The translations under genes were made by a program, and so were the position numbers. 64,000 nt of DNA from Candidatus Electrothrix communis (lineage in GTDB: Bacteria > Desulfobacterota > Desulfobulbia > Desulfobulbales > Desulfobulbaceae). Of this stretch, positions 1-64,000 are shown piece by piece. Every line of letters begins with the position of its first letter. Position 1 is the stretch's first letter. The notes below the pieces were generated by a model, which saw nothing but the letters and a program-made list of their open reading frames with translations, did not search any database and was not told where the DNA came from. The DNA is taken from assembly GCA_030644725.1 (NCBI GenBank), contig CP130629.1:2643501-2707500 (forward strand), given 5' to 3'.

Positions 1-1140
1 AGTACGCAGGGCCGTGCGCACAGATTCCTCAGTAGGCAGGGACAGGGCCTCGTCGCGGGAATTGGTGTGCAGGGATTGGGTGCCGCCGAGCACTGCGGCC
101 AAAGCCTGAAGAGTGACCCGGACGATATTATTATCCACCTGCTGGGCCGTCAGGCTGCTGCCTGCGGTCTGGGTATGAAAACGAAGCATCATGGTGGCAG
201 GCTTTTTCGCCTGAAAACGATCCTTCATAAGCTTGGCCCACAGCCTACGGGCGGCCCGGAACTTGGCAACCTCTTCCAGCAAATTAGATGAGGCATTAAA
301 AAAGAAAGCCAAACGAGGAGCAAAGGCATCCAGCGCAAGACCGGCATCCAAGGCGGTCTCCACATAGGTCAGCCCGTTGGCCAGGGTAAAGGCCACTTCC
401 TGAGCTGCTGTAGAACCGGCTTCACGGATATGATAGCCAGAGATGGAGATGGTGTTGAACTTGGGTGCGTTGGCAGAGCACCATTGGAAAATATTGGTGA
501 TCAGGCGCAGGGAAGGGCGGGGCGGAAAAATATAGGTGCCGCGAGCCACATATTCCTTGAGGATGTCGTTCTGGATGGTGCCCATGATCTGTTCGGCACT
601 AACGCCCTGTTTTTCCGCAACCACGATATACATAGCCAGCAGGACCATGGCTGGCGAGTTGATGGTCATGGAGGTGGATATTTTATCCAGCGGAATTTGA
701 TCAAAAAGGACTTCCATATCCGCGAGGGTATCAATGGCAACCCCAACCTTACCGACCTCACCCAAGGCCATGGAATCATCGGAATCGTAGCCGATCTGGG
801 TGGGGAGATCAAAGGCCACGGACAGACCGGTTTGCCCCTGCTCCAGCAGATAACGGTAGCGTTCATTGGAGGCCGCAGCAGAGGAAAACCCCGCATACTG
901 GCGCATGGTCCAGAGACGGCCTCGGTACATGGTCGGCTGCACCCCGCGCGTGTAGGGGTAGCGACCCGGAAAACCAAGTTTGTCCTGATACTCCTGATCC
1001 GTTTCCTCGGGCAGGGCCAACCGCTCCACTGTCCGACCACCGTGGCAGCTGAATTCGTCCTTACGTTCCGGAAAACGGGCCAAGGATTTGGCTAATTCGT
1101 TGTTCCGCCAGCCCTTCAGGGGCGAATCCTGCTCGCTCAT
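1..1140 (-). CDS. Methylmalonyl-CoA mutase large (catalytic) subunit, partial
   Basis: Catalytic TIM-barrel subunit of a B12-dependent acyl-CoA mutase that interconverts methylmalonyl-CoA and succinyl-CoA, or a related branched acyl-CoA pair. About 380 residues are present; the C-terminal part lies outside the window. The translation starts [16 protein letters not shown] and carries the family hallmark [13 protein letters not shown] (about residues 75-87), followed by a substrate-binding region with [15 protein letters not shown] and [13 protein letters not shown]. The start at 1140 is preceded by a purine-rich site (GAGAGGACAAGG). The B12-binding domain is not fused; it is encoded separately at 2638-3057, as in two-subunit archaeal and deltaproteobacterial mutases. 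MeaB lies between the two, which supports one operon. Substrate (methylmalonyl-, ethylmalonyl- or isobutyryl-CoA) cannot be settled from this part. Confidence 0.93.
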
Positions 1141-1301
1141 ACCTTGTCCTCTCTCTTGAAAATAATAACGTTCTATCTCAAAAATTTATGACCCATGCGG
1201 CAAACAACAAAAATCGTCGAAATCAAGAAAAACAGTACCGTGAGCCCGGTCCAGCTAAAATTTTTTTTCGGAATATTGTTTAGGGAAGCGGAATGAAATA
1301 A

Positions 1302-1670
1302 TCATCCAACACACTGCTTGTCATATGCATTTTTCAAATCTTCTGGTGTCGGTGGAATTATTGAATACCAATCGTAATTAAACACACTCTCACGACCTGC
1401 ATTTAAATCCGCTCCTGTCAAGCCATCACCAGGTAATCCTGTTTCTTGGTTTACTACTAAAATAGTTAATGGTGGCAGCTCATTCTCTAAACAGTAAAAC
1501 ATAATATGGCCCAATGTATGAGCTAATGTACCAGCTCCATTATAACCGAGAATATCGGCTACCATCCCATACGTAAATATCTGCCTATTGTTTGCTGCTC
1601 CAATAAGAATTAACCATATTTGAAGAGCTCGGTAGGGCCTTGTTGCATGTTCACTAAATTCTTCTATCAT
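1302..1670 (-). CDS. Small MGMT-like winged-helix protein of unknown function
   Basis: A 122-residue protein whose centre (RQIFTYGMVADILGYNGAGT, about residues 29-48) resembles the DNA-binding winged-helix region of O6-alkylguanine-DNA alkyltransferase-like proteins, followed by a conserved-looking PPLTILVVNQETGLPG segment. The alkyltransferase PCHR active site is absent, so no repair activity is claimed. Its start overlaps the stop of meaB by 4 nt (ATGA), showing translational coupling, and it sits between meaB and the mutase large subunit. The reading frame looks richer in A+T than its neighbours, so it may be a later arrival in the operon. Assignment to the MGMT-like fold is from motif resemblance only. 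Confidence 0.75.
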   Translation of the reverse strand: MIEEFSEHATRPYRALQIWLILIGAANNRQIFTYGMVADILGYNGAGTLAHTLGHIMFYCLENELPPLTILVVNQETGLPGDGLTGADLNAGRESVFNYDWYSIIPPTPEDLKNAYDKQCVG

Positions 1671-2641
1671 ATTTCCCCCTCACTTCTTTTCCCCAAGCAA
1701 CCTGGGGTCCCCAGAATGCGTTTCAGTAGCGCCTCGGCTGCCGCTCCGGGATCCGATTCGATACAGGGCTGTTCATGCATCAACTCTGCGAGATGCTCTC
1801 TGAATAAATCCAGGCAACGATCCACAGCCTCCTTATCCCATGACTGCTGGCGGCGTTGGCCAAATTCTTCGCCCTTACGAAACTCAGTTTCCAAAGCCAG
1901 GATGCGATCAAGCAATTCCTCTATGCCCTGGTTTTCAGCAGCCGTTGTTTCTAAAACACGGTCAGACTGCGCAGCCTCTCTGCCCAAATCAAACCGCAAT
2001 TTACTCGCACCGGGCATATCCGCCTTATTGATAACCAGCAGATCAACCACCTCCAGAATCCCGGCCTTCATGGCCTGAATTTCATCACCAAAACCGGGAG
2101 CCAGAACCAAGACCGTGATATCAGCCAAGGAGGCGATATCCATCTCAGACTGCCCGATCCCCACGGTCTCAATCAGAACAACCCGGCAGCCTGAAGCGGC
2201 CATAATCCGCATTGTTGCCCCGGCAGCTGCACAAAGCCCGCCGAGCCTGCCCCTGGTCGCCATAGAACGAACCACCACATCTCTATCCAGGGCATGTTCC
2301 ATCATACGAATGCGATCGCCCAGCAATGCCCCGTGGGTGAGTGGTGAAGAGGGATCAACAGCGATGACACCGACTCGAGTTCCTCGTTGTCGTAAATGCT
2401 GGACCAAGGAAGAGGTCAGGGTGGATTTCCCGGCACCGGGCGGACCGGTGATACCGACGGTCAGAACCCTGTCCAGGCGTTGCTGATCCAAGCCCTGCAT
2501 GATGCGCTGGCCGATCTCTGCCTGATCCTCCAGCAAGGAAATGGCACGAGCTACAGAGCGGGGATCGCCGAGATGGAGTTGTTCAAGGAGCTCAAGGAGC
2601 TGAGCAGAATGCACTGATTGCACTCTCGATTTCACACTCAA
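1667..2641 (-). CDS. meaB: MeaB/ArgK-type GTPase, mutase chaperone
   Basis: G3E-family P-loop GTPase that gates cobalamin loading and protects and reactivates B12-dependent acyl-CoA mutases. The 324-residue length matches the family. Visible motifs are a Walker A loop [12 protein letters not shown] (about residues 63-74), [20 protein letters not shown] (switch/base region), [10 protein letters not shown], and the guanine-specificity motif NKAD. It overlaps the upstream B12-binding subunit by 4 nt (2638-2641) and the downstream small gene by 4 nt, so the three are translationally coupled. Its place inside the mutase operon fixes its likely partner. Confidence 0.96.
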
Positions 2642-3057
2642 TTACGGGCCTGATGTTGCTTCTGACAGGCCACTGTAAAGGCCTCAATAATAGTGGCAAT
2701 GGGCGTACCTGGCGTAAACACAGAGACAATCCCCTCCCCTTGCAGGAGTGAAATATCCTCCTCTGGGATAATACCGCCGCCGAGCACCGGAATATCTTCT
2801 GCCCCGGCCTTACGTAAGGCCTCAAGCACTGCCGGAAAAAGTCGCACATGGGCACCGGACATGGAAGAAAGGCCCACCGCTGCCACGTCCTCCTGGACCG
2901 CAGAAGCGGCGATCTCGTCCGGGGTTCGCCGGATGCCGGTGTAAATAACCTCAAATCCTGCATCCCGCAAAGCACGGGCAATAACCTTTGCTCCCCGGTC
3001 ATGGCCGTCCAGACCGGGTTTGGCAATGAGAACACGATACGACTTCAATTCACCCAC
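2638..3057 (-). CDS. B12-binding small subunit of methylmalonyl-CoA mutase
   Basis: A 139-residue Rossmann-like cobalamin-binding domain. The diagnostic DxHxxG motif is Asp17-Gly-His19-Asp-Arg-Gly22, where His19 is the lower axial cobalt ligand in base-off/His-on binding. Further family features are [16 protein letters not shown] and [11 protein letters not shown]. The start is GTG at 3057, one base after the stop of the lipoprotein gene upstream, and the end overlaps meaB by 4 nt. Together with the large subunit at 1-1140 it should form the heteromeric mutase. It is shorter than fused mutases because it is only the C-terminal domain. Confidence 0.95.
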
Positions 3058-3058
3058 C

Positions 3059-3607
3059 TCAACGATTCAGGACAATCTTGCCCGTTACATGATAAGGCAA
3101 GACTTCTTTACCGTCCTCACCAAGATGCAGCTGCCCGTCCAACTCATAATTCAACGGTTCATTCGGCCTGCCGCCGTACTGCTGCACATCTTTCTGGAGG
3201 AGCTCAATAACAGATCCGACAATGGCAAACCGGGAGGTATAGACCACCACCGGGACCGAAACCGTGCCAAAGGGCGGAACGCCTTGGCGCTCATCGCTGA
3301 TACCTGAGGCAAAAGGCTCGCCGTTGATCTTCAAGTCGCACTTCATACTGCGGATCTTCAGTGCCGTATCATTGGGATTGATAACCCGCAGTTTCAGGAG
3401 AAAAATGGTCTCCAGCGCCTTGATTTCCTGAAGCTCAATATCGGAAAGCGCTATTTGCAGGTCCTCCTTGGTCTCCCACGGCAAAGACTGCATGGCCGGG
3501 CAACCCGTGAGGAGCAAGGGGAGGCAACAGCAAAGAAGAATCATCAAACCGGAGCAACGTCTTAATCCGGCGGGAACAAAATCAATGGGAAGCAGAGACC
3601 GTTTCAT
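3059..3607 (-). CDS. LEA14/WHy-domain lipoprotein
   Basis: A 182-residue predicted lipoprotein: basic N-terminus, hydrophobic segment (about residues 20-34) and lipobox LLTGC with the acylated Cys at residue 36. The mature part has the fold signature of LEA type 2 / WHy proteins ([20 protein letters not shown], then a predicted small beta-sandwich ending [11 protein letters not shown]). Such proteins are linked to desiccation or envelope stress, but the molecular role is unknown. It ends one base before the GTG start of the B12 subunit, so it is probably the first gene of the mutase transcription unit, though a functional link is not evident. Confidence 0.8.
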
Positions 3608-3830
3608 AAGAAAATGATAACAGAGATGAATAAAATTATACGGAGCGAATTCTCCCGTAAAAAGAGACGTCCCCAGCCCCCCTCAAACGGGTAGCTCAGT
3701 TAACAAGGCGAGGATCAGTCTCACACGCAAAAACTGAAAAGTACAGTAAAATTATTTTGAAAAATTGTCAATCCCCTGTTCCTTCTCTTTTCCTGTACGC
3801 TGTTGCCCCATGCTGGACAGGGAGGAACAG

Positions 3831-4805
3831 TCACATCACAAGAAAAAAATATAACAGAGCAACAAAAGCAATGGAAAAAGCTCGAAAGCTCTGACTGAAC
3901 ACAATCAGTTGCAGGGCTAGGCGCGGTTTAAAAATACCGGCATAATAAGGAAACTGATGACGGACAGCCCGAATCGGGGAAGAAAGAACATTGCCAACCA
4001 GCAGGGTCAGGACGATCTCCTTATATGTCATGGTTCCGTCCTGAAGCAGAGCCCCGGCCGCAACCAGACCGGCACTGAATTCAGCCGCTATCTGAAGGGC
4101 AATAATAGAGACCGCCTTGGGTGAAAGCCATGCTAACCAAGTCAGGTGGTCAGCCATGAACTCTTCCAGCAGTTGGAACATACCTGCCTCGGAAAGCCAA
4201 AAAAATACAATGTAAATGGGGAAGGTCAAACGGATAATCTTGCGAATGCGCTTTTTAAAGCGTGCAACAGTCCGCTTTCCGGCCTGGCGAAAGCTGACGC
4301 TCTCGGCTTCCTGCTGCCCATGCGTTTCGGCCAGATTCTCCGGCCCTAGAAGAAAATGGCTCAACACCGCAATCCCCAAGGTGCGGAGCAATGCCGCCCC
4401 CAGAGTCAGGCCGATATAAATAAACGTTGCCCCTTTTATCAAAGGAAGGGTCAAAAAAAAAGTGGTGGGTAGATGGAGAAAATAGGCTGGCAGACTGTTG
4501 AACATATTGGCTAGAAACAGCTCTTTTTTACAGAGTCGGCCTTGTTCGTAGGCCTCTGATAGCATCGTATTGGCCGCAACACCGGAGAAAAAAGCCATAG
4601 AAAAAGCAGCTCCAGTCAGATCGGAAAGATGGCCGAATCGAATCATCGGTGCGGCCACCACCGACATCTTTCTTGTCCAGTTCATAGCTTCTATGAAACC
4701 GGCAACAATTAAACCGATCGAGATGAAAGTAAGCAGTCGAACCAGAGGGTGGCCCAACTCCCGCCAAAGGAGCGCCAGGGTGTCAATCAGAGCAGCAACA
4801 ACCAT
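3831..4805 (-). CDS. Nucleoside-recognition (Gate) domain membrane protein
   Basis: A 324-residue integral membrane protein with about eight hydrophobic segments. It resembles the nucleoside-recognition/Gate-domain family (SpmA/SpmB, YjiH-like), with paired segments such as TGAAFSMAFFSGVAANTML and the second-half counterpart LLVGNVLSSPIRAVRHQFPY. The family is thought to act in transport or in the inner membrane, but the substrate is not known. It is a single gene, 223 bp away from the lipoprotein and separated from sppA by 58 bp. Confidence 0.75.
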   Translation of the reverse strand: MVVAALIDTLALLWRELGHPLVRLLTFISIGLIVAGFIEAMNWTRKMSVVAAPMIRFGHLSDLTGAAFSMAFFSGVAANTMLSEAYEQGRLCKKELFLANMFNSLPAYFLHLPTTFFLTLPLIKGATFIYIGLTLGAALLRTLGIAVLSHFLLGPENLAETHGQQEAESVSFRQAGKRTVARFKKRIRKIIRLTFPIYIVFFWLSEAGMFQLLEEFMADHLTWLAWLSPKAVSIIALQIAAEFSAGLVAAGALLQDGTMTYKEIVLTLLVGNVLSSPIRAVRHQFPYYAGIFKPRLALQLIVFSQSFRAFSIAFVALLYFFLVM

Positions 4806-4863
4806 TTTTCATCCATTATTACAGGAAAAACAATAACAACTAACTTTTAAACCTTCCGGTTTT

Positions 4864-6732
4864 CTACTGAACAGAGAAAGGAAGCAAACAATGACTGTAC
4901 ATATTGCGGGGATCTCCTGTCGGCAGAAAAGAGTACTGGCTCCCGGTCAGATTCCTTATTAATCGCGTCGCGGAAGCAGTGAAAATAACTGTCTCTGCCC
5001 CACCGATCATGGCCCCTTCCAAACGCTGGAGCAGGAGTTCTGCCGGATTTTTCTCTCCCTGAAAATAATAGGTCTGATCAGCTGGTAACCTGGCCAATTT
5101 CGCAGCTGCAGCAACCGCATCCTCCAAATTACCCAGCTCATCCACGAGGCCGAGTTGCAGGGCAGTTGCTCCGTCCCAAACTCTTCCTTGGGCAATCTTC
5201 TCCACCTCTGCTGGTTCCATCCCTCTTCCATTGGCAACGATCTGAATGAACTGTTGATAGCCGCGTTCAATATTCAGCTGAACAGCTACACGAAAATCCT
5301 CCGACATCGGTCGGGTCAGACTCCCTTGACCGGCCATTTTTGTTGTTCCGACGCCGTCATTAAACACCCCGATCTCGGCTAATGATTTTTCAAGAGTCGG
5401 GAAGGCTCCGAAGATACCGATGGAGCCAGTTATGGTATTTGATGAGGCATAAATTTTATCTGCATCTGCGGCAAGCCAGTATGCTCCAGATGCTGCCATT
5501 GACCCCATAGAAACCACAACAGGCTTACCCGCTTTCTGCAATTGCAAAACTTCCTGACGAATCAGCTCCGAGGCAAAGGCGCTCCCCCCACCGCTGTCAA
5601 TACGGAGCACAACAGCCTTGACCTTCTTCTCCTGTCGCGCCTTGCGCAAAAGCTTGGTCAGGCCACCCGACCCGATCTGTCCCATCTCCGCATCACCGTA
5701 AACGATATCCCCCTGAGCAATAATCAGGGCAACACGCCCCTCTTTCGTCCCCGGTGCTTGATAGGCAGGTGCCTGATATGCTGGTCTGCGAGTCTCGAGG
5801 TAGTCGGTAAAACCAACCCGTTTAAACCCAGTTTTCTTTTTATTTCTCCCCACCAAGGAAATTAGGTGCTCTCGAAATTCAGTTCGTGTTTTTATCCCAT
5901 CGACCAGGCCGAGATTTATGGCCATCTGTGCCGTATTCCCCTCCGCCTCTTGCAAATTCTCCGGCAGATGCTCAACAGCATCGGTAAGATCCCGCAACGA
6001 GAGTCCCCGTTGCTTGGCGATATCATCGCAAAACTGTTGCCAAATTTGGGTCAACCATTGCAGATTGGCCTCCTTGGCCTCGGATGACATGTCATTGCGA
6101 AAAAAAGGTTCCAAAGCGGATTTAAAGGTTCCCACCCTGAAGATATGAAAGCTTATTTTCAGCTTATCCAACAGTTCTCGCATGTACAGGCGAAAGACCC
6201 CGAACCCATGCAAGTCCACCTCTCCCATAGGGTTGAGATAGATTTCATCACCTCGGGCAGCAAGATAGTACTGCCCCTGACTAAGAGAGTCGGCATAGGA
6301 GATGACCTTCTTGCCGCTCTTCTTAAACGCATCAATCTCCCTACCGATATCCTGCAATTGATTCAGTCCAGCCTGTTTAAGATTATCTGGAACCAACACA
6401 AGCATTTTAATACGCTTATCATTGGCTGCAGCCCGAATCCCGCTGATAATATCCTGAAGAAGGAATTCTTCCTGCTGCAGAGTACCATTCAAAATATGGA
6501 GGAGATGTGTTGCCGGATCCAAGGGCGATTTCTTTTCCAAAATATTGCCATGCGGGGCCAAGACCAAGGCGGAACCATTTTCAATCTCGACCTCGGGCTG
6601 CTGAGCAAAGAGGAGGAGAACCATCCCGAAGCCAGCAAGAAAAAGAATTGTACTGATAAGCGCTGTTCCTGTTATCAGCACCTTCCAGCCAAAACGGATA
6701 ACCGAGCCGATGCATCGTAATATTTTCTTCAA
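4864..6732 (-). CDS. sppA: Signal peptide peptidase SppA, 67 kDa type
   Basis: Inner-membrane serine protease that degrades cleaved signal peptides. Two tandem SppA/ClpP-fold halves are present. The first has VGTFKSALEPF containing the catalytic Lys; the second has VVSMGSMAASGAYW containing the catalytic Ser and the ITGSIGIFG loop. The N-terminus has one transmembrane segment (VLITGTALISTILFLAGFG). The open frame extends to an ATG at 6867, but the extra 45 residues are Cys/His-rich and unlike SppA. A TTG at 6732 gives LKKILRC and a 622-residue protein, matching the 618 residues of the E. coli enzyme, so it is preferred. The start therefore carries some uncertainty; the identity does not. Confidence 0.93.
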   Translation of the reverse strand: MKKILRCIGSVIRFGWKVLITGTALISTILFLAGFGMVLLLFAQQPEVEIENGSALVLAPHGNILEKKSPLDPATHLLHILNGTLQQEEFLLQDIISGIRAAANDKRIKMLVLVPDNLKQAGLNQLQDIGREIDAFKKSGKKVISYADSLSQGQYYLAARGDEIYLNPMGEVDLHGFGVFRLYMRELLDKLKISFHIFRVGTFKSALEPFFRNDMSSEAKEANLQWLTQIWQQFCDDIAKQRGLSLRDLTDAVEHLPENLQEAEGNTAQMAINLGLVDGIKTRTEFREHLISLVGRNKKKTGFKRVGFTDYLETRRPAYQAPAYQAPGTKEGRVALIIAQGDIVYGDAEMGQIGSGGLTKLLRKARQEKKVKAVVLRIDSGGGSAFASELIRQEVLQLQKAGKPVVVSMGSMAASGAYWLAADADKIYASSNTITGSIGIFGAFPTLEKSLAEIGVFNDGVGTTKMAGQGSLTRPMSEDFRVAVQLNIERGYQQFIQIVANGRGMEPAEVEKIAQGRVWDGATALQLGLVDELGNLEDAVAAAAKLARLPADQTYYFQGEKNPAELLLQRLEGAMIGGAETVIFTASATRLIRNLTGSQYSFLPTGDPRNMYSHCLLPFSVQ

Positions 6733-7038
6733 GATATTTACTTCACAATGAGGTTGCAGGGTGAACGACTCGGAGAGAAGAGCCGATAGGCAGCACCAGG
6801 ATACGTGATGTTTCAGCTTATTGCAAGTGGAACAAGGGGACTGGACAGGAAGGAAACGGGATAGCATTGTCCCTCGTTGACATGGACAACGATTATCGGG
6901 CTCTCTCTATAAACCCTCATCCCGGCCCGTCGGGCCGGGACAACAAACGATAAAAACAGTGGACAGTTGAACGAGCAAACTACCTTTTTCATGCAAATAA
7001 AATTAATGTCAAAAAAGCAGGCAGGGGTTGAGAGAAAA

Positions 7039-7410
7039 TTACAGCTGAGAGGTCAACACTTCACAGGTACGGCAGATCTCCATTTTCTCCTTTCCTTCCT
7101 GCCCAGAAGTACAGGTACATAAGGTACCGTTAAGAAACCAACAGAGATGTCCGGCCTGAAACTCCCAAGCAGGGCATTCTTTCTTGCAATCACATTTTTT
7201 CAATGTCCAGCAATCTTTTCTCCTTCCGGTCCCATTTCTTCTTCGATTCACCAATAAAAAGTACACCTTTCTTTCAATATGCAGAGGAACACTTCGCCAA
7301 CCCTGTTCATAGCTTTGAACGGCCTTTATAGAGACGCCGAGAAGTCCAGCTAACGACTTTTGCGTTTTGCCGAGCTTCTTTCGATAATAAGAAAATTCGT
7401 TAGAGGTCAT
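7039..7410 (-). CDS. XRE-type HTH protein with Cys-rich 'two-CW' tail
   Basis: About 123 residues. The N-terminal half is a Cro/CI-type helix-turn-helix (YYRKKLGKTQKSLAGLLGVS followed by KAVQSYEQGWR). The C-terminal half carries paired Cys-Trp motifs (CWTLKKCDCKKECPAW and HLCWFLNGTLCTC), a pattern seen in small deltaproteobacterial proteins and suggestive of metal or Fe-S binding. A longer frame reaches 7461, but the ATG at 7410 (MTSNEFSYYRKK) starts where the HTH begins and is preferred. It stands alone, divergent from dgkA. A DNA-binding, possibly redox- or metal-sensing regulator is an inference; no target is visible. Confidence 0.65.
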   Translation of the reverse strand: MTSNEFSYYRKKLGKTQKSLAGLLGVSIKAVQSYEQGWRSVPLHIERKVYFLLVNRRRNGTGRRKDCWTLKKCDCKKECPAWEFQAGHLCWFLNGTLCTCTSGQEGKEKMEICRTCEVLTSQL

Positions 7411-7755
7411 GAAAGTCTGACAGGTTAAATTAACGTGATAATTATACGAGGATAATACCACATCGTAACTGTTCCCACAACCCCTTTTTCACCCTTCAAC
7501 CCTAAAAGAACCTTTCTCAAGACACCTCTTGTTACATGGCAAGCCTTGTCAATTTCGGCTATATTAATCGGCAATCAACATCAGCCCGCTTACACTGCAA
7601 CGCTCCGGGCATGACATCTTACGACATCTGCTCATTACAGCAACTCTAACATAGAGTAAAATTACTTGCAGCTTTTGCAGAGCTGATACCCGCCTCCAGA
7701 GTGGACGGGGACGGCAATGATCGAAAAATATTTCTTCAAAGGAAGGAGCCAACAC
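7411..7755. other. Divergent intergenic region between the HTH gene and dgkA
   Basis: Contains the upstream regions of both divergent genes. A strong ribosome binding site (GGAAGGAG) lies just before the dgkA start. No RNA gene or clear operator was recognised. Confidence 0.4.
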
Positions 7756-8121
7756 ATGGCAACGAAACAAAACGGCAAGGGGCTCAAAAGAATACTCAAA
7801 GCGTATACCTGCTCCATACAAGGCCTAAAGGCCGCCTTGCGTCACGAAGCAGCCTTTTTTCAGGAGCTACTCCTCGCTATTATTATGCTACCTATAGGGC
7901 TCTGGGCAGGCAATAACAGTACAGAACGCGCAATACTGACAGGCTGCCTTTTCCTTATTTTGATAATAGAACTCCTCAACTCCGCTCTTGAAGCAGTTGT
8001 TGATCGCATCGGCCTGGAGCATCATGAGTTATCAGGCCGAGCAAAAGATCTGGGATCAGCAGCTGTTTTTCTTGCCCTTCTTAACGGAGCAGTTGTCTGG
8101 CTCCTGATACTGTGCGGGTAA
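7756..8121 (+). CDS. dgkA: Diacylglycerol kinase (prokaryotic DgkA)
   Basis: Small inner-membrane kinase that phosphorylates diacylglycerol to phosphatidate, recycling lipid after phosphoglycerol transfer. The 121-residue protein has three hydrophobic helices and the family signature ELLNSALEAVVDRIG followed by HHELSGRAKDLGSAAV, close to the E. coli enzyme. The frame is open from 7717, but the ATG at 7756 follows a GGAAGGAG site at the right spacing and gives the usual length. The gene is monocistronic; the next gene is convergent. Confidence 0.96.
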   Translation: MATKQNGKGLKRILKAYTCSIQGLKAALRHEAAFFQELLLAIIMLPIGLWAGNNSTERAILTGCLFLILIIELLNSALEAVVDRIGLEHHELSGRAKDLGSAAVFLALLNGAVVWLLILCG

Positions 8122-8143
8122 AACCGGAACGAGGGGCAAAAAA

Positions 8144-8440
8144 CTACAGAGTCAAAACTGAGTTACTCTCTCCATGCTCATTCGCCACATACTCATCCGC
8201 GTCCGGGTCATTCACCCATATATTACCATCAAGCACGTAACGAAATGTATACGAACAACCGGCCTCCAGGGAGATTGTCACCGAGAAGCTCCCATCCTTC
8301 AGCCTCTTCATCGGAGTGTCGGTTGTCGACCAACTATTAAACTCCCCAGCCAACATTGCTGAACCGGCATGTTCCTGATTGGGACATTTAAAGGTCACCC
8401 TGCATTTCTTCTTCGTTTTTGTATAGTTTTTTATCAACAT
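8144..8440 (-). CDS. CBM48/isoamylase-N-like small protein
   Basis: A 98-residue protein consisting almost entirely of an early-set (AMPK-type glycogen-binding, CBM48-like) domain: FNSWSTTDTPMKRLKDGSF, then GCSYTFRYVLDGNIWVNDP, the typical order of these beta-sandwich modules. No catalytic domain is attached. The ATG at 8440 is preceded by AAAAGGGGAGAG, so it is preferred over the upstream start of the longer frame at 8530. A role in glycan sensing or as a subunit of a glycogen-related complex is inferred; no partner is adjacent. Confidence 0.85.
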   Translation of the reverse strand: MLIKNYTKTKKKCRVTFKCPNQEHAGSAMLAGEFNSWSTTDTPMKRLKDGSFSVTISLEAGCSYTFRYVLDGNIWVNDPDADEYVANEHGESNSVLTL

Positions 8441-8602
8441 CTGCTCTCCCCTTTTAACAGAACATAAAATAACTTGGCACTCGGTAGGCAACCGTAACCC
8501 TACCGAAGCCTTACTGGTCCCCCTTCTCAAGGTAACATAAATAATATAAAATGCCCTATTCCCTCTTCACTTACAATAAAAAAACAGCGCAGGAGCAGCT
8601 TC

Positions 8603-9889
8603 ATGACAGCAAACACGATTGACAGAGAAACCACCCTGAAAATCCCGGAACTGCTCGCCCCGGCAGGCAATATGGAAAAACTCATCACAGCCATCCATTA
8701 CGGGGCAGATGCAGTCTACCTGGGTGGCAGCAACTACAGTCTGCGTGCCGGTGCTGGCAATTTTAACAATCAAGAAATCAGCAAAGCAGTTACCTACGCC
8801 CATGAACGCGAGGTAAAAGTCTATATTACTCTTAATATATTCGCCCATAACCAAGATCTCAAACAATTCACCGAGCATCTCCGCAGCCTCCAGGACACAA
8901 GAGCGGACGGCCTTATCGTTGCTGACCCTGGCATCTTACTCCTCTGCAAAGAAACCATCCCAGACATGCCCGTCCATCTTTCCACCCAGGCCAATGTAAC
9001 CAATAGCCACAGTGCACGTTTCTGGGCATCTCAAGGAGTGCGACGACTCAACCTTGCTCGCGAGCTGAGCCTCCAGGAAATTCGCGAAATCAGGCAAAGC
9101 ACTGACACCGAATTGGAAGTCTTTGTCCACGGCGCTCTCTGCATCTCCTATTCCGGACGCTGCATGCTCTCAAACTACCTGACCGGACGCGATGCCAACC
9201 AAGGGAGTTGCGCTCACCCATGCCGCTATTCCTATGCCCTTGTCGAGGAAAAGAGGCCTGGAGTTTATTTCCCAGTAGAAGAAGATGAACGAGGGACCTA
9301 TATCTTTAACTCCCGGGATCTCTGCCTGCTGGGACGCCTCCCCGAATTAATCGCTGTTGGAGTGGATACGATTAAGATTGAAGGAAGAATGAAATCCATG
9401 TGCTATGTGGGTGCAGCTGTTCGAGTCTACCGAGCCGCTCTTGACTTTATCCAGGAGGAGATTAATCAGGGCACGGAGGCAGCGCAGATCGTCCTCCCTA
9501 AATCTTTTAAAAATGAAATGAGCAAGATAGGGACAAGAGGGCAAACAGAAAACTTTTTTAATGAATCTCCTTCATCAGACGCCATGCTTTATGATACAAT
9601 ACGAATAAATCAGCAGTACAGCCCGGTCGGCATTGTGCGTTCGAGCACACCGCTCCTGATTGAAGCCCGCAATGTGCTGACAATAGGAGACAGAATTGAA
9701 TATCTGGGCCGCGAACTCGAACCGATTACCTGTACAGCAGTTGCCATGACAACAGTGGATGGCGAGCCCAAGGAACGGGCGAATCCGGGAAATAGAATTA
9801 TCCTGACTACCTCTCCTGCACTGGAGACCCCGGAAATAAACGCCGTTCTGCGCAAGAGGCTTGACGAAAAAAATCCTATAACCAAATAG
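8603..9889 (+). CDS. Peptidase U32-family protein (TrhP/YegQ-like)
   Basis: A 428-residue U32-family protein. Family members act in tRNA hydroxylation (TrhP), ubiquinone hydroxylation (UbiU/UbiV) or collagenase-like roles. The N-terminus PELLAPAGNMEKLITAIHYG, the central FVHGALCISYSGRC with CAHPCRY (Cys residues that can ligate a 4Fe-4S cluster in this family) and KIEGRMKS are all present. The length and motif order best fit the TrhP group, which makes 5-hydroxyuridine at the tRNA wobble position. It is followed after 15 bp by a U32-like partner gene. Confidence 0.92.
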   Translation: MTANTIDRETTLKIPELLAPAGNMEKLITAIHYGADAVYLGGSNYSLRAGAGNFNNQEISKAVTYAHEREVKVYITLNIFAHNQDLKQFTEHLRSLQDTRADGLIVADPGILLLCKETIPDMPVHLSTQANVTNSHSARFWASQGVRRLNLARELSLQEIREIRQSTDTELEVFVHGALCISYSGRCMLSNYLTGRDANQGSCAHPCRYSYALVEEKRPGVYFPVEEDERGTYIFNSRDLCLLGRLPELIAVGVDTIKIEGRMKSMCYVGAAVRVYRAALDFIQEEINQGTEAAQIVLPKSFKNEMSKIGTRGQTENFFNESPSSDAMLYDTIRINQQYSPVGIVRSSTPLLIEARNVLTIGDRIEYLGRELEPITCTAVAMTTVDGEPKERANPGNRIILTTSPALETPEINAVLRKRLDEKNPITK

Positions 9890-9904
9890 AATATAAAGAG
9901 AACC

Positions 9905-10972
9905 ATGACACCTTTCCTTGATGTCCCTTTTCTTCCAGAAGAAGCCTATATAACGTTTATCAACAGCAACAGCGACCATATAGACTCTGTCCACTTCAGC
10001 CTCATGGGCGCTAAAAGGCTGGATAACCGGGTTAATCCCCAATCAATCGATAATCTTGACACAATCATTGGGATGGTGGAACAAGTCAAGGTAAAGAATA
10101 AATACCTCCTGCTCAACAGCATCTTTTACGGCCCTGATCTGCTGACAAAAAATGAATACCTGGGCCACCTCATTGACTGCCTTGATAAATGCGCGAATGC
10201 GGGCGTGGTCAAAGGTATCATTTACTGCGACCAATTCCTGCTCCAATCGCTGTCTATTGAGGCCCCTGAACTGGCCAAATCCCTGGAAGCCATTCCCGGC
10301 ACCAACACCATGCTCGACTCTCAGGCAAAGATCAGTTCTCATCTCAACTACATAGGCGAGACAAACTTCCAATTACCAAGCAAACTCACACTGGACCGCT
10401 CGCTTAATCGAAATTTTGAAAAGCTGACAGATACAGTCAATTGGTGTCGTGAAGGATATCCGGAGATCAAGATAGAGCTGCTGGCCAACGAAGGTTGCCT
10501 GCCTTTTTGTCCGTACAGGAATTCCCATGACGCCTATATCGCCCTGGGTAACCACGAAGGAGACGACAACAGTTCTCAAATTAATAATAAATTCGGTTGT
10601 CGGCAGCTGCTAGACAAACAGCCGTATCGCCTCCTTCAGTCTCCGTTTATCCGTCCAGAGGATGTTGACTCCTATCTCGGCCAGACGGATCTCATCCTCC
10701 TCTCCGGCAGAGCCCAAGGCCTTGACTTCCTCAAAAAAACTATTTCCGCCTACATAGCGAAAAGCCACGAAGGCAATCTGTTAGAGCTGCTTGACTCCAT
10801 GAACTGGTTAGGCGATCAGCTCTATATTGAGAATTCAGCCCTCTCCTTTGACTTTGCCAATATGCTCTCAGTTTGCGATAACCGCTGTAACTCCTGCGGA
10901 TTCTGTATGGAGCTCTTCAAAGCTATTGCTCGGCCACTGAACCAGAAGAAAACGGAAGCAGAGGCAATATAA
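9905..10972 (+). CDS. U32-like companion protein with C-terminal Cys cluster
   Basis: A 355-residue protein 15 bp downstream of the U32 gene and probably cotranscribed with it. It looks like a divergent U32-type barrel: it has ELLANEGCLPFCPYRNSHD, resembling the 'CLPGCPYR' element of U32-like proteins, and a predicted alternating alpha/beta pattern. The C-terminus carries a tight Cys cluster (CDNRCNSCGFC), which could bind an Fe-S centre. The function is unknown. It is followed by a strong terminator. A role in tRNA or lipid hydroxylation alongside its neighbour is only a guess from context. Confidence 0.75.
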   Translation: MTPFLDVPFLPEEAYITFINSNSDHIDSVHFSLMGAKRLDNRVNPQSIDNLDTIIGMVEQVKVKNKYLLLNSIFYGPDLLTKNEYLGHLIDCLDKCANAGVVKGIIYCDQFLLQSLSIEAPELAKSLEAIPGTNTMLDSQAKISSHLNYIGETNFQLPSKLTLDRSLNRNFEKLTDTVNWCREGYPEIKIELLANEGCLPFCPYRNSHDAYIALGNHEGDDNSSQINNKFGCRQLLDKQPYRLLQSPFIRPEDVDSYLGQTDLILLSGRAQGLDFLKKTISAYIAKSHEGNLLELLDSMNWLGDQLYIENSALSFDFANMLSVCDNRCNSCGFCMELFKAIARPLNQKKTEAEAI

Positions 10973-11035
10973 CGTACCCCTCGCTCAAGATCATCCCGGC
11001 AAGACGAGGGTAGTAGAAAAACTAAACAAAAAAAA

Positions 11036-11066
11036 GGCGGTTACGAGTAAATCGTAACCGCCTTTT
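11036..11066. terminator. Bidirectional rho-independent terminator
   Basis: A perfect 11-bp stem (GGCGGTTACGA / TCGTAACCGCC) with a 5-nt loop, an A-run on the left and TTTTA on the right. It can end the U32 operon on the plus strand and the tRNA-Ala transcript on the minus strand. Confidence 0.92.
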
Positions 11067-11072
11067 ATATCT

Positions 11073-11148
<76 letters not shown>

Positions 11149-11430
11149 TTGCTTTCTGACACCAGCTTTTACCATGCTCAGCGCCATCCTGTCAAGGAGA
11201 ACATTATGCAAAATTAGCAGAAAATCATTTTTATTTTTTTTCCAAATAACAGGTCTAATAAGATTGCTAATCCCTGCCTTAACTGGTAGCATAATCTTCA
11301 TATATAATCGGCTCGGACAAGGGCGGAGCAAAGAATGCTCCTCCGTGGAAATAACACGTTTTTCTCGCCCCTACGTCTTTAAGAACTTGTAGACTTAGCA
11401 GTGTATTAAAAACGAATTTTGTAAAGGTGA

Positions 11431-12474
<1,044 letters not shown>

Positions 12475-12547
12475 CAGTGATGTCGGGTTCTTCCCCAGGG
12501 TTGCGCGCCCCTTTCGTTGATTTATTTGTTGATTTATTTTTCATCAG

Positions 12548-13399
12548 ATGAAAAAAAATAGTCGTAGGCAAGGCAGGGGCAGTATCAAAACATTTCGTTT
12601 TGTTCTGTTCATAGGGACAGTTGCTACCTTTGCGGTGATTCTTCTCATTATTATCCTGGGTAATCAGCAGGTCGGACCGGTCCATAAAGTACTCCTTGAA
12701 GGAGCAGGCCCTCTGCAAAAGGCAGTGGCAAACATAAGCCGTTCCGTCCATTCTGTGAAAAAAAAATACATTGATCTTCTCACCGTTCGTGAAGAAAAAG
12801 AACGGTTATGGCGAGAGTTACAGGAGTGTCGGACAACAGCCTACGCCAATCGAGGTGCAGTGGCTCTCAATGCTCGCTTGAGAAAATTGCTTGATTTCAA
12901 GGAATCCTCCAACCAGCCGACCATAACCGCCCAGATAATCGGAAAAGATCCTTCACTCTGGTTCCGAAGTGTTATTATCGACCGGGGGAGCAGTAACGGT
13001 GTAGGTAAGGGTATGCCCGTTGTCACCGGGGAGGGGATTGTCGGCCAGGTCTACGCCTCATCAAGCGATTACTCTAAAATACTGCTTGCCATTGCACCGT
13101 CCAGCGCAATTGATGTCCTCTTACAGGGTTCTCGGATACGAGGTATCCTGAAAGGGACCGGAAAGAATCTATATCTCCTGGAATATATCCTGAAGACGGC
13201 TGAAGTTTTTGTAGGAGATCGTGTCGTCACAGCCGGATATGGTGGCATGTTTCCCACCGGGCTTCCTGTCGGTATCGTGTCGAAAGTTACCAGAAATAGA
13301 CGGGGCATGTTTCTTGAGATCGAAGTGGTTCCCGCTGTCGATTTCAGAACCTTGGAAAATTTGCTGGTCATTGAACGAGAGAAAAAAGTGTTCAACTAG
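12548..13399 (+). CDS. mreC: Rod shape-determining protein MreC
   Basis: Periplasmic scaffold of the elongasome anchored by one N-terminal transmembrane helix (FVLFIGTVATFAVILLIIIL, about residues 18-37). A coiled-coil region follows (about residues 60-95, rich in Lys/Glu heptads). The beta-barrel domains contain NGVGKGMPVVTGEGIVGQVY and VVTAGYGGMFPTGLPVGIV, typical of MreC. The 283-residue length is normal. It lies 73 bp after mreB and before mreD. Confidence 0.95.
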   Translation: MKKNSRRQGRGSIKTFRFVLFIGTVATFAVILLIIILGNQQVGPVHKVLLEGAGPLQKAVANISRSVHSVKKKYIDLLTVREEKERLWRELQECRTTAYANRGAVALNARLRKLLDFKESSNQPTITAQIIGKDPSLWFRSVIIDRGSSNGVGKGMPVVTGEGIVGQVYASSSDYSKILLAIAPSSAIDVLLQGSRIRGILKGTGKNLYLLEYILKTAEVFVGDRVVTAGYGGMFPTGLPVGIVSKVTRNRRGMFLEIEVVPAVDFRTLENLLVIEREKKVFN

Positions 13400-13476
13400 C
13401 AAATCCCTCCTTTTCTGTCTCTGTCCTGTCGTATCTCCTTTCCGGCAGCTCCTGCCAGCCCCGGACCCCTAAGCCC

Positions 13477-14034
13477 TTGGCCACATATGCTGACATGCTG
13501 ACTCTTTCATTCATCGCCGTAGGTCTCTTGCTTGTACTTATTCAGACCACGTTTCTCATGCCTTCCCCCTTGTGGATAGCATCTCCTGATTTATACTATA
13601 TCCTTGTCGGCTACTTAGCTTATAACTTGACCTTTCTTCGTGGCATTGTGGTGCTCTTGCCGATCAGCATGGTTCTTGATGTCTATTCCGGTACGGTTAT
13701 CGGCATGTACCCGACCCTTTGTTATCTCGGCTATTTTATACTCAAATTCATGGTCGATAAAATGCCGGTCCGCAAATCACTCTACCAGCTCCCTTTAGTT
13801 GCACTCAGCTATCTTGTTGTCAACTGGGTGCTCCTTATGGTGCTTGATTTTTTTCAACCCCAAGCGGTTGCAGGCTGGGAGTGGTTCCCTATCCTGCTCC
13901 GAGTTTTTTTGATCTACCTCTTTTCCTTTCCCCTGTTTAGTTTTTTCGCCTTTCTTGACAAGAGACTCAGAGGAAAAATTTCTCCTGCGCGTCTTACCCG
14001 TTCTCTGCCCGGAAATCAATTTCGCCAGGATTAA
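13477..14034 (+). CDS. mreD: Rod shape-determining protein MreD
   Basis: A 185-residue hydrophobic protein with about five transmembrane segments and the MreD-like element GIVVLLPISMVLDVYSGTVIG. It is identified by size, topology and position between mreC and mrdA. The start is TTG at 13477; an in-frame ATG at 13495 (MLTLSF) is an alternative that would lose six residues only. It ends 9 bp before mrdA. Confidence 0.9.
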   Translation: MATYADMLTLSFIAVGLLLVLIQTTFLMPSPLWIASPDLYYILVGYLAYNLTFLRGIVVLLPISMVLDVYSGTVIGMYPTLCYLGYFILKFMVDKMPVRKSLYQLPLVALSYLVVNWVLLMVLDFFQPQAVAGWEWFPILLRVFLIYLFSFPLFSFFAFLDKRLRGKISPARLTRSLPGNQFRQD

Positions 14035-14043
14035 GAGTCGGTT

Positions 14044-16035
14044 ATGAAAAACATGAGAAAGCAGAATCGGAAAAGACAACCTGGTCAGGATATCAGCGGA
14101 TGGCCTCGTGATATCGGCACCTCTCGAATAACCCATATTAACGACGGAGAGCTCGATTTTTATCGTCGCCGGGCCATGTATTCCTCAGTCGTTCTGGTGT
14201 TCTTTTTTGTCATTCTTATCACCAGGCTCTGGTATCTCCAAATCCAACAGGGGGAAGAGTATACCAAACTCGCGAAAAACAACCGGGTACGCTACCTTGA
14301 AATTGCAGCTCCCCGAGGCAATATCCTTGATCGAAAAGGACGAGAGATTGTTACCAATCGCCCTTCGTTCAACGTGGTATGGGTACGAGAGAGAAACCGT
14401 GTTGATGATGCATTGATCAAAAAAACAGCTTCAATTCTCAATATAGAGATATCTGAGCTCCTGGCCAGAACACGCAAGATGGTCGGCACGCCGGGCCATA
14501 TACCTATCCGTCTGGCAGAAGAGCTCAGTTGGGACCAGGTCGCTTATATTGAAAACAACAGAATGGAACTTCCCGGAATAAAAATAGAGGTTGTCCCGCA
14601 AAGAGTCTACCATTACGGCAACTTGGCCTCTCATGTCATCGGTTACCTCGGAGAAATAAATCCAAAAGAACTCTCCTCGCCAGCTGTTAAAGGCTATAGG
14701 TCCGGTGATATGATCGGCAAGATGGGGCTTGAAAAATTACGACAGAAAGACCTCCGGGGTGAAAAAGGTCGTCACTACATGGAAGTGAATGCCTTGGGTT
14801 TTGAACAACGCAATCTCAAAGGCCTGCAACCGCTGCCGGGAAATGATGTGCAGCTCACCATTGATGTTGATCTTCAGCGGGCTGCTGAAGAGCTAATGAT
14901 GAAAGATGATAAATCCGGTGCCGTGGTCGCTATAGAAGTCAACACAGGTCGACTCCTGATGCTGGCCAGCTCTCCTGTTTTGGAGCTTGATAAATTCCTC
15001 GGCGGTATCTCTGTAAAAAACTGGAAAGAAATGCTGACCAACCCACACCACCCCTTAATTAATAAAATTGTTCAGGGCCAATACCCACCTGCTTCAACCT
15101 ATAAGATAGTCACAGCAATAGCCGGTCTAGCAGAAGGCGTGATAACCCCGGACAGCTCTATCTATTGCCCCGGACATTATCGCTTTGGTAATCGAACCTA
15201 TCGCTGTTGGAAAAAGACCGGCCACGGGGCTGTGAATCTGAAACGCGCTATGTCCGAATCCTGTGATGTTTACTTTTATCAGGTCGGGCAACGGCTCGGA
15301 GTCAACAGGATCGCTGGTTATGCAACCCGACTGGGGCTGGGGAAAAAGACCGGGGTGGAAATGGAGCATGAAAAAAGCGGGCTTATTCCGACCTCGGACT
15401 GGAAGATGAAAAGGTATAAGAGAGCGTGGCAGGAAGGCGAGACCCTGTCTATCGCCATCGGCCAGGGATTCAACCTGGTCACTCCTCTCCAACTGGCCCT
15501 GATGACCGCGACCGTAGCCAACGGAGGAACCTTGTATAAGCCTGGAATGATTGAAACCGTCAAAGACCCTGACGGTCATATTATTGAACAATTTCAGCCG
15601 ACGGTCCTAGATCGTTTTGATGATCAGGGAAGTAACTTGGAGATTATCAAAGAAGGCCTGATAGAGGCGGTGAATGGTCGACGCGGAACAGCCCGTCGAG
15701 CCAAACTTGAAAACATCACTGTTGCTGGCAAGACCGGAACAGCTCAGGTAGTTCGACTGAAGCAGTATAAACACTTAAAAGAGGAAGACATACCGTATAA
15801 ATACCGTGATCATGCTTGGTTCACCTGTTTTGCTCCTGCGGAACGACCAGAGATAGCCGTCACCGTTCTGGTTGAACATGGCCTGCACGGCGGTTCAGCG
15901 GCAGCTCCTATTGCCAAAGCTGTACTGGAAAAATACTTTGGCCGACGCGGGAGAGACCCGAAAAAGGTGAGCTCCGTAGTGCTCTTCGGTGAAGAGATTG
16001 CCGATACCGATCGTTCATCTGAATCTATACATTGA
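14044..16035 (+). CDS. mrdA: Penicillin-binding protein 2 (elongasome transpeptidase)
   Basis: Class B PBP that cross-links peptidoglycan during elongation. The 663-residue protein has one N-terminal transmembrane segment (about residues 43-63, SVVLVFFFVILITRLWYL), a pedestal/dimerisation domain with APRGNILDRKGREI, and a transpeptidase domain. The active-site motif is Ser351-Thr-Tyr-Lys within PPASTYKIV; SCD (in SESCDVYFY) and KTGT (in VAGKTGTAQV) complete the SxxK/SxN/KTG set. It lies 9 bp after mreD and 21 bp before rodA, its glycosyltransferase partner. Confidence 0.97.
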   Translation: MKNMRKQNRKRQPGQDISGWPRDIGTSRITHINDGELDFYRRRAMYSSVVLVFFFVILITRLWYLQIQQGEEYTKLAKNNRVRYLEIAAPRGNILDRKGREIVTNRPSFNVVWVRERNRVDDALIKKTASILNIEISELLARTRKMVGTPGHIPIRLAEELSWDQVAYIENNRMELPGIKIEVVPQRVYHYGNLASHVIGYLGEINPKELSSPAVKGYRSGDMIGKMGLEKLRQKDLRGEKGRHYMEVNALGFEQRNLKGLQPLPGNDVQLTIDVDLQRAAEELMMKDDKSGAVVAIEVNTGRLLMLASSPVLELDKFLGGISVKNWKEMLTNPHHPLINKIVQGQYPPASTYKIVTAIAGLAEGVITPDSSIYCPGHYRFGNRTYRCWKKTGHGAVNLKRAMSESCDVYFYQVGQRLGVNRIAGYATRLGLGKKTGVEMEHEKSGLIPTSDWKMKRYKRAWQEGETLSIAIGQGFNLVTPLQLALMTATVANGGTLYKPGMIETVKDPDGHIIEQFQPTVLDRFDDQGSNLEIIKEGLIEAVNGRRGTARRAKLENITVAGKTGTAQVVRLKQYKHLKEEDIPYKYRDHAWFTCFAPAERPEIAVTVLVEHGLHGGSAAAPIAKAVLEKYFGRRGRDPKKVSSVVLFGEEIADTDRSSESIH

Positions 16036-16056
16036 ACATATACATTAAGCGTACCC

Positions 16057-17169
16057 ATGCTTCGATTCGACAGACGACTTATTCATAATTTTGATTGGGT
16101 TATGGTGGTCCTCCTCCTCCTTATCTCAACCATGTCTCTTGCTAGCCTATTCAGCGCAACCTGGAACGGAGGTCCCACCCCTTCCCCGATTTTTTATAAG
16201 CAGCTCTATTTTTTCCTCTTCGGCTACGCCTTCATCCTGATTCTTATCAGCATTGATTACAGTGAGCTTGAAATGCTCTCCTATGTCGGTTATGGGGCAA
16301 TCTGTCTTCTTTTGCTGTACACAAATCTCTTTGTTGATTCTATTGCCGGAACCCAGCGCTGGATCAATCTCGGGTTCTTTCATCTTCAACCCTCTGAACC
16401 GGCAAAACTTATCCTTGTGCTGGTATTAGCCAGTTCCTATTCCAGTAACGAGTATGTAGAAAACGGCTATCGGCTGCGCGATATTATCCGGCCAGCCATC
16501 ATCACGGCGGTTCCTTTCACCCTGATTTTAATACAACCGGATCTGGGAACAGCGCTGATGCTGGCAATCCTCTTTGTCTCCATGACCTTGTTCGCTCATT
16601 TGCGCTGGTCAACCATAACACTGCTGGGAAGCACCGGAATTGGATGTGCTGTACTGGGCTGGCTCTACGGCCTCAAAGACTATCAACGGCGGCGCATTGA
16701 GACCTTTCTTAATCCGGAAAGCGATCCTATGAATCATGGGTACCAGATTAAGCAATCTAAAATAGCAGTGGGCAGTGGACAAGGATTTGGTAAAGGCTTC
16801 ATGGAGGGAACCCAGGGGCATCTAAACTTTTTGCCGGAGCGTCACACTGATTTTGCCTTTGCCGTATGGTGCGAGGAACTGGGTTTTGTTGGATCCTTAT
16901 TTTTTCTGGTCTGCTTTTTCTTCATGTTGTTCTGGGGAATCAACATTGCCTTAACAGCCAGAGATAAATTCGGCGTCTATCTCGCCTTTGGTTTGGTGAT
17001 GCTTATTTTTTGGCAGACAGTAATCAATCTCTTTATGATAATGGGGATGTTGCCGGTGGTCGGGATTCCGCTGCCTCTGTTCAGCTACGGCGGTTCCTCT
17101 TTGATGACCACTCTGGTGGCCATCGGCATCCTGATGAATATACGGATGCGAAGATTTCAGGTGAGGTAA
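16057..17169 (+). CDS. rodA: SEDS glycosyltransferase RodA
   Basis: Polytopic SEDS-family peptidoglycan polymerase working with PBP2. It is 370 residues with about ten membrane segments. Family motifs are AGTQRWINLGFFHLQPSEPAK, LIQPDLGTALML and the C-terminal GIPLPLFSYGGSSLM. It is the last gene of the rod operon. An A-run followed by a G-run (17170-17184) follows the stop, and the next gene is convergent. Confidence 0.97.
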   Translation: MLRFDRRLIHNFDWVMVVLLLLISTMSLASLFSATWNGGPTPSPIFYKQLYFFLFGYAFILILISIDYSELEMLSYVGYGAICLLLLYTNLFVDSIAGTQRWINLGFFHLQPSEPAKLILVLVLASSYSSNEYVENGYRLRDIIRPAIITAVPFTLILIQPDLGTALMLAILFVSMTLFAHLRWSTITLLGSTGIGCAVLGWLYGLKDYQRRRIETFLNPESDPMNHGYQIKQSKIAVGSGQGFGKGFMEGTQGHLNFLPERHTDFAFAVWCEELGFVGSLFFLVCFFFMLFWGINIALTARDKFGVYLAFGLVMLIFWQTVINLFMIMGMLPVVGIPLPLFSYGGSSLMTTLVAIGILMNIRMRRFQVR

Positions 17170-17212
17170 AAAAAAGGGGGGGGGAGAGCAGGCTTGATCA
17201 GGTCAGGTCAGA

Positions 17213-17497
17213 TCAGGCGTCTTCAGAAAAAACCAAGGCCGCACCGAGGACCAAGGCTTCAGCGACTTTTTTGCGGGCACCGGTCAGCAGGCGCTGAATT
17301 GTCCCACGTGATACACCCATGCGCTCGCCAGCCTGTTCTTGGGTCAAGCCTTCAAAATCGCAGAGCTTGAGTGCTTCCAGCTCATCACGGTACAGGGTGA
17401 TCTGGTCAAGCTTGCGCAACGGCAGACCGACGGGTTTAAAGGCCTGACCGCAAAAATTACCTTCACAGCACCGTTTTTTTTTAAGACGTGGAGACAT
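17213..17497 (-). CDS. DUF134-family HTH protein
   Basis: A 94-residue protein of the DUF134 family: a Cys-containing N-terminus (RCCEGNFCGQAFKPVG), then DELEALKLCDFEGLTQEQAG and a sigma-70 region 4-like helix-turn-helix (ERMGVSRGTIQRLLTGARKK). These proteins are usually linked to NifX/NifB-type and P-loop ATPase genes in anaerobes, and the next gene on this strand is indeed of the NifX type. A metal- or redox-responsive regulator is inferred; no target site was recognised. Confidence 0.87.
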   Translation of the reverse strand: MSPRLKKKRCCEGNFCGQAFKPVGLPLRKLDQITLYRDELEALKLCDFEGLTQEQAGERMGVSRGTIQRLLTGARKKVAEALVLGAALVFSEDA

Positions 17498-17661
17498 AAT
17501 CTTCAGAAAAAAAGTACAGGTTACAAAGAGCAGAAAGAATATCGTATTTCCTTCTCCTTTGCAACCTGTAACCGGGACATCGACAATCCAGACAACCTCT
17601 TCGCCTGTTATTCGGTTGATACCCCCCGAATGAATGTCAAGGAGATATCAACGACAGGATA

Positions 17662-18060
17662 TCACTGATGACAGGTACCGGCCCCTTTACATGTCTGCTC
17701 AGCCCGCATGACAGGAAAATCTCCCTGAACCAGGCCTTTGACCGCCTCCTGGACGTTTTTCAGGCTGTCTTTTGCCGCATAGTAGACGTCGATATTAACC
17801 TCGGCAAATGCCTGCATAGGACGAGCCCCCATGCCGCCGACAACAATCGCCTGCACACCCTGATCTTTTAATAATTGAACAGGCTCCATACAGCCTCCTG
17901 CACCGTGCTCCACATTGGCAACGGTGTCGACTGAGGCCACTTTTCCCTCTTGAATTTTTATCAGGGTAAAAAGATCGCAATGACCGAAATGTTCTGAAAT
18001 CTCTGCATCAAGGCCACCAGGGGTATTCGACGGAACGGCAAGAAAAAACGATGAACTCAT
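17662..18060 (-). CDS. NifX/NifB-C-type dinitrogenase cofactor-domain protein
   Basis: A 132-residue single-domain protein of the Fe-Mo cofactor biosynthesis family (NifX, NafY, NifB C-terminus). It shows EISEHFGHCDLFTLIKI, GGCMEPVQLLKDQGVQAIVV and GGMGARPMQAF, the standard pattern of this RNase H-like fold. The C-terminal tail has extra Cys residues (EQTCKGAGTCHQ) that might bind metal. No nif structural genes are in the window, so the role is more likely general Fe-S or metal-cluster handling. It lies upstream of the DUF134 gene on the same strand. Confidence 0.9.
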   Translation of the reverse strand: MSSSFFLAVPSNTPGGLDAEISEHFGHCDLFTLIKIQEGKVASVDTVANVEHGAGGCMEPVQLLKDQGVQAIVVGGMGARPMQAFAEVNIDVYYAAKDSLKNVQEAVKGLVQGDFPVMRAEQTCKGAGTCHQ

Positions 18061-18412
18061 TTGTAGATATCTCCAATTAAATTTTATATAACTTACGAAA
18101 AGTTACAACCACTGCCGAGGCTAAGCACTCTGCAAGCCAGACAGCATTATGTGCATATGCACAATTGATAATTATTTTCCTCTCTGCTGTCAATAAAAAA
18201 TCGACAAAGCTACTTCTGAAAAAAACCGCAATGCATAGACAAGGGGAGAGCAATAGAGTAAATTTATTTGTTGCGTTGGATTCCATAAAAAAATCTGAGC
18301 AGAGAATCGTTCATCTATCATGCATTCTCGATCCTGCCAGCCTCTAGTTTACTGAACAACACATTGCATTCCTCTAGCATTCCCGAACAGATATTCATCA
18401 GGTACTCCTTTT
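18061..18412. other. Intergenic region between divergent genes
   Basis: About 350 bp, A+T-rich, holding the upstream regions of the NifX-type gene (minus) and the DUF4390 gene (plus). No RNA gene, repeat or convincing operator was seen. Confidence 0.4.
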
Positions 18413-19033
18413 ATGATTTATAATTTTCGAGCCGAATATACTCGTGCAGTGCGCGACAAAATGCTTTTTCAAGCAGCGCTCTGCTTCCTGTGTCTCTCCG
18501 CTCTATTTTTTCCTCTCTCGGCCTTATCTACTTCTCAGACCGAGCAGGAACCAATTATAGATGAAATAGTGATTAGCGCCACAAATGGCCACCTACTTCT
18601 CTTTGCCACAGTAAGCAACTGTTTTACCGACGAAATGCTTGAGGGAGTGCGCAACGGCATCCCGCTCACCTTCCGATTTGATATTCGTCTCAACAAGATA
18701 CGTAAAAACTGGTTTGATTCGGAACTTGTTGAGCATAAAATCAACCATACTCTGAGCTATGACCCTTTAAAAGAAGAGTACCAGGTTGCTTTTGCTGAGA
18801 AAGAAAGACCTGAGGTGACTCGATCCCTGGAGGAAGCCAAACAGATGATGGCCGATCTCAACGGGCTTAATCTCTACCCTCTCAACGAATTGCATGTCGG
18901 CTCCCCCTATTCCCTGAAAATTAAGGCCACTTTGGTTGAAAATACCTTTCCCCTCGGCATCCACTCGATTATTCCCTTTACCTCATTGTGGAATTTTGAA
19001 ACAGACTGGCGTATCGTAGAATTCAACTATTAA
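18413..19033 (+). CDS. DUF4390 family exported protein
   Basis: About 206 residues. A hydrophobic export segment (MLFQAALCFLCLSALFFPLS, starting at residue 17) is followed by a soluble domain of DUF4390 type (ISATNGHLLLFATVSNCF, then SYDPLKEEYQV). Translation might start at the internal ATG at 18461, which would place the signal peptide at the N-terminus; neither start has a strong ribosome site. DUF4390 genes commonly precede NtrY-like kinases in these bacteria, as here (56 bp upstream), so a periplasmic accessory or sensory role for the kinase is a reasonable inference. Confidence 0.82.
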   Translation: MIYNFRAEYTRAVRDKMLFQAALCFLCLSALFFPLSALSTSQTEQEPIIDEIVISATNGHLLLFATVSNCFTDEMLEGVRNGIPLTFRFDIRLNKIRKNWFDSELVEHKINHTLSYDPLKEEYQVAFAEKERPEVTRSLEEAKQMMADLNGLNLYPLNELHVGSPYSLKIKATLVENTFPLGIHSIIPFTSLWNFETDWRIVEFNY

Positions 19034-19089
19034 TCCAACTTACTGACAACTTGTGTTATAGAAATTTACAAATCATATAATTATCTCTA

Positions 19090-21348
19090 ATGCTTACACC
19101 TGAACAGCGCAAACAAAAACAACGATTGACTCGCTACATTATTGTTTGCTGTATGCTGCTCATCCCTCTCCTGGCCTACACCCAGCGTAATCTGCTCAGC
19201 GGCGAACTCAACCTGCCCCTGTCCAGCACGGTCCTGATTTTTGCCCTTATCAATATTAATGGCCTGCTGATCCTGCTCATGCTCTACCTGATTTTACGCA
19301 ATCTGGTTGAGCTGATCTTTGAACGAAGAAACAGAATCCTCGGATCACACCTTCGGACGAGACTTGTCATCGCCTTTGTCTCCCTGTCTATGATCCCCAC
19401 GATTATCTTATTTTTGGTCTCCCTGGGTTCAGTTTCCACCGCCATGGAATATTGGTTTAACTCCAATGTGGAGGAATCCCTCCAGTCCTCCCTGACCTTG
19501 GCTCGCAACCTCTTTCATGAGACGGAAAACCGGGCAGCAAACATGGGCAGCCATATAGGGCGGCTCCTGGAAAAAGGCGAGGTAAGCATGCATGACAACA
19601 TAAAATTACAGCAGCTTTTTGACAAGACGCTTTCTCTTGTCCCGCTTGGTGCCCCTGATGCTTTATCCTTGCTCAACCCACAACTGGGCCTGATAGTCTC
19701 TGCCAAAGGTGAGCGTTTAGCTGCCATTTCCCTCCCCGAAATTCCCTCTGAGGCCCTTCGCAAGGCAGCTGCCAGCCAAGAACCGGAGATTATTACTCGC
19801 CAAGTTCCGGCAGGCGAATTGATCCAGGCCATCGTGCCGGTCCAATCCAAGGAACCGAACAAAACCTTTCTTGTGACAACTCTGCTGATTCCCGCAGAAA
19901 AACTAGCTCTCATGCAATCGGTCTCCAAAGGAATTACCGATTACAAGCAGCTTGTTATGCTCAAGGCCCCGATCAAGCTGAGCATGATCATCATGCTCTT
20001 GATCATCACCCTGCTCATTCTTTTCGGAGCTATCTGGTTCGGTTTTTTTATTGCCCGCTCCATGACTGCGTCCATTAATAAACTGGCAGAGGGAACGCAA
20101 CGGGTTGCAGGCGGTGATCTTGACTTTACCATTGAGAAAGAATCAGATGACGAAATGGGCCTGCTGGTTGATTCCTTCAACTCCATGACCTCTGACCTCC
20201 TGAAAAGCAACAGGGAATTAGCAGAGACCCATAAGGCCCTGCAGCAATCCAACCTGATCTCAGAACAACGCAGGCGGTACCTGGAAACCATCCTGAAAAA
20301 TGTTGCGGCAGGCGTTATTGCTATTAATGAGCATAATGAAGTCACCACGATCAACCCCTTTGCAGAAAAACTGCTCAAGATTGATACTGAAAATTTTCTC
20401 CATAAAGATTTCCATAAGGCCCTGCCCCTCTCTCACGTGGCTGTGATTGAAAGTTTTTTCACTGATCTTTTAGCATCCGGTAAACGCTCCATTGAACGGC
20501 ATCTCAATCTCACTGTGCGTAAAGGCGAGACCTACTCTCTGCTGGTGAATATAACCCGGCTGATTGATGAGCAAGGGCGGTCCATCGGCTATGTTATTGT
20601 CTTTGACAACCTGACTAAGCTGGAAAAGGCCCAGCGCCTGGCAGCCTGGCAGGAGGTCGCCCGCAGGATCGCCCATGAAATCAAGAATCCCCTGACCCCT
20701 ATCCAACTTTCAGCCCAGCGGCTCCGCAAACGCTACCTAACAACCATAAAAAATGATCGCGAGATCTTTGAGCAATGTACCGGCACCATCATCAGTCAGG
20801 TGGATGAGATCAAACGATTGGTTACAGAATTCTCTGATTTTGCCCGCATGCCGCGTGTCAAAAAGCAGCAGGCAGATATCGTCGCGATTGCCGCTGACAC
20901 CCTGGTGCTATACCGTGAAGGCCATAAACATATTAGCTTCACCTTGGAACACGATGAGGTTCCTCTGTTCACCTTTGATCCGATCCAAATTAAACGGGTA
21001 CTGATCAACCTGTTGGACAACGCGGTGAGTGTTCTTGCCCACGGCGGTTCGGTCTCTACCGAAATACGCCTATACAGAGACGAAGACGCCGTGAAGATCA
21101 TTGTCCGTGATGACGGGACAGGCATGTCTGAACAAGTCAGACAACGCCTGTTTGAGCCTTATTTTTCCACCAGAAAATCCGGGACCGGGCTGGGGCTTGC
21201 CATTGCCAACACCATTATTACCGAGCATAACGGCGTAATTAAGGTGCATGATCATGTCCCTTCCGGTACGGTCTTTACAATCGAGCTGCCCTTCCATTCT
21301 GTAAAAACAACAAGCAGCCTTACTGAAGCGCCTGAATTACAAACGTAA
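19090..21348 (+). CDS. NtrY-like membrane sensor histidine kinase
   Basis: A 752-residue kinase with several N-terminal membrane segments (about residues 15-110 and 290-325), an intervening periplasmic region, a HAMP domain (about 325-375), a PAS-type domain (about 400-500) and a histidine kinase core. The phosphorylated His is at residue 529 in RRIAHEIKNPLTPIQLSAQR, the NtrY/NtrB-type H-box. ATP-binding motifs are NLLDNAV, DDGTGMS and GTGLGLAI. It is 9 bp upstream of a sigma-54 response regulator, its evident partner. Signal (nitrogen, redox or envelope) is not determined. Confidence 0.95.
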   Translation: MLTPEQRKQKQRLTRYIIVCCMLLIPLLAYTQRNLLSGELNLPLSSTVLIFALININGLLILLMLYLILRNLVELIFERRNRILGSHLRTRLVIAFVSLSMIPTIILFLVSLGSVSTAMEYWFNSNVEESLQSSLTLARNLFHETENRAANMGSHIGRLLEKGEVSMHDNIKLQQLFDKTLSLVPLGAPDALSLLNPQLGLIVSAKGERLAAISLPEIPSEALRKAAASQEPEIITRQVPAGELIQAIVPVQSKEPNKTFLVTTLLIPAEKLALMQSVSKGITDYKQLVMLKAPIKLSMIIMLLIITLLILFGAIWFGFFIARSMTASINKLAEGTQRVAGGDLDFTIEKESDDEMGLLVDSFNSMTSDLLKSNRELAETHKALQQSNLISEQRRRYLETILKNVAAGVIAINEHNEVTTINPFAEKLLKIDTENFLHKDFHKALPLSHVAVIESFFTDLLASGKRSIERHLNLTVRKGETYSLLVNITRLIDEQGRSIGYVIVFDNLTKLEKAQRLAAWQEVARRIAHEIKNPLTPIQLSAQRLRKRYLTTIKNDREIFEQCTGTIISQVDEIKRLVTEFSDFARMPRVKKQQADIVAIAADTLVLYREGHKHISFTLEHDEVPLFTFDPIQIKRVLINLLDNAVSVLAHGGSVSTEIRLYRDEDAVKIIVRDDGTGMSEQVRQRLFEPYFSTRKSGTGLGLAIANTIITEHNGVIKVHDHVPSGTVFTIELPFHSVKTTSSLTEAPELQT

Positions 21349-21357
21349 CCATCCAAC

Positions 21358-22725
21358 ATGTCATCAACTATTCTGATAATCGACGACGAAGCGCCTATCC
21401 GGGAAGTCCTGTCCGGTATTTTAAGCGACGAGGGTTTTCATCCGCTCAGTGCTGCCTCTGCGGAAGAAGGGCTTGTCATGCTTGCGGAGCTGGATATTCA
21501 TCTGGTGCTGTTAGATATTTGGTTGCCGGGCATGGACGGTATAGCAGCCCTGGAAAAAATCAAACAGGACGGCAACGAGGTACCGGTGATTATGATCTCT
21601 GGACACGGCACTATCGAGACGGCTGTCCAAGCAACCCGGATTGGTGCCTTTGATTTTATCGAGAAACCGCTTTCTTATGACAAGATAATCCTTGCCATTA
21701 ACCAAGGCCTACGCGTGGCCCGACTTGAGCGGGAGAATAAGCTGTTGCGGGAGACCAAGCCTTCCGGATCAGCATCAGCCATCATCGGTGATTCAGCGGT
21801 TGTCAATCACCTCTGCCTGCAAATAGAACGAGTTGCTCCCACAGATGCCTCAGTACTCATCCTTGGCGGACACGGCACAGGCAAGGAGTTGGTTGCTCAG
21901 GCAATCCACAGCCAATCAGACCGGGCAAAAAGCCCTATGATCGAAGTTAATTGCGCTGCCATCCCAGAAGAACTGATTGAATCAGAACTCTTCGGCTATG
22001 AACAAGGGGCCTTTACTGGAGCGGACAAGGCCAAGAAAGGCAAATTCGACCAGGCGGACGGCTCCACCCTTTTTCTCGACGAAATAGGGGATATGAGTCT
22101 GAAAAGTCAGGCAAAGGTCTTGCGCATCCTCCAGGAAAGAAAATTCGAACGGGTTGGCGGAGCTAAAACCATTGAGGTAGATGTGCGGATCCTGGCAGCT
22201 ACCAATAAGAATCTGGAACAGGAGATTGAAGAGGGCAATTTTCGCGCAGATCTCTTTTATCGGCTCAATGTGGTGCCTATCCAGCTGCCTGATCTCAAGG
22301 AACGCCGGGAAGATATCCCGGCCTTGGTGACGAGCTTTTTGGAACAATTTCGGGGTAAGGGGCTTGGCAAGAAACGTTTTGCCGGTGATGCTCTAAGCAT
22401 GCTCATCCAGCATCCCTGGCCCGGCAATATACGAGAGCTACGCAATATGGTGGAACGGCTCATGATCATGGTTCCGGGAGAGCTTATTACGGCCAAGGAT
22501 GTGGCTGTTTTTCTCAATCCGGCGGCTTTTCAGCCGTTGTCCGGCAGTTTTGAAGCCGGGTACAGTCATCTCGCTTTTAAGGACGCCCGCAAGCAGTTCG
22601 AGCACGATTATCTCAAGAAAAAACTTGAGGAAAATGAGGGCAATGTTTCCAAAACCGCTGAAAATATCGGGATGGAGCGAAGCCACTTGCATAAAAAGGT
22701 CAAGGCATTAGGGATCAAGGCATAG
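21358..22725 (+). CDS. NtrX-like sigma-54-dependent response regulator
   Basis: A 455-residue activator: receiver domain with phosphoacceptor Asp53 (LLDIWLPGMDG), an AAA+ domain (about residues 140-370) and a Fis-type C-terminal HTH (GNVSKTAENIGMERSHLHKK). The sigma-54 contact loop GAFTGA is intact (GYEQGAFTGADKAKKGKFDQ), and Walker B reads STLFLDEIGDM. The Walker A loop is GGHGTGKE rather than the common GESGTGKE, still with the key Lys. It is cotranscribed with the kinase just upstream. Confidence 0.95.
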   Translation: MSSTILIIDDEAPIREVLSGILSDEGFHPLSAASAEEGLVMLAELDIHLVLLDIWLPGMDGIAALEKIKQDGNEVPVIMISGHGTIETAVQATRIGAFDFIEKPLSYDKIILAINQGLRVARLERENKLLRETKPSGSASAIIGDSAVVNHLCLQIERVAPTDASVLILGGHGTGKELVAQAIHSQSDRAKSPMIEVNCAAIPEELIESELFGYEQGAFTGADKAKKGKFDQADGSTLFLDEIGDMSLKSQAKVLRILQERKFERVGGAKTIEVDVRILAATNKNLEQEIEEGNFRADLFYRLNVVPIQLPDLKERREDIPALVTSFLEQFRGKGLGKKRFAGDALSMLIQHPWPGNIRELRNMVERLMIMVPGELITAKDVAVFLNPAAFQPLSGSFEAGYSHLAFKDARKQFEHDYLKKKLEENEGNVSKTAENIGMERSHLHKKVKALGIKA

Positions 22726-22922
22726 CCCCTTGAGGGGGGATGGGTATTTATTATCTCTTAGATTCAACCACATCCCCCCTCTCTGCCAAGTTTTTTATAT
22801 GAAAGTACCGGTGACTCTTTGGAGTTACCCAACCCAACTTTCATGTTTTGTTGTCCCTCCCCAGAGGGGAGGGATGGGTGTTACATCAAAAAATCCTACC
22901 AGAAAAATAGAGGAGAAAAGAC

Positions 22923-23897
22923 ATGGTCTTTCCTGAATATCGTCCCCGCCGTATGCGGCAGAATGAAAACTTTCGCGCTATGATTCGCGAAACCCATCTT
23001 GCACCGGAGCAGCTGGTTTACCCGCTCTTTGTCATGCCGGGCAAGGGCAAGCGGGAGGAGGTTTCTTCCATGCCCGGTATCTTCCGCATTTCCGTGGATC
23101 AGCTCAAAAAAGAAGCGCAATCCTGTCTGGAAGTGGGTGTGCGCTCAGTGATTCTGTTTGGCCTGCCCGAAAAAAAAGACGCCATGGGCTCCGGTGCCCA
23201 TGCCCAGAACGGCATTGTCCAGCAGGCTATTAAGGAGCTGAAGAACACAGCTCCAGATATGACGGTGATTACCGATGTCTGCCTTTGCGAATACACGGAT
23301 CATGGCCATTGCGGCTGCCTGAAAGGGGAGGAGGTGGATAACGACACCACCTTGGAACTGCTGGCCCGCACTGCCCTGTCCCATGCCAAGGCTGGCGCGG
23401 ACATGGTTGCGCCTTCAGATATGATGGACGGGCGGGTGAGCGAAATCCGCACCAACTTGGATGAAAACGATTTTCACAACATACCCATCATGTCTTACGC
23501 GGTGAAGTATGCCTCGGCCTTTTACGGCCCCTTTCGGGATGCCGCCGACTGTGCGCCTCAGTTCGGCGACCGACGCAGCTATCAGATGGATCCGGCCAAT
23601 ACCCGGGAGGCCCTGCGAGAAGCCACCTTGGATGTGGATGAAGGCGCGGACATCCTGATGGTCAAACCGGCGGTGGCTTATTTGGATATTATCAGCCGCT
23701 TGCGTGATGAGTTTGACCTGCCCATTGCGGCCTATCACGTCAGCGGTGAGTATGCCATGATCAAGGCGGCAGCAGCGAATGGCTGGATTGACGAGGAACG
23801 GGTGATGGCTGAGACCCTGCTTTCTATCCGTCGGGCTGGTGCGGATATTATCCTGACCTATTTTGCTAAGGATATGGCGAGATTGCTGCAAGGGTGA
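22923..23897 (+). CDS. hemB: Delta-aminolevulinic acid dehydratase (porphobilinogen synthase)
   Basis: Condenses two 5-aminolevulinate molecules to porphobilinogen in tetrapyrrole synthesis, feeding haem, sirohaem and cobalamin. The 324-residue length is normal. The Zn-binding Cys triad lies in [15 protein letters not shown], so this is a Zn-type enzyme. The two active-site lysines are in [18 protein letters not shown] and ILMVKPA. A good ribosome site (GAGGAGAAAAG) precedes the ATG at 22923. Cobalamin supply could link it to the B12-dependent mutase nearby, but tetrapyrroles have many uses. Confidence 0.97.
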
Positions 23898-24363
23898 TCT
23901 TGGTAACATTTTTGACCGGCTGAAGAGATCTGGAGCGGTTCAGAGGCTCTACGGGCAAGGGCAGAGTAGAATTTACCTGACTGTTAAGGATTCAGGGGAG
24001 GGTAATCTAAATAACGAAATGTCAAACAGTTGACTTGTTATCCAGAGAGCTTCAGCAAGCCATATGAAAGGGTTACATGAACATAAAGTGCTGATTTCTC
24101 ATTTTTGAAATTTCAGCTTTAACGACTCAATCAGCCTGCTCCCCTAAATCCGTAACAGTCAGAAATATTTCACACGATGTTCAAGTTTTTTGTCAAACCT
24201 TGCAGACAAAGGGCTTGTTTCATTAATTCTGAATCTTGCAAAAAAACGTGCGGAGTGTCGGGACCACCTACTTACCTGTGAACTTATCGTGAAAATACTA
24301 TTATTATTCCTGATAATCAATTCTTGTTCCGGTTGCACTTATCGGACTCATATGAGGTAAACA
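23898..24363. other. Long intergenic region before the OLD-family nuclease
   Basis: 466 bp without a convincing gene. It contains the 186-bp inverted-repeat element described separately (23977-24162); the remaining 200 bp is A+T-rich upstream sequence of the nuclease gene. Confidence 0.5.
23977..24162. repeat. 186-bp element with 24-bp inverted ends (MITE-like)
   Basis: The left end (23977-24000) begins CTGACTGTTAAGGATT and the right end (24139-24162), read on the other strand, begins CTGACTGTTACGGATT. Over 24 bp they differ at two positions. The interior has no gene. No clear target duplication flanks it. The structure fits a non-autonomous mobile element or a large hairpin-forming repeat; the choice is unresolved. 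Confidence 0.6.
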
Positions 24364-26469
24364 ATGCCATTCCCTATGCAACTCACTAAATACCGGGTAA
24401 TGACCTTCCGCTCTGTTGAAGACAGCGGTTGGATCGACGTGGACGACGTAACCGCCCTCATAGGTACGAACGAGTCAGGCAAGAGCAATCTCTTGCTTCC
24501 GCTCTGGAAGCTGAATCCTGCGAATGGCGGAGCAATCCACCCCACTTCTGACTTTCCCCGCAAGCATTTCACGACGATCAGAAGTGCCAAAATAAAACCC
24601 GTCTTCATAGAAGCCGTATTCTCGGTTTACGACCCTCTACGCACACAAATCGCTCGTAAAGTGGGAGTCAGAGAAGAAGACGTTGAGCAAGTCATTGTCA
24701 GGTGTAGCCTTGATGGCGAGCACGAAATTGACTTCCCCATCATGCCACAAGCCCGAACTATTCCTGTTTCGATCTTATCAGAACTTTTAGAATCGGCCCG
24801 AAGCGAAATTGCTTCGATGAAACCGATGAAGACAGAACAGAAACTTGTTGACGACATCCTCATGGCAATCAAGACCTCGCAGGACACTCTGTCGAAAATC
24901 GACGCATGCGGATTTGACGTTGTGACGCAACTTCACGAGACCATATCGGAAAATCCAAACGTCGATACTGCTCCCAAGACAAGCAGTATCGTTCCCCGCT
25001 ACCGACGGCTCCAAGAGAATATCAAGGTACATTATACGGATCTGTCGAAGCCTAACCCGAGCGACTCTGAGGAAGTTAAGGAGCTAATCCTTGATGCCCT
25101 TCCCAAGTTTGTTTATTACTCAAATTATGGGAATCTCGACTCCGAGATTTACCTCCCGCATGTGATCGAAAACCTCAATAGGGGAAACCTCGGCCAGAAA
25201 GAACTTGCAAAAGTCCGAACGCTCAAGGTCCTGTTTGAGTTCGTTAATCTCCAGCCCAGCGAAATTTTATCACTGGGTAAAGACCTCCACACGCAAGGTC
25301 AGAAACCAACCGAGGAACAGATTGAACAAGCTGCAGAAAAGAAGAAGGAGAGAAGTATCCTGCTTCAATCAGCTTCTACCCGGCTTACCGAAAAATTCCG
25401 CCAGTGGTGGAAGCAGGGGGACTATCGCTTCCGTTTTGAGGCTGATGGAGATCACTTCCGTATCTGGGTTTCCGATGATCTCCGCCCGGAGGAGGTTGAA
25501 CTTGAGGGGCGTAGCACAGGGCTTCAGTGGTTTCTCAGCTTTTACCTCGTGTTCTTGGTAGAGAGCCAGGATACTCATTCGAGGTGCATTTTACTTCTTG
25601 ATGAGCCTGGCCATTCCTTGCATCCCTTGGCTCAGCGTGATCTTTCGGAGTTCTTCGACGGGCTCGCCAAGCACAATCAGCTTCTTTATACAACGCACTC
25701 CCCTTTCTTGATTGATGCTGACAGGTTAGACCGAGCACGCAAGGTGTTTGTTGCTCCAGATGGAACGAGTAAAGCCACGTCTGACCTTGGTGCCGATGGC
25801 GGGGATGTAACCAAGCGAGGTTCAGGCTACGCTGTCCATGCTGCTTTGGGATTGAGCGTTGCCGAAGGGCTTCTCATTGGATGCGATTCCGTCGTAGTCG
25901 AAGGCCCATCTGATCAGCATTACCTCACTGCAATCAAAATCCTCCTTCTCCGCAACGGTTCGCTCAAACCAGATAGGGAAATTGTCTTCCCACCAGCCGG
26001 AGGAGCAAAGGGAATCAAAGCAATCGCCAGTATCCTCGGAGGACGTGATGAGACGCTGCCTATAGCTTTTCTCGACAGCGACGGCCAAGGCACTCGGTTC
26101 GCCAAAGATCTTTCCGCTAATCTATATCAAACAGTACAAAAACGCGTGCTCCAAGTTGGAAATTATGTCGAGGTCAAGGACGCAGAGGTCGAAGATTTAA
26201 TTCCGATTAAGATCATTATTAAAGCGGTTGACCGGATGATCCGCGAGCCGGAAATGGCATTTGAAGATTGTCATGAATCGGGTAAGCCCATTATTCCACA
26301 GATCAAAACATGGGCATCTGGAGGCGGTGCTATGTTGGAAAGAGGCTGGAAGGTCGAACTTGCAAAGCGCATCAAACGCCTCCTCCTTGACGGTGCAACA
26401 GTTCCTCCCGATACGCTTGCTATATGGAAGACTATCTTTGAGGACTTCCAAGCAGGCGAGAAACTTTAG
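24364..26469 (+). CDS. OLD-family ATP-dependent endonuclease (ABC ATPase-TOPRIM)
   Basis: A 701-residue protein with an N-terminal SMC/ABC-like ATPase split by a long insert and a C-terminal TOPRIM nuclease domain. Walker A is ALIGTNESGKSNLL (about residues 31-44); Walker B is CILLLDEPGHSLHP; the following TTHSPFLID is the H-loop region. The TOPRIM core shows VVVEGPSDQHYL and later FLDSDGQG, supplying the metal-binding Glu and Asp-x-Asp. There is no UvrD-like helicase downstream, so it is not a Gabija pair; it looks like a solitary class 1 OLD nuclease, a group with antiphage roles. It sits in an accessory patch with TA relics. Confidence 0.88.
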   Translation: MPFPMQLTKYRVMTFRSVEDSGWIDVDDVTALIGTNESGKSNLLLPLWKLNPANGGAIHPTSDFPRKHFTTIRSAKIKPVFIEAVFSVYDPLRTQIARKVGVREEDVEQVIVRCSLDGEHEIDFPIMPQARTIPVSILSELLESARSEIASMKPMKTEQKLVDDILMAIKTSQDTLSKIDACGFDVVTQLHETISENPNVDTAPKTSSIVPRYRRLQENIKVHYTDLSKPNPSDSEEVKELILDALPKFVYYSNYGNLDSEIYLPHVIENLNRGNLGQKELAKVRTLKVLFEFVNLQPSEILSLGKDLHTQGQKPTEEQIEQAAEKKKERSILLQSASTRLTEKFRQWWKQGDYRFRFEADGDHFRIWVSDDLRPEEVELEGRSTGLQWFLSFYLVFLVESQDTHSRCILLLDEPGHSLHPLAQRDLSEFFDGLAKHNQLLYTTHSPFLIDADRLDRARKVFVAPDGTSKATSDLGADGGDVTKRGSGYAVHAALGLSVAEGLLIGCDSVVVEGPSDQHYLTAIKILLLRNGSLKPDREIVFPPAGGAKGIKAIASILGGRDETLPIAFLDSDGQGTRFAKDLSANLYQTVQKRVLQVGNYVEVKDAEVEDLIPIKIIIKAVDRMIREPEMAFEDCHESGKPIIPQIKTWASGGGAMLERGWKVELAKRIKRLLLDGATVPPDTLAIWKTIFEDFQAGEKL

Positions 26470-26523
26470 ATCAAACCAATTCAAAATTTCGATTAAACAA
26501 TTAATTACTTAAAGATAAAAGCA

Positions 26524-26622
26524 TGGGGTACATGGAGTGTGTAGGTTAACGGCAACTGGAGGGTGACATTCAGCTTTGACGGAGTTGATGCGGTTTCTGT
26601 CAATCACGAAAACTACCACTGA
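26524..26622 (+). pseudogene. Relic of a HigB-type toxin (C-terminal fragment)
   Basis: Read from 26524 in one frame the bases give GTWSV, an in-frame TAG at 26542, then VNGNWRVTFSFDGVDAVSV and NHENYH before a stop at 26622. This matches the C-terminal end of HigB/RelE-like toxins (consensus 'WSIRVNGNWR..F'). The N-terminal part is missing directly after the OLD nuclease gene. It lies just before a broken higA, in the usual toxin-antitoxin order. Confidence 0.6.
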
Positions 26623-26662
26623 AAAAACACATTGAATCAAAAACATGGGAGGGATAAGCACA

Positions 26663-26952
26663 ATGATCACTCAAAGAAATCCTACTCATCCGCTTGAAAT
26701 ATTGAGAGAAGATTTGATTGTACTGTTAGGTTTGACTGTAACGGAAACGAAACGTCTGGGGGGTACCCGTAAGACATTATCTGCTCTGATAAATTGTAAA
26801 GTTGCTCTCAGTCCCGAAATGGCGCTCAAGCTCAGGCCACAGGCACTTCTCCTGAAAGTTGGTTTAACATGCAGGCCAAACTCGATTTATGGAATACCTC
26901 CCAACATACTTATAAAGTGATGAAATTCCCAGAATGTCGAGTACCCGCTTAA
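26663..26952 (+). pseudogene. Frameshifted HigA-type antitoxin
   Basis: The start MITQRNPTHPLEILREDLIV and the HTH region with TRKTLSALINCK are typical of HigA/VapI antitoxins. After ALKLR at about 26835 the frame is lost; the correct end GTSPESWFNMQAKLDLWNTS continues in another frame to about 26952. Comparison with the family suggests a small deletion of about 4 bases. A GGGAGGG site precedes the ATG at 26663. The open frame that remains encodes an unrelated tail, so the product is probably non-functional. Confidence 0.7.
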
Positions 26953-26998
26953 CCGGAAAGGCAGATAAAGTTCCCAAGGGCAACAGAACAGGAAACCT

Positions 26999-28240
26999 AT
27001 GCGCAAAACAGAACTCCTAGAAATAATCCGCAACGGCGAAAACTCCGGGGTAGAGTTCAAACGGGATAACATCCGCCCGGAACAGCTGGCAAAAGAGATT
27101 GTAGCTCTCGCCAACCTCAAGGGAGGGTATATCCTGCTCGGCGTGGAGGACAACGGCACCGTGTCCGGCATAAACCGACCGGATATCCAGGAATGGGTAC
27201 TGAACGTCTTCCGAGACAAGGTACATCCTCATATCATCCCGTTTTACGAGGAAATACAGCTTGAAGAATGCAAGATCGCCGTGGTTTCTCTTTCCCCCGG
27301 CATTGCCAAACCCTACGTGCTTCGGCATAACGGCAGAGAAGATGTATACATCCGCATGGGCGACCGCTCCGAACTGGCCTCACGAGAGCAGCAGGTCCGC
27401 CTTTTTGAAAGCGGCGGTATGCTCCACGTTGAAACACTGCCCGTCGCCGGAACCTCAATAGATTCCCTGGACCTAGACCGACTCAACTTCTATCTCGCCT
27501 CAATTATCGAAGACCCGGAAGTACCGACCAACCAGGAACAGTGGATCGAACGCCTGCTCGGCCTCGGCCTCATGTCTGAAGACGGGCTGGGCAATACAGT
27601 CTGCTCCATTGCCGGGCTGGTTTGTTTCGGCATCCGCCCGAGGCGATACCTGCCCCAAGCCGGACTGCGGGTTATGGCCTTTACCGGCGGGGACAAGGAA
27701 TATCAGGCCCGTCTGGACACTGTGCTTGACGGGCCGCTGGTGGGACGCTGGCGCATGGTGAATAAACATCGTGAGCTGGTTGACCGGGGAATGATTGAGC
27801 AATTTGCTGCAACCATCCATCCTTTTATCTCCTGCGAAGACGATGATATCGACGAAACCATGCGCCGGGGCAAAGAGATCTTCTACCCTGTCCAGGCCGT
27901 GCGGGAAACAGTGGTCAACGCCCTGGCTCATCGGGACTGGTCCCGATCCGTGGATATTGAAGTCAGCGGCTATGCAGATCGACTGGAGGTTATTAGCCCA
28001 GGTTCTCTGCAAAATTCCATGACTATCACCAAAATGATCGCCGGCCAGCGTTCTCCCCGCAATCCCTTGATCATGGAGATTCTGCGTGATTATGGCTACG
28101 TTGATGCCAGGGGCATGGGCGTGCGAACCAAGGTCATCCCTCTGATGCGCCAGCATAACGGGGTGGAACCGATTTTTGAAGCAAATGAGGATTATCTGAA
28201 GACCACCCTGCCAAGAGGAACCGCAAAGCCTGAGAGCTGA
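26999..28240 (+). CDS. AlbA_2/Schlafen-type ATP-binding transcriptional regulator-like protein
   Basis: A 413-residue protein with an N-terminal AlbA_2 (Schlafen/divergent AAA-4) domain, seen in EIIRNGENSGVEFKRDNIRP and ANLKGGYILLGVEDNGTVSG, and a C-terminal GHKL/HATPase-like portion (VQAVRETVVNALAHRDWSRS, then GYVDARGMGVR). This architecture is common in accessory regions; proposed roles include transcription control, RNA binding and defence. It has no obvious operon partner. It lies just after the higBA relic and the OLD nuclease, which suggests a shared accessory locus. Confidence 0.85.
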   Translation: MRKTELLEIIRNGENSGVEFKRDNIRPEQLAKEIVALANLKGGYILLGVEDNGTVSGINRPDIQEWVLNVFRDKVHPHIIPFYEEIQLEECKIAVVSLSPGIAKPYVLRHNGREDVYIRMGDRSELASREQQVRLFESGGMLHVETLPVAGTSIDSLDLDRLNFYLASIIEDPEVPTNQEQWIERLLGLGLMSEDGLGNTVCSIAGLVCFGIRPRRYLPQAGLRVMAFTGGDKEYQARLDTVLDGPLVGRWRMVNKHRELVDRGMIEQFAATIHPFISCEDDDIDETMRRGKEIFYPVQAVRETVVNALAHRDWSRSVDIEVSGYADRLEVISPGSLQNSMTITKMIAGQRSPRNPLIMEILRDYGYVDARGMGVRTKVIPLMRQHNGVEPIFEANEDYLKTTLPRGTAKPES

Positions 28241-28744
28241 GACCAAGCTCCTTGCTCACATTTTCCAATTTGACGAAACCAGCAATTTCCCGTATAGTGC
28301 CTGCATAATTTTTTACAAAACGACCTCATTAAAATCACCAACAGGTATGATTACTTTCTTTTATTTTTCTTACTGACTGTGCCGCAAGGAGCCGCCCCGG
28401 GTCGGGTGGACGAATCGCAGGCGCATTCTCCTCTTTTCTTCCTGAACCACACTCTCCACAGAGTTTCAGCCCTTCAAGAAGCCATAGATGTGATCTCGCC
28501 TGCTCTTTTCAGGCCCATCAGGTTATTGAAGGATTGAAACAGTCTTTTCTGTTCAATCATTTTTCCAGCTGCTGTCCACAATAAACAGGTTCTTTTGCCC
28601 ATTGCTGTATAGGGAGAATACCGTTTTCCGTAGCAGGAAATCGTTTCTCTGAGCAGAGGTCAAAATGGTCAAAGAACCGCTGTTGTCTTGGTCACCAGCT
28701 GAACAAAAGATGAAACACCTCAGCAACAGAAACCAGAGAGAACC
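28241..28744. other. 504-bp region without a gene; possible structured leader
   Basis: No convincing coding frame. A GC-rich patch around 28380-28425 (starting GCCGCAAGGAGCCGCCCCGG) stands out from the surrounding A+T-rich sequence and could belong to a structured leader of the downstream operon, but no known riboswitch class could be assigned. Confidence 0.35.
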
Positions 28745-29608
28745 ATGTCAGCGAAGAGCAATTCTGCAAACGTACCCCGAAGAGATTTCCTCAAAACTGC
28801 CGGAGCCGCCATGTTGGCGACCGCAATCCCCTGGAGCCAAGCCAACGCCCAAAGTTTTGCCGGGCAGACCCTCCAGGTCTGGTCCTGCGGCGGGTTAGCC
28901 GAGGCATTCATGCAGGCGAACCAACTCTACGAAAAGAAAACCGGGATCACCATCAGCTACACCGGTGCCTTTGCTGCGGCCCTGGGCAAATCACTGCTGG
29001 CCAACGGTCGGACAGAGGTCTTTGCCGGGCGGGTGCTGAAACTGGCTCAGAAGCTCCGAGCAGCCGACAAGATGGTCTTTTTTGAGCCCCTCTGCTTCAC
29101 CCAGTACGTCATGATCACCCCCAAGGGCAATCCGGCCGGAATAGCAACGATCCAGGATCTGGCCCGTCCCGGTGTCAAGATCGCCCTGGCACCGGATGCC
29201 TCGCCACCCGGCGGTGCTGCTGTCCTCAAGCTGCTGGAAAAGACCGGGGTGAAAGAGGCGGCCTTGGCCAATGCTGTGGTCAAGGGTTCCTGCGTCCAGC
29301 AAATCATGACAAGTATTATCAATGGAACCAGTGATGTGGCTGTGGTGGAAAAACGGCTGACCCGGATTCCCAATTTCAAGGGACAAACCGAGATCATCCC
29401 TTTACCGGACAACCAGCAGCCTCCCCCTCCCCTGCCCTTTACCATCGGGGTTATGAAGGATGCTCAAGATCCCGAACTGGCCCGTGACTATGTTGCCTTT
29501 ATCCTCTCAGAGCAAGGGCAGGCCTGCTTTGAGCGTCAGGGCTTTATCCCGGCTCTTTCTGCCAAGGGACAGGAGTTGGTTGAAAAACTGGGGGTGAAAG
29601 ATGTCTGA
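28745..29608 (+). CDS. Tat-exported ModA-like substrate-binding protein
   Basis: A 287-residue periplasmic binding protein of the extracellular solute-binding (ModA/SBP_bac_11-like) class. The N-terminus has a twin-arginine signal (RRDFLKTAGAAMLATAI, Arg residues about 11-12), implying folding or cofactor loading before export. The mature domain begins QTLQVWSCGGLAEAFMQ and contains GVKIALAPDASPPGGAAVL. No ABC permease or ATPase follows; instead the gene overlaps a membrane ferredoxin gene by 8 bp. The ligand (oxyanion such as molybdate or tungstate, or something else) cannot be told from sequence. Confidence 0.85.
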   Translation: MSAKSNSANVPRRDFLKTAGAAMLATAIPWSQANAQSFAGQTLQVWSCGGLAEAFMQANQLYEKKTGITISYTGAFAAALGKSLLANGRTEVFAGRVLKLAQKLRAADKMVFFEPLCFTQYVMITPKGNPAGIATIQDLARPGVKIALAPDASPPGGAAVLKLLEKTGVKEAALANAVVKGSCVQQIMTSIINGTSDVAVVEKRLTRIPNFKGQTEIIPLPDNQQPPPPLPFTIGVMKDAQDPELARDYVAFILSEQGQACFERQGFIPALSAKGQELVEKLGVKDV

Positions 29609-30371
29609 AAAAAAGAAAAACCACCTGGTCCCAATTCGTCGCGCTGTACAAGGCGGCATGTTGTTACTGCTCGGCCAATGGTCCTTTTACGGTCTGTTCC
29701 GCTGCCCCTTTGCCGTGCCCTTTGTCAGCTGCCAGAGCTGCCCGGTGATCACCTGCTGGGGCCGAGTCACCAGCCTGTTCTGGGGATTTTGGCTTACCCT
29801 GCCAATCATCGGCCTACTGTTCGGGCGGGCTTTTTGCGGCTGGGGCTGTCCCGGTGGCCTGGTTTCTCAGCTGTCAGCCAAGCTTGCTCCGTTTAAGGGA
29901 AGAAGAAAGGGTCTCATTAACCGATTTGCCCCCTATGGAAAATACCTGGCCCTGTTGACAGCCCTGGTGCTCTGGTTATTTCTGAATAATCCACGTTGGG
30001 CCATACCAATTCGGATCGGCGAATTCATAAATTCCATCCGGCTGACCTTTGAACACGCCGAGACGGCCTGGCTGGTCCGCACCCTGACGGTTCTCAGCTT
30101 TATAACTGCCGGTTTCCTGTTCTCAAACCTCTGGTGCCGGTTTGCCTGCCCCACCGGGGGCTTGCTGGAGCTGTTCAAACGCACAGCTCTCTTTACCTTC
30201 CACCCCACCGAACAATGCAATGACTGTGATGTCTGCCAAGATGCCTGCGACATAGGGACCCGACCGGCGGAAAGCAACTGCACCAACTGCGGGGACTGCC
30301 AAAGCGCATGCCCGCGTAACGCTATTCAATTCGGTCGCCTGAAACGCAAGCAGGGGAAAAAATATGCTTGA
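29601..30371 (+). CDS. NapH/CcoG-like membrane 4Fe-4S ferredoxin
   Basis: A 256-residue polytopic protein with four or five membrane helices and two types of Cys motif. CGWGCPGG and CRFACPTGG are NapH/NosR-like CxxxCP motifs at the membrane, and two C-terminal 4Fe-4S ferredoxin motifs read CNDCDVCQDACD and CTNCGDCQSACPR. It overlaps the binding-protein gene by 8 bp (29601-29608), so the two are translationally coupled. Such proteins pass electrons from the quinone pool or cytoplasm to the periplasm; here the acceptor is unknown. Confidence 0.92.
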   Translation: MSEKKKNHLVPIRRAVQGGMLLLLGQWSFYGLFRCPFAVPFVSCQSCPVITCWGRVTSLFWGFWLTLPIIGLLFGRAFCGWGCPGGLVSQLSAKLAPFKGRRKGLINRFAPYGKYLALLTALVLWLFLNNPRWAIPIRIGEFINSIRLTFEHAETAWLVRTLTVLSFITAGFLFSNLWCRFACPTGGLLELFKRTALFTFHPTEQCNDCDVCQDACDIGTRPAESNCTNCGDCQSACPRNAIQFGRLKRKQGKKYA

Positions 30372-30438
30372 TTAATCGGGACGGCCTGACATATTTCTGT
30401 TCAATTATCTAACTAAAATACACCAAGAGGAATTACCC

Positions 30439-31242
30439 ATGAGGAAGAAAACCCTACTACTTACCCTGCTTTTCTCTGCCCTGTCTGTTACAGGCGCATT
30501 TGGAGAACCTGTTGCCAATGCAGACAGCAAAGCGTTGACAGAGCTTGTTAATATTAAACCGACCAAGGACGGCTATGCGCTGATTGACACAGCCACCCTG
30601 AAAAAACTCCTTGATACCAATCAAGAGGATCTGGTCGTGGTCGATGCCCGTAACCCGGAGGAATTCCAGGAAGTGCATATCAAGGGGGCGATCAACCTTC
30701 CGCAAAAGAAGTTCAAAAAATATGCTGATCTTCTGCCTAAAGAAAAATCCGCCCGGATTATCTTTTACTGCAACGGGATAAAATGCGGCAAAAGCAAAAA
30801 AGCGGCAAAAGCAGCCTTAAAAATGGGCTATACGCGGATCTTTGTCTATGCGGAGGGCATGCCGGTCTGGGAGGAAAAAGGGATGCCCATCTATGCTGGG
30901 CCGGAGTATGAAAAACGGATTGAGACGGACAAACTTTCTCCGGAGGAGCTGAACACGCTCATCCAAAGCAAGGCGGACACCTTTACGGTGGTTGATGTTC
31001 GAGACCCAGAGGAGTTTCAGAAGGGCCATATGCCCGGAGCGATCAACATTCCCTCGCCTACCTTTGCTTCTCAATCTGAAGTGCTGGATAAAAAAAAGCA
31101 GATCATTGTCTATTGCAGCGGCGGCGGCAGGAGCTATAACGCCTACCGCAAGCTGATGAAGCTGGGGTATAAGGATATTCGTCAGGCTTTATTCTTTGAT
31201 TGGCAGGAGGCGGGTTTGCCGGTGGAGAAGTCTGACGCATAA
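30439..31242 (+). CDS. Exported double-rhodanese sulfurtransferase
   Basis: A 267-residue protein with an N-terminal signal peptide (LLLTLLFSALSVTGAFG) and two rhodanese domains. The first domain ends in IIFYCNGIKCGKSKKA with the catalytic Cys, and the second in IIVYCSGGGRSYNAY, also with Cys. Both therefore look active, unlike classical tandem rhodaneses with one inactive half. It would handle sulfane sulfur in the periplasm. It lies 67 bp after the NapH-like gene and ends at a strong terminator, so it may be part of the same redox unit. Confidence 0.92.
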   Translation: MRKKTLLLTLLFSALSVTGAFGEPVANADSKALTELVNIKPTKDGYALIDTATLKKLLDTNQEDLVVVDARNPEEFQEVHIKGAINLPQKKFKKYADLLPKEKSARIIFYCNGIKCGKSKKAAKAALKMGYTRIFVYAEGMPVWEEKGMPIYAGPEYEKRIETDKLSPEELNTLIQSKADTFTVVDVRDPEEFQKGHMPGAINIPSPTFASQSEVLDKKKQIIVYCSGGGRSYNAYRKLMKLGYKDIRQALFFDWQEAGLPVEKSDA

Positions 31243-31274
31243 GACTCACCCTTTCTCCCAAAAAGGACAAACAG

Positions 31275-31303
31275 AGCCGGAGCAAATGCTGCTCCGGCTT
31301 TTT
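31275..31303 (+). terminator. Rho-independent terminator
   Basis: A 10-bp perfect stem (AGCCGGAGCA / TGCTCCGGCT) with loop AATGC followed by a T-run, placed 32 bp after the double-rhodanese stop. Confidence 0.92.
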
Positions 31304-31497
31304 AATGTGGAAATCGCAACACCACTTGCTCTCTCCTGCCCCTGCTCAATAAAATTTCAACGCTAAGCTAAACAGTTACGAATAACCATTGAAATTACGA
31401 GAAAATCAGGATAGTATTTTGATAAAAAAATACGCATCAAATTGAATCGGCAGAAGAAGTAGATTGCCGGGAGAGAACTCAAGTGACGGGGTAAAGC

Positions 31498-31767
31498 ATG
31501 CTGGGAAAAGTTTTTTGGGGATTAGTCATTCTGCTGTTTATCGGGATATTGGTGATTCCGTTTATCCTGCCCTCTTATTATGCCAGTCAAGCAGAAGCTC
31601 AATATGATAACGAACAATATAGTGAGAACTTCGAAGGCGAGGCAGACGGCGATGACGGTCTTGATATCGATTTCAAAAAAAGCCGCAGGAAGACCTCCTC
31701 AACAAGCACTTTTGCAAGAAGTGTCCGCTCATCAGGCGGTTCCCGTAGCTACCGCAGCGGCAAATAA
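31498..31767 (+). CDS. Small single-span membrane protein with acidic then Ser/Arg-rich tail
   Basis: An 89-residue protein: one transmembrane segment (FWGLVILLFIGILVIPFILP, about residues 6-25), an acidic stretch (about residues 40-57) and a Ser/Arg-rich basic end. No family is recognised. It starts 9 bp before the SpeE-like gene and is probably the first gene of the polyamine-like operon. Low complexity in the tail argues for a scaffold or anchor rather than an enzyme. Confidence 0.7.
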   Translation: MLGKVFWGLVILLFIGILVIPFILPSYYASQAEAQYDNEQYSENFEGEADGDDGLDIDFKKSRRKTSSTSTFARSVRSSGGSRSYRSGK

Positions 31768-31776
31768 TTATCTCAC

Positions 31777-33315
31777 ATGCCTTCTGATCAATTTCGGCTG
31801 ACCAAATCACGGGCAGCAGTGCTCCAAGTCTCCGTGCTGGTGGTGGCCCTGTGCGGCATTGTCTACGAGCTGCTCATCGCTACGGTTTCCTCCTACCTGC
31901 TCGGTGACTCGGTCCGCCAGTTCTCGGTCACCATCGGCCTGTTCATGGCGGCAATGGGTCTCGGGGCATATATCACCCGCTTTATCAATACCCATCTCAT
32001 TGCCCGCTTTGTCATCATCGAAATCCTGGTGGCCTTGGTCGGCGGTCTCTCCACGGTTATCCTCTTTCTCGTCTTTCCTTGGTCAGGATTCTATCAGCCC
32101 ACCATGTACGGGCTGATTATCATCATCGGCACCTTGGTGGGCATGGAGATCCCTCTGCTGACCCGAGTTCTGAGTGAGACCGGCGATATTCGCCGTTCCA
32201 TTGCCGATGTTCTCTCCCTGGATTACCTTGGTGCCCTGATCGGCTCTGTTGCCTTTCCCCTCTTTCTCTTGCCCTTTCTCGGCCTGTTTCGAGCAAGCTT
32301 TGTTATCGGCTTTTTCAATGCCGGAGTAGCCCTTTTTAATGTCGTTGTTTTTTCTTCCCTGCTCCGATTCCCAAGACGGTATGCCGCCTTAGCCGTTCTG
32401 GTCTGTGCTCTGCTGATCTCAACCCTGATTACCAACGAACGGATCACCGCCTTTGCCGAGGGCCAGCTCTATGCGGACAGGATCATCTTTTCTGAACAGA
32501 CCCCGTATCAGAAAATCGTCCTGACCAGGGAAGACGGAACCAACCGGCATCGCCTCTATCTTGACGGTCATATTCAATTTGCTGAAAAGGATGAATACCG
32601 CTATCATGAGGCCCTGGTTCACCCGGTGCTCTCTGCCCCTGGTCCGCGCAAGGAGATCTTAATCCTCGGCGGCGGGGACGGTTTGGCGGTCCGAGAAATT
32701 CTCAAATACAACGATGTGGAGCGGATCACCCTGGTGGATATTGATCCAGCCATAACCAGAATCTGCTCAACCTTGGCCCCAATCACTCGCCTGAATCAGG
32801 GGGCCCTGCAAGATCATCGGGTCAGCATCCGCAATGAGGACGCCTTTGCCTTTCTGCGCCAAAGCAAGGAGATCTTTGACCGGGTTATTATTGATCTGCC
32901 TGATCCCCATAACGAGGCCTTGAGCAAGTTGTACAGCGTTGAATTTTACAATCTGCTGGCCCGGCGGCTCACTGCGGGCGGTTTGGTGGTCAGCCAATCT
33001 ACCTCGCCCCTGATGACGCGGGAGACCTTCCGGGCCATCGGTGAAACCATGAGCAGTGCCGGTTTCGAGGTCCTGCGCTATAAGGTCAATGTCCCGTCCT
33101 TTGCCGGGGACTGGGGCTTCACCTTAGCTGGTCGTCCTGGTTACCTGCCCACTGCCTTTGCCATCCCGGAAGCCAATACCCGCTTTCTCACCAACCAGGT
33201 GATGGAGGCTGCCACTATTTTTGCCAAGGATGAACAAGTGGTGTCGTCCCTGACCAATTCTATCTTTGAACCCAAACTCTACCTGACCTATAACCGGGAA
33301 GCTGCCCGTTGGTAA
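31777..33315 (+). CDS. Membrane-embedded spermidine synthase-like protein
   Basis: A 512-residue protein fusing about seven N-terminal membrane segments (residues 15-220) to a SpeE-like methyltransferase-fold domain. The aminopropyltransferase core shows EILILGGGDGLAVREILKY (nucleotide-binding GGGDG), LVDIDPAITRICS and RVIIDLPDPHNEALSKLYS, the equivalent of the DxxDP active-site loop. The ligand could be a polyamine or another amine. It is followed by DUF350 and SpeD-like genes, an arrangement seen in envelope stress-linked operons. Activity as a true spermidine synthase is not proven by sequence. Confidence 0.9.
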   Translation: MPSDQFRLTKSRAAVLQVSVLVVALCGIVYELLIATVSSYLLGDSVRQFSVTIGLFMAAMGLGAYITRFINTHLIARFVIIEILVALVGGLSTVILFLVFPWSGFYQPTMYGLIIIIGTLVGMEIPLLTRVLSETGDIRRSIADVLSLDYLGALIGSVAFPLFLLPFLGLFRASFVIGFFNAGVALFNVVVFSSLLRFPRRYAALAVLVCALLISTLITNERITAFAEGQLYADRIIFSEQTPYQKIVLTREDGTNRHRLYLDGHIQFAEKDEYRYHEALVHPVLSAPGPRKEILILGGGDGLAVREILKYNDVERITLVDIDPAITRICSTLAPITRLNQGALQDHRVSIRNEDAFAFLRQSKEIFDRVIIDLPDPHNEALSKLYSVEFYNLLARRLTAGGLVVSQSTSPLMTRETFRAIGETMSSAGFEVLRYKVNVPSFAGDWGFTLAGRPGYLPTAFAIPEANTRFLTNQVMEAATIFAKDEQVVSSLTNSIFEPKLYLTYNREAARW

Positions 33316-33340
33316 ATCATTTGACAAGGAGGAGCATGTA

Positions 33341-34207
33341 ATGATCAATTTCACAGAAACCGCTGAGCTCTATTACGGTATGCTCTACATCGTCTTGGGG
33401 ATTGTCGTCCTAACGCTCAGTAAATTTGCTGTCAATCTGATGACGCCCTATAAGATCAACAAGGAACTGATTCATTCGGACAACCCGGCCTTGGGTGTCA
33501 CCCTGGCCGGCTATTATGCCGGGGTAGTGATCATCTTTCTTGGATCCGTTATCGGGGACAGCCCTACCGAGCCCGCAACTGTCGGCGATCTCTTCCTTGA
33601 AGTCGCGATTGATTTGAGCTACGCAATGTTCGGTATCCTAGCCCTGAATCTCTGCCGCAAGGTGGTTGACCTGGCCATCCTCTATAAATTCAGCACGGTC
33701 AAAGAAATCATAACCGACCGCAATGTGGGGACCGGAGCCGTAGAAGCTGGAGCCATGATTGCGACGGCCCTGATGATCGCCGGGGCAGTCAACGGTGAAG
33801 GGTCTTTTCTCTCCACTATGGTTTTCTTTCTCCTCGGCATGGGCCTACTCATCCTGTTCAGTCATTTCCATGCCTTCCTGACCCCCTATGATGACCACGA
33901 TGAGATTGAAAAGGATAACGTGGCTGCCGGTGCTTATCTTGGGTTTTCCTTAATCGCGCTGGGGATTATAGTGCTCAAGGCCACAGCTGGAGATTTTATC
34001 AGCTGGGGTTATAACCTCTCCTGGTTTGCCGGTTATGCTGTCCTCGGTTTCCTCGGACTGGCCGTGCTCCAAAAAATAATTTTGGTTATCTTCCTGCCCG
34101 GTGCAAATATTGAGGAAGAAATCAGCCGTGACCGTAATCTGAATATCGCTTGGATCGGCGGCACAATGAGCATCGGTATTGCTGCTTTTATCTTCTTTCT
34201 GTTGTAG
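33341..34207 (+). CDS. DUF350 membrane protein, duplicated
   Basis: A 288-residue membrane protein with about eight hydrophobic segments and two repeated DUF350 units: NPALGVTLAGYYAGVVIIFL near residue 50 and DNVAAGAYLGFSLIALGIIV near residue 195 are corresponding elements. DUF350 proteins are found with PspA-type and SpeE/SpeD-like genes in envelope-stress operons; their molecular action is not known. A GGAGGAG site precedes the start. It is separated by 26 bp from the SpeE-like gene. Confidence 0.9.
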   Translation: MINFTETAELYYGMLYIVLGIVVLTLSKFAVNLMTPYKINKELIHSDNPALGVTLAGYYAGVVIIFLGSVIGDSPTEPATVGDLFLEVAIDLSYAMFGILALNLCRKVVDLAILYKFSTVKEIITDRNVGTGAVEAGAMIATALMIAGAVNGEGSFLSTMVFFLLGMGLLILFSHFHAFLTPYDDHDEIEKDNVAAGAYLGFSLIALGIIVLKATAGDFISWGYNLSWFAGYAVLGFLGLAVLQKIILVIFLPGANIEEEISRDRNLNIAWIGGTMSIGIAAFIFFLL

Positions 34208-34221
34208 AAACTCTAGGAATA

Positions 34222-34584
34222 ATGGAACTGGAAAAAAACGTGAAAATGGAAGACGGCACCGTGTTCCATGCCGCGCTCTCCTTTCGCAATGTGGAAGCGG
34301 ACCTCGGTGATAAAAAATTACTACAAAAAGTGGCGGAACGAATAGTCGAGCATTTCCGCCTGGATGTGGTTGATGTGCATTGGCATTATTATGCCCCTAT
34401 CGGCATCACCGGGGTCTATGTCCTGCAACAATCCAGTCTAACCTTGCACACCTGGCCAGAATTTAAAAAACTGGTTATTGATGTCACCACCTGCGGCTCT
34501 GAGGTGGATCTGGAAATCATCTTGCCGGAATTAAAGGCTGCGCTCTCCACAGATACAGTGCAGCTCTCTGCTGAGATTCTTTAG
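34222..34584 (+). CDS. speD: SpeD-like S-adenosylmethionine decarboxylase proenzyme
   Basis: A 120-residue small SpeD-type protein. In the family a proenzyme self-cleaves at a Ser to create the pyruvoyl cofactor; the segment here reads QQSSLTLHTWPEF where typical enzymes have ESH at the cleavage point. Alignment keeps the cleavage Ser, changes Glu to Gln before it and His to Ser after it, and keeps HTWPE and the TTCG Cys region. The frame is open from 34150, but ATG 34222 (MELEKNV) gives the family length. Some SpeD homologues have changed substrate (arginine or ornithine), so decarboxylation of S-adenosylmethionine is probable but not certain. Confidence 0.85.
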   Translation: MELEKNVKMEDGTVFHAALSFRNVEADLGDKKLLQKVAERIVEHFRLDVVDVHWHYYAPIGITGVYVLQQSSLTLHTWPEFKKLVIDVTTCGSEVDLEIILPELKAALSTDTVQLSAEIL

Positions 34585-34661
34585 CTCCCTGTTGCCCCAC
34601 ATTGCCCTTGTCCTGTGTTTATAAAAACCAGGATTTCGACAAACCAAATCTCTCTCTTTTT

Positions 34662-34695
34662 ACCGGGTGCGTAACGCGTGACCCGGTTTCTTTTT
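34662..34695 (+). terminator. Terminator after the polyamine-like operon (first copy of a repeat)
   Basis: The stem ACCGGGT / ACCCGGT is followed by TTTCTTTTT. The hairpin and the next 18 bases (GCCCGGCCTCTGGGATTT) recur at 35691-35745, making a direct repeat of about 50 bp, 1.03 kb apart. Confidence 0.8.
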
Positions 34696-34770
34696 GCCCG
34701 GCCTCTGGGATTTATTCTGTATCAAGAAGATAGTACTGGTGACACAACAACACATACTTGATAAAAAACA

Positions 34771-34799
34771 TTGACATTTTCGCTTTATACCAATATAAA
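34771..34799 (+). promoter_or_regulatory. Sigma-70-type promoter upstream of the riboswitch
   Basis: TTGACA at 34771-34776 and TATAAA at 34794-34799 with 17-bp spacing. Transcription would start near 34806, about 60 nt before the riboswitch core. Confidence 0.75.
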
Positions 34800-34867
34800 T
34801 AACTATATTTACTTAATAGCAATCTATATCATTTGCTCGTAAAGTTCTTTTACAGAATACGCTTTCT

Positions 34868-34962
34868 GGCGTTTGCAGACCAGAAAGTTGAAAAAGCCAC
34901 AGCCGTCGTGAGGCGGTGTCGGAAAGCCACGGGTCTCCAAAAGAGAGATAGCCGGGTTGCCT
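34868..34962 (+). promoter_or_regulatory. Probable cyclic di-GMP-I (GEMM) riboswitch
   Basis: The aptamer core is recognised from its 3' half: GGAAAGCCACGGGTCT, a short loop, then AGATAGCCGGGTTGCC, matching the GEMM consensus (AAAGCC..GG.CT and TAGCCGGGTTGCC). The 5' half has a P2 hairpin capped by a GTGA (GNRA) tetraloop: ACAGCCGTC / GGCGGTGT with one bulged G. A sigma-70-type promoter lies upstream and a GGAGG ribosome site follows at 34982. The joining region differs from the commonest GGACGCAAAG form, so binding strength is uncertain. Confidence 0.75.
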
Positions 34963-34993
34963 GCTTTCAATTCTACAACAACAGGAGGATATT

Positions 34994-35329
34994 ATGAAAA
35001 ACCCAGCTACCATCAAGAGAAATCACCTTGCCGGAGCATTTTTACTTGCTGCTCCCCCCTTCCCTCTCAGACAGCACCTCTCGTTAAAATTATCCAGACG
35101 AATCAAAATGCCAGCTTTTTAGCATCGGGGCCACATGACCTGACATAAGCAGAGCCTGATAACTATACAAGTTGTACTCAATACTGATGGGCCAATATAT
35201 CTTGTGGCTCAAACTGTAGCGGCTGATTTCTCAACAGCAGCACAGTGCAACTTCTCACTGAGAAAAGACAGGGTTGGTAACGGACACTGTCCTTTTATTA
35301 CAGGCCGACTAAAAATCAACAAAACGTAA
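34994..35329 (+). pseudogene. Broken small exported-protein gene under the riboswitch
   Basis: ATG 34994 follows AGGAGGATATT and begins MKNPATIKRNHLAGAFLLAA, a basic then hydrophobic export-like start. At the C-run near 35053 the frame ends soon after, but one base shifted it continues as LPSQTAPLVKIIQTNQNASF. A later shift near 35145 opens SLITIQVVLNTDGPIYLVAQ and on to a stop at 35329. The pieces look like one secreted protein of about 110 residues broken by two frameshifts. No family is recognised, so the reconstruction is tentative. Confidence 0.35.
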
Positions 35330-35461
35330 AGGAGAAGACTGTAAATGCATCTGGAGGAAATCGGGCATAGGTTCAGGGGATTGCTCATTCATGTGTTTCC
35401 GACCCCTTCCAATCGTGCCAACCATCCTGCTATCATACTGGATTTATAGTCAATACATTTC

Positions 35462-35638
35462 ATGAAGGATAATACAAGCAAAACAAAACAAGATCGTGTC
35501 GCGGAATTAAAGAATAAGATCTATTATGCTAAATCTGCATGTGATGCTTATAAAGACACAAATAATTATCTTTATCAGACAAACTCGATGTATATGGAGG
35601 GATTGAAGGAGAAGCTGGAAGAATTAAAAAAATCGTAA
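35462..35638 (+). CDS. Small charged hypothetical protein
   Basis: A 58-residue frame from ATG 35462, beginning MKDNTSKTKQDRVAELKNKI and ending MEGLKEKLEELKKS. It is Lys/Glu-rich and predicted helical, possibly coiled coil. No family is recognised and the ribosome site is weak. It may be a small regulatory or structural peptide, or a chance frame. Confidence 0.45.
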   Translation: MKDNTSKTKQDRVAELKNKIYYAKSACDAYKDTNNYLYQTNSMYMEGLKEKLEELKKS

Positions 35639-35690
35639 AGAAACGAGCTGCCAGCTCATGCTCACGACCTTTATTTTGTATGATCACCTC

Positions 35691-35745
35691 ACCGGGTGCG
35701 TGTTCAAGCGCAACCCGGTTTTCTTTTGCCCGCCCTCTGGGATTT
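35691..35745 (+). terminator. Terminator-like hairpin, second copy of the direct repeat
   Basis: The stem ACCGGGTGCG / CGCAACCCGGT is followed by TTTTCTTTT and then GCCCGCCCTCTGGGATTT, near-identical to the copy at 34662-34713. No coding frame needs termination here except the small 35462 gene. It marks the right side of a 1-kb segment holding the riboswitch. The rest of the stretch to 35959 has no gene. Confidence 0.65.
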
Positions 35746-35959
35746 GAACCCGTGGCCCCGACCTGTAACCCGCATCACTGCGGCCTTTGATTTTGCTCTG
35801 TGATACCTGTATGTGTACTTTATCGTGTTTTCCAGCTTGTACATTTGACAAAATGTACATAGTTTTATATTGTAACAGTAGTGCGTAGGCTATTGAACAA
35901 TAAGTCTGACTTTTACCTACCGCATCACTACGCTAATTTGCAATACAGAGGTGATAAAA

Positions 35960-36214
35960 ATGCCGGGAACCAAAAGACTTGTTGTTGAATTGCCAGAATC
36001 GCAACACCGTGCTATCAAAGCGGAGGCATTGCTCAGAGGAATCTCAATGAGAGACTATGTGTTAGAAAAACTGGGAACAAGAACAGGAGACAGCTCAAAT
36101 AATGCAACAGAGTCTTTGTTTGAGGCATTGAAAGAGGTTAGAGCGTATAAAAACGGAGAAAAGGAACTTCAATCTGCTCGTGATTTCTTTTCCGATTCCG
36201 ACAAAGAACTGTAA
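35960..36214 (+). CDS. Ribbon-helix-helix-type antitoxin
   Basis: An 84-residue protein beginning MPGTKRLVVELPESQHRAIK, followed by EALLRGISMRDYVLEKLG, the pattern of Arc/CopG-like ribbon-helix-helix antitoxins; the C-terminal half (SLFEALKEVRAYKNG) would bind the toxin. ATG 35960 follows GAGGTG; a GTG at 35951 is an alternative. The stop at 36214 abuts the start of a RelE-like toxin at 36215, which is split by an insertion sequence. The antitoxin itself is intact. Confidence 0.8.
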   Translation: MPGTKRLVVELPESQHRAIKAEALLRGISMRDYVLEKLGTRTGDSSNNATESLFEALKEVRAYKNGEKELQSARDFFSDSDKEL

Positions 36215-36277
36215 ATGTACAGCGTTAAAATAACAGATACCTTCGCAAGGGAAACTAAGAAACTTGCCAAAAAATAT

Positions 36278-37914
36278 CGACCTGTGCGGTTAGATTAATT
36301 TTCACTACCCTCACGCGTGACATGCGATTAATATTATAGAAGGATAGACTGATATTTCATGTGGAGGGATCAGAATGACTGGGTATAAAGTCAAAGTAAG
36401 CGTTGAACTTGTAGAGTGTAACGAATCTATTAGCGATAGCCCGACGAAGCAGCAAGATGGCAGTTTCAATATGGTTATCAGTGAGAAAGATGCTGTAAGT
36501 ATAGACAAGTGCGAAAAAACCATTTTACAAACCGCATATCCGACAATACGGTCTGCTTTATCCGAGCACCTTACCGGGGTGTCTCAAAAAAAAGCTGGTG
36601 AGATGAGTGAAGCCGGAGAACAAGTAATTCAAAATAGTTGTCCATATAAAGTTGATGGGGAAGCCGGACGATTTGCATTCTTTACTCATAGTATCCTGAA
36701 GGGTGCCGACGTGCGATACAACACCGGTCAAGATGTTTTTTCGTGCCTGCATGGGAAAGAGTATTACCGAACCACAGGTTTCAAAGAAATAGCTTTGATT
36801 TACGGTGATACGGAAGAATCATACAGAAAAACAACACGATTAATCAATCGCATCCGGTACCAGGAAAAAGACGGCACCCCATCCCGTACACTTCATGAAG
36901 CTACAGAGCGGGAAGGAACTGCCCTGCTTGAGCATATAACAAAAAATCCGAACAAATATTATCCCGGCATGGCTTTGAAGAGACCGGGATATATCAAGAA
37001 GAGAATCCAGAGTATACTCAATCAGTCCCTTTTTTCTGGATCAGGAGAAGATTGACGACGCAGTCTCTCTTTGTACAGAAGTATGTGGCTTTTCTGATGG
37101 TTACATAGATAATCCGATAGGCTACGAGGATCCTTCTGAAACAATCAACATAGCGGTGGATGATGTTAATGTAAAAAGACAGGAAGATAACAGAATTCCG
37201 GGGCAGAAAAGAACCGCGCATACAAGGAAATACGCACATAACACAATCGCTCGTCTTTCTCACAACGGGACAAAATATGTCTTAAACGGAGCGTCCATAA
37301 CCTCTCTTCTTCCTATTATAATGTCTTTTTACTTGCTAACGGTCTTTCCGGGAAACGATTCCAGTTTTTTACTGATGGTCATACAGTCCTGAATACAGCA
37401 ATTATAAATTTTTATTCCTGGAAAGAAAATATGGGAATAATATTGGACTGGTACCACCTTGGTAAGAAGTGCGGGGAGTTGCTGAGTCAAACAATGAACG
37501 GTCGGAAATTACGCAATGAAGTTCTCAATAAACTCAAGCCGTTGCTTTGGTACGGTCTCACAGATAAAGCAATTGAGTTTTTGCGTGAGATCCCGGAGAA
37601 GGATATAAAGAACGTTCAATCATTAGAGAAACTCATTGCCTACCTGGAAAGGAACCGACCTTATATCCCCTGCTATGCTGCCCGAAAAGAACTCGGACTT
37701 TGTAATTCGAGTGCTGTCGGTGAAAAGGCGAATGATCTGATTGTGTCAGAACGACAAAAACATAATGGGATGAGCTGGACCAAAAAGGGAACAGTGGCCT
37801 TGGCTACGATTACTGCCCTTAAGCAAAATAATGAATACAGAAAGTGGTTTGAGGAAAAGGATATTGATTTTAAACTGGCTGCTTAGACTAAAAAATGGCT
37901 AACCGCACAGGTTG
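36278..37914 (+). mobile_element. Insertion sequence inside the toxin gene
   Basis: 1,637 bp bounded by 16-bp inverted ends: left CGACCTGTGCGGTTAG (36278-36293) and right, read on the other strand, CAACCTGTGCGGTTAG (37899-37914), one mismatch. An 8-bp direct repeat AAAAATAT flanks it (36270-36277 and 37915-37922), consistent with target duplication. It carries one transposase in three frame pieces. The IS family could not be fixed; ISLre2-like features are possible. Confidence 0.85.
36375..37886 (+). pseudogene. DDE-type transposase, two compensating frameshifts
   Basis: Three frame pieces make about 500 residues. Piece one runs to about 37040 (MTGYKVKVSVELVECNESIS at its start); piece two is in the +1 frame (EKIDDAVSLCTEVCGFSDGY onward); piece three returns to the first frame at about 37325 and contains QFFTDGHTVLN and IILDWYHLGKK, likely catalytic Asp positions, then RQKHNGMSWTKKG. 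The breaks fall in a T6 run at about 37029-37034 and a T5 run at about 37325. Either the copy is dead or these are sequencing errors in homopolymers. Confidence 0.7.
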
Positions 37915-38191
37915 AAAAATATCGGCGTATCAGGAAAGATTTTTTACCTCTCTTGGACCAGCTTGAAGCCGGTAGGCTTGTCGGTGATGCTGTTTCCGGT
38001 TTTGACAACAAGCTTTATAAGGTGCGTGTACCTTCTTCTGATCAAAAGAAAGGGAAAAGTGGCGGCTTCAGGGTGATTTATTATATCATCTCGGATGAAA
38101 ATGAGATTTTACTGCTAACGATCTAAATCAAATGAGGGACAGACCACGTTTTTACAGTTTGCCTTTTTATCGTGATAGGGTATAGTAAACT

Positions 38192-38324
38192 CGGGCTTGG
38201 TTCTAAGTTCGGCCAATTGATTTACGACTGACATTTGATGCGCAAATAAAATCATAAAATTAGCAAAATAGCCACAGGGGTACAGGTTGTTTCAGCAAAG
38301 TGGCCGAAGTTAGAACCAAGCCCG
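38192..38324. mobile_element. 133-bp MITE-like element with target duplication
   Basis: The inverted ends are 24 bp with one mismatch (left starts CGGGCTTGGTTCTAAG at 38192; the right end at 38301-38324 reads the same on the other strand except one base). TAAACT is duplicated on both sides (38186-38191 and 38325-38330). The 85-bp interior has no gene. The structure is that of a small non-autonomous DNA transposon. Confidence 0.8.
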
Positions 38325-38459
38325 TAAACTCATGCAAAGACGCACACAAAGCGCAGTGCCAGAAAAACCACTCCACCACCACTCAGGGATAGACCTTGAT
38401 CAATCCCTTTTGAGCCCAACTGTTATAACCGCTTTTTTCAAAAGTAAAATTATACCATT

Positions 38460-39305
38460 ATGCAGAACAGACAATACGTATCCTTTGATTGGGCGATTAA
38501 ACGACTCTTACGATCAAAAGCCAATTTTGGAGTCCTGGAAGGCTTCTTATCTGAACTTTTAAAGGAAAACATCACCATTCTTGAGATCCTAGAATCCGAA
38601 TCGAATAAAGACTTCAAAAAACATAAGCAAAACGTCGTCGACCTAAAGGTGAAAAATTCAAAGGATGAAATTGTCATCATTGAAGTGCAGTATGATCGTG
38701 ACTACTCCTTTTTCCATCGCATTCTCTGGGGCACATCCAGGGTTGTTACCGAGCATCTTCATGAGGGAGATGATTATCTTCGGGTTCATAAAGTGATCTC
38801 TGTGAACCTCATCTATTTTGATTTAGGGGAAGGTGAAGATTATATCTATCATGGGGCTACCTCATTTAGAGGGATCCATAAAAACGACCTATTGCATCTC
38901 AGGGAGAATGAAAAAAAAGATGTGGCTGAAGACAGTGTTCAGCAGATATTCCCGGAGTATTATCTGGTAAAGATCAATCGTTTTGATGATCTGGCAAAAG
39001 ACACTCTTGATGAGTGGATATACTTTTTGAAAAATGAAGAGATTAAACCTGAGTTCACTGCTCAAGGCCTACAAGAAGCCGGAAGGATTCTCGCCTATAC
39101 CAAATTAAAAAAAGAAGACCAAATCGACTACAATAATTATATTGATAATCGTCGCCGAAGAGATAGTGAGCTTCGAACAAAATTTAGTGAAGGTTTGGAA
39201 AAAGGGAAGCTGGAAACCGCGAAGTCGATGAAAAAAGAAGGCATTTCTGCCGAACTCATACAAAAATGCACCTGCCTTTCTCTCGACCAAATCAAGGGCT
39301 TATGA
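38460..39305 (+). CDS. Rpn-family PD-(D/E)XK nuclease/transposase-like protein
   Basis: A 281-residue protein of the Rpn/PDDEXK_2 family of recombination-promoting nucleases. The N-terminus FDWAIKRLLRSKANFGVLEG and the nuclease core with VVDLKVKNSKDEIVIIEVQY (Asp, then Glu-x-Gln) fit the family. The C-terminus has a Lys/Glu-rich helical tail. Such proteins nick DNA and are often associated with mobile DNA. It lies just after the MITE-like element but has no terminal repeats of its own that I could see. Confidence 0.88.
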   Translation: MQNRQYVSFDWAIKRLLRSKANFGVLEGFLSELLKENITILEILESESNKDFKKHKQNVVDLKVKNSKDEIVIIEVQYDRDYSFFHRILWGTSRVVTEHLHEGDDYLRVHKVISVNLIYFDLGEGEDYIYHGATSFRGIHKNDLLHLRENEKKDVAEDSVQQIFPEYYLVKINRFDDLAKDTLDEWIYFLKNEEIKPEFTAQGLQEAGRILAYTKLKKEDQIDYNNYIDNRRRRDSELRTKFSEGLEKGKLETAKSMKKEGISAELIQKCTCLSLDQIKGL

Positions 39306-39370
39306 GTCAGACCAAGCGGAAAGGGGACAATTAAAAAACATGGCCTGTCACTTCTTTACCCCCACTCCAT

Positions 39371-39433
39371 AAGGGCGAACCTCTGCGTTCGCCCTTTCAT
39401 ATACCGGGCAGGCACGGGGACCTGCCCCTACAG
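39371..39433. repeat. Paired-hairpin repeat, copy 1
   Basis: Two adjacent hairpins: AAGGGCGAAC/GTTCGCCCTT (39371-39396) and GGGCAGG/CCTGCCC (39406-39427), followed by CCTACAG. The same pair, in the same order, recurs at 47345-47417, bracketing the kinase-to-HAD block. Confidence 0.75.
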
Positions 39434-39473
39434 TCCTGCACAAAATGCAGGAACCTTATTGTAGAAAAACTTC

Positions 39474-40340
39474 CTACAGCCCCAAATCCTTATGCACCTT
39501 ATCCAAGGCTCTGGGCAGACAACGCAAAATCTCCTGAACCTGGGTTGCAGGCGTTGGCTGAGACAGCTCGCCAGCAGCACGATTGGCCCGGCCAGCAATC
39601 CGGCATGCCTGTAAAGGATCAACCCCGGCATAGAGCAAGCCGCTAATCATCCCGGTGATGAGATCTCCAGTCCCACCAATGGGCTCCATCGTCTCAATGC
39701 TCGGTTCACTGATGGTATCAACGATCTCGCCGTCCTGACAGATATAATCAATCGCCCCTTTGACAAACATAGTCTTAGTGGCATTATTGCCAGCATAGGC
39801 CCGGCGAATCAACTCAGGTACATCCTCTTCCATATTGAAGATAAAGCCTCGGGTGAAGCTGGGATGATCAGCCTTATCATCAGCAAGAAAGGCGGTCTCA
39901 CCCAGATCCGGGGTGAACACATCGTAATAATGGGAATCGCCTCCTGCCTTGGCCACGTACATGCTGCCAGCATCGGCAATCATCATCGGTTTATGCTCCA
40001 TGGTATCAATGGTGGCCAATATCTTTTTATTCAGCTTCAAATCCGGCATCACATAGTGGAGGGTCAGCACCTTAGCCCCCATTTCCGGGAGATGTTCGGC
40101 CAAATGATTATAGATATCCTGACTGCCCTTACGTTTGCCAATGTCTCCGGCCACCAGACCAATCGGTGCATCCACCCCGTATTGCCGACAGGTAATACAG
40201 GCGGAGGTCATCATGGCTTCATTGCCCCGATTGATGGCAAGTTTGTGGCCATCAATGGTTATTCCTTTTTCATTATAGGCAACAGGCCCTACCAGAAGCG
40301 GCAGATCTTCAACAGGAACTGCTCCGGCTAATAACAACAT
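39474..40340 (-). CDS. NAD(P)HX dehydratase/ribokinase-like sugar kinase-fold protein
   Basis: A 288-residue protein with the ribokinase-like fold seen in ADP-dependent NAD(P)H-hydrate dehydratase (YjeF C-terminal domain) and related kinases. The C-terminal anion-hole motif is GGTGDLITGMISGLLYAG, and the middle contains DAGSMYVAKAGG and VFTPDLGETAFLAD. The YjeF epimerase domain is absent. It lies 2 bp after a DUF3343 gene on the same strand, so the two are coupled. The substrate is not determined; repair of hydrated cofactor is one option. Confidence 0.75.
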   Translation of the reverse strand: MLLLAGAVPVEDLPLLVGPVAYNEKGITIDGHKLAINRGNEAMMTSACITCRQYGVDAPIGLVAGDIGKRKGSQDIYNHLAEHLPEMGAKVLTLHYVMPDLKLNKKILATIDTMEHKPMMIADAGSMYVAKAGGDSHYYDVFTPDLGETAFLADDKADHPSFTRGFIFNMEEDVPELIRRAYAGNNATKTMFVKGAIDYICQDGEIVDTISEPSIETMEPIGGTGDLITGMISGLLYAGVDPLQACRIAGRANRAAGELSQPTPATQVQEILRCLPRALDKVHKDLGL

Positions 40341-40342
40341 AA

Positions 40343-40894
40343 TTACGCTCCTATTTCCCGGACAAGCTCTTCCCGGGCAGTATTCAATGAGTAGGCACAG
40401 AGGGAAAAGCCGACCTCGCGGAGATCAGGAGCCTCGTTGATGTGCTTACCGATGAGTTCCGTTGCCAGATGCGGTACATCCGGACAGCCTCCGCCAGAGA
40501 TATTGACGATGATCTTGGTCTCGGTATCCACAGTTATTTTCATGTTTGCCGCTCTGACCATCAGGTACTTACCATACCATTTTTTCCGAACAAAATGGAG
40601 CGGCTCCATCCCCTTGGAGGTAATGGGAACCACATCCAGAGGCTGTAGATTCACAGACTTAAGCAGCTCAGTGATAGCAGCCTCTGCTTCCAAGGGAAAT
40701 TCCACGCTGAGATCACAGCCGGTCCGATAGGACGGCGGCGGGCTGACAACCCGAATCTCGTATCCTTCGTCGCGAAGAATTTCTTCAACCGAAATAACGG
40801 TTGTGGGATGGGCAAAGACAAGCAAACCACGGGTGACAGCATGACTGTCGTTCTCCTCCTGAGAGGGTTTCTCCTTTTTTTTAAACCAGTTCAT
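40343..40894 (-). CDS. DUF3343 (putative Se/S carrier-like) protein with C-terminal extension
   Basis: A 183-residue protein. The first half is DUF3343-like (LLVFAHPTTVISVEEILRDE, then YRTGCDLSVEFPLEAEAAI with one Cys). The second half (IIVNISGGGCPDVPHLATEL) is a further domain with another Cys. DUF3343 proteins are described as putative selenium/sulfur carrier-like. The following gene is a YjeF-like protein 2 bp away. No selenium genes are visible in the window, so any role in Se or S transfer is tentative. Confidence 0.7.
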   Translation of the reverse strand: MNWFKKKEKPSQEENDSHAVTRGLLVFAHPTTVISVEEILRDEGYEIRVVSPPPSYRTGCDLSVEFPLEAEAAITELLKSVNLQPLDVVPITSKGMEPLHFVRKKWYGKYLMVRAANMKITVDTETKIIVNISGGGCPDVPHLATELIGKHINEAPDLREVGFSLCAYSLNTAREELVREIGA

Positions 40895-41016
40895 GGCGCT
40901 CTTTTTTTACTGTGGGTGAAAGAAAAATATCCTGCTCCGCAATGGGACAGGACAGAAAATCGTATTCAAATACTTGCATAACCGGTTGGTCTTTGCAAAC
41001 AAAAAATATTTTTCGC

Positions 41017-42159
41017 CTAAAAAGGCCCTATAGCACCTGCAACATCTTTGAGTACGTGCAAAGTACGTGCAGCTGATTTTTTCCAGGTAAATCCCTGTGC
41101 CCAGGCCCTACCCCTGTCGATCATTCCTGCCCGTTCGTTCGAAGTTTTTCCGAAAACATAGGCCATTGCCTCGGCAAAACCTTGCGGGCAACTTTGCTGC
41201 ACATAGACAGCGCAATCCCCGCCCACCTCAGGCAAGGAGGCCTTATTCGTGGTGACCACCGGTACACCGGCAAGCAGGGCCTCCAGAACCGGCAGACCAA
41301 AGCCCTCATACTCGGAAGGCAGGACAAAGACATCTGCCTGCTGATACAACGAGCGCAACTCGGTATATTCCAAGCTGGCAAGGCGGTGAACTCGATCCCT
41401 TGCCGGACAGGCAGCAAGGCTTTCCTCAACCCGCCCTTCTCCTCTCCTCGGACGGCCAACCATGACCAGATGATGAGGGATCTTCTCGGCAAGGCGGGAA
41501 AAGGCCTCAATCAGCAAATGCACCTGTTTATGGGGATAGGTATGGGCCACACAGAGGATATACGGATTACCTTCGACCGGCAGCTGCACCGCTTCCTCTT
41601 CCGTGACAGAACCGGCAAAATCAGGTTCTACACCCTCAAGGACAGCATGTACCTTTTCCTCAGCAGCAAAACCGTAACGCAATATCTCTTCCTTGGAAAA
41701 CTCTGAGACAGCGATAACCGCTTCACATTGGTGACAGGCTATTCGCACCAGCGCGTCTAGGGTGATACGCTCCAAAAGACTCAGATCATTCGGGTGACTC
41801 TTATACTGGAGATCATGCACCGTCACGGCCTGCGGACAGTTGCACAGGGCCGGGGCTGTATAGCCCGGAGACCAGAGCACGGCCACCTTGTTCTTCCAGA
41901 CATACCAAGGCAGGAGCACTTGTTCGCAGATAATACGTAAGGGCCGGATCGCTGCACGAAAGGGCAGGCCGACATATTCCACATTGGCAAAGTCCTTCAA
42001 CTCATCACGAAAAAGCCCCTGATTATCCACAGCGGTGAACAGGACAAAAACATCCTGGGGATTATCTGCCACCATAGCCAGGAGATTGCGGCGAAGATAG
42101 ATCTCAGTGCCGCCCACATCTCCTGGCACAAGAAACAGGGTATTTACTCCGATACGCAT
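41017..42159 (-). CDS. Glycosyltransferase family 4/1 (GT-B)
   Basis: A 380-residue GT-B transferase. The N-terminal Rossmann half starts MRIGVNTLFLVPGDVGGTEI; the C-terminal donor-binding half has YILCVAHTYPHKQVHLLIEA and the EX7E-type motif LPSEYEGFGLPVLEALLAG. It probably adds a sugar to a surface polysaccharide or glycolipid on the cytoplasmic face. Its start shares one base with the stop of the GT2 gene upstream, so the two are cotranscribed. The specific sugar cannot be predicted. Confidence 0.93.
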   Translation of the reverse strand: MRIGVNTLFLVPGDVGGTEIYLRRNLLAMVADNPQDVFVLFTAVDNQGLFRDELKDFANVEYVGLPFRAAIRPLRIICEQVLLPWYVWKNKVAVLWSPGYTAPALCNCPQAVTVHDLQYKSHPNDLSLLERITLDALVRIACHQCEAVIAVSEFSKEEILRYGFAAEEKVHAVLEGVEPDFAGSVTEEEAVQLPVEGNPYILCVAHTYPHKQVHLLIEAFSRLAEKIPHHLVMVGRPRRGEGRVEESLAACPARDRVHRLASLEYTELRSLYQQADVFVLPSEYEGFGLPVLEALLAGVPVVTTNKASLPEVGGDCAVYVQQSCPQGFAEAMAYVFGKTSNERAGMIDRGRAWAQGFTWKKSAARTLHVLKDVAGAIGPF

Positions 42160-42968
42160 TACTCTGCCTGTCCAATTCTTCTTCTTCGCAGCCCAGCCAT
42201 TGCCGAGTAGGCCCCGACAATCCCCCAGCGAACACCAAAATGAAGCAGGGTCTGGGGGCTCAGAGAACCGGCATCTGCCTTTGCAGCCAGATACTCTTCC
42301 TCAAACTGGACCTGAAAATTCTGGCCACTGATCGAGCCCTCGTGCCAACGAAAGGCGGAAAGCGGAGGACCGGCCAACTGAACCGCATCACCGCAATGCC
42401 AGAGGCGAAGGATAAACTCGTAATCCCAGGCAGCCACCATGTCTTCAGGCAGTAAACCTGCCTGTTCTACGGCCTGACGACGAAAAAACAAGGCCGGTTG
42501 CGAGAGATAGTTGATGCATTGATAGGTGAAGCGGGAGGAGAAGGGATAAAAGGCCTCTTTGAAACGAGTAATCCCGGAACGAATTTCCTGCCCCTGCTCA
42601 TCAATAATCGGACAATCGCCGAAACAGAACGCCGCATCAGGGCGGCATTCCAAGGCCCGGCCAACGCGCTCCAAGGTTCTCGGATAATAAATATCATCGG
42701 CATTCAGCCAGGCAATGACCTCACCGGTTGCCAGCCGCAAACCCTTATTAATGGCATTGGCCGGACCAGTATCAGGCTCTATCACCGTATGGGTGATATC
42801 CTGGGCATAGCGCTGGAGGATTTCCAGAGAGCCATCCGTGCTGCCGCCGTCAACCACAATATATTCCAGAGAGATATCCTGCGCCTCCTGTTGTGCAAGC
42901 ACAGAGAGGATGGTCTGCTCCAGATACGGAGCAGTATTATAGCTCGGTGTAATAATGGAAAAGCGCAT
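42159..42968 (-). CDS. Glycosyltransferase family 2 (GT-A)
   Basis: A 269-residue GT-A transferase with SIITPSYNTAPYLEQTILSV at the N-terminus, VVDGGSTDGSLEIL (nucleotide-binding), and AWLNADDIYYP giving the metal-binding acidic pair. Likely to add a sugar in surface polysaccharide assembly. It lies 6 bp after the large membrane protein gene and overlaps the GT4 gene by one base. Confidence 0.94.
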   Translation of the reverse strand: MRFSIITPSYNTAPYLEQTILSVLAQQEAQDISLEYIVVDGGSTDGSLEILQRYAQDITHTVIEPDTGPANAINKGLRLATGEVIAWLNADDIYYPRTLERVGRALECRPDAAFCFGDCPIIDEQGQEIRSGITRFKEAFYPFSSRFTYQCINYLSQPALFFRRQAVEQAGLLPEDMVAAWDYEFILRLWHCGDAVQLAGPPLSAFRWHEGSISGQNFQVQFEEEYLAAKADAGSLSPQTLLHFGVRWGIVGAYSAMAGLRRRRIGQAE

Positions 42969-42974
42969 AATATA

Positions 42975-45131
42975 TCAAAAACCGTCCTTTTTTTTCAGCA
43001 GCAGAAAACGGCTGTCAAGCAAGATAAGCGGAAGCAAAAAATATCCTCCTAAGAGGACGAAATAATAATAGCGCCAATTCACCGTCCCAACCAGGAAAAG
43101 CAGGGCGATAATCTGCACCATAATCACCGACGAGAAAAGCGCGGAAAGCGGGAACTGACGGTAGAACAGCATACTCAGGGGAAAGAGATATAACAACCAA
43201 AAAGGATTCCAGGAAAAATAGACCCAAGGATACTCTAATGATTTTTCGTACACCTTGAGCAAGGCTGCCCGTAAGGAGGGAAAAAGCGAATCAGTCTCCG
43301 GCGAAGCATATTGATGGGAGTCATTCCAGCCGGTCTGGCGGAGAAAGGTATGTGCATAGCGATCACCGAGAAAATAATGCCAGGCATCACTCTCCTGCCA
43401 GTTCTTTTTCACATCTAAGAGACGAGGATAACGGGACACGCCCTGCCTTACCCGGCTCAACACCGATTCCTGATTCAGCTCTTGCAAATAGGACCGGGTC
43501 AAATCCTGAAAATACGAGGCGCTCTTGATCGTTTTTGGAGGAAAGATCACCAGCCAGAGGATGAGCAGCCCGGCACAACAGGAGATGATGGTGACTATCT
43601 TGGGAATCCGAACAAGGCCTCCCATGATAAAAAGCAGGGGGATGACGGCGAGATAAATAATCCCATTATGGCGAAAGAGCAGGAGAGCCAACAAGAGGAG
43701 CAACAGGGCAAGCCCCGTGGACAGGGTCAGCCGACGGGAAGAATCCCCCTCAACTCCATCCTTTTGCTGTGCCCCCCTTTTCCGCAGAAAAAAATACGCA
43801 GGGACCAACCCCCAAAAAACCACTAACAGGGCAAAGGGAACATCTTTCCAGAGAGCTATAGTATAGCATCCCACAGGGATGGAAAAAAGCAGGAGAGCAT
43901 AGCAGGGCAAGAGCAGAAGCAGGCTGATCCCTTGTCGGTAACAAAAAGAAAAAAAGGCTGCGATCAGGAGCGAAAGCAAAAGGATCTGGGAAAGAGGCAC
44001 TATAGCGGTATGGTTCCAGAGATGCAGGAGAAAGGTATACCAGATAACATTGAGCACCGGATGATCATTGATCACGACATCAGGCAACCAGGCTGCACGC
44101 CAAATCTTTAATGAGTCAACAGACATAACCCCTGGCCAAAAGGCAAGGAGATATACCGTGTACACGGCACAGGCCCCGAAGAAAAATCCCCAGAAAGGAC
44201 GAAATGCTCTGCCGAACAGAACTGTTTTCAGCCCTCCCTGCCGCTGCACAAAGCTGCGCAGGGCACAGACAAGCCAAGTAAGCAGAGCGGCAAAGACGAG
44301 TTGATAAAGGATCCAGCCCTTATGAAAAAAACGCTTCAGGTGCTGGGTCGGATGGGCAATGCTCACTTCCCCCCTCACCATCCCCTTTTCCTGATCATTC
44401 GGCAGAGGCAGTTGAATAACTTCACCTGATCGTGTACGCAGAGCAAGCGAGGTCAGGGAAGTTCCCAAAGGAAAGGAAAGGCGCAAGGAATCCACTGCAT
44501 ATCGCGGCATATTCTGCCAGACAGAAAACCCGCCCTGTTCATCCAAAAGCCAGTAATTCAGCTTTGCCTTCGTAATCGCCCAATTTCCCCGATAGAGATC
44601 GTGGACCGTCTCAAATCCGTTGATGGTTACCCGAGCGATCCCGGACCGATCATTGGTTGCCAGCGAAAAAAAAATCTGCTTCTCTGCTGGCATCTTCAAG
44701 CTTATCCGCGATGCATCGGATTCAAGAAACCATCCTCTTCCCCGAAGATGGCGAACCTCATGCAAGAGCTCCTTTGGGAGGGGCTGGCCCTTATCATCAA
44801 CCCTGATTTCCGTCAGCACCACCCGGCTGTTTTTTGAAAGATCATTTTTCTCACTGCCGCCGGACAGGGCAATTTCCAGGGGGGTATCCGAGCTGCCTCG
44901 GAAGGGGAGGAACGAAAAGCGTTCCTGTTCATAGGCATTATAGCCGTTCCCGGAATCCCATTGCAGACCAAGAACTGCATCGGTAGCAGGGGCGCTTCCC
45001 TTGATAATCAGGCGGGCCGGTTCATACCAGCCGGTACCAAAGAAAAAATAGGCGAAAAAAAAAAAGAAGAGCAGGATAGGATGCAGCAGCCAAGAGAGGC
45101 TACTTGAAAAATGGAATGATTTATCAAACAA
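42975..45131 (-). CDS. Large polytopic membrane protein (DUF6020/GT-C-like)
   Basis: A 718-residue protein. An N-terminal membrane helix (about residues 15-33) is followed by a soluble beta-rich region (about 40-260), then about ten to twelve membrane segments. The motif YLLAFWPGVMSVDSLKIW and then NDHPVLNVIWYTFLLHLWNH, with KDVPFALLVVFWGL later, match the DUF6020/GT-C-like group of presumed lipid-linked sugar transferases. It sits between the HAD-like protein and two glycosyltransferases. A role in surface glycan transfer is inferred from context. Confidence 0.75.
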   Translation of the reverse strand: MFDKSFHFSSSLSWLLHPILLFFFFFAYFFFGTGWYEPARLIIKGSAPATDAVLGLQWDSGNGYNAYEQERFSFLPFRGSSDTPLEIALSGGSEKNDLSKNSRVVLTEIRVDDKGQPLPKELLHEVRHLRGRGWFLESDASRISLKMPAEKQIFFSLATNDRSGIARVTINGFETVHDLYRGNWAITKAKLNYWLLDEQGGFSVWQNMPRYAVDSLRLSFPLGTSLTSLALRTRSGEVIQLPLPNDQEKGMVRGEVSIAHPTQHLKRFFHKGWILYQLVFAALLTWLVCALRSFVQRQGGLKTVLFGRAFRPFWGFFFGACAVYTVYLLAFWPGVMSVDSLKIWRAAWLPDVVINDHPVLNVIWYTFLLHLWNHTAIVPLSQILLLSLLIAAFFSFCYRQGISLLLLLPCYALLLFSIPVGCYTIALWKDVPFALLVVFWGLVPAYFFLRKRGAQQKDGVEGDSSRRLTLSTGLALLLLLLALLLFRHNGIIYLAVIPLLFIMGGLVRIPKIVTIISCCAGLLILWLVIFPPKTIKSASYFQDLTRSYLQELNQESVLSRVRQGVSRYPRLLDVKKNWQESDAWHYFLGDRYAHTFLRQTGWNDSHQYASPETDSLFPSLRAALLKVYEKSLEYPWVYFSWNPFWLLYLFPLSMLFYRQFPLSALFSSVIMVQIIALLFLVGTVNWRYYYFVLLGGYFLLPLILLDSRFLLLKKKDGF

Positions 45132-45185
45132 AATAAAAAACCTACAATATCAATATCCGTTGTTGCCGTCCTGCTCGAAAACCCC

Positions 45186-47321
45186 TCATGGAAACTCACG
45201 GCGCAAACGCCTATAGCCATTAATATGGCGATAAAAGTCCAAACCAAGACGTCGAAGAATAATCGGTGGCCAAGTCCCCATTTCCAGGATGGCTGGATCC
45301 TTGCGGAGCGTAACAAAATTTTGCCAACGTTCTTTTACCGAAAGATGGGCATCGGTGCAGAAATCAGTATATTCAAAGACCCCAAAATTTTCCAGATGAT
45401 AGAGACGCTCAAAGAATTCCACTTCTTCCGTGGTAGGAGTAAAAACCATCCGGGCATGACGGCGGGCAAACCATTCCGGTTCCGGCACAGTACAACCTGA
45501 ACGCAGAAAGGCCTGATTCAAGCGGCAGGCATCTGCAAAAATCTGCTCCTGAATCGGTTGTATTTTCTCGCCGAAAAGGCGGCGTTCTTCAGGCAGGTCC
45601 AGGGTGGTGACCAGCACCTCTCCGTTCTCAGCCCCAGCAACTCCTGCAACGCCCGTAATTTTAATGCGCTCTCTGATTTCCCGCTGATGATCATCCGGCA
45701 GCTGAGCAAACTGCTCCGGGGTAAAATAGCCGTCCGCACTGCCATGCGATGCACCGAGCATCATCTCGAACAGGGAACGGTTATTATTATAGACATTAAA
45801 ATGAGGGAGTGGCCGGGTATTATCAAAGAGGATACCCTGCCTCCGGTTGTTCTCCAGTGCTTCCGCAGCTATCAAGAAACCAGCATAGAAGCCCTGCATG
45901 TCGATACGCCCTTCCAGGATATTATAAATATTTTCCTGAATAGAGCCTTTCCAGCCCACATCAACAATGGTCAGCCCCTCCTGCTCGTAGGCAATCCCCA
46001 GCGAGTCAAGATAGGTCAAAAAATTGCTCCGCTGCTGCATCCGTCGCTCTTCATAGACCTGCTGAAAAGAATCCGCAGCAAGCAGGGAGCGGAACTCGGG
46101 GCTCTCGACGAGATTGGCCACCCGTGCCTCGTAATCAAGGCCTATCTCTGCACAGAGCGACCGGGCCAGGGAGTCTTCAAAATTCAGGCTGAGGAGAAAA
46201 TCTCGGGGGGAGATATCCCGATAATAGGCAAAAAGACGGCTGAAATCCTCTTCCGCCAAGGGGCGTAAGGAAGCAAGAAAGGTGGCTTTACGAGAGACTA
46301 AGAGATAATGCGAGCGAATAACCCGGCAACCGAACAGATCGTCCTGCATCCGGTCAAAGAGCTTTTTGAGGAACTCCCCTTCCTTGGAGAAAAAAACAAC
46401 ATCCTCGACCTTTTTCTCCTGCAAGCTCTCCAAGAGCTTACGGGTGAAGTACCAGAGCGTGGTGCTGATCTCCTTAAACACCCCCTCTGTAGAAACCGCC
46501 TCGCTAAAACGCTGCCGCAACCTGGTGGACTCGCCGAGCATCTCCGGCTGCCAGCGGCTGTACAAGGTCTGCTGCTGGGGATTAAGGAGGTACATAGCTT
46601 GCATCCCCAGGTCATCAGGCCAGGTCACATCCGAGCCAAGATTATCCCCGATCATCAGCATCTGCTCGGGTAGACAGCCTAGTTCTGCGCAGACCTTGTG
46701 GTATAATCGACCGGAACTCTTGGCCACGCCATGATCTGCTGAGATATAGATATGATCAAAGTACTTGCGGACGCCCATACTTTCCAGCATAACGTGGAAC
46801 CAAGGACTGGGAAGATAGAAATCAGAGATCAACACCGTGGCCAGCCCCTGTTCCCGCAACCAGGCAAGGACCTGTATGCTTTCCTCACAGGGCTGCTGCA
46901 CCGCTCTTTCCACCACGGTTTCTATGGACAGGATCTGTTGGGTAAAAAGAGCCTCATCCTCAAGCGGCGGGATATCGCCCAGTGCCTGCTGCAACAGGGT
47001 GCGATACAGGGGGGCAAAGGTGTGCAGATAGAATTCCAGCTCTCCGCCGGCAGCCTGACTCTGGGTGCAGATCTCCCGTTCCAACTCCTGGCGCAGGGCA
47101 TAGAGTGATTCAGGCGGAATGCGGTTATTAAGGAGCTGACTATGCAGCTTGGCAGCAAGTTGCTTGGTGTATTCCGGTTCAATCTCCCGAACAGCGAGGG
47201 TGTCAAAATAATCAAAGCAGAAAAATTGTATCCCGCTCTCAGCCTGTTGCCGGAGGTATTCACAGACTGCTGCCGGGCTATCCTTCCCTATGGTCCATGT
47301 GGTCAGCAATTCTCTCTTCAT
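45186..47321 (-). CDS. HAD-family protein with large C-terminal domain (surface polysaccharide-linked)
   Basis: A 711-residue protein. The N-terminal HAD hydrolase domain has FCFDYFDTLAVRE (motif I Asp pair), VLISDFYLPSP (motif II) and MIGDNLGSDVTWPDDLGMQA (motif IV). The C-terminal half (about residues 290-700) contains a VVFFSKEGEFLKKLFDRM segment and IVDVGWKGSIQENIY, a pattern seen in predicted HAD-like enzymes of polysaccharide clusters. It is the first gene of the minus-strand surface-glycan operon. The substrate is unknown. Confidence 0.82.
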   Translation of the reverse strand: MKRELLTTWTIGKDSPAAVCEYLRQQAESGIQFFCFDYFDTLAVREIEPEYTKQLAAKLHSQLLNNRIPPESLYALRQELEREICTQSQAAGGELEFYLHTFAPLYRTLLQQALGDIPPLEDEALFTQQILSIETVVERAVQQPCEESIQVLAWLREQGLATVLISDFYLPSPWFHVMLESMGVRKYFDHIYISADHGVAKSSGRLYHKVCAELGCLPEQMLMIGDNLGSDVTWPDDLGMQAMYLLNPQQQTLYSRWQPEMLGESTRLRQRFSEAVSTEGVFKEISTTLWYFTRKLLESLQEKKVEDVVFFSKEGEFLKKLFDRMQDDLFGCRVIRSHYLLVSRKATFLASLRPLAEEDFSRLFAYYRDISPRDFLLSLNFEDSLARSLCAEIGLDYEARVANLVESPEFRSLLAADSFQQVYEERRMQQRSNFLTYLDSLGIAYEQEGLTIVDVGWKGSIQENIYNILEGRIDMQGFYAGFLIAAEALENNRRQGILFDNTRPLPHFNVYNNNRSLFEMMLGASHGSADGYFTPEQFAQLPDDHQREIRERIKITGVAGVAGAENGEVLVTTLDLPEERRLFGEKIQPIQEQIFADACRLNQAFLRSGCTVPEPEWFARRHARMVFTPTTEEVEFFERLYHLENFGVFEYTDFCTDAHLSVKERWQNFVTLRKDPAILEMGTWPPIILRRLGLDFYRHINGYRRLRREFP

Positions 47322-47344
47322 AGTTTCTGTCTACAGAGGCACCG

Positions 47345-47417
47345 TAGGGGCGAACCCCTGTGTTCGCCCTGAACGTCCATGCGGCATATAAAGGGCAGGC
47401 ACAGGGGCCTGCCCCTA
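47345..47417. repeat. Paired-hairpin repeat, copy 2
   Basis: Hairpins GGGCGAAC/GTTCGCCC and AGGGCAGGC/GCCTGCCCCT in the same order as the copy at 39371-39433. Together the copies bracket 8 kb containing the kinase, DUF3343 and glycan genes. REP-like intergenic repeat. Confidence 0.75.
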
Positions 47418-47473
47418 CATTCCGATGCCGAAAAAGGGGTTTTATTTATTAAAAATATTCTTTACAGAGTAGT

Positions 47474-48931
47474 TTACAGAGTAGGATGCCGGTCTTTCAC
47501 GCCAGCCCGTTGCTCCACATTCCAGGCAGCCCGCAAAAGCGCCTCTTCATGGAAATGGGTTGCCTGTAACTGCATCCCGATGGGCAGGCCATCGCTGGAA
47601 AACCCGCAGGGTACTGAGAGCCCCGGTGTTCCAGCCAGGTTTGCAGAAATAGTGAGGATGTCGGACAGGTACAGGGACAGCTGATCCCCGCTCTTCTGCC
47701 CAAGTTTCCAGGCAGGCGTCGGCGTAACTGGTGAGGCCATCACATCGCATTGGCTAAAGGCCTTGGCAAAATCATCCTTGATCAGGGTACGCACCTGGGA
47801 GGCCTTTTTATAATAGGCATCATAATAACCGGCAGACAGGGCATAGGTCCCGATGAGGATACGTCGTTTCACCTCGTCACCGAATCCCTGGGAACGGGTC
47901 TGTTTATACATATCAATCAGGCTGTCCGCATCAAGATCTCGCTTGCCGTAGCGGACCCCGTCGAAACGGGCCAAGTTGGAGCTTGCCTCTGCCGGAGCAA
48001 TCAGATAATAAACCGCTACGCAATATTGGGTGCGGGGCAGGGAAACCTCCACGATCTCGGCTCCGGCCTCTTTGAGCATTGCAATACCGGAACGGACCGC
48101 CTTATCCACCTCAGAGTCCAGCCCTTCGCCGAAGTATTCCTGGGGGATCCCCACCCGGACACCCTGCATGCCGTCCTGGAGGGAGGCTGTATAATCCGGC
48201 ACATCCATCCTAATCGAGGTGGAATCACGGGGATCATGACCGGCTACCGCGTTCATCATTAAGGCGCAGTCAGCCACATCCTTGGTCAACGGCCCAACCT
48301 GATCCAGGGAGGAGGCAAAGGCCACCAGCCCGTAGCGAGAAACCCGGCCATAGGTAGGTTTCATGCCCACCACCCCGCAGAGGGAGGCAGGCTGACGAAT
48401 GGAACCGCCGGTATCCGAGCCCAAGGATCCTAGGCATTCTCCGGCAGCTACCGAGACCGCAGATCCGCCGCTGGAACCGCCTGCCACGTATCCGGCCTTC
48501 CAGGGGTTTTCCGGGACACTGTAGGCGCAGTTTTCATTGGTGGAGCCCATGGCGAATTCATCCATGCTCACCTTGCCCAAGAGCACAGAGTCGGCGGTCT
48601 TCAGCTTTTCAACCACTGTGGCATCATAGGGCGGGACAAAGCCTTCCAGCATCTTGGAACCGCAGGTGGTGGGCATGGTTGAGGTGCAGAGCACATCCTT
48701 GATTGAGAGCGGCAGCCCGCAAAGCATTCCGCCCTGTCCTGCCTCCAATTTTTTATCCGCAACTTCCGCTGCCGCCAATGCCTGATCCTTATGCAGACTC
48801 AGGTAGGCCTTGACCTTGCCCTCGACCTGATCAATACGGTTCAGGATGGATTCGGTTAAGGCAACCGAGGTGATTTCACGCTCAACCAGCTTGTCTTTTG
48901 CCTGTTGCAGGGTAAGGTTATATAAATCCAT
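47474..48931 (-). CDS. gatA: Asp-tRNA(Asn)/Glu-tRNA(Gln) amidotransferase subunit A
   Basis: Amidase subunit of the GatCAB complex, which converts misacylated Glu-tRNA(Gln) or Asp-tRNA(Asn) to the correct amide. The 485-residue length is normal. The Ser-cisSer-Lys triad is visible: Lys in LPLSIKDVLC, the Ser pair in GGSSGGSAVSVAAG and SDTGGSIRQPASLCG. Neither gatC nor gatB is adjacent in the window, so the subunits are encoded elsewhere. An intact start ATG lies at 48931. Confidence 0.97.
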   Translation of the reverse strand: MDLYNLTLQQAKDKLVEREITSVALTESILNRIDQVEGKVKAYLSLHKDQALAAAEVADKKLEAGQGGMLCGLPLSIKDVLCTSTMPTTCGSKMLEGFVPPYDATVVEKLKTADSVLLGKVSMDEFAMGSTNENCAYSVPENPWKAGYVAGGSSGGSAVSVAAGECLGSLGSDTGGSIRQPASLCGVVGMKPTYGRVSRYGLVAFASSLDQVGPLTKDVADCALMMNAVAGHDPRDSTSIRMDVPDYTASLQDGMQGVRVGIPQEYFGEGLDSEVDKAVRSGIAMLKEAGAEIVEVSLPRTQYCVAVYYLIAPAEASSNLARFDGVRYGKRDLDADSLIDMYKQTRSQGFGDEVKRRILIGTYALSAGYYDAYYKKASQVRTLIKDDFAKAFSQCDVMASPVTPTPAWKLGQKSGDQLSLYLSDILTISANLAGTPGLSVPCGFSSDGLPIGMQLQATHFHEEALLRAAWNVEQRAGVKDRHPTL

Positions 48932-49373
48932 GGGTGTCTTTAGTATCGTTTTCAGCTGTTCCCGGCGCTAACACACCGATCTGTTTATCTCCCCGTTTAT
49001 CTCTCCGCCAAGGCAGCGGAACATCTCCCGGTGCTCGGATAAGGAAGCCGTTTCTACAATACCAGCACCTTGCTGTCAACACAACCTCTTTGCTGCAAGT
49101 TTTTATGCCTAGCCGGGGCTGTCTATGATTGTGGTGGTTATAAAGCGACGTGAAGTGAGTTTAGTGGCAGGATGAGGATGGGTGAGCGGAAGGGGTCGGA
49201 GGGATGAGGGTGCGCTTGCGCACCCTGCCGAACGTACCTGAGTTCGATGTACAACAGGCTTCTTTCCCAACAATAGCTTACCGGTATTTTGGCGTCTATC
49301 CCTCCGTGACCCAGGGGAACAGAGCGAACAGAGTCCACCGTTTCAACGATGGGTGGAAGATATTGCCCCTTAT
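48932..49373. other. 442-bp intergenic region between gatA and the RRM gene
   Basis: No convincing gene. It contains a short perfect palindrome GGGTGCGCTTGCGCACCC (about 49208-49225) and the upstream region of gatA. Nothing else was recognised. Confidence 0.45.
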
Positions 49374-49625
49374 TTACTCTGCCTTCTTGCTTACAGCTTT
49401 TTTGACACGAATCTTGCTATTGCCAACATTCTTATTATTCAAGTTTTTCATCGCCGCTTTGGCTTTTCCTGGTTTCGGCATTTCCACAAAAGCAAACCCC
49501 TTGGATGCACCAGTGATTTTATCTAGCACCAGATCACAAGATTGCACGGTGCCATATTCTTCAAAGAGAACTTTTAACTCTTCTTCGGTCGTGCTACGAT
49601 CAAGATTACGAACTATTAATTTCAT
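49374..49625 (-). CDS. RNA-recognition-motif (RRM) protein
   Basis: An 83-residue protein made of one RRM domain. RNP2 is LIVRNL (residues 3-8) and RNP1 is KGFAFVEM (residues 42-49), both with the aromatic or hydrophobic RNA-contact positions. The C-terminus is basic (VGNSKIRVKKAVSKKAE). Bacterial RRM proteins of this kind are small RNA-binding proteins often induced by cold. It is a single gene. Confidence 0.93.
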   Translation of the reverse strand: MKLIVRNLDRSTTEEELKVLFEEYGTVQSCDLVLDKITGASKGFAFVEMPKPGKAKAAMKNLNNKNVGNSKIRVKKAVSKKAE

Positions 49626-49732
49626 TTTTTAATATTAGGTATTTAGTTAACGCACAGTAGTCCATTTGCAAGAACCTGGCCCCCTGGCCAATTCTCCTTA
49701 TCAGCTCAGGTACTTCTCTGAACAATGAACCT

Positions 49733-49855
49733 TCAGCGTTCAGCCTCGTGGTGTTTCACGCGCTCTAAAAAGTCTTTGAGCCTTTCGGATGCTGGATTTT
49801 TCATTACATCGAGAACTTCACTGATCATTTCGGGAAAGAGATAACTCTTCTTCAC
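49733..49855 (-). CDS. Possible small helical protein
   Basis: A 40-residue frame from GTG 49855: MKKSYLFPEMISEVLDVMKN, ending ERLKDFLERVKHHEAER. It is amphipathic and charged. It lies just downstream of the S1-domain gene and could be read from a start inside that gene. No family is known; it could be a chance frame. Confidence 0.3.
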   Translation of the reverse strand: MKKSYLFPEMISEVLDVMKNPASERLKDFLERVKHHEAER

Positions 49856-49868
49856 TCTCTGTGTTGCT

Positions 49869-50327
49869 CTATTTTCGAACAAGTTCTATCCCTTTACCTG
49901 TAATTTTTATTACACCCTTTTTATAGAGACTGCCGATTGCTTGCTTAAACACTTTTTTACTTACTTGAAACACCTTTTTTATATCTTCTGGGGAACTTTT
50001 ATCGTTAAACATAGATTCCCCACCAGCGGCCTTAAGATGTTCCAAGATTTTTTCAGTAGTTGTAGGAATATGTATGCCTTGATTCGGTTGCAAGGAAATA
50101 TCTATTTTTCCATCTTCTCTAACACATTGTATATATGCTTTGAGCCTTTCCCCTTCTTGGTAGTCCTTATAAATCTGGTTGTTATAAACCAATCCTGTAT
50201 ATTCATTATTTATCGCTACTTTTATCCCCACATCAGTAAAGGCATATATCTCCACATCTACTTTCTGCCATTGAGTAAACACTCCCGGCCCAACTGTTTC
50301 TTTCAAATGCTCATAATTATGCTTCAT
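49869..50327 (-). CDS. S1 RNA-binding domain plus winged-helix protein (CvfB-like)
   Basis: A 152-residue protein. The first half is an S1-like OB fold (VEIYAFTDVGIKVAINNEYT, then QEGERLKAYIQCVREDGKID) and the second a winged helix (DDIKKVFQVSKKVFKQAIGS type segment, then LYKKGVIKITGKGIELV), the order of domains at the C-terminal end of CvfB/YitL proteins. It is shorter than typical CvfB (about 280 residues) because N-terminal S1 units are missing. It may regulate RNA or translation; the target is unknown. Confidence 0.85.
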   Translation of the reverse strand: MKHNYEHLKETVGPGVFTQWQKVDVEIYAFTDVGIKVAINNEYTGLVYNNQIYKDYQEGERLKAYIQCVREDGKIDISLQPNQGIHIPTTTEKILEHLKAAGGESMFNDKSSPEDIKKVFQVSKKVFKQAIGSLYKKGVIKITGKGIELVRK

Positions 50328-50469
50328 TTTTCCACCTTATTTATCTCTCTTCTTCTAAAAAAGTAGTGAACCTTCGGGGTCGCAGTTCAACTCTTTCAGG
50401 GGTATCCGGAAAACACCCCCCTATTCAACACGTTGCTGCGACCCGTCAATTGTTTTAAGATTTAAGCGT

Positions 50470-51135
50470 TTATTCCTTTGAAAAGTATATATCACCATAA
50501 TAAGCTTTGGCTTGTCCATGGCTATTATCTGTATCTGTCATGATTGCAATCGCATCAATGAAATGAAAATCAGTTCCAAACAGTCGCTTCAGATCCTCAT
50601 GAATATTTCTTTTTTCAGTGTACCACGTTGATAATTTATCTTGCCTGTTCCTTAATGCTATCATCATCGCATTCTTACCGGCAAATGCATTCTCCCATAC
50701 TTCGCCCTTTGATGATTGATTCGCCCATACATAGTTCACAGCCTTGGTTTTCCATATGAAGATCCCGCCATCAATAACGACATAGAGTCTCACCGCATAG
50801 TCATCGCCGGACTTATTTTTTTCATTCTCTGTGACCAGTCGGTTTTCAATTCTCCAAGTCCAATTTAAAAATGGGTATTTTTCAATATCAATTTGGACTT
50901 TTCTGATCAGAGCAGAAGCACTGTTTTGGCTTTCAGCCAAGAGGACCTGCTTTTCCTCTACTTTCGATAATTGATATGAAGTTAAGCTTGTAAATTTTTT
51001 CGTTTCCCATCCTTCAAGGCTTGCTGCTGAGAAGTCTGATATTTGTAGAGTCTCTGCAACGGACGCGCTCGCAATAAATAATAACAAAACGCAACAGGAC
51101 ACTATACTCATTTGGCCCACTATTTTTTTTCGCAT
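50470..51135 (-). CDS. DUF3047 exported protein
   Basis: A 221-residue protein with a signal peptide (QMSIVSCCVLLLFIASASVA) and a DUF3047 domain (WTWRIENRLVTENEKNKSGD, then DYAVRLYVVIDGG and IDAIAIMTDTDNSHGQAKAY). The role is unknown; the fold is likely a periplasmic beta-sandwich. The ATG at 51135 is preferred; a TTG at 51144 lies inside a REP sequence. The REP of the adjacent RAYT element begins only 5 bp upstream of the start, so the native promoter may have been displaced. Confidence 0.88.
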   Translation of the reverse strand: MRKKIVGQMSIVSCCVLLLFIASASVAETLQISDFSAASLEGWETKKFTSLTSYQLSKVEEKQVLLAESQNSASALIRKVQIDIEKYPFLNWTWRIENRLVTENEKNKSGDDYAVRLYVVIDGGIFIWKTKAVNYVWANQSSKGEVWENAFAGKNAMMIALRNRQDKLSTWYTEKRNIHEDLKRLFGTDFHFIDAIAIMTDTDNSHGQAKAYYGDIYFSKE

Positions 51136-51139
51136 GTCA

Positions 51140-51980
51140 ATCAATAGGGTCAGACACGATTGTTTTTTTGACGATATTCCTCTGATTTTCTATCGCCGCC
51201 TTTCTGCTTAGGAGTCATTTGACGATTGATCCTTATTTCTATCTTTTCCTTAAAATAAGCATTTCCCAGTACCCATGCTTTATTGGTCGCCTCCCGAATT
51301 TCTTTAAGTGAAGTCTCATCCAGTTGCTGATCAAAGAAGGATCTGTACATTTCCCTTCGTTTCTCCGGGGTCTCTGCCAAGGCCTGATAAAGAGGGTGGG
51401 GAGTAACCATATTATCATGTTTTCCCAAAGCATTCATGCGATAACTGGACCAAAGATACTCGGCGGGGTGATTGACCATCTCTGCCCGTACCGGATTCAT
51501 TTCTATATAGCGATAACAGGTGAGGGCATATTGTTCGCTGTCGATGAGCGTCGCTTTATAGCGGCCTTCCCATAATGTCCCTTGTGCGCTGATAGGTGTG
51601 ATTGAAATATTGCACATAATAGCGACCGATCATCTGCATGGTTTTAGAGATGCCATCCTTTTCATGGGGTGTGATCAGGAGATGAACATGGTTGGTCATC
51701 AGGACATAGGCATGGACATCGCAGGTGTGTTTTTCGCAGGCTGCCTGTAATTTTTCCAGATAAAACCGGTAATCTTCATCGGCGGAGAATATCGGTTCCC
51801 GGTTGTTTCCGCGTATAATCACATGCTGGGGGTGGCCGACTCAAACGAAACGAGGCATAGCGGGTCCTGTTGGAGAGAGATTTGCAGGGCAATGTGTTCT
51901 CTTATATAGACAAGGGGATGACTATACTCCTATTACAATTGATTATTTTGACAAAATCAATCGAGTCTGACCCTATTGAT
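51140..51980 (-). mobile_element. REP-RAYT element, copy 1
   Basis: 841 bp with a 25-bp near-palindrome (REP) at each end in opposite orientation: 51140-51164 (starts ATCAATAGGGTCAGAC) and 51956-51980 (starts ATCAATCGAGTCTGAC). It encloses a REP-associated tyrosine transposase that is decayed. Copy 2 at 54389-55238 is almost identical in sequence. Confidence 0.85.
51150..51858 (-). pseudogene. REP-associated tyrosine transposase (RAYT), decayed copy
   Basis: A Y1-type HUH transposase: THVHLLITPHEKDGISKTMQ-like region carrying the HUH His pair (VHLL preceded by MTNH), then YRYIEMNPVRAEMVNHPAEY near the C-terminal half. One extra A in CGCACAAGGGACA around 51575-51590 shifts the frame. This copy also has a stop at codon 6 (TGA) and lacks 9 bp near its start compared with copy 2. 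The stop codon lies inside the terminal REP. Confidence 0.8.
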
Positions 51981-52017
51981 TCAGATGATTAGCATGACCA
52001 ACCCCGTCTTCATGGAT

Positions 52018-53100
52018 TTACTCCGGCAAGTAGACTCCTTCAGCAGCCCCTACTTCAATCGGCCCTTCCCAACCGCTCAGTCCACCTCGGAGGTACTGAA
52101 CGTCAAAATCTCGATTTTTCATAAGAAAGGCGGCAACCATCCCCCTGGAATCATTGAGACAGTAGGTAATATATTTTTTTTTCTTATCGAAAAAATTACA
52201 CTGTTGGCGCAATACCTCGAGGGGGATGTTAATTGAACCATGAATATGCTCCTCATCGTATTCTGGTGTGATCCTGGCATCAATGAAGATATAGTCGTCC
52301 AGATAGCTAGGCAGGCTGATCTCATCGGGATAGATAATCTCAAGATATGACTGTTTGACAATTTCGTCAAAATCTATCTTACTGAGTACATAAACGGTTG
52401 TTTCGTCAATGGCCCGGCAGGTAGCGCCTCGCGGGTCGTCTCTGATGAGGGCTTCCTCGCCAAAGGCATCGCCTTTTCTTAATTCAGCTACTTTCTTGTA
52501 TTCCTGCTCACCACTACCTTTTTTTAACACCTCGACTCGGCCTGATTTGATAATGTAATAGGAATCCCCCTTTTCATTCTGCACAATGATATCCTCGCCG
52601 ATACAAAAGGTTTGTTCCGTCAATTTTTCCATTAGACAGGTCATTTTATCTGGAGAAAGACGCTCGAAAGGTTGCAACCTAATGATCTCGTTGTATTTGG
52701 CATGACCTTTGATTTTATCAAGAATGTGAGCCTTAAATGTTGACTCCTGCAGAATGATATTTTCGAAATCCACCTTGAGAAGTTTATACAGTACAATATC
52801 TGTTTTGGCTCTGACTGAGGAGGAGCGCAGGGAGCAGGTAATCAAGGCCTGTTCACCGAAGATTTGCCCATCATCAATGGTGGACAGCTTTATCTCCCTA
52901 TTTAAGCTCACCTTTTTTCTCACCTCAAGCTGGCCTTCTTTTACCACATACAGGGAATCTCCTCGTTCTCCTTCCCGGATTATTTCAGTGCCAGCCGGAA
53001 AGTTTACAGTGGTTATTTTTTCCACCAGAAAGTCAAAGGAGCGGTTTGAAAAGTTTGAAAAATAACTATATTTTTTGAGATCAGCCGCTTGAAGTACCAT
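52018..53100 (-). CDS. Double cyclic-nucleotide-binding plus rhodanese protein
   Basis: A 360-residue cytoplasmic protein with two tandem cNMP-binding domains and a C-terminal rhodanese. The first cNMP domain has IREGERGDSLYVVKEGQLEV and GQIFGEQALI; the second has GDSYYIIKSGRVEVLKKG and KGDAFGEEALIRDDPRGATC with an RGA-type ribose/phosphate-contact loop. The rhodanese part contains DDYIFIDARITPEYDEEHIH and the catalytic-type Cys in YITYCLNDSRGMVAA. No HTH is present, so it is not a CRP-type regulator. A ligand-controlled sulfur-handling or signalling protein is inferred; it stands alone between two mobile elements. Confidence 0.92.
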   Translation of the reverse strand: MVLQAADLKKYSYFSNFSNRSFDFLVEKITTVNFPAGTEIIREGERGDSLYVVKEGQLEVRKKVSLNREIKLSTIDDGQIFGEQALITCSLRSSSVRAKTDIVLYKLLKVDFENIILQESTFKAHILDKIKGHAKYNEIIRLQPFERLSPDKMTCLMEKLTEQTFCIGEDIIVQNEKGDSYYIIKSGRVEVLKKGSGEQEYKKVAELRKGDAFGEEALIRDDPRGATCRAIDETTVYVLSKIDFDEIVKQSYLEIIYPDEISLPSYLDDYIFIDARITPEYDEEHIHGSINIPLEVLRQQCNFFDKKKKYITYCLNDSRGMVAAFLMKNRDFDVQYLRGGLSGWEGPIEVGAAEGVYLPE

Positions 53101-53694
53101 AATGTTTCCTCTGCGTATAGTGGTTATATATAAGAAAACTAATATTGGTTTACCTGAACAGGTGAATACTACAACGTCGTACTAGAGTAATAGACATATA
53201 ATTCTTCAGGCGAATATGATTTCAGGCGGTCAATATGCTGCTGTTCATAAGTTCTTTCAGAAGACATAACTAATCTAGTTGCTTAATTCCCTGGCTTAAG
53301 AAGCCAGAGCGCTAAATTCACTCGACCTCCTGTTATTCCTTCCTTGAAATGTCTTTGTTGTGTTCCCTCCCCACTGTATTCCACACATTAAGAGTTAACA
53401 CAGATCGTTACACAGCATATTATATGAAACATGCTGAGTCGAAGAAGTAAACAAAATTCTGTCGTTACCAAGGGGAAAGATAGTGATGCCGGTATCACAG
53501 GGCAAAATCGAAAGGTGGAGCGAGGCGGGGTACAGGGCGGGGTTGAAGGTTAAATCCCAACAGCTAAAAACAAAAAAAAATCTGACTGTTGCGGATTTAG
53601 GGGAGGGGGGCTTTGACATAAACAACCATATGATTATCATTGGAAAGTTAGATCGCAACATCATAACTACCATGATAACTGTATGGAGGTATTA
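53101..53694. other. 594-bp region between the cNMP-rhodanese gene and a transposase
   Basis: Contains the promoter region of the cNMP-rhodanese gene and the left side of the broken transposase element. Only weak, unsupported frames are present. A ribosome site (GGAGG) ahead of the transposase start lies at 53684-53688. Confidence 0.4.
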
Positions 53695-54388
53695 ATGCTT
53701 AACTCATCCCCGAGAGCAAATTGTACAATATGTGTTCCTTTTGACAAAGCAGGGTCTGTATATCAGGCGGAATACCCACAGGGCTATCGTCGCCAACTTG
53801 ATGACATCATAAAAAAATCCCGAACTTTTCCCTCCTGACATCAAAAACGGATATCGGATGAAAGACGGTTATGTCTCAAAAAAGCTCAACATCAAAATAC
53901 GACGAATACAAATAGCAGGGCGAAGCTATACTGTGCGTCCGTCATTCGTAATGCCTTACATGACCGCTTTTACTGATGATGCCGAAAAAGCACTATTTCT
54001 GAGTAAATTCTATGTTCCCGCATGGGGAATTGCTCGTATTTTTGGCAAAAACGGTCCGTATTGGTATCGTATGGCCAGCAGTCTCGGACGGTTCAGTCTT
54101 GTCGGAACAACCGTTAGAGATCCCAGAAAATTGCCTTTGCATATAGCCGCCGACGAAAAACACACGAAAATTCGAGGTGAAAAGTGTTATATCCCGACAA
54201 CTGTCGGCTGCGGATGCATTCTCGGCGCGGCAGTCGCTGAAAATGCAGGTAACGTCGATTTACTCCGTGGATACGATGTTTTCAGACGGGAGGCCTTGGA
54301 CTTAGATCCCTCTTATTCGCCTGAGACGGTCAATATCGACGGTTGGGCTGCCACACGAAATGCGTTCCGTCACCTTTTTCCGACAATA
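53695..54388 (+). pseudogene. Truncated, frameshifted transposase
   Basis: ATG 53695 starts MLNSSPRANCTICVPFDKAG; the frame ends at 53840 after an A7 run at about 53809-53815. With one A fewer it continues as NPELFPPDIKNGYRMKDGYV and on into the open frame at 53858. Likely catalytic Asp residues are in HIAADEKHTKIRGEK and NIDGWAATRNAFRHLF. The gene is cut at 54389 by insertion of RAYT copy 2, and its 3' part is not found on the other side. The family was not identified. Confidence 0.65.
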
Positions 54389-55238
54389 ATCAATAGGGTC
54401 AGACTCGATTGATTTTTTGACGATATTCCTCTGATTTTCTATCGCCGCCTTTCTGCTTGGGAGTCATTTGACGATTGATCCTTACTTCTATCTTTTCCTT
54501 AAAATAAGCACTTCCCAGCACCCATGCTTTGTTGGTCGCCTCCCGAATTTCTTTGAGTGAAGTCCCATCCAGTTGCTGATCAAATAAGGCTCTGTACATT
54601 TCTCTCCGTTTCTCCGAGGTCTCTGCCAAGGCCTGATAAAAAGGGTGGGGAGTAACCATATTATCATGTTTTCCCAAAGCATTCATGCGATAACTGGACC
54701 AAGGGTACTCGGCGGGGTGATTGACCATCTCTGCCCGTACCGGATTCATTTCTATATAGCGATAACAGGTGAGGGCATATTGTTCGCTGTCGATGAGCGT
54801 CGCTTTATAGCGGCCTTCCCATAATGTCCCTTGTGCGCTGATAGGTGTGATTGAAATATTGCACATAATAGCGACCGATCATCTGCATGGTTTTAGAGAT
54901 GCCATCCTTTTCATGGGGTGTGATCAGGAGATGAACATGGTTGGTCATCAGGACATAGGCATGGACATCGCAGGTGTGTTTTTCGCAGGCTGCCTGTAAT
55001 TTTTCCAGATAAAACCGGTAATCTTCATCGGCGGAGAATATCGGTTCCCGGTTGTTTCCGCGTATAATCACATGCTGGGGGTGGTCGACTAAAACGAAAC
55101 GAGGATGGCGAGGCATAGCGGGTCCTGTTGGAGAGAGATTTGCAGGACAATGTATTCTGTTATGGAGACAAGGGGATGGCTCTGCTCCTATTATAATTGA
55201 TTATATTAACAAAATAAATCGAGTCTGACCCTATTGAT
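54389..55238 (-). mobile_element. REP-RAYT element, copy 2
   Basis: 850 bp ended by the same REP palindromes: 54389-54413 (ATCAATAGGGTCAGAC start; perfect except one mispair and a G.T) and 55214-55238. It has interrupted the transposase gene on its left. It contains a longer version of the RAYT gene than copy 1. Confidence 0.85.
54399..55116 (-). pseudogene. REP-associated tyrosine transposase (RAYT), frameshifted
   Basis: ATG 55116 begins MPRHPRFVLVDHPQHVIIRG, the normal RAYT start; THVHLLITP-type HUH region is present as MTNHVHLLITPHEKDG. At the point where relatives read TYQRTGTLWEGRYK, the same extra A as in copy 1 shifts the frame, so the gene appears as two overlapping frames (54805-55116 and 54399-54866). 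Either a +1-type programmed frameshift or a shared mutation explains it. The stop TGA lies inside the terminal REP. Confidence 0.8.
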
Positions 55239-55269
55239 TTGTTGGCTCAATGGCTCAACGTACTGACCC

Positions 55270-56244
55270 TTATATCCATTTCTTTCGCTTGAACAGCCAA
55301 ACCTGCCCGATTGCGACGATCAGCAACAAGACGCAGAAAATGGCGAAGGCCCAGTGGTTCTCTGTGCCAGGAATGCCGCCGACGTTGATGCCTAGTAGCC
55401 CGGTTAGAAGGCCAAGTGGCAGAAAGATCCCCGCAACGATTGATAATATGTACATCGTCTTGTTCATTTGCTCCGCTAGGCGACCATTGAGTTCTTCCTG
55501 CATTACGGTTGCCCGATCCCGAATAGCATCAAGATCTTCAACATAGCGCGTTGTGCGGTCTGCGATTTCCCTTAGACGCATGCGTTCCATCTCGTTGAGC
55601 CAATCAACCTTCTCGTTGTATAAACGAACCATTACGTCACGCTGCGGCGCCAGATAACGGCGCATGGAGATAGCAACCCGGCGAATATTCGCAATCTTCT
55701 GGCGAAGCTCATAGGTCTGCTCAGCGATCACTTCGTCTTCGAGTGCATCAACGGAATCGTCAACGTCGGAGATAACACCACCCATTCGCAGTACAAGACG
55801 ATCGGCCAGATCCTCCAAAAATCCGCCAGAACTCACTGGGCCATTTCCCGCCTCAACAGCCTGACAAAGATCGTTTATCGCCATCAAACGACGGTGCCGT
55901 AACGTCACTATGCGATCTGAATCGATCCAGAAGCGGATGGATACCATATCCTCCGGATCCATACCCGGATTGAGATTCACACCGCGCAGAATCACCAGCA
56001 TGCCACCCTTGTGCACGAAGCTCCTCGGACGTGTTTCTTCTGTCGTCAATGCCTCAACTATGACAGGTTCAATCCCGCTATTGTTTTGCAGCCACTCTCG
56101 CGCCGCACTTCCGGTGTAGTCCAGGTGAACCCAGAGAGGTCCGTCCTCTGGACGCCACTTTTTGACACCGTCCAGTTCCAGTTGACTGCCGCCTCCGCTT
56201 CCGTCCAGTGCGAAGGCAAAGATAAGTCCGCTGTTGTCGTTCAT
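55270..56244 (-). CDS. ZntB/CorA-family metal ion transporter
   Basis: A 324-residue CorA-superfamily protein: cytoplasmic N-terminal alpha/beta region, long helices, and two C-terminal membrane segments (ILSIVAGIFLPLGLLTGLLG and FAIFCVLLLIVAIGQVWLF). The loop after the first segment is GINVGGIPGTEN rather than the GMN of CorA, matching ZntB-type zinc exporters/importers. The gene lies 31 bp beyond the right REP of RAYT copy 2. The metal is likely Zn2+, but related channels vary. Confidence 0.92.
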   Translation of the reverse strand: MNDNSGLIFAFALDGSGGGSQLELDGVKKWRPEDGPLWVHLDYTGSAAREWLQNNSGIEPVIVEALTTEETRPRSFVHKGGMLVILRGVNLNPGMDPEDMVSIRFWIDSDRIVTLRHRRLMAINDLCQAVEAGNGPVSSGGFLEDLADRLVLRMGGVISDVDDSVDALEDEVIAEQTYELRQKIANIRRVAISMRRYLAPQRDVMVRLYNEKVDWLNEMERMRLREIADRTTRYVEDLDAIRDRATVMQEELNGRLAEQMNKTMYILSIVAGIFLPLGLLTGLLGINVGGIPGTENHWAFAIFCVLLLIVAIGQVWLFKRKKWI

Positions 56245-56421
56245 AGGTCTCTCCTTTTGTGCCGAACGGGCGCTGTTGAGCCGCGAGACTCGCAGGCACA
56301 GAAGAGAAAGTGCTGTTTTTTCTTTTCCGTGCCGAGAATCGCAGTCGGTTCCAACGTGTTGGATAGGTGGAGCGCGTAGCGCGTAACCTGTTCAACTCGT
56401 TGGAGGAACTCGACAGCGCCC

Positions 56422-56473
56422 GATAGGATGGACCGCTGAAAGTGAGCTTGCGAGCGGAGCGGTCCATCCTATC
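56422..56473. repeat. Long perfect hairpin
   Basis: A perfect 16-bp inverted repeat (GATAGGATGGACCGCT / AGCGGTCCATCCTATC) with a 20-nt loop that itself contains short complementary bases. It lies upstream of the ZntB gene in a 408-bp stretch without genes. It is unlike a standard terminator because no T-run follows. Confidence 0.7.
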
Positions 56474-56526
56474 AGTATTAATAAGTGGAAATTTGTCCTG
56501 CTATTGACCGTAATAGGTACCGCAGA

Positions 56527-56551
56527 ATCAATAGGGTCAGACTCGATTGAT
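56527..56551. repeat. Solo REP palindrome
   Basis: Identical over 25 bp to the left REP of RAYT copy 2 (54389-54413). It has no RAYT gene beside it; it is an isolated REP, and the fifth of this type in the window. Confidence 0.8.
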
Positions 56552-56589
56552 TTCTATTGATTTCTGCGTGATATTTTTTTTAAAATTAC

Positions 56590-56634
56590 TCTCACCGTAC
56601 GGCAGTTTCATATTGTTTTTATTTAATATTAATG
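56590..56634. repeat. 45-bp direct repeat, left copy
   Basis: Runs from TCTCACCGTACGGCAG to ATTAATG and matches 58399-58443 at 41 of 45 positions. The two copies bracket the two-gene module 56639-58392. The core CCGTACGG is a palindrome. Confidence 0.8.
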
Positions 56635-56638
56635 ATTA

Positions 56639-57965
56639 TCAAGTTGAAAAGCCTATTTGGTATGGAATTTCATCAGGTTCCGCATATTCAATACAATGAT
56701 TATTTGCCAATAACGACGTAATGGTCTGTTGACTGACATCAAAGTATTCCGCCGCATCGTCAACAGCTTCATCGGAGAAATCATTTTGCAAAAGTCAACC
56801 AACCCATTAATGGGACATAAAAATTCAGCGGCAAACGCTCTCTGATACTTTTGTCTGGCTGTACCCAGGTCTGTATTCGTGAGCCAGCGATCCATACCGC
56901 TATAAAAAAAATCACCTATATAACGAGACAACTCAAATCGCTTACTCATAGGATGCTTTTTACGAGGTACAAATTTTATATGACGGCTGCTGGTCGGTAT
57001 TCCCACGGATACACTGACTCGTCCATCCGGCTCCCATTTATCCGCATCGCATGATGCGACACCCAACAAATCGAAAAGATCATTCGTTTTGACTGGTCCG
57101 TTTTCATTACAAATTTCTTTTCTTATCCGGTGAGCGTCTTCCACAGCCAACCTCCATGGAGCCGAATGTCCTTCGGCTCGCTTCTCGTCCGCCGCCGTCG
57201 AAAATGTCGGTTTTCCTAAAACGCCCGTCGCATGCATAAAATGCTCGATCGGTTGAAGAGGTTTTCCTCGGGCGTTTTTTCCATAAATCGGGGCTAATTC
57301 CGACAAGGTCTCTTCACCATAATCCCGGCGCAATTGGAGAGCATAATGCATTGCCTCCGAGGAGCATTCATCAGGATCAAAACCCATAAGAGCTTCCAGT
57401 TTTCTGTAAATGAAAGATTCTTCTTCCTGCTGCTCATCCATAATTATCTTGAAAAGCTCTGAGAGGTCAGAACCCGGCACTCCGACCGCATCCAACCTAT
57501 TGGCTATGGTCGATATAAAATCAACAAGAACGTTTTGAAATTCAGAAACAGAAATGGAAATCGGAGAGGTTACCCCATTAAGGTATCTGACGGACTGCCG
57601 ACATTGCGTATCTGAAGGCGATGCCCATATTTGAATATTCTCGCTGTCGCTTGCGAAGAGTAACTTCGGCCAGACAAAACCATGATTAGCCGCTCCCAAT
57701 TCGTGAGCCATACGCCAGTGCGTCGTAAGTTTTCCACGGGGCGGTAAAGGCTCGTAAAGGAGCCTCCACCAGGACTGTAAAATCCATAACGCCAAGGGAT
57801 AAGTTGAGACAACAATGCTCTCCTGGATAGATTGAGACCAGATGTTTTCGTTTTTGTCAGATTGAAATCTTCGACATATACTTCAAGCTGCGCCATTGTG
57901 TTACTCAATTCAGGTTCTCCGGCTCCCGGATTCAACCATTTTTGGCGAAACTCAAATTTTTTCAT
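56639..57965 (-). pseudogene. ImmA/IrrE-like protein with two frameshifts
   Basis: The pieces join to a protein of about 440 residues. The first piece starts MKKFEFRQKWLNPGAGEPEL; after an A5 run at about 57853 the frame changes to NIWSQSIQESIVVSTYPLAL and on through the long central frame; near 56790 another A-run shift is needed to continue as NDFSDEAVDDAAEYFDVSQQ and to stop at 56639. The C-terminal part (ARQKYQRAFAAEFLCPINGL) resembles ImmA/IrrE (DUF955)-type proteins, but the HExxH zinc motif is not seen (the equivalent reads FELSRYIGD). Both breaks add up to missing A residues, so sequencing error is possible. It lies after a small partner gene (57952-58392) with 14 bp overlap. Confidence 0.6.
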
Positions 57966-58392
57966 AACGTGCCTTCCATTCCTTGATTACTTCATGCGAA
58001 AACGGATCTGATTCCGGCATCGGATAGCCATGATACACTCCCATCGCAGAATTTTCCAACTGAGCCTCCAAAGGCTCGCCCGCATCAGTGACCGCCCATA
58101 TATTCTGAGGCCATTTCCCCTTCATTTGACAGCTCATCATACCTTTTTTTAATCCATCCCGGAGATAGCCGACAGCAACTTTCTTGGAAAATATCTGAAC
58201 AGCATCGCAAAGGGACTTAGCTGGCCTTGGTGCCGATGGCGGGGTTAAAGCAAAATCACCGGGATTCTTCTTATGTTCTGGATTACCACCATATTGTACT
58301 TTTTCAACCAAAGAGTCGTACAGTCCCATATTATCGTCAGTGCGAGACTGAATTTTCCTTTTTGTGTTAAACCGATCAGGTCTTCGTCGCAT
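57952..58392 (-). CDS. Small partner protein of the ImmA-like gene
   Basis: About 146 residues from ATG 58392, or 125 from the internal ATG at 58329 (MGLYDSLVEKVQYG). A conserved-looking core is KVAVGYLRDGLKKGMMSC and PQNIWAVTDAGEPLEAQLEN, then GVYHGYPMPESDPF. It overlaps the ImmA-like gene by 14 bp. The pair looks like a two-gene module of toxin-antitoxin or defence type, but no known family could be named. The right flanking repeat begins 7 bp upstream of the longer start. Confidence 0.65.
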   Translation of the reverse strand: MRRRPDRFNTKRKIQSRTDDNMGLYDSLVEKVQYGGNPEHKKNPGDFALTPPSAPRPAKSLCDAVQIFSKKVAVGYLRDGLKKGMMSCQMKGKWPQNIWAVTDAGEPLEAQLENSAMGVYHGYPMPESDPFSHEVIKEWKARYEKI

Positions 58393-58398
58393 AGCTTA

Positions 58399-58443
58399 TC
58401 TCGCCGTACGGCAGTTTCATATTGTTTTTCTTGAAGATTAATG
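58399..58443. repeat. 45-bp direct repeat, right copy
   Basis: Partner of 56590-56634; here the core is the perfect palindrome GCCGTACGGC. The position just upstream of the module's first gene, with its twin just after the last, is what an att-like or target-duplicated boundary would look like. Confidence 0.8.
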
Positions 58444-58476
58444 GGTGAACGGGTCAATTCGCTGTCTTCCAGATCT

Positions 58477-58504
58477 GTAGGGGCACGGCGCACCGTGCCC
58501 CTAC
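58477..58504. repeat. Palindromic intergenic repeat
   Basis: GTAGGGGCACGG and its complement CCGTGCCCCTAC form a 12-bp perfect stem with loop CGCA. It has the look of the REP-like hairpins at 39371 and 47345 (TAGGGGC/GCCCCTA ends). It lies 27 bp from the 3' end of the acyl-CoA synthetase gene. Confidence 0.7.
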
Positions 58505-58531
58505 GCCACCCGGCATAACGCTGCTGACCGT

Positions 58532-61207
58532 CTACATCCGCAACACCACATGCTCCATATCCGCATCTGACCGGTTATGACTGATACTGAAACCCAGCTT
58601 GGCCACCAGCCGAAGCATTTCATTATTATTACGGAGTATATCCCCTTCCATAGTCTGCAAGCCATGACTGCGGGCCGTATCAATGAGATGACGCATCAGC
58701 AGATGAGCAAGCCCCTGACGCTGCCATTTATCGGAAATAACAATGGCAAACTCGCAGCTTCTGCCGTCCGGGTTAATAATATAGCGGGCAACCCCGATCT
58801 GGGTTTCCTTGCCGTCCTGCTCCACCACCGCAATCAGGGCCATCTCCCGATTATAATCAATCTGGGTAAAGCTGGTCAACATCTGCGGACTGAGCTCTGC
58901 AAGGGATTGCATAAAACGGAAGTACTTAGACTGCTCGGAAAGATTCCGGACAAACTCCTGCTCAATCTCGGCATCCTCCGGCCGGATGGGACGAATCACC
59001 ATGTCGGTTCCATTGGGCAATTGCCGACTGGTCACCAGATGGGCTGGATAGGGATAGATGGCCATGTGACTGTAGCGATCAGCGGTCTGGGTATGATAAT
59101 CCACCACAATGCGGGCATCCACCGCAACAGCCCCCTTTTCATCCACAATCAGAGGATTGATGTCCAACTCCTTGACCAAGGGCAGCTCACAGGCAATCTC
59201 TGAAACCCGCAATAACACCTGTTCCAAAGATTCAATATCAACCTCGGGCATATGGCGAAAGGCACCGAGCAGCTTGGAGACTCTGGTGCGACTGATCAGA
59301 TCCCGGACCAACCGCCGGTTCAGCGGAGGCAGGGTCACGGCCCGATCACCCATCACTTCCACAGAGATACCACCCGCACCAAAGGTGATCACCGGGCCGA
59401 AGACCGGATCAGTAACAAGGCCGACCAATAATTCTCTTCCATTGGGTCGCTGGAGCATGGGCTCAATGGTCACACCATCAATCCGAGCCTCCGGGCGATT
59501 CTTCTTTACCTCGTTGAGCATCTCGTTATAGGCGCTGCGGGCTGCCTGGGCATTAGAGATCCCTAGCCGCACCCCGCCTGCGTCGGATTTATGGGTGATG
59601 TCCGGCGAGTTGATCTTCAGGGCAATGGGAAAACCGATGCTTTCCGCCTGGACCAGGGTCTCGTTGGGAGAGCGGACAATACTGGCACTGGCCGTGGGAA
59701 TACGAAAGGCATGGAGCACAGCCTTGGATTCCGCCTCACTGAGGATCTTGCGGCCTTCACCGAGCACACTCTCAATAATCAGACGCGCCCCTTCTACGTC
59801 TGGAGCCTTGTCCCGTGATATGGGACCCGGTGTTTCCAAAAGCAATTTCTGGTTACGACTGTAGTTAACCAGATAGGAAAAGGCATCCACTGCTGTTTCC
59901 GGGGTATTAAAGGTGGGGATGTCCGCCTCGCGCAAAATGCGACGACCTTCCGCCACCTGAATCTCGCCCATCCAGCAGGTCAACAGGGGTTTGCCACCGG
60001 TTTTTAGAGCAACCAAGGATTTCGCCACCCCGGCAGGATCAGTCATGGCCTGGGGTGTCAGCAGGACCAGTAACCCGTCTACACCGGGATCCTGCATGCA
60101 GATCTCTACGGCTTGGGTATAACGCTCCGGGGTTGCATCCCCGATAATATCCACCGGATTATTCTTGGACCAGGTAGGCGGCAGGATCTCGTCCAACTTA
60201 TTCATGGTCGCTTGGCTCAGATCGGCCAGGGGCAGATCCAGATCAGCCAGATGATCTGTGGCCATCACGCCAGGGCCGCCCCCGTTGGTAATGATCACCA
60301 GACGGTCGCCAGCTGCTTTAATGGGATAGGTCAGGGTACCGGCGGCTGAAAAGAGGTTGGCAATGCGCATACCGCGCACCACACCGGCCCGACGCAAGGC
60401 GCTGTCAAAGACATCGTCCGCTCCGACCAGAGCACCGGTATGCGACATAGCGGCCTTTGACCCGCTGGCATGGCGACCGACCTTGAGGGCGATAACCGGC
60501 TTGATTCGGGCTGCGGCCCGCAATCCGCTCATAAAGGAAAGCGCATCATGGATGCCTTCAATATACAGGAGGATGCTCTTGGTTTTCGGATCACTGACCA
60601 GATAATCGAGAATATCACCGAAATCAATATCAGCGGAGATCCCGGTGGAGACCACAGCGGAAAAGCCGATATCATTGGCTGCTGCCCAGTCCAGGATGGC
60701 CGTACACAGGGCGCCGGATTGAGACACCAGGGCAATACTTCCCTCATTGGCATTTCCCTTATTAAAGGTGCAATTGAGCCCGGTGCTCGGTCGCATCAGA
60801 CCTAAGCAGTTGGGCCCCATAACCCGCATGCCGTAGCGATGGGCGTTTTCCACCACGGCCCGTTCCAGCTTTAACCCCTGCGGACCGACTTCGCGAAAAC
60901 CTGCCGAAATGACCACGGCATCCTTGATACCGTACGTACCGCAGGCCTCGATGATGCCGGGTACGGTTGCTGCCGGGGTGGTGATGACCGCAAGATCAAC
61001 GGGTTTCCGGATGCTCTTGAGATCAGGAAAGGCCTTGCGTCCCTGTACCTTTTTATGCTTCGGATTAATCGGAAAAACATCGCCTTTAAAACCGCCTTCA
61101 ATCATATTCTTAAAGACCAGGCTACCCACCGCTCCCTCCCGGTCGCTGGCACCAAAAACGGCAACAGCGTCCGGCTCAAACAGTTTGTTCAGATAATGCT
61201 TACCCAT
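58532..61207 (-). CDS. ADP-forming acyl-CoA synthetase fused to GNAT (PatZ-like)
   Basis: An 891-residue protein combining CoA-binding, ligase-CoA and ATP-grasp parts of NDP-forming acetyl-CoA synthetase with a C-terminal GNAT acetyltransferase. The CoA-binding start is VAVFGASDREGAVGSLVFKN; the phosphohistidine-type motif is AAMSHTGALVGADDVF; the ATP-grasp half contains ALKINSPDITHKSDAGGVRL; the GNAT end has FAIVISDKWQRQGLAHLLMR. The intact His suggests true acyl-CoA ligase ability, unlike PatZ proteins that lost catalysis. The GNAT domain may acetylate acetyl-CoA synthetase or other proteins. Confidence 0.94.
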   Translation of the reverse strand: MGKHYLNKLFEPDAVAVFGASDREGAVGSLVFKNMIEGGFKGDVFPINPKHKKVQGRKAFPDLKSIRKPVDLAVITTPAATVPGIIEACGTYGIKDAVVISAGFREVGPQGLKLERAVVENAHRYGMRVMGPNCLGLMRPSTGLNCTFNKGNANEGSIALVSQSGALCTAILDWAAANDIGFSAVVSTGISADIDFGDILDYLVSDPKTKSILLYIEGIHDALSFMSGLRAAARIKPVIALKVGRHASGSKAAMSHTGALVGADDVFDSALRRAGVVRGMRIANLFSAAGTLTYPIKAAGDRLVIITNGGGPGVMATDHLADLDLPLADLSQATMNKLDEILPPTWSKNNPVDIIGDATPERYTQAVEICMQDPGVDGLLVLLTPQAMTDPAGVAKSLVALKTGGKPLLTCWMGEIQVAEGRRILREADIPTFNTPETAVDAFSYLVNYSRNQKLLLETPGPISRDKAPDVEGARLIIESVLGEGRKILSEAESKAVLHAFRIPTASASIVRSPNETLVQAESIGFPIALKINSPDITHKSDAGGVRLGISNAQAARSAYNEMLNEVKKNRPEARIDGVTIEPMLQRPNGRELLVGLVTDPVFGPVITFGAGGISVEVMGDRAVTLPPLNRRLVRDLISRTRVSKLLGAFRHMPEVDIESLEQVLLRVSEIACELPLVKELDINPLIVDEKGAVAVDARIVVDYHTQTADRYSHMAIYPYPAHLVTSRQLPNGTDMVIRPIRPEDAEIEQEFVRNLSEQSKYFRFMQSLAELSPQMLTSFTQIDYNREMALIAVVEQDGKETQIGVARYIINPDGRSCEFAIVISDKWQRQGLAHLLMRHLIDTARSHGLQTMEGDILRNNNEMLRLVAKLGFSISHNRSDADMEHVVLRM

Positions 61208-61497
61208 GATTGCTCGCTGGTTGAATTTCTCTTGTCCAACTACCTTACTGTTTACTGCGAAAAAAACAAGAATACAGAAAGTAACGACGCTTTCTCCTAT
61301 GCGCCGAGACTATCAATGAGAGCCGAAATACAGTCGGCACAGCGAGAGATTGAGCGCAGGATTGTAAAATCCATTATGTTTGATTGACATCTCCTTAGTT
61401 TCACCCTACATTGTTCGAGTTGATCCGTCGTAACAAGCCGTAACAGTAACTTCACGCAATATACTTCACGCAACTTCCTTACCAGATAAGGATTATT

Positions 61498-63219
61498 ATG
61501 TCTTTTTCAAAGCAACACGGGGTGGTTAAAAATATCAAAAATTTTCTGGCAAATATCTTCGGCTCCCCGAAAGAAACCGTCTCGCCTGCAAAACAGAACC
61601 GGGACGAGCAGACAGCCTCGGTTGCAGGAGACGACAAGACTCTTCTTCAGCAGGAAAGGCCAACTCGACAGACAGCCTCTGGAGAACAACCGTACTCAGG
61701 AGGAGACTCCGAAGACATGGCCCAAGGATTTCTTGCCGCCGGGTTTGCTTCCTCCTCTAGTACGAGCAGTACAGATAATGATAGCACAGGTCACGATCAA
61801 AATAATGCCCGAGAAACAGGCAAACAAGAGGAGCATGAGGCTACTCCTGATTCTGACGATCTAGTTACGGGCGGGCTCTACGCTATTCAAGAACAGGAAG
61901 ATGCCCCGTATTGGTTGGCAAAGTTGATTTATGCAGAAAAACATGTCGTTCATGTTGTCTGCTATGCGGAACGCCCTGAGCAACTCTCCTCTGAAATGAC
62001 GGAACAGGACGTAACCGTTGGCCTGAACAGAGAGGACGGCTCATTCGGCATTGATCATCTTCCGATTCCCAAAACAGATTTTATCGCCAATACGGTCTTT
62101 CTCGGGCAACGCCCCCTGACGGAAAATGATTTTGCAGGCTATCGAATATATGTTGATTCGATTTTCGATTGCCTTGATGAACAAGCGCCTGACTGGCTAA
62201 AAAAGGCTGGTTCGTATGCAGCCTGGCGTTACGACCATAATGCCATGGCCGCCCTTGTTGATCGCTATCTTATCGGGGTTGATCTACTCAGAGACAGCAA
62301 AAAATCCCTGTACTGGCTGAATCGACTTGTCCATGCGGAAAAAGGGCTTGTCCAACCCGGAGAATCCATTACAGAAGAACAACAGATCCTCACCGGCGGC
62401 ATCTATGCCTGCCCGCAAGAGGACGAACGATACCGTATCTGTAAAGTCGTGCTCAAAGATAAACACGGAGTGCAGCAGCTCGACTTCCCTTCCCTGCTCG
62501 GTCAACTTCCCGAAGAACCGCATCCGATCCAGATAGTTGAGCAGGCATCGGCACGGCGTGCGGGCAAGCCCCCTTCGCTCTCCCATAACTCCCTTGATGC
62601 CTCGGGTTTTCTCGCGCAATCGCCTCTTTTCCTCGGTCTCTTGCCCGTAACTATTGATGAGCTCCACTGCTACCGAGCTCATCTTCGAAAAATGTTCGAC
62701 GGGGCAGAGTTCCGGGAAAACGCCTGGGAATGCCTCCAGAAAAGGGCTGCTGAAGGCGAGATACAGGCACAAATGGATGTGGCGTATCGTTATATCGACG
62801 GCGATTCTCTCTGGGAGGTCAAACGAAATATCCCTGAAGCTATTCACTATTTTTCAGAAGCAGCTAATCAAGGCCACGGTCTTGCAGCCTATACTTTGGC
62901 ACTTCTTTTTCAACAGGGCGAAGAAGAGATCCCGCCTGATCCAAAGCTAGGCCTTGAATGGCTCACTTACTCGGCACAACTTAACTACGGTTTAGCCCAG
63001 CTCCATACTGCGGACTGTTATCGCCAGGGCAGAGGCTGCACCGCCAATCCTGCCCTTGCTCATGCCTGGTATTCTTTGGCTGTTGCCGCAGAGAACGACC
63101 TGCCGGAAGACGCAAAAAAGAGAGCTAAACAACGCAAAAACGAAATAGAGAGTACCTGCTCCGACGAACAGCTGGCAGAGGCAAAAGAATATTTTCAGCA
63201 GTTGCAGGAATCCTCCTGA
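61498..63219 (+). CDS. Sel1-repeat protein with long low-complexity N-terminus
   Basis: A 573-residue protein. The first 120 residues are polar and low-complexity (Gln/Ser/Asp-rich). Two similar central units occur: YWLAKLIYAEKHVVHVVCYA and YRICKVVLKDKHGVQQLDFP, each followed by a LFLGLLPVT- or VFLGQRPLT-type segment. The C-terminus (about residues 420-560) carries Sel1-like repeats (AAEGEIQAQMDVAYRYIDGD, then AANQGHGLAAYTLALLFQQG). Sel1 repeats mediate protein binding. The function is unknown; it lies 28 bp before the TraB-family gene. Confidence 0.75.
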   Translation: MSFSKQHGVVKNIKNFLANIFGSPKETVSPAKQNRDEQTASVAGDDKTLLQQERPTRQTASGEQPYSGGDSEDMAQGFLAAGFASSSSTSSTDNDSTGHDQNNARETGKQEEHEATPDSDDLVTGGLYAIQEQEDAPYWLAKLIYAEKHVVHVVCYAERPEQLSSEMTEQDVTVGLNREDGSFGIDHLPIPKTDFIANTVFLGQRPLTENDFAGYRIYVDSIFDCLDEQAPDWLKKAGSYAAWRYDHNAMAALVDRYLIGVDLLRDSKKSLYWLNRLVHAEKGLVQPGESITEEQQILTGGIYACPQEDERYRICKVVLKDKHGVQQLDFPSLLGQLPEEPHPIQIVEQASARRAGKPPSLSHNSLDASGFLAQSPLFLGLLPVTIDELHCYRAHLRKMFDGAEFRENAWECLQKRAAEGEIQAQMDVAYRYIDGDSLWEVKRNIPEAIHYFSEAANQGHGLAAYTLALLFQQGEEEIPPDPKLGLEWLTYSAQLNYGLAQLHTADCYRQGRGCTANPALAHAWYSLAVAAENDLPEDAKKRAKQRKNEIESTCSDEQLAEAKEYFQQLQESS

Positions 63220-63247
63220 CTTCAACAACCTTAACCTGAACAACACA

Positions 63248-64000
63248 ATGCCTGAAACACCTTTTCCGACCAACGAATATTCCGATGATGTTGCCATTAT
63301 TCAGCATAACGATCGAACGATCCTCCTGGTTGGAACCGCCCATATTTCGCAACAATCCGCTGATCTGGTCAAGGAGGTTATTGATCAGGAACAACCGGAT
63401 ACCGTATGCATAGAGCTGGATGAAAAGCGCTATGCTGCTCTGTCCAACCCGCAGCAATGGGAAAATCTGGACCTCAAACAGATTATCCGCAAAAAACAAC
63501 TTTCCACCCTGCTGATTAACCTCGTCCTGGCCTCGTACCAAAAAAAACTGGGAGGAAAACTCGGCATTCAGCCGGGAACAGAACTGCTCACAGCGGCTCA
63601 GGCGGCAGAAGAACATGAGATCCCGGTAGAACTTTGCGATAGGGATGTGCGCATCACCCTGCGCCGTGCCTGGAAAGCGACCTCGCTGTGGAAAAAATTC
63701 TACATGATGGCGACCCTGTTGGCCTCGCTTTTTGATGAGACTGAACTGGATGAAGACAAGTTAACAGAGTTGCGCAGCAAAGATGTGCTGTCAGGGCTCA
63801 TGAAGGAAATCGGCACGGCCCTGCCAGCAGCCAAAGAGGCCCTTATTGATGAACGCGATATCTTTATGGCGGAAAAGATCAAGCAGGCTGCTGGAAAACG
63901 CATCGTGGCTGTGGTCGGGGCAGGCCATATGGAGGGGATCAAACGGGTCTTTCCAGAGGACAATAGCGGCAGGATGGAGGAGATCAACACGATTCCTCCA
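63248..64000 (+). CDS. TraB/PrgY-family protein, partial
   Basis: The N-terminal 251 residues are present; the rest is cut by the window end. The family signature starts TILLVGTAHISQQSADLVKE (GTAH) and later shows PDTVCIELDEKRY and VVAVVGAGHMEGI (GAGH), the two conserved His elements of the TraB/PrgY/GumN superfamily. Members are membrane-anchored via the C-terminus (missing here) and have a putative metalloprotease-like domain. ATG 63248 is used. It follows the Sel1-repeat gene and is probably cotranscribed. Confidence 0.9.
   Translation, partial: MPETPFPTNEYSDDVAIIQHNDRTILLVGTAHISQQSADLVKEVIDQEQPDTVCIELDEKRYAALSNPQQWENLDLKQIIRKKQLSTLLINLVLASYQKKLGGKLGIQPGTELLTAAQAAEEHEIPVELCDRDVRITLRRAWKATSLWKKFYMMATLLASLFDETELDEDKLTELRSKDVLSGLMKEIGTALPAAKEALIDERDIFMAEKIKQAAGKRIVAVVGAGHMEGIKRVFPEDNSGRMEEINTIPP

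Follow-up and report, generated by a model that had tools for sequence, protein, structure and literature searches.

A candidate toxin-antitoxin-like gene pair, apparently inserted with a long target duplication, in Candidatus Electrothrix communis

We identified, in a 64,000-nucleotide stretch of the Candidatus Electrothrix communis genome (hereafter the window), a two-gene unit enclosed by direct repeats that we lean slightly toward reading as an undescribed toxin-antitoxin-like module (for addiction or for abortive defence), inserted with a long target duplication; taken by itself, a toxin-antitoxin-like nature of the pair is rather probable. The original prediction, which proposed a mobile or toxin-antitoxin-like module, holds as far as an insertion and a conserved, scattered pair with toxin-antitoxin-like features are concerned, and it fails where it looks for the same repeats around the homologues. 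The features of the locus are as follows:

56526-56553, no strand assigned: 28-bp near-palindrome, identical in sequence to one end of a nearby Y1-transposase element; the AAA gene stops there
56564-56611, reverse strand: remnant of an AAA-ATPase_like/PDDEXK_9 gene, about its 16 first codons, the rest being lost
56590-56634, forward strand: left 45-bp direct repeat, carrying the start codon of the surviving AAA-ATPase fragment
56639-57965, reverse strand: gene 2, the proposed antitoxin or sensor, whose C-terminal domain is IrrE-like (open pieces 57570-57965 and 56653-57795, with the end in a third frame)
57952-58392, reverse strand: gene 1, the proposed toxin, 146 aa, an open frame
58399-58443, forward strand: right 45-bp direct repeat, the copied 5′ end of the AAA-ATPase gene, running into the flank common to the empty sites
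58532-61207, reverse strand: 891-aa acyl-CoA synthetase/GNAT-like flanking gene, the anchor of the orthologous site

The two 45-bp direct repeats are present as predicted, with 41 of 45 positions identical, and they flank the pair as tightly as had been claimed: the right repeat begins 7 bp upstream of gene 1, and about 5 bp separate the left repeat from the gene 2 stop codon, if that gene is read in the same frame as intact homologues. Judged by its sequence, the repeat is no recombination signal: what has been duplicated is the 5′ end of a resident gene. It spans positions −26 to +19 around the start of the AAA-ATPase_like/PDDEXK_9 gene, and CCGTACGG, which had been described as a palindromic core, is no signal and consists of codons of this gene (Leu-Pro-Tyr-Gly). 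The 21-nt core of the repeat has no further occurrence in the window with up to three mismatches allowed (0 expected, and none in shuffled sequences), and a 64-nt query built on the repeat retrieved, from the 4.85-Mb genome, both window copies and two 15-nt matches (E ~0.9). No recombinase is present between the window repeats. We found no role for the palindromic core and set it aside as a candidate recombination core.

The flanking 891-aa gene is found in 7 of 8 genomes of the genus, and an empty site, the check that had been suggested, exists: two congeners, G003 and G004, hold a single copy of the repeat, without the module, at the orthologous place. The right repeat matches this single copy at 41/45 positions and the left repeat at 39/45, in G003 and G004 alike. 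On the host side, the 26 bp beyond the left repeat match at 23/26 (G003) and 22/26 (G004) positions, and those beyond the right repeat at 16/26 (G003) and 26/26 (G004); on the module side, agreement with the empty sites falls to 6 to 10 of 26 positions. In G003 the orthologue of the AAA gene has 564 open codons, contains both the AAA-ATPase_like and the PDDEXK_9 domain, and starts in the single repeat copy; in G004 the gene appears broken into two frames farther downstream. At one place the two repeat copies of the window read CCG and the two empty sites CCA, consistent with a duplication within the lineage of the window's genome. Relatives of gene 2 are absent from G003 and G004, and present in 2 of the 7 other congeners. 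Since the site occurs in two congeners as a module-free single copy, we regard the pair as an insertion; this is the simplest reading of the empty site, the alternative being precise deletion in the others. By comparison with G003 and G004, the window locus therefore has the empty site that belongs to an insertion with a long target duplication, and the pair was very probably inserted in this way. At the locus of the intact homologues in G005 and G007 (see below), the left side aligns in G001 and G004 and the right side fails to align, so that locus carries no inference about an empty site.

Genes 1 and 2 overlap by 14 bp (gene 2 starts at 57965), as first described. Gene 2 had been described as a single ORF; compared with the intact 445-aa homologue of a congener, it runs through three frames, with two one-base slips. 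Both slips fall in short homopolymer runs, where long-read errors are common; they may be genuine or may stem from sequencing, and the window copy of the pair may be damaged. An intact pair is found in G005 and G007, at another genomic place (74% identity over query residues 1-337), and gene 1 shares 78% identity with its G005 homologue across 139 residues. Compared with a congener, gene 1 has a dN of 0.13 and a dS of 0.81 (dN/dS about 0.16), and a 1071-nt piece of gene 2 has a dN of 0.15 and a dS of 1.14 (dN/dS about 0.14); purifying selection has thus acted on both genes. One observation speaks against a toxin reading in the window itself: gene 1 is open there, and gene 2, the proposed antitoxin, carries the two frame slips. 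A live toxin would not tolerate a broken antitoxin, unless it were silent or the slips had arisen in sequencing.

The structure of gene 2 was predicted from its homologue at locus L068, which belongs to a methanotroph (pLDDT 92). Approximately residues 262-448 of this model match CapP (Z 11.4), IrrE (Z 10.1), and PprI with ssDNA (Z 9.7), and the matches with Z 10.1-11.4 cover 153-171 residues; Foldseek gives a probability of 1.00 for three entries, with E-values of 0.006-0.03, and none at 0.001. Residues 2-155 resemble 5ffp, a CDI immunity protein (Z 6.7), and, with lower scores of about 5, Whirly and Pur-alpha structures; the tool warns that Z scores below 8 may reflect a common arrangement, and the CdiI match at 6.7 falls under this level. 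The C-terminal domain of gene 2 is thus confidently predicted to have an IrrE/CapP-like fold, and the N-terminal half is modeled as CDI-immunity-like with a moderate score. The ImmA/IrrE likeness proposed for gene 2 is upheld, without the HExxH zinc motif, which occurs in 0 of 49 aligned relatives: the aligned position reads R-F-E-L-A-R, with both arginines invariant. An active zinc peptidase was rejected as a reading of gene 2. The Pfam model PF06114 matches 19 of the 49 gene 2 relatives at E ≤ 0.1 (best 9e-6), and the homologue in Tistrella scores above the Pfam cut-off for this family. None of the window ORFs of the pair reaches the cut-off of a Pfam family or matches an entry of NCBIfam, and the three window ORFs match 0 families of PADLOC-DB 2.0.0 at E ≤ 1. 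Among PHROGs, five families were hit, with a best E-value of 0.009 and at most 2 of 50 members each; the sequence-profile search of the PDB gave no result (its apolipoprotein rows seem to reflect helix composition). Neither the genome contigs nor the viral contigs gave a match when queried with the window's piece of gene 2, and a search of phage records found nothing.

For gene 1, the model predicted from the L068 homologue (pLDDT 81) finds its best match in one chain of 5t87, a CDI complex (Z 4.7, rmsd 2.7, 65 residues). RelE, YoeB, HigB, or ParE structures make up 13 of the 27 rows listed (Z 2.0-2.9), and all these Z scores are below the level that the tool calls meaningful. The complex 5t87 is described as a toxin-immunity complex in PMC9111745, and the matched chain, 5t87_G, is presumably the toxin rather than the immunity chain, to judge from its length and numbering. 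Foldseek returned nothing for the gene 1 model at E ≤ 0.001. Membership of gene 1 in the RelE/ParE family by sequence was tried with hhalign and rejected (50 homologues against 30 RelE/ParE proteins, probability 0.07). Across 50 sequences, Y32, K57, C60, D61, and W97 (L068 numbering) are invariant, and H38, K39, E107, Y118, and H119 nearly so. The gene 1 model, then, weakly resembles a CDI-complex chain and RelE-type toxins, and we give even weight to gene 1 being, and not being, the toxin of the pair.

The relatives were collected as a set of 85 loci, made up of the best 80 of 182 relatives from a profile scan of the genome contigs and five plasmid loci. A gene 1 homologue lies directly upstream of gene 2 in 74 of the 85 loci, mostly with overlapping ends, and among the 11 loci without a gene 1 match, 5 begin less than 540 nt from the end of the locus; the pair therefore has the conserved two-gene operon organization of a type II toxin-antitoxin system. 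Seven plasmid records match, five of them along most of the query (from Massilia, Sphingomonas, Rhizobium, Allorhizobium, and Tistrella). Within the phylum sample, the pair occurs in 8 of 395 genomes, including the window's own. A tree of 49 rows contains eight phylum labels with 11 label changes (against a minimum of 7), which, as the tool warns, is no proof of transfer. In IMG/VR, an IS110 transposase, a DUF2924 gene, and a serine recombinase lie close to the pair on one contig. No recurrent third gene was found beside the pair, in that no cluster other than gene 1 exceeded 7 loci (as seen with a crude ORF caller, which is poor in high-GC DNA). On this comparison of sequences, the operon is conserved, and its occurrence is scattered among eight phyla of the sample, with few genomes in each. 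No paper on its family appeared among the open-licence PMC matches listed.

We also checked whether the pair is enclosed by direct repeats elsewhere. For this purpose 67 loci were used (the 85 loci without L070, which is a near copy of L068, 11 loci without gene 1, and 6 with less than 400 bp of flank). The same repeats had been expected around the homologues; instead, different loci carry unrelated repeats, and most (58/67) carry no enclosing repeat, nor do the closest homologues, in G005 and G007. The module is enclosed by direct repeats of 47-602 bp, within 500 bp on both sides, at 9 of the 67 loci, of which L136 (where a run of N adjoins the repeat), L143 (where the copies are 81% alike), L140, and L146 (where the repeats may also be dispersed) are doubtful. 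Same-size control intervals of the same loci are enclosed in 1 of 2017 cases when they may overlap (the single hit is the L104 repeat family), and in 0 of 310 when they may not (Fisher 1e-7). The L106 repeat is dispersed (106 matches genome-wide), and leaving it out gives 8/67; the strictest set (L071, L097, L104, and L126) gives 4/67 against 0/310, with p about 0.001 calculated by hand. Copy number in the genome was checked for the enclosing repeats of L106 and L097. With flanks of only 300 bp, 4 of 69 loci are enclosed, compared with 1 of 1392 controls. Repeat pairs spaced 1.5-3.5 kb apart number 23, which are not independent, and 13 of them, in 11 loci, enclose the module. No similarity beyond chance words was found among the repeats of different loci; they are thus variable in length and specific to the locus, as long target duplications are, and since the homologues share no repeat, that of the window is better read as an insertion duplication than as a recognition sequence. 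Under a looser rule (repeats of at least 40 bp within 1.5 kb), RelE/ParE genes are enclosed in 4 of 27 loci and GNAT genes in 0 of 26, after 3 of 30 and 2 of 28 loci, respectively, were dropped for short flanks; this comparison is small and unmatched, and draws on the best-scoring matches of one phylum. At L104, three copies of a piece of a glycosyltransferase gene enclose an acyltransferase gene as well as the module, so enclosure is not special to toxins. Among the open-licence PMC matches listed, no paper described long target duplication around toxin-antitoxin pairs.

Defence-type genes are found near the module: 107 neighboring ORFs match 96 PADLOC models at E ≤ 1e-10, a number that does not count systems, since one protein can match several models. 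The 25 models listed of these 96 include BrxD, PglZ, PglX, PglW, JetD, NucC, OloB, SngB, and AriA. The 107 ORFs comprise 122 scripted picks from 323 candidates, less 16 that were removed (overlapping genes 1 and 2, cut, or doubtful), plus one ORF of L129; this added ORF, a suspected PglZ, accounts for at least 6 of the 96 models. In a stricter scan, 2 of 10 neighbors match at E ≤ 1e-20. For neighbors of GNAT genes, 47 ORFs (of 50) match 3 PADLOC models, all DrmC. On the Massilia plasmid, dptG and dptH are followed by the pair.

Under the reading that we favor, the unit would have entered the 5′ end of the resident AAA-ATPase gene in the window's lineage without a recombinase of its own, leaving a 45-bp piece of that gene on each side. 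The product of gene 1 would be a small toxin; its fold may belong to the RelE/CDI-toxin class, in which case it might be an RNase. Gene 2 would keep this toxin inactive through its CDI-immunity-like N-terminal half, and its zinc-less IrrE fold would serve as a sensor or binding domain, perhaps for ssDNA, rather than as a protease. Single-stranded DNA is reportedly sensed by PprI (PMC10904395), which suggests such a sensor in gene 2 by inference only. The toxin would then be freed when the module is lost or when a trigger acts, for example phage infection; a deletion by recombination between the repeats would poison the cell, and this would explain why repeat-enclosed copies persist. Toxicity itself, the choice of the toxin gene, the trigger, and the reason for repeat persistence are what we infer here. 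A much wider version of this reading, which we consider unlikely as a whole, would make the pair a widespread toxin-antitoxin family. Its antitoxin would be a zinc-less IrrE pseudoprotease joined to an immunity-like domain and would serve also to sense foreign or single-stranded DNA, and the unit, just these two genes, would spread by insertions that need no recombinase and duplicate adjacent DNA; enclosure by unrelated direct repeats would then be a general fingerprint for addiction modules, since deletion of the unit between the repeats would kill the cell.

Other explanations account for parts of these data. The most plausible of them, which we judge quite possible though somewhat short of even, is that, irrespective of what the family does in other genomes, the window copy is a decaying passenger, a pseudogene remnant that now serves no function here. 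The two frame slips in gene 2 are consistent with decay, as are the truncated neighbor gene with its adjoining mobile palindrome and the loss of an upstream region: only 6 bp lie between gene 1 and the duplicated gene start, so the region common to G005 and G007 is missing in the window. Against this, the slips are in homopolymers, gene 1 is open, and the dN/dS of about 0.14-0.16 in both genes means that any decay is recent. A phage-defence pair without addiction, in which gene 2 senses infection and activates gene 1 as an effector, and in which the duplications are a trace of exchange that is not kept by killing, appears less probable, and we would not expect it to be correct. The defence-type neighbors, including dptG and dptH on the Massilia plasmid, agree with it, and so do the C-terminal fold of gene 2, which is that of the damage-responding regulators CapP and PprI, and the majority of loci without repeats; however, it would not account for repeats that enclose the module far more commonly than they enclose control intervals, nor for the similar rate at which RelE/ParE genes are enclosed.

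The repeats might also have arisen by homologous recombination between paralogous AAA-ATPase genes, the two copies then being the starts of two paralogues. The family is large (18 matches to the AAA-ATPase/PD-(D/E)XK gene in the window's genome), and among five close paralogues one, L041, has a start that resembles the repeat in its upstream part too; by eye, however, the other four differ from the repeat in the upstream 26 bp, and the two copies match the orthologous gene start at 39/45 and 41/45 positions while sharing the CCG that is CCA in the empty sites, so this origin is improbable. More improbable still is a site-specific integrative element that relies on a recombinase acting in trans and has the repeats as its attachment sites. 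Direct repeats at the gene ends, a precise empty site, and the IMG/VR contig with its serine recombinase are what such an element would give, but the repeats are unrelated across loci and range from 47 to 602 bp, the closest homologues have none, and the window offers neither a recombinase between its repeats nor, together with the other loci, a recurring third gene. The unit thus has neither the shared terminal sequence nor the recombinase of its own that would mark a site-specific or transposable element.

The preferred reading, insertion of a toxin-antitoxin-like module with a long target duplication, has its nearest parallel in restriction-modification systems, which are said to insert with target duplications that are long, vary in length, and measure on the order of 100 bp (Nobusato 2000 and Furuta 2010, as cited in PMC3874152 and PMC3031569). 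Similar to their insertions, the pair is a compact two-gene unit without a recombinase, with a precise empty site, a long, variable direct target duplication, and a proposed persistence by post-segregational killing. Unlike them, it contains no restriction or modification gene, it is a protein pair with an IrrE-like domain, and the killing is only putative. Toxin-antitoxin loci have been proposed to counter large deletions, with exceptions (Szekeres 2007, as cited in PMC2654758). Genes of COG2856 (ImmA/IrrE) beside RelE or PIN genes were predicted to be toxin-antitoxin systems (Makarova 2009, PMC2701414), and the pair is similar to these in the tight operon of an IrrE-fold protein with a possibly RelE-like small protein, in its patchy spread, and in its carriage by plasmids. 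It differs from them in that HExxH is found in 0/49, the N-terminal CdiI-like half is extra, there is no Xre partner, and gene 1 has no sequence similarity to RelE/ParE. The C-terminal fold of gene 2 is like that of CapP of CBASS and of IrrE/PprI of Deinococcus, whereas gene 2 lacks the zinc ligands and has another partner gene. CapH and DdrO are names of repressors; none like them was found as a recurrent neighbor of the pair. The likeness to CDI toxin and immunity proteins (gene 1 to the chain of 5t87, Z 4.7; the N-terminal half of gene 2 to 5ffp, Z 6.7) is limited by the low scores, by the different systems from which 5t87 and 5ffp come, and by the lack of a recurring delivery gene beside the pair.

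If the preferred reading is true, the pair represents an uncatalogued toxin-antitoxin or defence family in eight phyla of the sample, in which the antitoxin has taken over a protease fold that lacks its metal site. Insertion with long target duplication, argued in the papers cited above from restriction-modification systems, would further be extended to a protein pair, with control counts. Repeat enclosure offers a genome test of the old idea that addiction preserves the DNA between direct repeats; and if the fingerprint reading is true, enclosure could be used to find addiction modules blindly. The relatives that lie between other copied pieces hint at a new kind of gene pair that is hard to lose.

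The L097 repeat corresponds to the 3′ portion of a GGDEF gene, which is whole on one side of the module and a fragment on the other; the repeat has two full-length copies in its genome, and its other matches are partial and within the shared domain. For the L126 repeat, the source is a PIN-domain toxin gene, of which it copies the 3′ end; this toxin gene follows a Phd/YefM-type antitoxin gene. In all, three of the clearest enclosing repeats are pieces of host genes.

The gene broken beside the left repeat copy (56590-56634), an AAA-ATPase_like/PDDEXK_9 gene of which about 16 codons are left there, belongs to a family with 18 matches across the genome (L040-L057), five of them close and nearly full-length members. 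Among the features to the left of the module is an element of about 850 bp that occurs twice, with its end present once more on its own:

51139-51981, element of about 850 bp, copy 1, with 28-bp near-palindromic ends
54388-55240, the same element, copy 2, with 28-bp near-palindromic ends and a Y1/REP-associated transposase inside
56422-56437 and 56458-56473, inverted repeat of two perfectly matching 16-bp arms around a 20-nt loop, close to the left repeat
56526-56553, solo copy of the element's end, inside the broken AAA gene

The solo end in the AAA gene makes it possible that the bare palindrome of this element moved by itself. The transposase gene in copy 2 is split into two frames; an open copy is found in one of the two congeners with a module-free site (G004, L033 9857-10573). 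The module is also adjoined by a CorA-like gene (55270-56244), which is present in one of the eight genus genomes (E <= 1e-40).

At three related cyanobacterial loci in other genomes (L126, L127, and L129), the neighbours of the module include a gene for an ATPase and one for a PglZ-like protein, the PADLOC match for the latter being shown in L129 only; one of the three also contains a vapBC-like pair. At a further locus (L104), a piece of a glycosyltransferase gene occurs three times between 4133 and 10060, the copies being 94-97% alike. An acyltransferase gene separates pieces 1 and 2, and the module separates pieces 2 and 3. Under a looser rule (direct repeats of at least 40 bp within 1.5 kb), repeats enclose 4 of the 27 usable RelE/ParE genes among L153-L182 versus 0 of 26 GNAT genes, so repeat enclosure may be a general trait of toxin genes.
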